A stretch of 27,233 nucleotides of DNA, taken from positions 1 through 27,233 of the IMG/VR virus record IMGVR_UViG_3300022723_000079; one strand, written 5' to 3'. Positions within the stretch are counted from its first letter, which is position 1. Every line of letters starts with the position of its first letter. Below, piece by piece: positions 1 to 27,233 of this stretch. The notes below the pieces were generated by a model. It did not search any database, was not told the origin of the DNA, and worked only from the letters and a program-made list of their open reading frames with translations. The DNA is from a virus. Both the position numbers and the translations under genes were made by a program.

Positions 1-167
1 CCGGCCGTGGCATCGGTCACCACGATATCAGCGTCGGCCTCGAGCGCGGCGGCAAGCCGCGACAGCAGCGCCGCACAGAGTGCATCGGCGATCGTCAGCC
101 CGGCAAAAAGCGCCGCCACCTTCTCGAGCACGCCGGCGGCTTCTTCAAGATCGTATGGGTCGGCCAT
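1..167 (-). CDS. Partial late gene, possible second half of the DNA-circularisation protein
   Basis: This reading frame starts at an ATG at 167 and runs off the left edge of the window. About 55 residues are visible. They are Ala/Leu/Glu-rich and look alpha-helical. The start codon overlaps the stop codon of the upstream gene in a TGATG arrangement, so it is probably translated by re-initiation. In Mu-like phages the protein carrying the DNA-circularisation N-terminal domain is usually several hundred residues long, with a helical region after that domain. This ORF may therefore be the detached C-terminal part, or simply the next tail/baseplate gene. I do not recognise its family from the visible part. 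Confidence 0.5.
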   Translation of the reverse strand, partial: MADPYDLEEAAGVLEKVAALFAGLTIADALCAALLSRLAAALEADADIVVTDATA

Positions 168-634
168 CAGCCAAGCCTGCCGTTGACGTGGGTCTGCGCC
201 GCACCGATCAGCCCGGCCGCAGCCGCGACGATCTGCGAGATGGTGGCCACCCCGACCGCCGGCGACGATGACCGGCCGGCCTCGACAAACTGCATGTCGA
301 AAATGGCCATGCCGCCCTGGTCTTTGCTTTCGACCATGCCGACCACATCACAGATCACCCGCCGCTCGCCCAGCGTCGGGTGCACCAGGGTGCCGGCGCC
401 GTCCTTTTCGCAGGCCTCGAGCAACCGTTTTGCGTCGCGGTCATAGTCCGGCCCGACAATGTAGCCGGTGACCGGATAGTGCCGCGCACGGCGCCCCAGA
501 TCCTCTGTGAAAGGCTCGTTGCGCTTGGGGTACTCATGCACGACATGGCGACGGCCGGATTCCTTGGCGCCGCTTTCGATCTCAAATTCGACGCCGCGGA
601 AACTCGCCTTGCGCCAGCGCTCCCGCCAGCTCAT
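167..634 (-). CDS. Mu gpN-like DNA circularisation protein, N-terminal domain
   Basis: The 155-residue protein opens with MSWRERWRKASFRGVEFEIE and contains GRRHVVHEYP, TEDLGRRARHYPVTGYIVGPDYD, GTLVHPTLG and FDMQFVEAG. This is the typical pattern of the DNA-circularisation N-terminal domain (DNA_circ_N) of Mu gpN and relatives. Such proteins belong to the tail/baseplate of contractile-tailed phages and follow the tape measure gene, as here. Its start overlaps the tape measure stop by ATGA (631-634). The length is unusual, because family members normally continue well beyond this domain. Here the frame closes after about 155 residues, and a new ATG overlaps the stop. It could be a naturally split gene or a frameshifted one. 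The domain call is firm; the meaning of the split is inferred. Confidence 0.8.
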   Translation of the reverse strand: MSWRERWRKASFRGVEFEIESGAKESGRRHVVHEYPKRNEPFTEDLGRRARHYPVTGYIVGPDYDRDAKRLLEACEKDGAGTLVHPTLGERRVICDVVGMVESKDQGGMAIFDMQFVEAGRSSSPAVGVATISQIVAAAAGLIGAAQTHVNGRLG

Positions 635-2283
635 ATCTGGACCCCCGCGGGCGCCATCACCCGGCCGGTGTGAAACCGGGGACGCTCAAACAGCTTGTGG
701 CCCTTTTCGGCATAGCGCACCGAGGTGCCGGGCGGCGCGCCCTTGATGTTGATGTCCAGTTCCGCGCGGGTTTGGCCACCACCACCTGGCGCCGCACCGG
801 CACGCAGCGCACGCGCCAACAGGCCAGACGACAGGATGCGGCCATCGGCACCGGGCGCGAACAATTCCTGGCCGTGTTCGTTGACGCCGTAGAGATGCCC
901 GGCGCGGGCCATGCCGCCAATCGCCTTGCCCGCCGGTGCGGTGCCAAACACGCTCCCATCACCGCCCTTGATCTTAGCCCCGCCAAACAGGCCACGCACC
1001 GCCGATCCGATGCTCGATATCGTCGAGCGAATACGGCTGATCAGGTTGACAATCGGGTCGAACACATTCGATTTGAACCACTTCACGAAGGTGGCGAAGG
1101 TCTCTTTCAGGCCCTCGATGACCGGCTTGATCTTGTCCCAATTGGTGACAATCACCGCCGCCGCCGCGCCGATCGCCAGGGCGATGGCCCCGACCGGCGT
1201 CGCCAACAAGGCTCCCGCCAAAAACACCAGGGCCTTGACCACGCCGGCAAGCGCCACGATCAGCGGGCCGGCCATCAGCGTACCGAGGCCGGCCAATATC
1301 GTCTTGAACCCGCCGACCTTGCCGGCGAGATCGGATATCGCCGAGAACATCTCCTTGATCTGGGCGAAGGTTCCGGCCCAATCCACGGTTTTCAGGGCAT
1401 CGGCCAGCGCCAGGACCGCACCAGACACTTTCGAGGCGATCAGCTCGCGGTTAGCCGCGATCCACTGCGACAGACTGTCAACCAGCGGCGTCAGGATCGG
1501 CAGCAGCCGCTTGCCGATGGCGTCGCGCAGGCCGCCCATCGCCGCACCCAGGTTGGCCATGCGGTCCTTGAAGGCCTCTACGTTCCCAGCGGCGCCAGCA
1601 TCGAGTGTGCCGAGAAAGTGCCGGGCCTCCTTACGCATCCGTACAAAGCCATCGGCGCCCAGCTCGGCAACCCGGGTCATCGCCACACCAGACCGCGAGA
1701 AGGCCGCCGCGGCCAGGGCGGACTTGTCAGCGACGTTCGGCAGCGCATCAAGGGCGCCCATGAGCAGGCCGAAGGCCTCCTCGCTTGATTTGACGGTCTT
1801 GAGCTGCTCGGCCAGTGCCGGGTTGGTCTTGTCGAGCAAGGTCTTGAGTCCGCCGGTGCCGGCCTTCAACTCACCGATCCGCTTGTTCATCGCAATCAGC
1901 GATGTCGCCAACAGCGATTGGCTGACACCCTGGCGATCGGCGATGAACTTCAACTCGCGCATCGACTGGACGGTAAAGCCGACCTGCCGCGAAAACTTCG
2001 CCAGCTCGTCGGTTTGGTCGGCGAACTTCTTGACCGCCAAGCCGACCGCCGCCAGGCCGCCAGCGCCGGCAATACCGGCAAGGCCGCCAAGCGGCGCGGT
2101 CAATCGCCAGGCCGCGCGCGCCGCATTGCCGAGCGCCAGGGAGACGGCACGCCCTTGCGTCGCCAGCGCCTTCAATCCGGAGCGCCGGCTGATGCGCGCG
2201 ATCTGGCCCTGGACCCGCCGCAGCGGGGCCGTGGCGCGGTCCGTCATCGTGACGGTGCCGCGAAGGTCGAGGGCTCCGGCCAT
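631..2283 (-). CDS. Tail tape measure protein
   Basis: This 550-residue protein sits between the tail chaperone pair and the circularisation protein, which is the standard place for a tape measure. The N-terminal half is Ala/Lys/Arg-rich and helical. A long hydrophobic stretch spans about residues 325-382 (repeated Ala, Leu, Val and Gly), as in many tape measures thought to enter the host membrane. The C-terminal part contains GGMARAGHLYGVNEHGQELF followed by AP, the Gly-rich motif commonly found at the C-terminus of such proteins. Tape measures set tail length at roughly 0.15 nm per residue, so 550 residues suggest a tail near 80 nm (an estimate, not a measurement). The gene starts at ATG 2283, only 3 nt after the stop of the frameshifted chaperone, which suggests coupled translation. 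Confidence 0.9.
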   Translation of the reverse strand: MAGALDLRGTVTMTDRATAPLRRVQGQIARISRRSGLKALATQGRAVSLALGNAARAAWRLTAPLGGLAGIAGAGGLAAVGLAVKKFADQTDELAKFSRQVGFTVQSMRELKFIADRQGVSQSLLATSLIAMNKRIGELKAGTGGLKTLLDKTNPALAEQLKTVKSSEEAFGLLMGALDALPNVADKSALAAAAFSRSGVAMTRVAELGADGFVRMRKEARHFLGTLDAGAAGNVEAFKDRMANLGAAMGGLRDAIGKRLLPILTPLVDSLSQWIAANRELIASKVSGAVLALADALKTVDWAGTFAQIKEMFSAISDLAGKVGGFKTILAGLGTLMAGPLIVALAGVVKALVFLAGALLATPVGAIALAIGAAAAVIVTNWDKIKPVIEGLKETFATFVKWFKSNVFDPIVNLISRIRSTISSIGSAVRGLFGGAKIKGGDGSVFGTAPAGKAIGGMARAGHLYGVNEHGQELFAPGADGRILSSGLLARALRAGAAPGGGGQTRAELDINIKGAPPGTSVRYAEKGHKLFERPRFHTGRVMAPAGVQI

Positions 2284-2286
2284 CGG

Positions 2287-2714
2287 TCAGTCCTTTGATT
2301 TCTGAATTTCGTCGACGATGCGGTCCATCTGGGCCTGCCACAGCGCGAGCTGTGACAGCGGCAGAGCGAGCATCACTTGCGGGTCGGTGTGGAAGAAGTA
2401 GGCGAGGTCGAAGCAGTCATCGATGGTGCCGCTTCCGCCTCGCCCAAAAAACCCGGCAGCACCGCCCCCATGCAGGCGTTCCAGTCGCCGGCAGTCAGTG
2501 CCTTGATGGTCGACGGCGGCACATCCGCGAGTGCCGCCATCAGAGCGGTCAGGACACCGGCATTCGGCTGCAACGCGCCATCGGCGGCGATCGTGAAAGG
2601 GTAGCCATGGGCGGCGATGTCACCACCGGTTGCCTCGCGGAAGGCCAATTTCTTGACCGTCTCGCCATGAGCCTCGACCGGCTTGGAGAGGGTAACCGTG
2701 ATCTTGTCGGTCAC
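2287..2714 (-). CDS. Tail assembly chaperone, long form made by -1 ribosomal frameshifting
   Basis: On the minus strand the gp41-like frame contains GGT TTT TTG, which gives the canonical slippery heptamer T-TTT-TTG at plus positions 2451-2445. Slipping back one base after the Leu codon opens GRGGSGTIDDCFDLAYFFHT, then DPQVMLALPLSQLALWQAQM and DRIVDEIQKSKD, ending at a TGA at 2287-2289. The product would be 142 residues: 90 shared codons plus 52 from the -1 frame. The extension is rich in aromatic and hydrophobic residues, looks like a real folded domain, has no start codon of its own in a sensible place and stops 3 nt before the tape measure ATG. This matches the E/E' and gp41/gp41' arrangement of P2 and Mu. 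The slippery site and frame are seen directly; the efficiency is unknown. Confidence 0.82.
2373..2714 (-). CDS. Tail assembly chaperone, short (zero-frame) form, Mu gp41 / P2 gpE type
   Basis: The 113-residue protein reads TDKITVTLSKPVEAHGETVK, then LAFREATGGDI, which is the tail-assembly-chaperone pattern of Mu gp41 and P2 gpE. These chaperones hold the tape measure while the tube polymerises and are absent from the virion. The start is a GTG at 2714, overlapping the stop of the tube gene in GTGA, so coupling to the tube gene is likely. The first ~90 codons are shared with the longer -1 frameshift product. The zero-frame tail after the slippery site is a low-complexity Ser/Thr/Pro run that does not look folded, as is common for the short partner. 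Confidence 0.8.
   Translation of the reverse strand: MTDKITVTLSKPVEAHGETVKKLAFREATGGDIAAHGYPFTIAADGALQPNAGVLTALMAALADVPPSTIKALTAGDWNACMGAVLPGFLGEAEAAPSMTASTSPTSSTPTRK
2445..2451 (-). promoter_or_regulatory. Programmed -1 frameshift slippery site T-TTT-TTG
   Basis: The heptamer lies in register with the chaperone reading frame (X-XXY-YYZ) and is preceded by a GG-rich stretch. It is the same heptamer that I recall for the phage P2 E/E' tail gene pair. The -1 frame stays open from here to the edge of the tape measure gene. Confidence 0.8.
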
Positions 2715-3076
2715 GACTTGATCTCCTCGCCGCTCATGCCCTCGAACCGCACCGGGATTTTACCTTCCTCGGTATCAAGCTCGCGAACGCCCGCAGCCCA
2801 GGCATTGCGCAGGATGTAGACCTTGCCCGATGCCGTCTCCAGGGTGACCGTGGCATCCGTGATCGCCTGCAAATCCTCGATCGAGAAATCTGGCGAATCG
2901 GAAATATCGCCTTCGATGTAGGGCACCACCGGCTTTTCGCTGTAGCCGTGGACGCCATCCTGACCGGCGATGCCTTCGCGCTCGAACGGGTCGACCATCA
3001 CGGTGAAGTTGCCGCGCGCCGAATACTGCCGACCATCCGCCTTGATGTAGGCGGTGCCGGCGATCTTGTTCACCAT
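2711..3076 (-). CDS. Tail tube protein, Mu gpM-like
   Basis: The 121-residue protein contains MVNKIAGTAYIKADGRQYSA, then RGNFTVMVDPFEREGI, and later VPYIEGDISDSPDF and ATVTLETASGKVYIL. This is the conserved pattern of the Mu-type tail tube family (Tail_tube, gpM). Tube subunits form the stacked rings of the inner tail and are the channel for DNA. It lies directly downstream of the sheath gene, the invariant sheath-tube order of contractile tails. The C-terminal codons overlap the GTG of the chaperone gene. Confidence 0.88.
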   Translation of the reverse strand: MVNKIAGTAYIKADGRQYSARGNFTVMVDPFEREGIAGQDGVHGYSEKPVVPYIEGDISDSPDFSIEDLQAITDATVTLETASGKVYILRNAWAAGVRELDTEEGKIPVRFEGMSGEEIKS

Positions 3077-3117
3077 CGTGTCAATCTCCTCGTTAATGCT
3101 GCCGGTACGAACCCGCG

Positions 3118-4635
3118 TCAGGCCGTGAGGTCAGGCGGATACTGCAAGCGGAACTGTGCCAGCACCGCGAACACGCGGAGCTGGTTGATCAGATCGGGCG
3201 GATACAACACATCGACCCGGGTCGGATCGGTCACGTTGCGCTCGACGATCAGGTTGTCCTTGAACGCCTTGGCGTTTTCGACCAACCCCTGGAACTCCAT
3301 GGACCGGTAGTGCGCCACGATCTCCGCCTTGATCACATTCGGCGTCACGATCGCCTGGCCCTCACCGAACCTCGTGCCGTTGTTGGCCAGTTTGTGGCGC
3401 GGATACTTCGAGGTGATCCGCTGGCGCAGTTCGCGCAACACCCGGGCCAGCGTCGCCGGCGTGTTGACATCGAGCATGGCGTTATCCTCGACCCCGAACA
3501 CGTTGGTCTGGAACGTGGTGATTGCCCGCTCGATCCGCACCGTGCCGGCGTCATCGACATAGGTCGTGGCGATGCCGTCATGCAGCAGCGTGTTGCGTTC
3601 CTGCTTGGTGAACCGGCTCTCCGGCGGCGCCGGCAGGATGCCGACCAGCGGCAGGGTCTGCAGCGGCCGGGCCGGGTCATTGAGCAGCGCCCGTGAAGCC
3701 TCGCCGCAAAGCGCCGCGATGTGTTCCCAGACCGGCGAAGGTTGTGCCACCTCGACGCCGAAAATGCTCTCATGCCCGTTGTTGCGGGCATTGCCGGCGG
3801 TGCCGAGATTGGCGAACGTGTCACGCCTGGCCGTGTAGACATGGCCATAGAGCTGCCGGTCCCAGGCCCAGCGGCCACCGTCCTGGTCGCCCAGTTCGGT
3901 TTTCATGGCGTCCAGCGAGCCGGTGTCCGTGAACGGCATGGCGATCACGTCATACTCGTTATCGCCCAGGTTCCCGATCAGGGTCGTGAGCGCCGGCGCC
4001 GTGGTGCCGCCGGCCATCGCCACCACCGCGAAACTGAGGCCCGCCGGCGTCTTTTCACCGCCCAGCGTGCCCAGGACATTGAACTCGGCGCGGATGTCGT
4101 TACCGGTCTCGCCCTTCCAGCGGCACGTCAGATCGGCCTCGTCGGGATTGCCGCCATTGACGGCGGCCGTCACCGGCAGGTCGGGCGCAAAGCCGAGCGC
4201 GGCGACGATCTTGGTCGTGACCGCGTCCTGGTCATCGCCGCTGGCGATCGCCACCTGGACCCGCTGGCCGGCGACGTAAAGCGAAACCGTGCCCGCTTCC
4301 GTGGCCGTTCCGGTCGTGGTGATCTTGCCGGTTGCGGCAACACCGGCGCCGGGTTCATCGACCGGCGCGATCCACAAATCATGATTGGAATTGTTGGCGC
4401 GGAACGCCTCGACCATGCGCGCGAGCTGCGAGCCGCGGCCCGCCTTCTCGATGCCATCGTCCTTGCCGCCCACGCGCACCGGCACATCGGCCGTGGCGGT
4501 CCCGGTCGACAGTTTGGTGCCGATCAACAGCGCGCGCTCGTTGACCACGAAGGTGCCGGCCTTTGACGGGTCGACTTCCGCATAGAACAGCGGCACCCGG
4601 AGATTTGCCGGGATGTTGTTGAAGCTTACTGGCAT
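3118..4635 (-). CDS. Tail sheath protein, Mu gpL-like
   Basis: This 505-residue protein begins PVSFNNIPANLRVPLFYAEV, a hallmark start of Mu-type gpL sheath proteins. It also has a region TTLIGNLGDNEYDVIAMPFT followed by D, and a C-terminal part with DNAMLDVNTPATLARVLREL and HYRSMEFQGLVENAKAFKD. The sheath contracts around the tube to drive DNA injection, so the particle should be a contractile-tailed (myovirus-like) virion. The gene sits 3 nt downstream of the DUF2635 gene. The 41-bp gap to the tube gene is short and shows no terminator. Length matches the family (about 480-510 residues). Confidence 0.93.
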   Translation of the reverse strand: MPVSFNNIPANLRVPLFYAEVDPSKAGTFVVNERALLIGTKLSTGTATADVPVRVGGKDDGIEKAGRGSQLARMVEAFRANNSNHDLWIAPVDEPGAGVAATGKITTTGTATEAGTVSLYVAGQRVQVAIASGDDQDAVTTKIVAALGFAPDLPVTAAVNGGNPDEADLTCRWKGETGNDIRAEFNVLGTLGGEKTPAGLSFAVVAMAGGTTAPALTTLIGNLGDNEYDVIAMPFTDTGSLDAMKTELGDQDGGRWAWDRQLYGHVYTARRDTFANLGTAGNARNNGHESIFGVEVAQPSPVWEHIAALCGEASRALLNDPARPLQTLPLVGILPAPPESRFTKQERNTLLHDGIATTYVDDAGTVRIERAITTFQTNVFGVEDNAMLDVNTPATLARVLRELRQRITSKYPRHKLANNGTRFGEGQAIVTPNVIKAEIVAHYRSMEFQGLVENAKAFKDNLIVERNVTDPTRVDVLYPPDLINQLRVFAVLAQFRLQYPPDLTA

Positions 4636-4638
4636 GGC

Positions 4639-4833
4639 TTATTTCTCCTCGTCGACCTTGCGGCGGGTTTCGGTCCGCGCGCGTTTTTCGGGCTTGGCTT
4701 CGATGACATCGCCATCGGCGATGCGCCGGCGCCAGAATTGGGTATCCGGCTTTTCCGCCCCGGCTTGCGGAAGCGGGTCGCGGCTGATCGGGTCGCGCAC
4801 GATCAGGCCCGCGCGCGCGGGTTTGAGAAACAT
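4639..4833 (-). CDS. DUF2635 protein, Mu gp38-like
   Basis: The 64-residue protein begins MFLKPARAGLIVRDPISRDP and contains PDTQFWRRRIADGDV, matching DUF2635. This is the small protein encoded just before the sheath in Mu-type tail operons (Mu gp38). Its role is not established. It is basic at its C-terminus and ends 3 nt before the sheath start. Size and position both fit the family. Confidence 0.85.
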   Translation of the reverse strand: MFLKPARAGLIVRDPISRDPLPQAGAEKPDTQFWRRRIADGDVIEAKPEKRARTETRRKVDEEK

Positions 4834-4844
4834 GCGTTTCGCTC

Positions 4845-5441
4845 CTATTCGGTTTCGATCGGGAACTCGATTTCGGCCTCGACCGCCTTATCGGTCGGTT
4901 GCACGTCGACGCCGTATTTGCCCTTGTTTGGATCTTCCGGATCGGGCGCCTCGACCGGGTCTTTCGCCACGAACGACGCGAAATCGTCGGTCACCACCGG
5001 CGGCCACACCGTGCGATAGCGCACCGTCAACAAGATCGCGGCCTCAACCATGCGCTGCGCGCCTTCGCCGGCCGACCCATAATTGACGTCGAACCCGTCG
5101 ACACCTTCGATCAGGTCCAGCCAGACCGGATCGGTCAGCAGCGATGAACAGACCAGATCGACGGCCACGCCGAGCGCCGCCTCGATCTCCTCGCCATCGT
5201 TGCCTGTTTCGGCCAGGTGAATGGCGATCTCGGTGGCATGAACGAATTTCGGTTCGCCGTGGTTGGCCGACCCGTCCGCGCGCACCTGATCGCGGCGCAC
5301 ATAGACCAGGCACAACGGCAGGTTCTTGTCTCGGGTCGGGTCATAACGCGACTTCTTGACGCCGCCACCGGCGCTATAGAGGCCGGCGGTCACCAGGCGC
5401 GAGGCCGTCGCATCGAGCAGCGCGGTCAGTGTCGACGACAT
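4845..5441 (-). CDS. Putative tail terminator / minor tail protein, Mu gp37 position
   Basis: The 198-residue protein has an N-terminal helix (STLTALLDATASRLVTAGLY), a central mixed region with PLCLVYVRRDQVRADG and FVHATEIAIHLAE, and RMVEAAILLTVRYRTVW. That layout resembles tail terminator proteins, which cap the tube and join it to the head. The C-terminal ~50 residues are acidic and Pro-rich and look disordered. It overlaps the FII-like gene by TGATG and precedes DUF2635. Position supports the call better than sequence does; I could not identify a signature motif. Confidence 0.6.
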   Translation of the reverse strand: MSSTLTALLDATASRLVTAGLYSAGGGVKKSRYDPTRDKNLPLCLVYVRRDQVRADGSANHGEPKFVHATEIAIHLAETGNDGEEIEAALGVAVDLVCSSLLTDPVWLDLIEGVDGFDVNYGSAGEGAQRMVEAAILLTVRYRTVWPPVVTDDFASFVAKDPVEAPDPEDPNKGKYGVDVQPTDKAVEAEIEFPIETE

Positions 5442-5770
5442 CAGACCACCTCTTTCAAGATCAGCTTTGCGCCGCCCTGGCCGTCCGGTTGCGGGTCCTG
5501 GACCTCATAGACGACACCGTCGATCGTCGGACGGTCACCCTGTTCCGGCGGAACGGTGAAATCGGACAGCTTGACGCCGAGCGTCGGCTGCACCGTCGAG
5601 TGATAGACCTCGCCGCCGATCTCCTCGACCTCGACATGCTCGTTATCGAACACGCCCAGGACCTCGAACACCGGCGCCCCCGGCTGCGATTTCACCGGGT
5701 CGAAGGTGACGGGCCGGCCGAATGCCGCCATGGCCGGCCCGAGCACAAGCTTGTCGAAGTCGACGGGCAT
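5441..5770 (-). CDS. Head-tail joining protein, lambda FII-like
   Basis: The start is placed at the ATG at 5770 because the frame upstream of it overlaps the cement gene and is Arg-rich and non-protein-like. The resulting 109-residue protein reads MPVDFDKLVLGPAMAAFGRP, then VFEVLGVFDNEHVEV, TLGVKLSDF and DRPTIDGVVYEVQDPQPDGQ. This is the beta-rich pattern of FII/gp attachment proteins, with a RGVFD-like loop and a final strand. FII-type proteins complete the head and provide the site for tail binding. The gene lies between the cement protein and the tail terminator, as in lambda-type head modules. Confidence 0.7.
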   Translation of the reverse strand: MPVDFDKLVLGPAMAAFGRPVTFDPVKSQPGAPVFEVLGVFDNEHVEVEEIGGEVYHSTVQPTLGVKLSDFTVPPEQGDRPTIDGVVYEVQDPQPDGQGGAKLILKEVV

Positions 5771-5777
5771 CGGTCCG

Positions 5778-6107
5778 CTAGAACGAACCGTTGAGGCGCA
5801 CCTCGCCATTCGCAGACGGGTTTGCAGCCACAGCCGCGGCCACGCCAATCAGCGTATTGCTGGTCGATGTCGTGGTCACTTCCTTGGCGGTGCCATCCCA
5901 GTAGACCTTGGCGCCAACCGTCCAGGCCTGCGCCGACTTCTTGTTGATCGCGACGACGCCAGCCGTGTTGATCTCGACATCTTCGCCGGTCAATGCATCA
6001 TGCGTGGCGATGCCGAACATCGATCCGACCAGGACGCCGGCGCCAGACACCACATCGGCCGGCGCGGTGACCGTCATGAACTCGCCGCTATGGATGTAAT
6101 TTTTCAT
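5778..6107 (-). CDS. DUF2190 capsid cement/decoration protein
   Basis: The 109-residue protein begins MKNYIHSGEFMTVTAPADVV and contains GSMFGIATHDALTGEDVEIN, then AGVVAINKKSAQAWTVGAKV and YWDG. This is the signature of DUF2190, a small all-beta family encoded just after the capsid gene and regarded as capsid cement. It is preceded by a GAGGAG Shine-Dalgarno 9 nt before the ATG, one of the best ribosome sites in the window, which fits high-level synthesis. A stable hairpin (6135-6159) separates it from the capsid gene and may tune relative expression. Confidence 0.85.
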   Translation of the reverse strand: MKNYIHSGEFMTVTAPADVVSGAGVLVGSMFGIATHDALTGEDVEINTAGVVAINKKSAQAWTVGAKVYWDGTAKEVTTTSTSNTLIGVAAAVAANPSANGEVRLNGSF

Positions 6108-6134
6108 TGTTCCATTCTCCTCGGTGAACGAGAG

Positions 6135-6159
6135 CGGGGCGGCTCGAAGAACCGCCCCG
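6135..6159 (-). terminator. Intercistronic hairpin between capsid and cement genes (no U-tract)
   Basis: Positions 6135-6142 (CGGGGCGG) and 6152-6159 (CCGCCCCG) form a perfect 8-bp GC stem. The intervening bases can extend it with two or three further pairs and a U-U-C loop. There is no run of U after it on the minus strand, so full termination is unlikely. It may be an mRNA-processing or stabilising element, or a partial attenuator. Confidence 0.45.
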
Positions 6160-6191
6160 TCAATTGCTAGGCCTTGTCGGAAGCCGACCGC

Positions 6192-7916
6192 TTAGGCGCC
6201 CGGATTCTTGTACAGGCCGCGGAAGTCGAGGGCGCCAGCGCCGAAGTCGAGCCGGGCCTTGAACCGCACGCCGTCAACCTCGAAACCCATCTGGCTTTCC
6301 GTGTAGACGCCGTCCTGGCCATCGAGATAGGCATATTCGATGGTGTCGATCGCATCCGGGTCTGCCGCCAGATACCACGCCGTCGCCGACGCCTCATCGA
6401 GCAGCGGCTCGATCACCGGTGTCAGCGACCGGCTGTATGGGTTGATCTTGTCCTGCTCGACCGGGACCATGTTCTGGGACGTGAACTGCAACGCCACCGT
6501 TTCGAGCGCGGCCGGCACGCACAAAGTGACCGCCTCGACACGGAGGTTGTAACCCTTCTCATCGCGCTTGCCGCCAGGCGCCAGTGAGGTCTGCTTGCGC
6601 ATCGCGGTACGGGCCGCGCCGATCGTTGCCACCGCGATCGCACCGCCAGAGCCGGCAAGGTTGCCGTGATTGGCATGAAACAGTGCGATCGTGTCAGTCA
6701 GCGCCGCGTTGGTCGTGATGATGCCCCAGACGATCTCGTTTTCGAGGGCGCCGGCCGCGGCACCCCAGGCCCGCGGCAACCGCGACAAGGCGTCGAGATC
6801 GTCGTTGACCAGGGTCTGCCGGGTGATCGCGACGATCCGGCCGAACGTATCGAGCTGGAACTGCTCGGACGCTTCACCGATCGTGCCCTGCTGGTACTCA
6901 CCATGTTCGTTGAGTTTCAACAGACGCGGCGCATCACCGATCTGGGCGCGGATCAACGGGCGGAAGTCGGTCGCCGTGCCCCGCCGTGCAATCCGGCGAT
7001 AGGTCCGCGGCGCCTTGTCGTAAGCCGCACGCAAGCGGCGGTTGACTTCGTTACCGAGAATGATCGGGAAATCGGAGGTCGTATGCATCCCGGCGCGCAA
7101 CCCGAGCTGGCTTGAACCGGCTGCCAGCGCCAAGGTGGCCATTTCGAGTCTGGTCAGGCCACGGGTGTTGACCCCTTCGCCCTCGAGACAATCGCGCGCC
7201 ATGTCGATCAGTGTCATGCCGCGATACTCACGGGCGCCATCATCAAGCTCGATATCGCCAGGGCTGACACGATGCGCCAGGGCATTGCCCATTCTCTCGA
7301 TGCGCGACTCGCGCTCGTCACGGCCGGACGCCGTTGCCCGCACCGGCGTGCGGCCGGGCAGGTTCTCGTTTGACTGCTCGGCGAACTGCCGCTGCAGCGC
7401 TTCGCGCACCTGGTCGATCGTCTGACCATCACGGATAAACGCGTCGGCCTCGGCTTCCTCAAAACCGAAGTCACGCACCGCCTGGCGAATGTTGTCGATC
7501 CGCGCGCGTTCGGCCGCTGTGGCTTCCTCGCGAACGGTCTCGATTGCCGCCTGGTCGCCACCTGGTGCCGACCGTGCTGCCGCCGCCTCGGCCTCAGCCT
7601 CGGAAATCTTCGATCGGACATCCTCGATCTCGGCAAGGATGCCCTTGTGCTCGTCCTCGATCTCGCGCGCACGTTCATCAGACGTGCCGTCAGTGATTTC
7701 CGCCATCTTGTCCTTGGCGCGGCGCTCGAGCGCGGCCAGATCCTTACGCAACGCGATCAGCACCGGGCTGGCCGTCATCACGTCAACGAAATCAAGTTCG
7801 GTAAACGCCGGAAGTTCCGCGAACGATGGCACGCCGAACACCATCGCGGTGACGGCAATGGCGAAAGCGGCCCCAAGTGCAACAGCCGCCAGATTGACCT
7901 TGGACAAAACCCGCAT
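6192..7916 (-). CDS. Major capsid protein with N-terminal coiled-coil (scaffold-like) domain
   Basis: The start is set at the ATG at 7916, because AAGGAG lies 8 nt upstream; a GTG at 7925 overlaps that ribosome site. The 574-residue product has three parts. Residues 1-33 are hydrophobic and resemble a signal peptide. Residues about 50-200 are charged and helical (LRKDLAALERRAKDKMAEIT and an Glu/Ala-rich stretch), like the delta/scaffold domain of HK97-type capsids. From about residue 260 the sequence (TTSDFPIILGNEVNRRLRAA, RIVAITRQTLVNDDL, NPYSRSLTPVIEPLL) is like the Mu gpT and protease-capsid-fusion capsid families. The upstream U35 protease would remove the delta-like part during head maturation. 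The capsid role is well supported. The N-terminal signal-like segment is odd. Confidence 0.88.
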   Translation of the reverse strand: MRVLSKVNLAAVALGAAFAIAVTAMVFGVPSFAELPAFTELDFVDVMTASPVLIALRKDLAALERRAKDKMAEITDGTSDERAREIEDEHKGILAEIEDVRSKISEAEAEAAAARSAPGGDQAAIETVREEATAAERARIDNIRQAVRDFGFEEAEADAFIRDGQTIDQVREALQRQFAEQSNENLPGRTPVRATASGRDERESRIERMGNALAHRVSPGDIELDDGAREYRGMTLIDMARDCLEGEGVNTRGLTRLEMATLALAAGSSQLGLRAGMHTTSDFPIILGNEVNRRLRAAYDKAPRTYRRIARRGTATDFRPLIRAQIGDAPRLLKLNEHGEYQQGTIGEASEQFQLDTFGRIVAITRQTLVNDDLDALSRLPRAWGAAAGALENEIVWGIITTNAALTDTIALFHANHGNLAGSGGAIAVATIGAARTAMRKQTSLAPGGKRDEKGYNLRVEAVTLCVPAALETVALQFTSQNMVPVEQDKINPYSRSLTPVIEPLLDEASATAWYLAADPDAIDTIEYAYLDGQDGVYTESQMGFEVDGVRFKARLDFGAGALDFRGLYKNPGA

Positions 7917-7938
7917 AGGTCTCACTCCTTTTTGAATT

Positions 7939-7973
7939 GCCGGGGCAATAAACCGTTGTCCTGCGGCCCCGGC
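7939..7973 (-). other. Inverted repeat between protease and capsid genes
   Basis: GCCGGGGC at 7939-7946 pairs perfectly with GCCCCGGC at 7966-7973. A smaller alternative hairpin uses GCCCC and GGGGC at 7966-7978. It lies immediately upstream of the capsid ribosome site (about 7927-7932) and has no U-tract. It could influence capsid translation or protect the mRNA 5' end. Confidence 0.35.
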
Positions 7974-8014
7974 GGGGCGCAGGCGGTGTCAGTCTTGCTA
8001 ATGTCTATCGAGTG

Positions 8015-8638
8015 CTACAGACCGGCCGCTCTGGCCCGCATCCGCATTCGTGTGCGCGCCGCCTGGCCATCATCACGCTTGATGATTTCGCAGGGGAACA
8101 CCCGTTCCTCACCGCTGCGCGTCTGCGCGCCGGCATCCGCGGGAACCGGAACCATCGAGATTTCGTAGGGTTCCCAATCGGTGATCCGATGCTCGTCGGG
8201 ACCTTCGTCCCGTTCGGTAATTTCCCGGCGATGAATGGCGTAGCCGACAGAGACATTGCGAATGATGCCGGACTTGATATCGCGCCACAGCGGGTCGACA
8301 TCTTCGCGCTCGGAAAACCGCAACAGCGCGTGACCCTGGCCGCCTTCGATCCAGGCCCGCTCGACCACCCCGAGCTGATTGGAGAGGTCATAGCTGCCGT
8401 GCGTGTTGAGCACGGCGGCGCCGGCATTCAGACGATCGAGACGCACCGCGTCATCGCTGACCACCAGCTCCTCGATGAAATCATCACCAAAGAACCGGCG
8501 GCGCAGAACCCGCGAACCAGTGGTCCAGACCACCTCGATGGTGCGCGCGTCGTCACGGACACTGGCCGGCTCAAATGAACCCTGCCGCATTTCCATTGGC
8601 TGCGGCTCGCGGCGGGTCATCATCTTCCGTATCGTCAT
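8015..8638 (-). CDS. HK97-family (U35) prohead protease
   Basis: The protease processes the capsid precursor and itself during head assembly. I chose the ATG at 8638 because GGAG lies 9 nt upstream; an in-frame ATG at 8662 is an alternative. The frame overlaps the end of the portal gene. In the 207-residue form the family motifs are LNTHG (His at about 80), RNVSVGY (the catalytic Ser at about 130) and YEISMVPVPAD (acidic Glu at about 159). These match the His-Ser-acid arrangement of phage U35 proteases. The C-terminus is Arg/Met-rich and basic. It is encoded between the portal and the capsid, the classic order. Confidence 0.92.
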   Translation of the reverse strand: MTIRKMMTRREPQPMEMRQGSFEPASVRDDARTIEVVWTTGSRVLRRRFFGDDFIEELVVSDDAVRLDRLNAGAAVLNTHGSYDLSNQLGVVERAWIEGGQGHALLRFSEREDVDPLWRDIKSGIIRNVSVGYAIHRREITERDEGPDEHRITDWEPYEISMVPVPADAGAQTRSGEERVFPCEIIKRDDGQAARTRMRMRARAAGL

Positions 8639-10088
8639 CGGTCCCGTCTCCGTTGTTGTCATCAGCCACGGCGGGCGCCGGGCTTGGGCTCGAATCGAAG
8701 GTGACGCCGGCGACAGTAATTCGCGGCTTCCATTCCTCGATCTCCGCGAGTTGCTCGTCCGGATTACGACCCGCTTCGGTCACCATCTGCGGCCACGTCG
8801 CACGGCCCATGCGCAGGTCGCGCTCCATCGCCTTGCCATCCTTATCCGGATCGACCAAGGGACGCCGCGGCATCGCCCATTCGACTTCTGGGATCTCGCG
8901 CGGCCCCTTGCCCAACCTGGCATAGGCTTGGTGAACCCGCGCCCAGGCCGGGTCACACCCCATTGGCACCAGCATGTGCCATTGCCAGTGATCGAGCGAT
9001 TGCCAAAACTCGAGCTTTCCCTCGCGGATCGACGAATAGTTGACCTTCGACAGGTCGCCGGTCAGCATTTCATAGGTCGTGCCAACACCGGCAGAGATCG
9101 CGTGCAGGTTGACGTTGAGATATTCCGCAATGCCCTGGACGGCGGCCGGCGTACCAAATGAAACCTCGTCATCGGCGTCCAGGTAGTGAATGAGGCCCGG
9201 GCTTATCCGTTCGATCTTGGTGCCGCCGGAATCCGCGACCTCGCCGACCGGGCTCGAGGTTCCGGTGCGCCGCACGAACACCGAGAAACAAGCCTCGATC
9301 TTCTTGCGCAACAATTCGGCTTCTTCGTACTCGTCGACATCGCGCATCCGCAGCGCTGCCGGAGTAAGCCATGGGGCTCCGCGCGCCTGGCCCGGGCGCA
9401 GCACATCGAAAATGTGATCGATATGGCGGGCATCCACCCGCTTGCTGGTGAACGAGCCGACCCGCGTCGGCACCACTTCGCCAGGATGTTCGTCAAACAA
9501 CCAGTAGGCGACCCGGCGCCCCTGGGCATCAAATTCGATCCCTTGCAGGATCACGCCATCGCCGCGGCGCTCGGTCTTGGCCGTGTCGATATAGTCCGGC
9601 TCGAGCACATCGACCGACAACGGGCAGGGTCCATTCGGCAGATCGCGCCAGACCAGCAACACCTCGCCAGCCTCGACAATGCAGCGAGCCGCCAGGTGCA
9701 TCTGCGCATAGAAGTTGGTCCCGGTGCAGGCATCGGAATGCTTGACGAACTTCTTCCAGTTCTTGTTGACCTTCTTCGCCGCGGCCTCGCTCAAGCCCAA
9801 CGGCCGCGGAATAATGCCCCGGCCGACCATGTGCGACGCCAGCGATCGCACGGCGCGGGCGCCATAGGGGTTGTTCCGTACCAGATCGCGCGAGCGATAC
9901 CGGATACGGTCGAGGCCGCCCAGCAGTTCCGCGTTGGCGCTATTGCCGGTCGCAACCCAGCTTTCGGTGCGCCGCCCGATCTTGGCTGCATCGTAGGCAC
10001 GCGAAAGATCAAGCGCCGACCGATAGTATTGACGACGCGCCGCCCAGCCCGGTGCAGCCCAGGCAATGACCTTTTCCAGCCGGTTCAT
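8571..10088 (-). CDS. Portal protein, lambda family
   Basis: This 505-residue protein is the dodecameric channel at the capsid vertex. Diagnostic stretches are RSRDLVRNNPYGARAVRSLA, GEVLLVWRD, DVLEPDYIDT, HIFDVLRPGQARGAPWLTPA and TTYEMLTGDLSKVNYSSIRE. The last of these is the near-universal signature of lambda gpB-type portals. The C-terminal ~40 residues are very acidic (a DDNNGDGTDDDTEDDD tail) and likely disordered. The start ATG is 4 nt after the gpW stop. The 3' end overlaps the protease gene by about 70 nt, which suggests compact coupling. Confidence 0.94.
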   Translation of the reverse strand: MNRLEKVIAWAAPGWAARRQYYRSALDLSRAYDAAKIGRRTESWVATGNSANAELLGGLDRIRYRSRDLVRNNPYGARAVRSLASHMVGRGIIPRPLGLSEAAAKKVNKNWKKFVKHSDACTGTNFYAQMHLAARCIVEAGEVLLVWRDLPNGPCPLSVDVLEPDYIDTAKTERRGDGVILQGIEFDAQGRRVAYWLFDEHPGEVVPTRVGSFTSKRVDARHIDHIFDVLRPGQARGAPWLTPAALRMRDVDEYEEAELLRKKIEACFSVFVRRTGTSSPVGEVADSGGTKIERISPGLIHYLDADDEVSFGTPAAVQGIAEYLNVNLHAISAGVGTTYEMLTGDLSKVNYSSIREGKLEFWQSLDHWQWHMLVPMGCDPAWARVHQAYARLGKGPREIPEVEWAMPRRPLVDPDKDGKAMERDLRMGRATWPQMVTEAGRNPDEQLAEIEEWKPRITVAGVTFDSSPSPAPAVADDNNGDGTDDDTEDDDPPRAAANGNAAGFI

Positions 10089-10092
10089 CGGA

Positions 10093-10290
10093 TCAATCGC
10101 TCGAATAGGACGCCAGGTGCGTGCGCGGTACCCGCACCGCGGGGTCGCTTTCGGCTTTCATCTCGGCGAGAATGGCGCGCATTTCCTTGAGCGAGCGATA
10201 CTCAACCGACTTGCCATCGTAAGAAACGCGCAGCACACCAGCCGCGATCGCTTCCTCAAGCGCGGTGATCTGGGCTTGGGTATAGGCCAT
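10093..10290 (-). CDS. gpW-like head-tail joining protein
   Basis: The 65-residue protein reads MAYTQAQITALEEAIAAGVL, then RVSYDGKSVEYRSLKEMRAI. This is the compact alpha-beta fold of lambda gpW, with the YDGKSVEYRS hairpin. gpW-type proteins complete the filled head and let the tail attach. The gene sits between the large terminase and the portal exactly as W does in lambda. Its ATG overlaps the terminase stop (TGATG at 10288-10292). Confidence 0.88.
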   Translation of the reverse strand: MAYTQAQITALEEAIAAGVLRVSYDGKSVEYRSLKEMRAILAEMKAESDPAVRVPRTHLASYSSD

Positions 10291-12344
10291 CAGGTCTTGC
10301 CCCAGTATTCCTCGGCCCGGTCGCCGAGATAATCATCGCGCGGCGCTTCCGACTTCCGCGTTGGCGCGGGTTCCGGGGTCAACGGCTTGTCGAACAGATC
10401 AAATTGATCCTGCAGCACCTGGCCGCGCTGTTGCGCCAGCAGCCGCCATTGATCCGGCGTCATTTCGTCCAGGCCGAGCCGCCACGCCAGGGCGCGGGCA
10501 TAAACAACCTTGTCCAGCGCCTCATTGCGCCGGCCATAGGCCTTTACCCACTCGCGTTTGATCCGGCCATCGCGGCGCTTGCGCTCAACAAGCGATTCCG
10601 CCGTGATCTGCTTGATGTAGCCTTCATCGACCAGGCCATGCGGCAGGTGCAAAGTGCCGGCGCCCCAACGGCCCGCCTCGTCCGGACCCTCGATCAATGA
10701 CCGCAGGCCGGCCATCACCAGCGCTTTGAGGCCGTGTGTTCCGACCGGGTAGAGGTTGACCTTGGCGACGATCCGCCCGCGGGCATTCTTGGTGTTGACC
10801 CGGCGCGGTGTACCGAGCGGCGGCAGGTGTTCACCATGGCGGCCGTCGAGGGCGAAAACATTGGGCCGGCCGCGAACGAAAGTGTAGACCCTCGGCGATA
10901 GATAACCGGAGTCAACCCCGAAGAGGTCGAGCGACATCGTGGCGCCGGTCGAGGCCTGGTATTGCTTCATGATCACGTCGACCAATGCGCGCCAGGGGGT
11001 CGGCGTTGCCGGATCACCTTCAACGATGCCGGTGTCTATCAACCAACCTTCACTGTTCGGACCCCAGCCCCACACATCCCATTCGATGCGATCCTTTTGC
11101 ACATCGGCCGACCCTGTCAGCAGCAGCGCGCCAGGCGGCACCATCCGCGGCGTGATATCTTCGCGCGCAGCGAGGATCTTCTCCCAGTCAGGCGCCTCAT
11201 GGGTTTCGTCCCAAGCCTCGCCGAGGATCTGTTGCGTGAACACCTTGAGCTTGAGGGGCGAGCCTTCCGCCTCGAGGTGTTTTTCCCAGATGAACGTCCA
11301 AGAAATGAACGGGCTGTAAGCCGCCCAGATGTGATAGCTCGGCTGCCGATCGCGGCACCGGCCCTCGCAAGGATCACAGCGCCTGGCCTCGATCTCCTTT
11401 GGCGACAACACCGCCGGGATCGGTTCCTCGCCGTCCTCGAGGAAAGTCGGTATCCAGACGCCTTTGGCCAGCATCTCGCGCTTTTCGACGTTGTCGATCA
11501 GCACCCCGCAGCCCATGCAGGCCATCAGGACGCGGCCCTTTTCCTCGTCGAAATGAAGATTGTCGAATGTCAGGCGCTGGAACGATCCGCAATGACCGCA
11601 CGGCACGTAATACCGGCGTTGGTCGCCCGCCTCGTACATCGCCGTGATCCGGCAAGCGCCGATGATGCCAGGCGTCGACGTGGCCAGTTCCTTGGCGTCA
11701 TCGCCATAGGCGAGTTGGCGCGCACGGGCCTGGTCGACTGGATCGCCGCGACCGTCCGCGTCCCAGGGGAACTCTGAAACCTCGTCAAGGCTCAGATATT
11801 TGATGGAAACCGACTGCAGCCCTTTCGAGCTGGACCCGGTGACGATCTGGGAAAAGCCGCCAGCGAAGCGCTTGAACGCCGTGGTCGACGCGCCTTCATC
11901 GCGGCTGTTTTCGCGCGCCACGCGGTGGCGGATTTTCGGGCTGGCGTCGATCGCCGGCTGCAGTTTGACCCGATTGAACTTTGTCGCCTCGTCCAGCGAT
12001 GGCAACACCACCAAGTGCGTCCCGGGCGCCCGGTCGACGATATAGCCGAACCAGTTGACGTGCAGCTCGGTCTTGACCACCTGGGCAGAGCCGACGAACG
12101 TAGTCCGCCGTGCCGGGTGATCGGGATGCAAGGTGTCGAGCGGCTCGCGCGCAAACGGCACCCGGTCGGTCTGCCATGCGCCCGGATAGGGCGAACCGGA
12201 TTCGGCGGCGACCACGCGATGCTGGTCGGACCATTCCGAAACGCTCAGTTCCGGCGCCGGCTCGATCGCCAGGGCCAGGGCGGCGAACAGCACAGCGGCG
12301 CCGGCAGCAAGGCCGGGCAGTTTCTGGCGAACCGGATCGGTCAT
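10290..12344 (-). CDS. Terminase large subunit, lambda GpA family
   Basis: The 684-residue protein is the ATPase-nuclease that cuts and packages DNA. Visible parts are SVSEWSDQHR near residue 34, an ATPase P-loop region GSAQVVKTE (Lys91) and a Walker B strand LSLDEVSEF (Asp187, Glu188). A Cys cluster, CGHC (249, 252) and CMGC (276, 279), is typical of the family. The C-terminal nuclease part has SADVQKDRIEWDVWGWGP and DLFGVDSGYLSPRVYTFVRG. In the P-loop the residue before Lys is Val rather than the usual Gly. Lambda's own P-loop is also non-standard, so the enzyme need not be dead. The length fits the family. Its ATG overlaps the small subunit stop (12341-12344). Confidence 0.95.
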   Translation of the reverse strand: MTDPVRQKLPGLAAGAAVLFAALALAIEPAPELSVSEWSDQHRVVAAESGSPYPGAWQTDRVPFAREPLDTLHPDHPARRTTFVGSAQVVKTELHVNWFGYIVDRAPGTHLVVLPSLDEATKFNRVKLQPAIDASPKIRHRVARENSRDEGASTTAFKRFAGGFSQIVTGSSSKGLQSVSIKYLSLDEVSEFPWDADGRGDPVDQARARQLAYGDDAKELATSTPGIIGACRITAMYEAGDQRRYYVPCGHCGSFQRLTFDNLHFDEEKGRVLMACMGCGVLIDNVEKREMLAKGVWIPTFLEDGEEPIPAVLSPKEIEARRCDPCEGRCRDRQPSYHIWAAYSPFISWTFIWEKHLEAEGSPLKLKVFTQQILGEAWDETHEAPDWEKILAAREDITPRMVPPGALLLTGSADVQKDRIEWDVWGWGPNSEGWLIDTGIVEGDPATPTPWRALVDVIMKQYQASTGATMSLDLFGVDSGYLSPRVYTFVRGRPNVFALDGRHGEHLPPLGTPRRVNTKNARGRIVAKVNLYPVGTHGLKALVMAGLRSLIEGPDEAGRWGAGTLHLPHGLVDEGYIKQITAESLVERKRRDGRIKREWVKAYGRRNEALDKVVYARALAWRLGLDEMTPDQWRLLAQQRGQVLQDQFDLFDKPLTPEPAPTRKSEAPRDDYLGDRAEEYWGKT

Positions 12345-12910
12345 TGTTTCGTGCGTGTCTCCGTTGGATCATTCGTGCCAGTCACGACATCGACGCGCTC
12401 GAGCAGCGCCACGGCGAATTCGATTCGCAGCCGCCTGGCCATCTCTTTGAGGTGCGGGCGCAACACCGGCGCATCGACGCCGAGTTTTGCCGCCATGACC
12501 TCGGCCAGTTCGGCCACCACTTGCCCCTCTTTCGAGGTCAGGATCGACACCGCCTCGCGGGCGGCGCCCCGGACTTCACTGACCGGGCAAACCGTGCCGA
12601 GCCGTTGCTCGAGATCGAGTTCCTTGAGTTCCGCTTCTGCCGACGCCTTACGCCGTCTGGCACTCATCTCGATGTCGGCGGCCGGCGATGCCGGCGCCGG
12701 TGCGGCGGCTTCCTCGACGTTCACATTCTCGCGGCGGTGTTGCTCGAGCACGTCGAAATCGATTTTCGTCGTGCGCCCCTGCTTGACCGGGCTCAGCGCA
12801 TCGGCATAGCGCGTCACGTATCGGCTCAGACTGGACCGCGTGAGTTTGTTGCCGGGTTCGCTCAGGCGCTTGGCCGCTTCCGTGATCGAGACCAGTTCAC
12901 CCATGGACAT
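12341..12910 (-). CDS. Terminase small subunit, Nu1-like
   Basis: This 189-residue protein precedes the large subunit and overlaps it by ATGA. Its N-terminus (ELVSITEAAKRLSEPGNKLT, then RSSLSRYVTRYADAL) is a winged helix-turn-helix like Nu1/MerR-type DNA recognition domains. A disordered Ala/Pro linker follows at about residues 65-85. The C-terminal helices include AEAELKELDLEQRLGTVCPV, as in lambda-type small terminases. The protein would bind the packaging site and recruit the large subunit. The start could be the ATG at 12910 or the one at 12904; neither has a strong ribosome site. Confidence 0.82.
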   Translation of the reverse strand: MSMGELVSITEAAKRLSEPGNKLTRSSLSRYVTRYADALSPVKQGRTTKIDFDVLEQHRRENVNVEEAAAPAPASPAADIEMSARRRKASAEAELKELDLEQRLGTVCPVSEVRGAAREAVSILTSKEGQVVAELAEVMAAKLGVDAPVLRPHLKEMARRLRIEFAVALLERVDVVTGTNDPTETRTKQ

Positions 12911-13048
12911 GCGCCGCCACGGCGACCCGTGCAGCCTCTCAACCTTTCCCGTGTTTTGCGTGTATCGCTTGCGCGCCGGGCTACTAGAAAACCATCATGG
13001 TCGCGCGTGCCCCGCGGGGGGTGGGGGTCAGGAAGGACCCAAAACCTA
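12911..13048. other. Gene-free segment upstream of the small terminase; candidate cos/packaging region
   Basis: The 138 bp between the terminase small subunit and the small membrane protein hold two perfect palindromes: ACCATCATGGT (12991-13001) and CCCCGCGGGG (13010-13019). A G-rich run and a GGGTC/GACCC inverted repeat follow at about 13024-13039. In lambda-type phages with GpA terminases, cos lies just upstream of the small terminase gene. I cannot identify the nick site or the small-subunit binding boxes by sequence, so this is a positional candidate only. Confidence 0.3.
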
Positions 13049-13249
13049 TCAGCGTCCCGTGGCCTGGCGCTTGGCGTAGAACAGCCAGGCCAGACCGCAA
13101 CCCAAGCCGATCAGCGCGGAGCTAACCAGCCCAAGGCCGGCGAACCACCACAACAGACCGGCCATCACCACCGCAACCAGCGCAGCCGGGCCGGCGTGGG
13201 TCTGCAGTGCCAGCAGGTCGGTCTGCTTTTCCTGTTCGCTCTTGGTCAT
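13049..13249 (-). CDS. Small two-helix membrane protein (possible holin-like)
   Basis: The 66-residue protein has a charged N-terminus (MTKSEQEKQTDLLALQTHAG), then a hydrophobic stretch of about 35 residues from AALVAVVMAGLLWWFAGLGL to GLGCGLAWLFYAK. The stretch can be read as two short transmembrane helices, and the protein ends in a basic tail (KRQATGR). A very good ribosome site, GGAGG 7 nt before the ATG, supports translation. Charged ends with two membrane helices fit a class II holin, but no endolysin or spanin is adjacent. Another membrane role is equally possible. It is the last gene before the terminase region. Confidence 0.6.
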   Translation of the reverse strand: MTKSEQEKQTDLLALQTHAGPAALVAVVMAGLLWWFAGLGLVSSALIGLGCGLAWLFYAKRQATGR

Positions 13250-13304
13250 GATCGCCCTCCGTTCATGGGCCAGAGCCTAGCGCAGCATTGCCGCCCGTCT
13301 CAAG

Positions 13305-13907
13305 TCAGCGCCGCCTGGACCCCATGGCCCGGTGGAAGGCGGCGGGGAATTCCTCGTTGATCGTCCTGGCGACCACGCGCTCGAAGGTCTCATAGAACGG
13401 GAACGCCTTCTTGATCTTCGCCGAGGTGACAAAGATGTACAGCGCCTGCAGCCGACCGCCGACCGCCTCGAAGATACCGCGCGCCAAGACCTTGTAGCGG
13501 TCACCGACCAGCGCCCTCGGACGCCAGCGTTTCGACACGCCCTTGGAGGTGCGCCTGATCTTACCCGACACCGGGATGGCGAGCCGTCCGGACTTCGGCA
13601 CCTTGGTGCCGCCGCGCGCGTGCTTCTGCAAATGCGCCCGGCCCAGCGTGTCGAACAGCGAGGCCGATGCCTCACCGCCGGCGCGGAACGTGCCGACCTT
13701 GGCCTTGTCGACCCGGAGCGCGGAGGTCAGGAAACGCTTGTTGCGCACCTTCACCGATGACGGCCACACCTCGCCGACGATCTCGCGGCGCGCAGCAAAG
13801 ACGCCAGTGTTGAGCGAATTGACCAGGGCGAACGGCACCTGGTCGATGGCACCGCCCAATTGCTTGGCCTTCTTCTCGAAGTCCGACAGATCGACGATCA
13901 GGACCAT
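13305..13907 (-). CDS. Putative minor tail protein, lambda gpZ-like
   Basis: The 200-residue, strongly basic protein has an N-terminal helix (DLSDFEKKAKQLGGAIDQVP, then FALVNSLNTGVFAARREIVG) and a central Arg/Lys-rich region. The C-terminus is TFERVVARTINEEFPAAFHR, then AMGSRRR. The general plan of helix, KVRNKRF-like basic centre and C-terminal helix with conserved Arg and Phe is like phage minor tail protein Z, a tail completion protein. The similarity is by pattern only. The location is unusual, because it lies ahead of the terminase genes rather than in the tail cluster. GGAAAG lies 6 nt upstream of the ATG. Confidence 0.5.
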   Translation of the reverse strand: MVLIVDLSDFEKKAKQLGGAIDQVPFALVNSLNTGVFAARREIVGEVWPSSVKVRNKRFLTSALRVDKAKVGTFRAGGEASASLFDTLGRAHLQKHARGGTKVPKSGRLAIPVSGKIRRTSKGVSKRWRPRALVGDRYKVLARGIFEAVGGRLQALYIFVTSAKIKKAFPFYETFERVVARTINEEFPAAFHRAMGSRRR

Positions 13908-13932
13908 CGTGGCTTTCCAAACGCCCGCAGCA

Positions 13933-13963
13933 GGACCGGGGATGCAGAACGCCTCCCCGGTCC
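13933..13963. repeat. Perfect 10-bp inverted repeat in the leader ahead of the late operon
   Basis: GGACCGGGGA (13933-13942) and TCCCCGGTCC (13954-13963) are exact reverse complements around an 11-nt loop. The repeat sits 26-56 nt upstream of the first minus-strand late gene (start 13907). No U-tract follows on either strand, so it is not a simple terminator. It could be a protein-binding site or an RNA hairpin in the late leader. Confidence 0.6.
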
Positions 13964-14152
13964 CGTCACATGGTGCTCTCAGGTATCTCTCATTGGCGGG
14001 CCAGGCGCTACTCCGGCTAGCGAGCTTTTCCGGTCAGCGTCCACCGCGAGACGTGCTACTTGCTGACAGCCATCGGCCCGTTCGTTCACACATCAAGCCT
14101 AACCACTATCCCGCGACGACCAATCTGCGTGTCTGCTTTCCACGCCGCCGCC

Positions 14153-14187
14153 AAAGAAAAACCCGGCTGACCGTTTCCGGCGCCGGG
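14153..14187 (-). terminator. Rho-independent terminator, minus strand
   Basis: On the minus strand, CCCGGC (14187-14182) pairs with GCCGGG (14167-14162), with an extra wobble pair and an inner CCG-GAAA-CGG mini-hairpin. A U-run follows, TTTTTCTTT (14161-14153). This is the strongest terminator in the window. It would stop transcription coming from the primase side before it enters the late genes, unless an antitermination factor acts. Confidence 0.75.
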
Positions 14188-14314
14188 CGCAACAATTCAT
14201 ATTCGATGTTTTGACCTCTATTTCGATTCGGCTCGCCTCGTCAACCCCGCGGCTTTGTGCCGATAATCGAACGCTAAAAGGGTCGGCACCCTCACCCCCC
14301 GTTTTGGACATTGA

Positions 14315-14339
14315 AACCGGGGGAAACCCTCCCCCGGTT
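14315..14339. repeat. 9-bp perfect hairpin upstream of the plus-strand membrane gene
   Basis: AACCGGGGG (14315-14323) and CCCCCGGTT (14331-14339) are perfect reverse complements with a 7-nt loop. No U-tract follows on either strand. Its right arm overlaps a weak possible -35 (TTGTAC, 14338-14343) for the plus-strand gene at 14398, so an operator role is possible. Confidence 0.45.
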
Positions 14340-14397
14340 GTACCGAGCGGGCGCGCGCTGTAGCGTCGGCCTCACGCATCGATATCGGGTATTCGCC

Positions 14398-14934
14398 ATG
14401 GTCGCGCGACCGAAGAAAACCACCGCGAAGTCGGAGCCAAGAGACCCCGGAAAACCAGACCTGCCGCTCAGGCGCTTTTATTGGGTCTATTTCTTTATCG
14501 TCCCACTCACCGCGATCTCGGCTTCGACGGTCGCCATCGTCATCGCCGCGTTGAACGGCCTCGCCAACACAGAACAGACAACCCGATTGTTCGCAATCAT
14601 CACGATCATCGGGCTCAAACTTCTGGTCTCGATCGGCATCGCCTGCGGCATTGCTATCCTTTTGACCTTGGCTGGCATCGGATTCTATCGGCTTGGCCAA
14701 AATATGCGGGTGATAATCGATCCACCTAAACCTGGGCCGAAAGAGGATCAGATGGACGAACGCCGGCAGATGCTGGAAATGTTCGGTGGTGCTGACCGAG
14801 CAATGGCAATGGCCGGCATCATCTATGCCCTGGGCACGCTTTGGGTCTTTGTCGACAGGTGGATCATGATCGATATCTTGGAGGGATGGAAGATATTGCG
14901 GAGCATGGCCGGGAACTATCCGCCCTTGCTCTAA
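14398..14934 (+). CDS. Plus-strand membrane protein, moron-like, unknown function
   Basis: Translation is set at the ATG at 14398, since the longer frame upstream runs through a hairpin and is not protein-like. The 178-residue product has a basic N-terminus (MVARPKKTTAKSEPRDPGKP), a transmembrane helix at about 28-52 and a second long hydrophobic stretch at about 64-98. A short polar loop with QMDERRQML follows, then a third helix at about 138-158. It is the only gene on the plus strand between the repressor and the late genes. It is flanked by a hairpin and ends 2 nt from the stop of the convergent gene. Such isolated, opposite-strand genes are often lysogenic-conversion (moron) genes, for example in superinfection exclusion. 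I do not recognise a family. Confidence 0.7.
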   Translation: MVARPKKTTAKSEPRDPGKPDLPLRRFYWVYFFIVPLTAISASTVAIVIAALNGLANTEQTTRLFAIITIIGLKLLVSIGIACGIAILLTLAGIGFYRLGQNMRVIIDPPKPGPKEDQMDERRQMLEMFGGADRAMAMAGIIYALGTLWVFVDRWIMIDILEGWKILRSMAGNYPPLL

Positions 14935-14936
14935 CA

Positions 14937-15488
14937 TCATTCCCAGAACTCCGGCGGGATCGCCGGCTTGTCGCCTTCCCACCAAGCCAAGACCCGGTTC
15001 GGCCGCTTGCCGTTTCCCCGTCCGCCGCCGGCCTCGAAATGGGCGCGCAGCACGTCAAGGCCGGTGCGCAGCGCCAACAGGTGGTCGATGGTTGGCGAGT
15101 GATCCTCAAGCACCACCAAGGGCACGGTGCGGTAGGCATCGACGTTGGCCCGCATCAGGACGGTGCGCGCCTGGTCATAGCGCCGGCGGATGCGCGCCAC
15201 GGTGGCCGGCTTCATCTCGCGTCCGCCCAGCGGACCGCCAGGGATGCGCGTCACGTCCAGCGCCCTTGCATGGCCAGCCGGCAGGCCCATGCCAATGGTG
15301 TAGAGCTGCGACAGCGCCTCGAGCTGCAGGCCGGCGCGATATTGCGAGCGGCTGATCGACTTGAGCAACAGGCAACGGCCGAGCGCCGTGCCGGCCCTGG
15401 GATCAGCGGCCAGGGCCTCGCCGACCATGCGGGCGCGCTGTTTCAACGCTACGGCGCGAATGTCGGCTCGCGCGGTTTGTGTGTTCAT
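14937..15488 (-). CDS. Conserved alphaproteobacterial phage protein, unknown function
   Basis: The 183-residue protein contains TALGRCLLLKSISRSQYRAG (about residues 54-73) and LEALSQLYTIGMGLP, and near the C-terminus VVLEDHSPTIDHLLALRTGL, then DVLRAHF. From memory, a family with a GRL.L.G.IS..QY.AG core and a C-terminal V.D..P...L..L..GLD.L motif is common in alphaproteobacterial prophages near the replication module. Its function is unknown to me. It is the last early-side gene before the terminator and the late genes, the position where lambdoid phages carry a late activator such as Q. That functional analogy is only positional. A GAGG lies 12 nt before the ATG, and repeat copy 1 lies just upstream. 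Confidence 0.8.
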   Translation of the reverse strand: MNTQTARADIRAVALKQRARMVGEALAADPRAGTALGRCLLLKSISRSQYRAGLQLEALSQLYTIGMGLPAGHARALDVTRIPGGPLGGREMKPATVARIRRRYDQARTVLMRANVDAYRTVPLVVLEDHSPTIDHLLALRTGLDVLRAHFEAGGGRGNGKRPNRVLAWWEGDKPAIPPEFWE

Positions 15489-15505
15489 GTCGCGTTATCC
15501 CTCGT

Positions 15506-15551
15506 CTGGAGATGGTCCACTTCCGGCGCGAAAACCCCGTGCCGTGCTGCA
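15506..15551 (-). repeat. Dispersed 46-bp repeat, copy 1 (intergenic)
   Basis: On the plus strand it begins CTGGAGATGGTCCACTTCCG and continues with GCGCGAAAAC. It matches copy 3 (19365-19410) at 38 of 46 positions, plus a related C/T-rich flank (CCCTCGT). It lies 18 nt upstream of the start of the 183-residue gene and beside the GTCCCA array. Confidence 0.7.
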
Positions 15552-15588
15552 ATCAGTCCGAAAACGCCAAAATCAACATCTTGTGGTG

Positions 15589-15819
15589 TGTCCCACTGCG
15601 GCCCACAATTCACGCGCAGTGGGACAGGGTTTTTGTCAACAAAATCAACGCGGTGTCCCAGTTGTCCCAGTTGTCCTAGTACAAAACACACCTTTCATGC
15701 CCGCGCGCGCATATGGGGCCGGAAATCACTGGGACACCTGGGCCAAGTGGGACAGCGCCTTGAAAAACAAGGGCAATTCAGTGTCCCACTTGCCGGTGAT
15801 GTCCCAGTGGCACTGGGAC
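15589..15819. repeat. GTCCCA/TGGGAC repeat array, candidate iteron origin or operator cluster
   Basis: Nine exact copies of GTCCCA occur on one strand or the other, starting at 15590, 15620, 15655, 15664, 15730, 15748, 15783, 15801 and 15814. Degenerate copies lie at 15673 and 15739. Two pairs form inverted repeats: a 12-bp pair, TGTCCCACTGCG (15589-15600) with CGCAGTGGGACA (15615-15626), and GTCCCAGTG-G-CACTGGGAC (15801-15819). Direct copies at 15655, 15664 and 15673 are spaced by 9 bp. The array fills the gene-free gap directly downstream of the primase and helicase genes. That makes a replication origin with iterons the first hypothesis; a regulatory site is the alternative. Confidence 0.75.
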
Positions 15820-15828
15820 ACTTACGCC

Positions 15829-17229
15829 CTAGTCACCGCCCGCCCAGTCGATCGGTGAACCGACCGCGCGCTCAAATCCCGCCCTCGCTTCGTCCAATTC
15901 GGGGAACAGGTAGCCCCACTTCCTGATCTCGTCGTACTCGCCATCCTCCTCGCTCTTGCGCACCTTGATGCTGCGCCGGCGGCGCGACAGGGCCGGCATG
16001 ATCTCTTTCAGCTTCTTTGAAAAGGTGAACTCGTCGACCGGGCGCTTGATGTTGAAGGTCTCGCAGTGCTTCACGTAATCGCCATGCAGGTATTGCGTGC
16101 GCACCCAATCGACCCATTCGCCAGATCCGCGAAGCTGCTCGCCGTCCATCAGGCGCTGATGCAGCCAGCCCTCGAAACTCTCGAACGAGCGCACCATCTG
16201 CGAAAACATGGCGTCGGTCGCCGGGATCGCGCGGACGTTGATCGGCTCCAGGTTCCAGTTGAGCAGTTCCCAGAGCAGCGCCTCGCGCCCGCCTGGTGCG
16301 TTCATCTGGTCCATCACTTTGCCGAAATAATCGTGATCCTGGGCGCGGGTTTCGGGAACCTCGATCACCGCGTGGCGGCGCTCGCGCATATGCACCGGGA
16401 CAGACCAGTCCTCGTTGGAGGTGACCATCAGGCGCACGTAGTTGGGCAGGCGGATCGGGTCGACGCCCTTGCGCTCGATCATCTGGATATCCGACGTGAT
16501 CAGCGACTTCAGCCGCCCCTCCGCCGTCTTGTCGCCGGCCCAGAACCCCTCGTCGGCCTGCAGCAGCAGGCAGGCCTCCATGTGTGCGTTGAACTGCCCG
16601 GTCAGGTAGCGCGGGGAATCGACCAGGCAATAATGCGGCTCGATCAGCGACCCGATGACCCGCCCGACCAAGGTCTTGCCCGCCCCCATGGCGCCGCGCA
16701 GCACCAGCGAGGTGCCGAAGCGTTCGCGCGGGCGCTGGAACAGCGAGGCGAACCACGCCATCACCCATTGAAAGAGCGAGGCATCGCCGTTGCAGATCAC
16801 CTTTTCGATGTGCTCGATGAACAGCGAGCAATCGCCGGATTTGTCCGGCTTCACTTCAAAGCCGTTCCACAGGTTGTAATAGCCCTCGCGCCCGCCCGCG
16901 CCGTCCTTGTCGGGGACGAACTCGATGCCCTCGAACTGGCGCCGCTGGGTCGATTTCAGCCACAGCTCGCCATAGGTGGTCCAGCGGTCGTTATAGTTGA
17001 CCGGGTGGTTGGCGAACCACGCCTTGAAGGCGGCCTCAGAGAGGAACTGGATGCGCTCGCCGACCGGCGCGTCCGATCCGTTTTCTTTCAGGATCACGGC
17101 CCGCGACCCGACCAGCGCCAGGGCAAATTGTTCGTTGATCGCCTCGATCACGCTATCGTCATAAGGCGCGGTCGGCAGGCGCACCACGTTGGCGCCGTCG
17201 ATGCCCGATTTGACGGCGTCATCGCTCAT
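15829..17229 (-). CDS. DUF5906 primase-helicase (SF3-type replicative helicase)
   Basis: I use the ATG at 17229, which overlaps the primase gene by 11 nt. The 466-residue protein contains FEGIEFVPD and YYNLWNGFEVKP, then an ATPase core. The core has Walker A GAMGAGKT (Lys185), Walker B LLLQADE (Asp226, Glu227) and the SF3 motif MVTSNEDWSVP (Asn272). This pattern is typical of DUF5906 proteins in phages and plasmids and belongs to the D5/P4-type helicases. It should unwind DNA at the phage origin, and it partners with the upstream primase. The C-terminal region is basic (RRRRSIKVRKSEED) and may bind DNA. The GTCCCA array lies just after its stop codon. Confidence 0.9.
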   Translation of the reverse strand: MSDDAVKSGIDGANVVRLPTAPYDDSVIEAINEQFALALVGSRAVILKENGSDAPVGERIQFLSEAAFKAWFANHPVNYNDRWTTYGELWLKSTQRRQFEGIEFVPDKDGAGGREGYYNLWNGFEVKPDKSGDCSLFIEHIEKVICNGDASLFQWVMAWFASLFQRPRERFGTSLVLRGAMGAGKTLVGRVIGSLIEPHYCLVDSPRYLTGQFNAHMEACLLLQADEGFWAGDKTAEGRLKSLITSDIQMIERKGVDPIRLPNYVRLMVTSNEDWSVPVHMRERRHAVIEVPETRAQDHDYFGKVMDQMNAPGGREALLWELLNWNLEPINVRAIPATDAMFSQMVRSFESFEGWLHQRLMDGEQLRGSGEWVDWVRTQYLHGDYVKHCETFNIKRPVDEFTFSKKLKEIMPALSRRRRSIKVRKSEEDGEYDEIRKWGYLFPELDEARAGFERAVGSPIDWAGGD

Positions 17230-18250
17230 GCCGCCCCGCCTGCAAGACATCGTTCCAGTCCTTGCCCCTGGGCGGCCATGCCTGGCGCACCGTCCGCCCC
17301 ATGAGCGCGAGCGCATTCGCGGCCTTTTTCACGGTCCGGCGGCCCTCGCGCCAGTCGGCCATATCGTTGTCGGCGCAGATCGTCACCTCGCGGATCTCGG
17401 CGGGCAGATCGAGCACGCCGAAATTGTGCAGGCTGATCGCCGCCCAGGACGCCTTGCCGGTCGCCTGCAGCACCGCGAGCGATGTCTCGATGCCCTCGGC
17501 AAAGCGCACGTGACGGGCCACGGGGCAAAGGCGGATCGCGCCGCCTTTCATGGCCCCGGCGACCATCTTGACCGGTTTGACATCGGCCTTGCCCGCGCCA
17601 TCTGCCGCCAGGTAGGTGCGATGAACCCCGATCGCGCGGCCGTCACCGGCCTGGATCACCGCGACCATGGCCGGGTGCCGGGTTCGGGTCGGCCAGTGCA
17701 TCAGGTCAGGCGCATGGCGCAAGGTCGCCGGGATCGGACACGTGATGCCACGGCGCCTGAGATACGTCTCGACCGGCGACCCTTCGGCCAGCTCGGCGCC
17801 ACGCCAAATACCCAAAATTTTCGCGAAGTCATGCTCTCTCGCGCGCCTGTCGCTATCATCAGGCTGGCGGGCCGTATCACCATTCTTTCCTTCGTTTGGA
17901 GGTGGTCCACTCCCGGCGCTGGAATCCCGTACCGTGTTGCCGCCGTCGCTGGCGATCCCCAGTTCGCCGGCCAGGTACGCCAGGGCATCCTTGAAATCGA
18001 GGCCTGAAAATTCAGCCAGGAACTTGAACACATCGCCCGCCGCACCGCAGCCGAAACACTTGTAGAAGGTGCGGGTCACGTGGAATGACGGCGTCTTTTC
18101 GCTATGGAACGGGCAGCAGGCCCAATAATCGCCCTTGCGCGGGTTCGACTTCTTGCGGTCCCAGGCGACGCCAGAGAGCCGCCCGACAACGTCTGCCAGG
18201 TCGGTCCGCGCCTTGACGGCCGTCACGTCGATATTTGAACCGCCCGACAT
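17219..18250 (-). CDS. DNA primase with CHC2 zinc finger and Toprim domain
   Basis: The 343-residue protein opens with a CHC2 zinc-binding domain: CPFHSEKTPSFHV (Cys46, His49) and CFGCG (Cys65, Cys68). The C-terminal half is a Toprim domain: FAEGIETSLAV (Glu252) and the DxD motif CADND (Asp294, Asp296). Together they form a DnaG-like phage primase that makes RNA primers for replication. The linker (residues about 100-140) is low-complexity. Repeat copy 2 encodes its NTVRDSSAGSGPPPNEGK segment, so this part of the protein is derived from the repeat. It starts 2 nt after the upstream stop and is coupled to the helicase gene. Confidence 0.92.
   Translation of the reverse strand: MSGGSNIDVTAVKARTDLADVVGRLSGVAWDRKKSNPRKGDYWACCPFHSEKTPSFHVTRTFYKCFGCGAAGDVFKFLAEFSGLDFKDALAYLAGELGIASDGGNTVRDSSAGSGPPPNEGKNGDTARQPDDSDRRAREHDFAKILGIWRGAELAEGSPVETYLRRRGITCPIPATLRHAPDLMHWPTRTRHPAMVAVIQAGDGRAIGVHRTYLAADGAGKADVKPVKMVAGAMKGGAIRLCPVARHVRFAEGIETSLAVLQATGKASWAAISLHNFGVLDLPAEIREVTICADNDMADWREGRRTVKKAANALALMGRTVRQAWPPRGKDWNDVLQAGRHER
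17896..17941 (-). repeat. Dispersed 46-bp repeat, copy 2 (inside primase linker)
   Basis: It matches copy 1 at 36 of 46 positions and copy 3 at 35 of 46. It encodes the disordered linker between the zinc finger and Toprim domains. Flanks are also related (TCCTTCG beside it). It has the same orientation as the other three copies. Confidence 0.65.
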
Positions 18251-18252
18251 GC

Positions 18253-18486
18253 TCAGTCGACCTCCGGGCTGGCGCGGTCGGCGGGGGTCAATCCATCAGT
18301 ATCGCTCTTGGCGATAGCCGCACGGCCCTTGTCGGTGATCACGAAAGCCATGCCGCCGGGGCACGCGGCGATATAACCAGACCCGCCAAGCGCCTCTAGC
18401 GCCTGGTTAAGCGCCGCGTCAGCGATCAGATCCGGCACGTATTCACCGGCGATGTCGCGCAACACCTTCATTTCATAATCGGTCAT
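18253..18486 (-). CDS. Small hypothetical protein, winged-helix-like
   Basis: The start is the ATG at 18486, with GAGG 7 nt upstream; an adjoining GTG at 18489 is less likely. The 77-residue protein (MTDYEMKVLRDIAGEYVPDL, then ALNQALEALGGSGYIA and FVITDKGRAAI) has helix-helix-strand spacing reminiscent of a small winged helix with a TDKG(R)AAI final segment. I do not recognise a specific family. Its stop is 2 nt before the primase ATG, so it is co-expressed with the primase. Confidence 0.65.
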   Translation of the reverse strand: MTDYEMKVLRDIAGEYVPDLIADAALNQALEALGGSGYIAACPGGMAFVITDKGRAAIAKSDTDGLTPADRASPEVD

Positions 18487-18496
18487 CACAGCGCCT

Positions 18497-18537
18497 CACC
18501 AGCCCAGCCGTTCGGCCGTGCTGTCATAGTCAGCCAT
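18497..18537 (-). CDS. Possible 13-residue micro-ORF
   Basis: An ATG at 18537 opens MADYDSTAERLGW and stops at 18497-18499. It overlaps the end of the 84-residue gene by 8 nt, and its stop precedes the next gene's ribosome site. It fills the only gap between two tightly packed genes, so it may be a coupling micro-ORF. It has no Shine-Dalgarno, and chance is equally likely. Confidence 0.22.
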
Positions 18538-18784
18538 TGGAGCTAACCTGCTTCACCAGCGGCACAAACACGCCTGAGTCGTTCTTGTAGTAGAGGGCGC
18601 TTGCTGGAATATTGGCAGCGAGCACGCGCTCGATCGCGTCGAGCCGATCCTCGATGCTGCCCTTGGCGCTGATCTCAACTTCACGCCGGAAGCGTTCCAG
18701 TATGTTGCCGATGCGCGTGTATGCTTCGTCGCGGTCGATCCTGTCGTCGATCAGTTCGTCCATCACTTCCATGATTTGTGCCAT
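18530..18784 (-). CDS. Small hypothetical early protein, helical
   Basis: The start is set at the ATG at 18784, because GGAG lies 11 nt upstream and the longer frame is not protein-like. The 84-residue protein (MAQIMEVMDELIDDRIDRDE, then AYTRIGNILERFRREVEIS and IEDRLDAIERVL) has strongly amphipathic helices with coiled-coil-like heptads. The C-terminus (ALYYKNDSGVFVPLVKQVSS) looks beta-like. The family is unknown. Its neighbours in the early operon are also small and unknown. Confidence 0.65.
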   Translation of the reverse strand: MAQIMEVMDELIDDRIDRDEAYTRIGNILERFRREVEISAKGSIEDRLDAIERVLAANIPASALYYKNDSGVFVPLVKQVSSNG

Positions 18785-18788
18785 GGTC

Positions 18789-19052
18789 TCAGGTCTCCTT
18801 TTGCGTGTTGATCGCGACGCCCAGGGCTTCCAGCGCCCCGGTGATGATGTCGCGCTCGGTGTGCCACTCGCGGGCAAGGCGGGACTTGGTATCGGCGGCG
18901 AAGCTGGCCGTTGGCACGATCGTCAGGCCCTCAGCCCCGTCCGGCTTGAGTTGCAAGGTCAGATCGGCTTGATCGAGCATCGCCAAGCGGGCATCGATCG
19001 CCGCCAGCTCGTCGGCCAGGCTGACGGCCTTTTTGATCTGATCGAGCCTCAT
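18789..19052 (-). CDS. Small hypothetical early protein
   Basis: The start is set at the ATG at 19052. The upstream in-frame part is Arg/Gln-rich and overlaps the neighbouring gene out of frame. The 87-residue protein reads MRLDQIKKAVSLADELAAID, then ARLAMLDQADLTLQLKPDG, and ends in an amphipathic helix (REWHTERDIITGALEALGVA). It resembles small phage proteins with a helix, a beta hairpin and a helix, but I cannot name a family. It lies 8 nt downstream of the previous gene. Confidence 0.65.
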   Translation of the reverse strand: MRLDQIKKAVSLADELAAIDARLAMLDQADLTLQLKPDGAEGLTIVPTASFAADTKSRLAREWHTERDIITGALEALGVAINTQKET

Positions 19053-19060
19053 GGCCGGGC

Positions 19061-19327
19061 CTAGCGCACCGGGTCCCGCTGCGGCCCGCCGGTTTTCGCC
19101 TTGCTGTCGCCGCTCACCTTCGGCGCCTTGGCCTTGATCACTTCGATGCGCTGCTCGTCGAACCATTGCTGGTCGACCGGCTTGCCATCCTTGTCGAGGT
19201 CCTGCGGCTCGATGCAGATGCGCGAGCAGCCGTAGAGCCATTCAGTCTTGGCGACGGCAACACCCTGGAAACCGGTGTAAATATCCCTTACCAGGCTGCC
19301 GAGTTTGATACCGCTCTTGGTTTTCAT
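19061..19327 (-). CDS. Conserved small phage protein (TGF.GVA / YGC motif)
   Basis: The start is the ATG at 19327, with AAAGGA 9 nt upstream; it overlaps the DUF5131 stop by ATGA. The 88-residue protein contains LGSLVRDIYTGFQGVAVAKT, then EWLYGCSRICIEPQDLDKDG and WFDEQRIEVI. From memory, small phage proteins with this beta-strand layout are widespread and uncharacterised. The C-terminal tail is basic and disordered. No function can be assigned. Confidence 0.75.
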   Translation of the reverse strand: MKTKSGIKLGSLVRDIYTGFQGVAVAKTEWLYGCSRICIEPQDLDKDGKPVDQQWFDEQRIEVIKAKAPKVSGDSKAKTGGPQRDPVR

Positions 19328-20514
19328 GACGTTGGTCCTTTCTGGTTTGTCTTTTTCCCTTCGGCTGGAGACGGTCCACTCCCGGCGCGAAAGCCCCGGC
19401 CCATGTTGCCGGGGATCTCCGGCCAATTGTGGTGTTCGACACCGTCGAGCAGGTGCCCGGCGGCTTTCTTGCCGACGCGGTAGGAAATGGCGCTCGGCCG
19501 TCCAGGCCCATGGCGATATTCCGGCGTAGTACCGAATTTCACCAGCGGGCTACCCGCATCACCAGTCGCCGCGTTCCGATAGCAGCCGTCCGCATCAACA
19601 TCGACCGGCGCCCACTCGCCCCATTGCTTGAAGAAGAACGGCACGCCGGCCGCCGCGCACTGGTCGCGGGTCGAGCGCGGAATATCGGGATGCATCGGCC
19701 TGGCGTTCGGGCCGCTCTCGCCGCCGGTGATGATCCAATCGAGACCGGATCGCCCGCGCGCAAGATCCGGACTCTCCTGCCGACGGCAATTCCAAAGCGG
19801 CGGATAACCCTGCTCGCACCACCCGCAATCGCGACAACACTCTGGATCAAGCGCATCCTCGCCGTGCCACGCCGTGTTGAAGTCCACCGGCTCCAGCGCC
19901 GGTTCTTGGCTCACGAACCGCACCGCCGCCGCCAGCAGGTCGGGGATGCGTTCATCCGCGCGGGCCTGATCCTCGACACTGACGCCAAGCCAGACGTTCG
20001 ACATCGGCCAGTCGGCGCGCTCTGGCATATCGTCCCAATGCATCATCACGCCGGCATGGCTGTTGATTACATCGCGCGGATCATTGTTCAAATATGCCCG
20101 CATCCGGTCCGAGCGCTTGGTCAGCACCATGAAAATGTGCTGAGGGCATAGCGCCATCACCGCGAACACCCGATCGATCCACTCGTCGGGCACGTCCTCG
20201 TGAAACAGATCGCCCATGGAATTAACAAACACCGCGCGCGGGCCTGCCCATGTCAGCGGCTTGGTCACGATATGATCGGGTGCAGCCACCACCTTGCCGG
20301 TCCACACCGGGTTGCCCTTGACGATCTTGGTGGTGCCGAAATAATGCGTATCGGCCGCGTTCCCGGTGCGGCCCTTGGTCATGCGCTGGATGCGCTCGGC
20401 CTCTCCCATGGCATAGCAACCGCTGCACCCCGGCGAAGCCAGCGAACAGCCGACCACCGGGTTCCAGCTCTCGCCCTTGAAGCCGGGGATATGGGTCCAT
20501 TCGATGGAAGTCAT
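19324..20514 (-). CDS. DUF5131 (phage Gp37/Gp68) radical-SAM-like protein
   Basis: I use the ATG at 20514, which overlaps the upstream stop by ATGA. The 396-residue protein has the family N-terminus SWNPVVGCSLASPGCSGCYA, with Cys23, Cys30 and Cys33. This Cys-X6-Cys-X2-Cys spacing resembles a radical SAM cluster site. Other family stretches are FVNSMGDLFHEDVPDEWIDR, FMVLTKRSDRM, NVWLGVSVEDQ and IITGGESGPNARPMH. The reaction is unknown; related phage proteins lie beside DNA-modification genes. The last ~20 residues, including GFRAGSGPSPAEGKK, are encoded by dispersed repeat copy 3, so the tail is probably not part of the fold. It is part of the coupled early operon. Confidence 0.85.
   Translation of the reverse strand: MTSIEWTHIPGFKGESWNPVVGCSLASPGCSGCYAMGEAERIQRMTKGRTGNAADTHYFGTTKIVKGNPVWTGKVVAAPDHIVTKPLTWAGPRAVFVNSMGDLFHEDVPDEWIDRVFAVMALCPQHIFMVLTKRSDRMRAYLNNDPRDVINSHAGVMMHWDDMPERADWPMSNVWLGVSVEDQARADERIPDLLAAAVRFVSQEPALEPVDFNTAWHGEDALDPECCRDCGWCEQGYPPLWNCRRQESPDLARGRSGLDWIITGGESGPNARPMHPDIPRSTRDQCAAAGVPFFFKQWGEWAPVDVDADGCYRNAATGDAGSPLVKFGTTPEYRHGPGRPSAISYRVGKKAAGHLLDGVEHHNWPEIPGNMGRGFRAGSGPSPAEGKKTNQKGPTS
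19365..19410 (-). repeat. Dispersed 46-bp repeat, copy 3 (inside the DUF5131 C-terminus)
   Basis: It reads CTGGAGACGGTCCACTCCCG, then GCGCGAAAGC on the plus strand. It matches copies 1 and 2 at 38 and 35 of 46 positions, and copy 4 at about 33 of 46. It lies 38 nt upstream of the start of the next gene (19327). Confidence 0.7.
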
Positions 20515-20816
20515 GAGTGCAGCACCCTCGGTGCGACCTCGTCGCAAAATCCGGCTAGCGCCTTGACGGCGACGGCACGATTGGCTTCGCAAGCCTCACA
20601 GTCACAGGACGTGTCATCGCGTATGTCCTCGAGAACCGCGATAGCAGCCCCAACACGGGCGGCGTTGCTGCGGAACGCAAAACGGCCCTTGAACGAAAAC
20701 CTCTCACCCTCGTCGGTCACCGCGACCACCGCCACGCCATCGCCCGTTGCCAGGCCCTGTTTGATGACCTCGATTGCGTCTTTTAGAAACGCCCGTCTTT
20801 CCGTGCGGTCGGTCAT
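20511..20816 (-). CDS. Hypothetical early protein with CDCEAC motif
   Basis: The 101-residue protein (MTDRTERRAFLKDAIEVIKQ, then GVAVVAVTDEGERFSFKGRF and AFRSNAARVGAAIAVLEDIR) is alpha/beta with a Cys cluster CDCEAC near residues 71-76. It could bind a metal or be a small adaptor. I do not recognise a family. It overlaps both neighbours by 4 nt, between the methyltransferase and the DUF5131 gene. Confidence 0.75.
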   Translation of the reverse strand: MTDRTERRAFLKDAIEVIKQGLATGDGVAVVAVTDEGERFSFKGRFAFRSNAARVGAAIAVLEDIRDDTSCDCEACEANRAVAVKALAGFCDEVAPRVLHS

Positions 20817-22096
20817 GGGCGGACCTCCGCCGTGGCCGGATCAGCGAACAGATCACCTTGCGCGGCGGCCTCTCGCAGACGGTGGCAGGCGATTTCGAAA
20901 TAGGTCAGGTCTTGTTCGATGCCGATAAACCGGCAGCCCTCGGCCAGCGCCGCGATGCCGGTCGAGCCGGTGCCCATGAACGGATCAAGCACGAGAGCGC
21001 CCTTCGGCACCACCAGCCGCGCCAACCAACGCATCAGATCGAGTGGCTTGACTGTCGGGTGAAAGGCGATCTCGTGGCCTTGCGCCTTGTGCCACTCGCG
21101 CTCGGTTGCCTCGATCACGCGGGCACACGCACGACACCAACCCGCCCGCTCGTCCGCCGTCGCCTTGGCGGTATAGAAAAATCGTGCCGCGCTGCCGGCA
21201 TCGCCTTTTGCCGATGGCTCCGCGCCAGTCACGGGCGCGCGCTGACCTGGCACCTCGGGAAAAAAACCCTCGACCTCGGCCGAACCGTCATGAACCACGT
21301 TGGCCGGCCAACGGCCACGCGGATTCTGTTCATAGACGCCAGGTTCGCCGGCCTCACCGTAAACGCCGGTGCCAGACGAACCCAGGGCAACATTGCGTCT
21401 TATTTTTTTGATATCCTCGTTGGTTTCTACCCGGCACCCGTCGATATTCAAAGCACCGGTGCCATGGCGCTGCACGTTGTCGACGTTAGTGCCCTCGAGC
21501 GGCGCGCGGGCGAGACAGATCGGCTCGTGTGCCGGTTTCAGTGCCGTGCCCCACCCGGCCCATTGCCGCGCCGCGTCTGTCGCTGGGCGGGTTTTTGTCG
21601 GCACATAGTCGCGCCCACTATCCTTGAGCCATGACCCGCCGGCATTCTGATCGGCGCCGAGAATCATGCGCTTGATCGGTTTTCCTTCGGCCACGACTTC
21701 GCGTTCAACGCCAGCGGCCTTGTCGATCGCCTTGGCAATATCGAGTGACTTCGGAAACCCTGACCCGTAAAGCCACATGATCTGATCTCGAATCTCGAAG
21801 CCAGCGGTCTCGATCGCCGCCGCCAAGCGGTGATAAGTCCGCGCGCCCGAAAACGCTGCACAGTGACCGCCAGGTTGGAGCAAACGCCGCACCGCGCCCC
21901 AAGTCTCGGGCTTGAAGGCAACGCCGCCGCCATCCCAGCGCCGACCCATGAAACCACCGGGCGCCTTATCGCTCGCGGTCAAGTGATACGGCGGATCGGT
22001 CACAACCGCATCGACCGGGTCCAGCGTCGGCAGAATGTCGAGGCAATCGCCCAGATACAGCGTGGCGTTGCCGATCTGCTCGACGCGCGCACTCAT
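20813..22096 (-). CDS. DNA methyltransferase, beta-class (N6_N4_Mtase)
   Basis: The 427-residue protein has the catalytic motif DPPY (residues 34-37) near the N-terminus and the SAM-binding motif FMGTGST (373-379) near the C-terminus. Catalytic before SAM is the order of beta-class N6-adenine or N4-cytosine methyltransferases. About 330 residues lie between the two motifs and probably include the target recognition domain. The central part contains IMWLYGSGFPKSLDIAKAID and NVVHDGSAEV. The C-terminus has HPTVKPLDLMRWL, typical of the family. Solitary phage methyltransferases usually protect DNA from restriction or alter gene expression. Target sequence is unknown. No restriction enzyme is nearby. 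Confidence 0.94.
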   Translation of the reverse strand: MSARVEQIGNATLYLGDCLDILPTLDPVDAVVTDPPYHLTASDKAPGGFMGRRWDGGGVAFKPETWGAVRRLLQPGGHCAAFSGARTYHRLAAAIETAGFEIRDQIMWLYGSGFPKSLDIAKAIDKAAGVEREVVAEGKPIKRMILGADQNAGGSWLKDSGRDYVPTKTRPATDAARQWAGWGTALKPAHEPICLARAPLEGTNVDNVQRHGTGALNIDGCRVETNEDIKKIRRNVALGSSGTGVYGEAGEPGVYEQNPRGRWPANVVHDGSAEVEGFFPEVPGQRAPVTGAEPSAKGDAGSAARFFYTAKATADERAGWCRACARVIEATEREWHKAQGHEIAFHPTVKPLDLMRWLARLVVPKGALVLDPFMGTGSTGIAALAEGCRFIGIEQDLTYFEIACHRLREAAAQGDLFADPATAEVRP

Positions 22097-22581
22097 GGCC
22101 GCGTCTCCGCGTCGCCGTCATCGACAGCGCCAACCCTGTTGGAAGTGCCCTTGCCGGCCCGGCCACCGCCAGCCGCACCATCCCGGTGGCCGGTTGAGTT
22201 CGGGGCGACAGCCAATACCGGCCAGTCCAGGTATTGCACCGGCTTGCCGGCGGCCTTGAAAACATCGATCTCGATGGCGATGCCCCTGGACTCGTCCCAG
22301 CCCGGCATCTTGACGATCAGGAGGCCGGCGGCGGCGTCCATGAAATGCGCATCGAGCGCCATCACCGTTTCGTGGTCCAGCGGGTTGAGACCGCCATAGA
22401 TCGCGACCGGGTGCGTGTGGGCGATCGGCGAATAGCAATGCACGCCGCGCTTCAACAGCTCGCCAGCGGCATCGCAGGCATGGAAAAAGGCGATCTGCAG
22501 GCCGCTTTCATATTTCGTGTAAGGCGTCGCCAGATACCAGAACCCGGCATCGAGCTGCAGCATGTCGAGTGTGCCGGTCAT
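22093..22581 (-). CDS. DUF1937 protein, nucleoside-deoxyribosyltransferase-like
   Basis: The 162-residue protein contains FWYLATPYT (14-22), YSPIAHTHPVA (50-60), ALDAHFMDAAAGLLIVKMPG and GWDESRG (94-100). It also has an AIEIDVF segment with the likely nucleophile-like Glu104. This matches DUF1937, which I place with the nucleoside 2-deoxyribosyltransferase-like fold. That fold acts on nucleosides or nucleotides, so a role in nucleotide hydrolysis or modified-base metabolism is plausible. The C-terminal ~35 residues are low-complexity and disordered. It overlaps the methyltransferase by ATGA and the upstream gene likewise. Confidence 0.8.
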   Translation of the reverse strand: MTGTLDMLQLDAGFWYLATPYTKYESGLQIAFFHACDAAGELLKRGVHCYSPIAHTHPVAIYGGLNPLDHETVMALDAHFMDAAAGLLIVKMPGWDESRGIAIEIDVFKAAGKPVQYLDWPVLAVAPNSTGHRDGAAGGGRAGKGTSNRVGAVDDGDAETRP

Positions 22582-23015
22582 GCCGCCGCCTCGTCATGCG
22601 CGACCAGCTCGCGGATCACAATCCCAAGCTTGTGGTTGATGTGCTCGACAGGCCGGTTTGGGCATTTGCGCCTGAGACGTTCCGCCTCCGCCAGCATCAG
22701 GGCGCCGGCACGAATGAGGTTGCGGCGGCGGTCCTTCGGTTTCCACCATCTCGAGTCCCAGGGCCAGCCCCAAGGCGTGCCGTCATCGTGCAACGGTGCG
22801 CCCTTGTCGGTGCCGTGCCACAGATAGGTCATGGCAGCCGTCATTAGGTCGGCGTACTCATGCTGATCGTCGTGCTCCGGTGTCCAGCCCTCGACCTCGA
22901 TCTGGCGCTGGCGCTCCACCTTGATCTCGTCAAAGTGAGGTCCCCTGAAAGGCACCGCGCCGCCGACCGGGCCATCCCGGCGCGGTGCTTGGTCTGCCGA
23001 GCGCTCTTTGCTCAT
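22578..23015 (-). CDS. Conserved phage hypothetical protein (WPW..RWWKP motif)
   Basis: The 145-residue protein contains FDEIKVERQRQIEVEGWTPE, then HDDQHEYADLMTAAMTYLWH and PWGWPWDSRWWKPKDRRRNL, then IRAGALMLAEAERLRR. This helical pattern is widespread in phages as a conserved protein, often near nucleotide-metabolism or replication genes. Function is unknown. It is acidic then basic and overlaps both neighbours by 4 nt. Confidence 0.8.
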   Translation of the reverse strand: MSKERSADQAPRRDGPVGGAVPFRGPHFDEIKVERQRQIEVEGWTPEHDDQHEYADLMTAAMTYLWHGTDKGAPLHDDGTPWGWPWDSRWWKPKDRRRNLIRAGALMLAEAERLRRKCPNRPVEHINHKLGIVIRELVAHDEAAA

Positions 23016-23509
23016 GCCCTGGCCCTTTCGTTCTTTTGCAGCTTCCGCGCGGTCACCTGGGCGGCGATCGCGCGTTCGCGGTCGATGTGGACAAGCTGGT
23101 CAAGCTTCATTTTCACCGCGCCGCGGCTGACGCCCAGCGACTGCGCAATGGTGCCCGTCGAGATGCCGGCGGCATCGAGCCGACGCAGCCGGTCGACCCG
23201 GTCCGTGTCCCAGGTCGCGGCAAGCGCCTTGACGGCGCCGTTGCCGTTGGCGCCGCCGCGCCGCGGCTTGATGGCCAGATAATCGAAGGTGCCGAGCCCA
23301 TATTGATCAAGGCCGGTGCGGCGCTGCATCAGATGCACCTCGCCGTGCGCGGCCATGCGGTGAAGCCGCTCGGCGAGCAGATCGAGATCCTCGTTCCACG
23401 CCCTGGCGCCGGCCAGGTCGCCGCGGAAATACAGCACCCGCTCGCCAGGTGGCGCCTCGGCGACGCGCGGCAGGATATCGTTGCAGGTGAAACCGTTAGT
23501 GGCGCTCAT
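23012..23509 (-). CDS. GcrA-like helix-turn-helix regulator with N-terminal phage domain
   Basis: The ATG at 23509 overlaps the stop of the upstream gene. The 165-residue protein has an N-terminal domain (VLYFRGDLAGARAWNEDLDL, HGEVHLMQRRTG and FDYLAIKPRRG) seen in phage proteins. A C-terminal helix-turn-helix follows at about residues 100-140: WDTDRVDRLRRLDAAGISTG, then TIAQSLGVSRGAVKMKLDQL. The second part resembles the start of GcrA, the alphaproteobacterial sigma-70-associated cell-cycle regulator (W..ERV..L..LW..G.S...IA..LG.VTRNAV..K). This suggests a phage transcription regulator that could influence host or phage promoters. I see no GcrA sigma-binding tail, so it may act only as a DNA-binding protein. 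Confidence 0.72.
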   Translation of the reverse strand: MSATNGFTCNDILPRVAEAPPGERVLYFRGDLAGARAWNEDLDLLAERLHRMAAHGEVHLMQRRTGLDQYGLGTFDYLAIKPRRGGANGNGAVKALAATWDTDRVDRLRRLDAAGISTGTIAQSLGVSRGAVKMKLDQLVHIDRERAIAAQVTARKLQKNERARA

Positions 23510-24510
23510 GTGCGCCCCCATATTTCGTATTTGCAGAAATCGGCGCACGGGCGGTCCCAGATCGCGATGCCCAGCGCCCGGTCAGCATCACCGCCGACGC
23601 CAAGATAATCCTCGCGCCAGTCAAGGTTGACCCAGAGCGCCGGGCGGTGACGCTCGAATTGCTTGCGACCCGCTTGGCACGCCCAGAGCCGTTCGGGCAG
23701 AACCAGCGCCATCTGTTCGACGCCGATGGCAAAGGCGTGATCGATCACCTCGCGAACGCGGTCGAACGGTGGGTTCGATGCCAACACCGTCGCCGGCGCG
23801 GCGGACACCTTGAAGAAATCCTGACCGGTCTTGATGTCGCCGGCGATCACCGTGCGGCCCGATGCTTCCAGCGCCCGCGCAAAGCGTTCATCGCCGACGA
23901 ACGGTTCCCAGACCGGGCCGGGCGGACTCGTCTGCGCCGGGGCCAGCCAACGCGCCACCAGGGCAGCGACGATGGCCGGCGGCGTCGGGTAAAAGTCATC
24001 GGTCTCGCGGGCCTTGCGCTTGCCACGCAACAAGGTCACCGGCACCTTGCCGGGCGCGGCCTCGGCTTCTTCGCGCCAGGCGGCGAGGTTCTTTTCGAAT
24101 GTTTCCTTTCCCAGCCCGTGAACCTTGCGTGCGACATGGGCCAAGTTCTTGTCGATGCCGGCATCGGCCAGGGTTGGTGAAACCGGGTTGCCGACGAACC
24201 CGGTTTCCGTTGGCGCGGCCTTCTTCGGCCGGCCGCCCTTGTTGAGACCCTCGGTTTCGCGCTGCGCTGCTATCAGTTCGCCGAGGCGATACTCGGCGCG
24301 AATGCGGATCTCGGCGCCGGCAATCTCGATCTCGCGGTTCCTGGCGATCTGCCCATAGGCGCGCAGCGCTTCTGCACTGTCGCGGATCTTCGCGACCTCG
24401 TCGGTGCGGGCCGCCTCGGCGACCGCGCGCGCCAGCGCCTCATAGCGGGCCAGCGCTTGGTCGGCGTCGAACGGCGCGGCCGCCGGCAAGGTGGCGACGG
24501 CCCCGCTCAT
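23506..24510 (-). CDS. Methyltransferase-like protein with NPPF motif and N-terminal phage domain
   Basis: The 334-residue protein has two parts. The N-terminal ~150 residues are helical (ALARYEALARAVAEAARTDE, then RIRAEYRLGELIAAQRET and EGLNKGGRPKK), a module common in phage proteins, sometimes next to MT-A70 enzymes. The C-terminal part begins DDFYPTPPAIVAALV and contains WEPFVGDERFARAL (from residue 201), then VLASNPPFDRV with NPPF at 246-249. This is the layout of a SAM-dependent N6-adenine methyltransferase, with a SAM loop (WEPFVGD in place of WEPACGxG) followed by the (D/N)PP(Y/F) catalytic motif. The changed SAM loop makes activity uncertain. It is coupled to both neighbours in the early operon. 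Confidence 0.8.
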   Translation of the reverse strand: MSGAVATLPAAAPFDADQALARYEALARAVAEAARTDEVAKIRDSAEALRAYGQIARNREIEIAGAEIRIRAEYRLGELIAAQRETEGLNKGGRPKKAAPTETGFVGNPVSPTLADAGIDKNLAHVARKVHGLGKETFEKNLAAWREEAEAAPGKVPVTLLRGKRKARETDDFYPTPPAIVAALVARWLAPAQTSPPGPVWEPFVGDERFARALEASGRTVIAGDIKTGQDFFKVSAAPATVLASNPPFDRVREVIDHAFAIGVEQMALVLPERLWACQAGRKQFERHRPALWVNLDWREDYLGVGGDADRALGIAIWDRPCADFCKYEIWGRT

Positions 24511-24848
24511 GCCATCGGCTCCTTGCGCCAGTAGGGCGCGGTCGCCTGCGGCGTCTCAGGCCGCGCCATCCGCTGGCGCGCCTTGGTGTAGAGATTGAAC
24601 GCGGCGACCAGCCCCGGATAGGTGTCCTCGTCGACCCCTTGCGCGGCATAGATGCGCGCGGCACAGATCAGCATGGTCAGGCGGGCCGCCATCGGGTCGA
24701 CATCGAAATCGCCGACCCGGTGCATGTCGTCACAGGCACGGGCCAACCGGTCGCGTTCCTGCCGGCCGGCATCCGAGCCGCCGTTGATCGCGGCATGGGC
24801 GGCGGCGGTCAGCCGGACAACGGCGGTTTCAAAATCGAGCGCGCTCAA
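24507..24848 (-). CDS. Small hypothetical early protein, TTG start
   Basis: The frame begins at TTG (24848), overlapping the upstream stop as TTGA; no nearby ATG gives a sensible start. The 113-residue protein (SALDFETAVVRLTAAAHAAI, then LTMLICAARIYAAQGVDEDT and YPGLVAAFNLYTKARQRM) is helical and unrecognised. The TTG start is a guess from the overlap and the codon pattern. Confidence 0.6.
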   Translation of the reverse strand: MSALDFETAVVRLTAAAHAAINGGSDAGRQERDRLARACDDMHRVGDFDVDPMAARLTMLICAARIYAAQGVDEDTYPGLVAAFNLYTKARQRMARPETPQATAPYWRKEPMA

Positions 24849-25342
24849 GACACACCCGCCGCCGCGCGCGCGGTCTTTTCAACCAGGGGCATCAGCGAAA
24901 AGGCCACCACGCGCCATTCATCGCGCATCGCCTCGTCGGCCTCGACCGTGAGGCGCACCGCCTGGACGTACATTTGCGCCTCCGGCCAGCACAACGCCTC
25001 GATCTCGTCGGCCAGGCTTTTCAGATGACCGTATTGCCAGGTGCGATCGCCATGCTCGAGCACGGCCGTTGCATGATCGAACAGTTCGGCGCGAACCGCG
25101 CCGCGGGTTCGCAAGGGACGTTTCAACGGGGAGCGCGACGCCGGGATGGTGCGGTCGGCGGCGTCGCGCCCGTCCGTATGGCTGTTTTTTGCCCCGCCGG
25201 AGACAGTCCGCGCCCGTGGCGAAAGCGCCTCAGCCCGTTGCCGCAAGCGCGACACGGCCTGAGCGTATCCGGGGTCGGCTTCCGCCCCGTGGCGTGGCCA
25301 CTCGCCTGGGCGCACCGCCAGAGTATCGCCGCCGCGGCTCAT
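24845..25342 (-). CDS. Hypothetical early protein carrying repeat copy 4
   Basis: The 165-residue protein is basic and Arg/Ala-rich in its first half, where repeat copy 4 lies out of frame with copies 2 and 3. The second half is helical (RAELFDHATAVLEHGDRTWQ, then YGHLKSLADEIEALCWPEAQ and MYVQAVRLTVEADEAMRDEW). The C-terminal half looks folded, but no family is recognised. It overlaps the Cro-like gene stop by 4 nt and starts at ATG 25342. Confidence 0.6.
   Translation of the reverse strand: MSRGGDTLAVRPGEWPRHGAEADPGYAQAVSRLRQRAEALSPRARTVSGGAKNSHTDGRDAADRTIPASRSPLKRPLRTRGAVRAELFDHATAVLEHGDRTWQYGHLKSLADEIEALCWPEAQMYVQAVRLTVEADEAMRDEWRVVAFSLMPLVEKTARAAAGVS
25197..25242 (-). repeat. Dispersed 46-bp repeat, copy 4 (diverged)
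   Basis: It matches copy 3 at about 33 of 46 positions, with the 5' block GGAGAC, a central block of eight identical bases (GCGAAAGC) and the 3' end GTTGCC all conserved. It lies in the first half of the 165-residue gene, in a different reading frame from copies 2 and 3. Confidence 0.5.
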
Positions 25343-25632
25343 TCGGCCGCCTCGAATTGGCTTGAGGGCTCCTCACCCGCCAGCACCGCGCGGGCCGCGT
25401 CCGGATGCAACGCCACAACGTGTTTCAGGATTTCGATCTCCGCCTCGGCGAAGGCGGTTTCGAGTTTTGGAAGGTCGCGGTTCAAAATCCGCATCGTCGG
25501 ATTGGCATCCGGCTTGCGCCAGCGCTGGATGGCCGAATAGTCGACACCCGCCGCCTTTGCCACCATGAAAAGGGTGGTGTTAATGCGCTCGGCTCGACTT
25601 TCGAGCTGGTCTATGCGATCTTGAATATGCAT
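25339..25632 (-). CDS. Cro-like helix-turn-helix repressor
   Basis: The 97-residue protein (MHIQDRIDQLESRAERINTT, then LFMVAKAAGVDYSAIQRWRK) has a Cro/C1-type helix-turn-helix at about residues 21-45. It is the first gene of the leftward early operon and diverges from the repressor, the classic cro position. It would repress the lysogeny gene and tune early transcription. The C-terminus is acidic. The ATG lies only a few bases after the predicted -10, so the mRNA may have little or no leader. Confidence 0.8.
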   Translation of the reverse strand: MHIQDRIDQLESRAERINTTLFMVAKAAGVDYSAIQRWRKPDANPTMRILNRDLPKLETAFAEAEIEILKHVVALHPDAARAVLAGEEPSSQFEAAE

Positions 25633-25749
25633 TAAAGCCTATGATAAAGGCGATTCGGCCTCATGCACAAGGGTTTTTTACCAGATTGTGTGGATAATTC
25701 GTTGCTGCACACTAGGGCTTGCATATATCCGCAGCCAGGTACGCACAGC
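25633..25749. promoter_or_regulatory. Divergent cI/cro-like control region
   Basis: Minus-strand promoter for the Cro-like gene: -35 TTGTGC (25670-25665), 18-bp spacer, -10 TATCAT (25646-25641). Plus-strand promoter for the repressor: -35 TTGCTG (25702-25707), 16-bp spacer, -10 TATATC (25724-25729). Possible operators are GCCT-N7-AGGC (637-651 of 25 kb, overlapping the cro -10) and GTGTG-N15-CACAC (25688-25712, overlapping the repressor -35). The promoter matches are imperfect, and the operators are inferred from symmetry only. Confidence 0.5.
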
Positions 25750-26355
25750 GTGACACGCGACGAAACACAGGAAGCAATCGCCGAATGGCTCGGCCAGGTC
25801 GCCAAGATGACCAATAAGAGCCTGACCCAGATTGCCCGCAAGGCTGGCGTGAACCAGACCACCGTCACGCGCGCCTACAAGAACCCGGAAAACTATCAGA
25901 ACGTCATGTCGACCTCGACGATCATGCGGATCGTCAACGAGCACAAGGTGCCACCGCCGCCGTTGCCTGGGTTCGGCCAGGCGGTCGGCTTCGCCGAGCC
26001 GGAAGTGATCCCGATCGAGGACCCCGACCTCCGCGGTGATGATCTGACCCCCGATCAGTACGCGATCGAGGTCAATACCCGGGCGATGATGGATGCCGGA
26101 TACATGCCCGGCGACATGATGCTGGTCGACATGGCCGAAACGCCGCGCGACGGCGACGCGGTGATCGCACAGAACTACGACAACCAGCAAGGAACAGCCG
26201 AGACCGTGTTCCGGCGCTTCAAGCCGCCACACCTGGTTGCGATCTCACCCGACCATGATCAATTCGAGCCGCTTTATGTCGACGGCAAGAAAGTGATGAT
26301 CGTCGGCGTCGTGGTGAAGTCTTGGCGCTGCCGCAAGCATTCAAACGCCGCCTGA
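25750..26355 (+). CDS. S24/LexA-fold phage repressor A, Ala at the nucleophile position
   Basis: The start is taken at the GTG at 25750, because an upstream ATG (25663) would begin inside the divergent promoter region. The 201-residue protein has a helix-turn-helix at about 23-44 (KSLTQIARKAGVNQTTVTRA) and a C-terminal S24-type domain. There the sequence EVNTRAMMDAGYMPGDMMLV followed by D aligns with the usual V.G.SM...G...GD. pattern, but the Ser position is Ala112. The usual Lys of the tvK segment is absent too (ETVFRRF). Autocleavage in response to DNA damage is therefore unlikely. It should keep the lysogenic state. Its neighbour B is a colinear paralogue of equal length, and the two genes face each other. 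Confidence 0.82.
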   Translation: MTRDETQEAIAEWLGQVAKMTNKSLTQIARKAGVNQTTVTRAYKNPENYQNVMSTSTIMRIVNEHKVPPPPLPGFGQAVGFAEPEVIPIEDPDLRGDDLTPDQYAIEVNTRAMMDAGYMPGDMMLVDMAETPRDGDAVIAQNYDNQQGTAETVFRRFKPPHLVAISPDHDQFEPLYVDGKKVMIVGVVVKSWRCRKHSNAA

Positions 26356-26357
26356 AT

Positions 26358-26963
26358 TCATCCCGCCCGCACGGTGGCGTCCTGACGCTCGCGCCATTGC
26401 TTCACCACGACGCCATGAAGTGTTGTGTTGTTGATGCCGACCACGGCGGGGCTGATGATTGTTTCCCCAGACGTATTGCCGACAATAAACGGCGGCACGA
26501 ATATTCGGAGCACGAATTCCGATCTCATTCGCCGGATGTTGTCAACCACTGCAATGACCGCGTCGCCGGAAACCGGCGCAATGCTTGGGTCCACGAGCAA
26601 ATGGTCGCCGGGCACATAGCCAGACAGCAGTAAAGATCGGCCGCACACAATCCACTCTGTCGGACCGGGATCAGGCTGGGCGCCAACCGGCCCGACCCGC
26701 TCGACATCAGGCCCGGAACCGACAAGCGCCCGGTCACTGAGCCCAGGCACGACCGGCGGCGGCACATCAAGCGCCGTGATGATTTTCATGATCGTTGTCA
26801 GTGACGGCGTGTTGCCGTACTTCGGATCACGGCCGGCGGCACGCGAGATCGTCCCCGGTGTCAGGTTCGCCCGCTCGGCGATGGCGTTGAAGGTCAAGCC
26901 GGTCTGTGCCGGCAAGCTCTCGATCCAGACGGCGATGATCTCGCGGATATCGCGCGGGTCCAT
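26358..26963 (-). CDS. S24/LexA-fold phage repressor B, paralogue of A
   Basis: The ATG at 26963 begins a 201-residue protein (MDPRDIREIIAVWIESLPAQ). It has a helix-turn-helix at about 24-45 (TFNAIAERANLTPGTISRAA) and an S24-type C-terminal domain (TEWIVCGRSLLLSGYVPGDH, then LLVD). Ser110 is at the nucleophile position. The segment that usually holds the Lys reads SEFVLRIFVPP, with no Lys. It shares the linker pattern TIM(R/K)I...VPPP.(L/V)PG with A and has the same length. Its stop is 2 nt from A's stop, with no terminator visible between them. It may compete with A for DNA, or act on its own promoter. Confidence 0.8.
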   Translation of the reverse strand: MDPRDIREIIAVWIESLPAQTGLTFNAIAERANLTPGTISRAAGRDPKYGNTPSLTTIMKIITALDVPPPVVPGLSDRALVGSGPDVERVGPVGAQPDPGPTEWIVCGRSLLLSGYVPGDHLLVDPSIAPVSGDAVIAVVDNIRRMRSEFVLRIFVPPFIVGNTSGETIISPAVVGINNTTLHGVVVKQWRERQDATVRAG

Positions 26964-26970
26964 GGACGGC

Positions 26971-27207
26971 CTACAACGCTGCGGACGGCCGGCACGCCAC
27001 CGCGTCGGATGCCTGGCCGGTTGCATCGCTGATCACATCGGCGCCGGCGGTCTGGCCGTCCAGCAGATTGTTGACCAGGGCCGATGCCACCGCCACCGCC
27101 TTGCCGGCAGAGAGGAACCGGCATTCCACGGTGACGAGCTGCCAATCCCGGCCACACCCATTGACCACCGTGACGATCGCCGCCGGCACCGTGCCGGTGC
27201 CGAACAT
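26971..27207 (-). CDS. Hypothetical small protein upstream of repressor B
   Basis: An ATG at 27207 (AGAAAG close upstream) gives a 78-residue product: MFGTGTVPAAIVTVVNGCGR, then DWQLVTVECRFLSAGKAVAV and ASALVNNLLDGQTAGADVIS. A GTG at 27231, or a start beyond the window, is possible, so it may be partial. The alternating hydrophobic pattern looks like a small alpha/beta protein. Family unknown. It ends 7 nt before repressor B and is probably co-transcribed. Confidence 0.5.
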   Translation of the reverse strand: MFGTGTVPAAIVTVVNGCGRDWQLVTVECRFLSAGKAVAVASALVNNLLDGQTAGADVISDATGQASDAVACRPSAAL

Positions 27208-27233
27208 ATCTTTCTGTGAGTGGCCGTCCACCG

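Follow-up and report, generated by a model that had tools for sequence, protein, structure and literature searches.

What are the short repeats that lie, on both strands, directly behind the DUF5906 helicase gene of a tailed phage? We address this question for a virus record of 27,233 nucleotides (IMGVR_UViG_3300022723_000079; the whole stretch of DNA analysed, here called the window). A sequence-only reading had interpreted the repeats as a candidate replication origin composed of iterons bound by an initiator, with an operator as the alternative. We conclude that the array is very probably an iteron-type replication origin of the phage, at which the DUF5906 SF3 helicase would act as its own initiator, binding via its C-terminal winged helix and loading two hexamers. 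The origin interpretation is favoured by the relatives of the locus, by covariation, and by analogy with a proven satellite origin of like design.

The box array behind the helicase gene

The record is a 27-kb virus contig of a contractile-tailed phage. It encodes terminase, portal, capsid protease, tail sheath and tape measure proteins and is therefore assigned to a tailed phage, not to a PICI satellite. The helicase and its partner gene, a primase, are listed with the elements of the array in Table 1; the helicase probably starts near position 17228 (MSDDAV...) rather than where the open reading frame is listed to begin. Relatives of the helicase are found in alphaproteobacterial genomes (Microvirga, Methylobacterium, Ancylobacter, Thalassospira, Rhodospira, Magnetospirillum). 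The contig also carries two DNA methyltransferase-like genes (20816–22096 and 23509–24510) and, near its end, two convergent repressor-like genes (25666–26355, plus strand; 26361–27026, minus strand), which are perhaps part of a lysis–lysogeny switch.

Recounting the hexamer GTCCCA/TGGGAC in the window gave the nine exact copies that had been noted, at positions 15590–15819. Because the other 27 kb hold 12 copies, 0.10 would be expected per 231 bp. The clustering has a Poisson P of 2.6e-15 (~6e-10 with a rough correction over all hexamers and places), and in no 231-bp stretch of the window does another hexamer reach more than six copies. The array sets in 8 bp beyond the stop codon of the helicase gene, on its downstream side, as had been stated. 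Both inverted pairs described earlier are exact (12-bp arms at 15589–15600/15615–15626, and the pair at 15800–15820). The direct run reported at 15655–15678 does proceed in 9-bp steps, but its third member (15673) is GTCCTA, so that the run holds two exact copies of the hexamer only.

From the tandem spacing, the hexamer was dropped as the repeat unit in favour of a 9-bp box, TGTCCCAGT or TGTCCCACT. Between 15589 and 15820 there are ten boxes and two degenerate ones, six per half in mirror order, and each half comprises a three-box tandem block in 9-bp steps and a 36-bp spacer. The reading by hexamers had missed the degenerate box at 15599–15607 and a second block in 9-bp steps on the other strand (15728/15737/15746), the middle member of which is TGGCCCAGG. 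Along the direction of the helicase gene, the layout reads F-12-R-18-R-36-F-9-f-9-F-56-R-9-R-9-R-36-F-29-R, and a further degenerate box lies between the final F and the final R (F, box on the helicase strand; lower case, degenerate box; numbers, start-to-start distances).

Table 1. Positions of the array elements and of the adjoining replication genes in the window.
Feature	Position	Strand	Basis or remark
Box 12 TGTCCCACT (R)	15589..15597	+	
Box 11 (r), degenerate CGGCCCACA	15599..15607	+	Relatives have a full box at this place
Box 10 TGTCCCACT (F)	15618..15626	-	
Distal half spacer	15627..15655	.	GC 0.44; IHF-like site AATCAACGCGGTG at 15643-15655, one mismatch
Boxes 7-9 (RRR), tandem 9-bp block TGTCCCAGT / TGTCCCAGT / TGTCCTAGT	15654..15680	+	
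Centre between halves	15681..15727	.	CG-alternating tract at ~15701-15710; GC 0.57
Boxes 4-6 (FFF), tandem 9-bp block TGTCCCACT / TGGCCCAGG (degenerate) / TGTCCCAGT	15728..15754	-	
Helicase-proximal half spacer	15755..15781	.	36 bp start to start; GC 0.48
Box 3 TGTCCCACT (R)	15782..15790	+	
Box 2 TGTCCCAGT (R)	15800..15808	+	
Box 1 TGTCCCAGT (F)	15812..15820	-	
Whole array, proposed replication origin	15589..15820	.	Layout and box positions
Perfect IHF consensus AATCAACATCTTG	15571..15583	+	Outer edge of the array
DUF5906 SF3 (D5-type) helicase P0001, probable initiator	15829..17316	-	Pfam DUF5906, E 4e-23
Predicted C-terminal RFX-like winged-helix domain of the helicase, residues 380-495	15832..16179	-	AF2 models; covarying residues
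CHC2/Toprim primase P0002, upstream partner gene of the helicase	17219..18250	-	Pfam Zn_ribbon_DnaG, 2e-24; Toprim_3, 2e-17

Layout and spelling in helicase relatives

Searches based on the helicase yielded about 130 loci, 99 of which encode a close relative (some are near-duplicates). The array that the earlier reading had proposed to look for beside DUF5906 genes of related phages is present downstream of the helicase in 89 of these 99 loci: 82 have an array with a score of at least 20 within 400 bp of the helicase stop codon, and in seven more it lies farther downstream, behind an inserted stretch that displaces it by up to ~0.7 kb. Seven of the remaining ten loci have a weaker version of the layout, and three have none. 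Control segments from coding regions of the same loci scored 16 or less (mean 8.9), and typical arrays 18–42. The first pass of box calling was dominated by CGCGCG tracts and was repeated with such words excluded.

The spelling of the box is free while the layout is kept. Among 80 nonredundant loci there are 45 different 9-mer boxes (e.g. TGTCCAACC, TGCCCCACC, GGTCCATGT, TGTCATAGG and TGTCAGACC), and the copies inside one phage agree. The earlier statement that no origin with this box is described therefore overlooks that the spelling varies around a conserved layout, and that SaPIs and PICIs have described origins of this type. Exactly six plus six boxes were counted in 37 of 65 scorable arrays; the helicase-proximal half has six boxes in 51 and the other half in 46 of the 65, and several arrays reach six per half with differing details. 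The spacer from the single box to the triple is 35 or 36 bp long in most scorable arrays. Five loci (L013, L014, L019, L093 and L033) depart from the 9-bp step within the block and have 8 or 10 bp, in most cases alike in the two mirror halves, and one locus (L065:5320-5720) has 16 copies of a TCACCACCT-like box instead of the usual twelve.

Sites that match the IHF consensus perfectly were found in 17 arrays, compared with 0.2 predicted by shuffling the arrays. Their placement is mirrored: 11 are plus-strand sites of the distal spacer, and five are sites of the proximal spacer on the opposite strand. In the window, the distal spacer contains a site with one mismatch, and a perfect site lies just outside the array. 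Across the family, the longest alternating C/G run in the centre has a median of 8 (3.9 in shuffles). An AT-rich centre was found neither in the window (GC 0.57) nor in the family (0.59, versus 0.62 in coding sequence), and a lower GC content is confined to the spacers within the halves (0.44–0.48 in the window; 0.47 in the distal spacer of the family, versus 0.62 in coding sequence).

The array is not universal for the helicase fold, since it is missing from distant lytic relatives in which primase and helicase are fused (Rhizobium phages RHph_I65 and TM26, Bordetella phage FP1, Pseudomonas phage Epa5). Arrays of similar style, with quite different boxes (GCTGCACGT, TTAACAGGT, TATTCCGTT), were seen behind distant primase-helicase fusion genes in genomes from the order that includes Ancylobacter (L185, L186, L188, L190, L192 and L193), and the design is therefore wider than the close helicase family.

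The predicted reader of the boxes

The sequence-only reading had named several proteins as possible binders; covariation singles out one of them, the helicase, and within it the C-terminal winged helix. AF2 modelled the C-terminus as a confident winged helix with a recognition helix (residues 429–439) and wing strands (444–453 and 461–470). RFX5 is among the nearest folds of this domain in Foldseek (probability 1.00, with a weak E of 0.12), and the Pfam family RFX_DNA_binding matches the helicase C-terminus with an E of 2.5e-4 and 22.1 bits, below the gathering score of 27.

Covariation was scanned by one-residue correlation over 1162 column/residue features across the whole helicase; box register and orientation had first been set by hand in some loci, a step that brings in subjectivity. 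By box position, the strongest correlations were between P448 and G at position 1 (0.60), R447 and C at position 3 (negative, 0.59), R445 and C or T at position 6 (0.71), and T430 and C at position 8 (0.88). Covariation is weaker at positions 1 and 3. In the model, all four residues fall within the predicted reading elements. When all residues were ranked by weighted mutual information, residues 445, 447 and 448 did not come first.

On a tree built from the ATPase domain alone, 16 of the 18 changes of residue 430 share their branch with a change of box position 8 (p 4e-17). Coincident changes were also found for residue 445 with position 6 (8/18, p 1e-4), residue 448 with position 1 (6/12, p 3e-4) and residue 447 with position 3 (3/11, p 0.02). 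A phylogeny-restricted permutation was of little use because a single cluster held 45–51 of 63 loci.

The first 63 loci were the main basis for framing the rules, and 15 later, independent and less related loci served as a check. With an ungapped anchor on the wing, T or S at residue 430 went with C at position 8 in 15 of 15 loci, and the other three rules held in 14 of 15 each, the rule for residue 445 being the least blind of the four because it was sharpened after some of the later loci had been seen. The same check with a gapped alignment was weaker. The window fits all four rules, with F430 and G8, R445 and C6, R447 and T3, and R448 and T1. From this covariation and from known relatives, the C-terminal winged helix of the helicase is most likely the domain that binds the boxes.

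It is very unlikely that the origin is instead read by another protein, the primase or a separate initiator, and that the helicase is merely recruited. The primase is encoded next door, and in the 35 loci in which it could be aligned its best columns equal those of the helicase in their correlation with box positions 1 and 3; at positions 6 and 8, however, R445 (0.79) and T430 (0.84) of the helicase are clearly above the primase columns (at most 0.56 and 0.61). The changes of T430 and of the box on the same tree branches also speak against such a reader, as does the domain content of the primase, in which Pfam recognised only CHC2, DUF7146 and Toprim domains.

An operator, at which a repressor, an antiterminator or the downstream protein P0003 would bind to control the genes past the helicase, is very unlikely, even though the array lies between two co-directional genes, just upstream of P0003, and has the inverted pairs that are typical of operators. 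By inspection, relatives keep the array but differ in the gene that follows it (short regulator-like, NusG-like or unrelated ORFs), which makes the operator alternative weak. Further points against it are the inserted stretch in front of the array in several relatives, the covariation of the box with the helicase, the 10–12 boxes per array, far above the number usual in operators, and the finding of no second array in the window. That the inverted boxes form RNA or cruciform hairpins (a terminator, attenuator or packaging signal) and are not protein-binding sites is more improbable still: pairing is conceivable between the complementary F and R boxes, and the centre contains a CG-alternating, Z-DNA-prone tract, but hairpins need neither same-strand tandem triplets at exact 9-bp steps nor one shared spelling per phage that tracks residues of a winged helix.

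A candidate satellite-type origin in phages and plasmids

As an origin read by the helicase, the array might work as follows. The RFX-like winged helix would bind each 9-bp box, as suggested by the covariation and the known relatives. Each half-origin would offer six boxes, three in tandem beside the centre and three beyond a bendable spacer of ~36 bp, and would collect one helicase hexamer. Bending of the spacer, by host IHF in some relatives or hosts, would join the distal and proximal boxes. The two facing hexamers could then open the duplex, at the centre or at the AT-richer spacers, and travel away from each other, and the CHC2/Toprim primase would provide priming. Because the box spelling and the four winged-helix residues change together, each phage lineage would have a private origin. 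The joint change further suggests that activation of a neighbouring phage's origin is avoided, as is, speculatively, exploitation by satellites. It is possible, if somewhat short of probable, that the phages form a large uncharted group of temperate phages, mostly alphaproteobacterial, with a fixed 6+6 geometry, one box per subunit of a helicase hexamer, a short residue-to-base code in the winged helix that sets specificity, and private, swappable origins.

By analogy, the array is best explained as a phage variant of the rep-ori of satellites (PICI/SaPI). The pri-rep-ori region of the Escherichia coli satellite EcCICFT073 was able to maintain a plasmid in DH5alpha unless rep was mutated, and plasmid replication dropped significantly when ori was deleted (Fillol-Salom et al. 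2018; PMC6092414). The initiator of EcCICFT073 has D5_N, DUF5906 and Pox_D5 domains, and the gap behind its gene contains an array of TGTCTACC that scores 24, compared with 9 or less in shuffles, and whose 12 boxes form two halves of six in near-mirror order. Its layout is F-9-F-49-R-19-F-11-F-9-F-34-r-11-R-19-f-37-r-12-r-9-R (FFR-FFF / RR-F-RRR), and the box resembles TGTCCTACC of some phages; since the box register is ambiguous, the recognition-helix rules cannot be transferred to the EcCICFT073 protein. The Gram-negative PICI module shares with the phage locus an SF3/D5-type initiator with D5_N/DUF5906 and a predicted C-terminal DNA-binding domain (Pox_D5/RFX-like), an origin immediately 3' of the initiator gene, and two iteron sets. 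The two differ in that the PICI is a phage satellite with one fused protein, whereas the window is from a tailed phage with a separate CHC2/Toprim primase, in that an AT-rich region between the iteron sets is described for PICIs and not found in the phage array, and in the 9-bp and 36-bp spacing, which is stricter in the phage arrays.

SaPI Rep is reported to use its C-terminal domain to recognise iterons that directly follow its own gene, apparently as two hexamers, and SCCmec Cch2 to act in a similar way (PMC7581432). Like the phage protein as we interpret it, SaPI Rep/PriRep1 and Cch2 are self-loading helicases with a C-terminal domain on iterons directly downstream; they differ in iterons, hosts and elements, and Cch2 has only three 5-nt iterons. 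Because the designs of EcCICFT073 and of SaPI Rep/Cch2 are alike, the phage array would be the same kind of origin.

In a Foldseek search, the AF2 model of the helicase (pLDDT 87) matched SaPI PriRep1 (7pds; E 3e-10) and the SaPI5 helicase (7ola; E 2e-8), with an identity of only 11–13% over the structure match. The best fold matches are the helicase region of the NrS-1 primase-polymerase (PrimPol; PDB 6k9c; E 1e-18) and poxvirus D5/E5 (E 2e-9 and weaker). We know of no box array for NrS-1 or for poxvirus D5/E5, the latter of which are not known to use a defined iteron origin. Phage P4 has two separate cis regions and another iteron. Its multifunctional alpha protein, which acts with ori/crr, is a primase-helicase that binds an origin with iterons through a winged-helix domain (PMC4234260).

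Searches on DUF5906 and on such an origin in phages, in the papers accessible without subscription, yielded no earlier description. The results point to a likely function in phages, that of an origin-reading initiator helicase, for a Pfam family still named as of 'unknown function'. They would extend the satellite-type rep-ori, said to be absent from other known bacterial replicons, to small plasmids and tailed phages, a matter of relevance to the descent of satellite origins. With the conserved count of 6+6 boxes, the assembly of SF3 hexamers at an origin can be tested directly on natural variants, and the covarying residue–base pairs allow origins and initiators to be matched from sequence alone.

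Similar arrays are present on small circular plasmids that encode DUF5906 proteins, namely a 9.7-kb Roseomonas plasmid and the 7.6-kb plasmid pMP1 of Vibrio vulnificus; a scan of ORFs on these two revealed no further replication protein. The E. coli plasmid pEC224_4 has the array and a RepB gene. On pMP1 (L202), a second and different iteron-like array of TAACTGTAC, with a spacing of ~24 bp, lies at ~6450–6900, far from the helicase gene.
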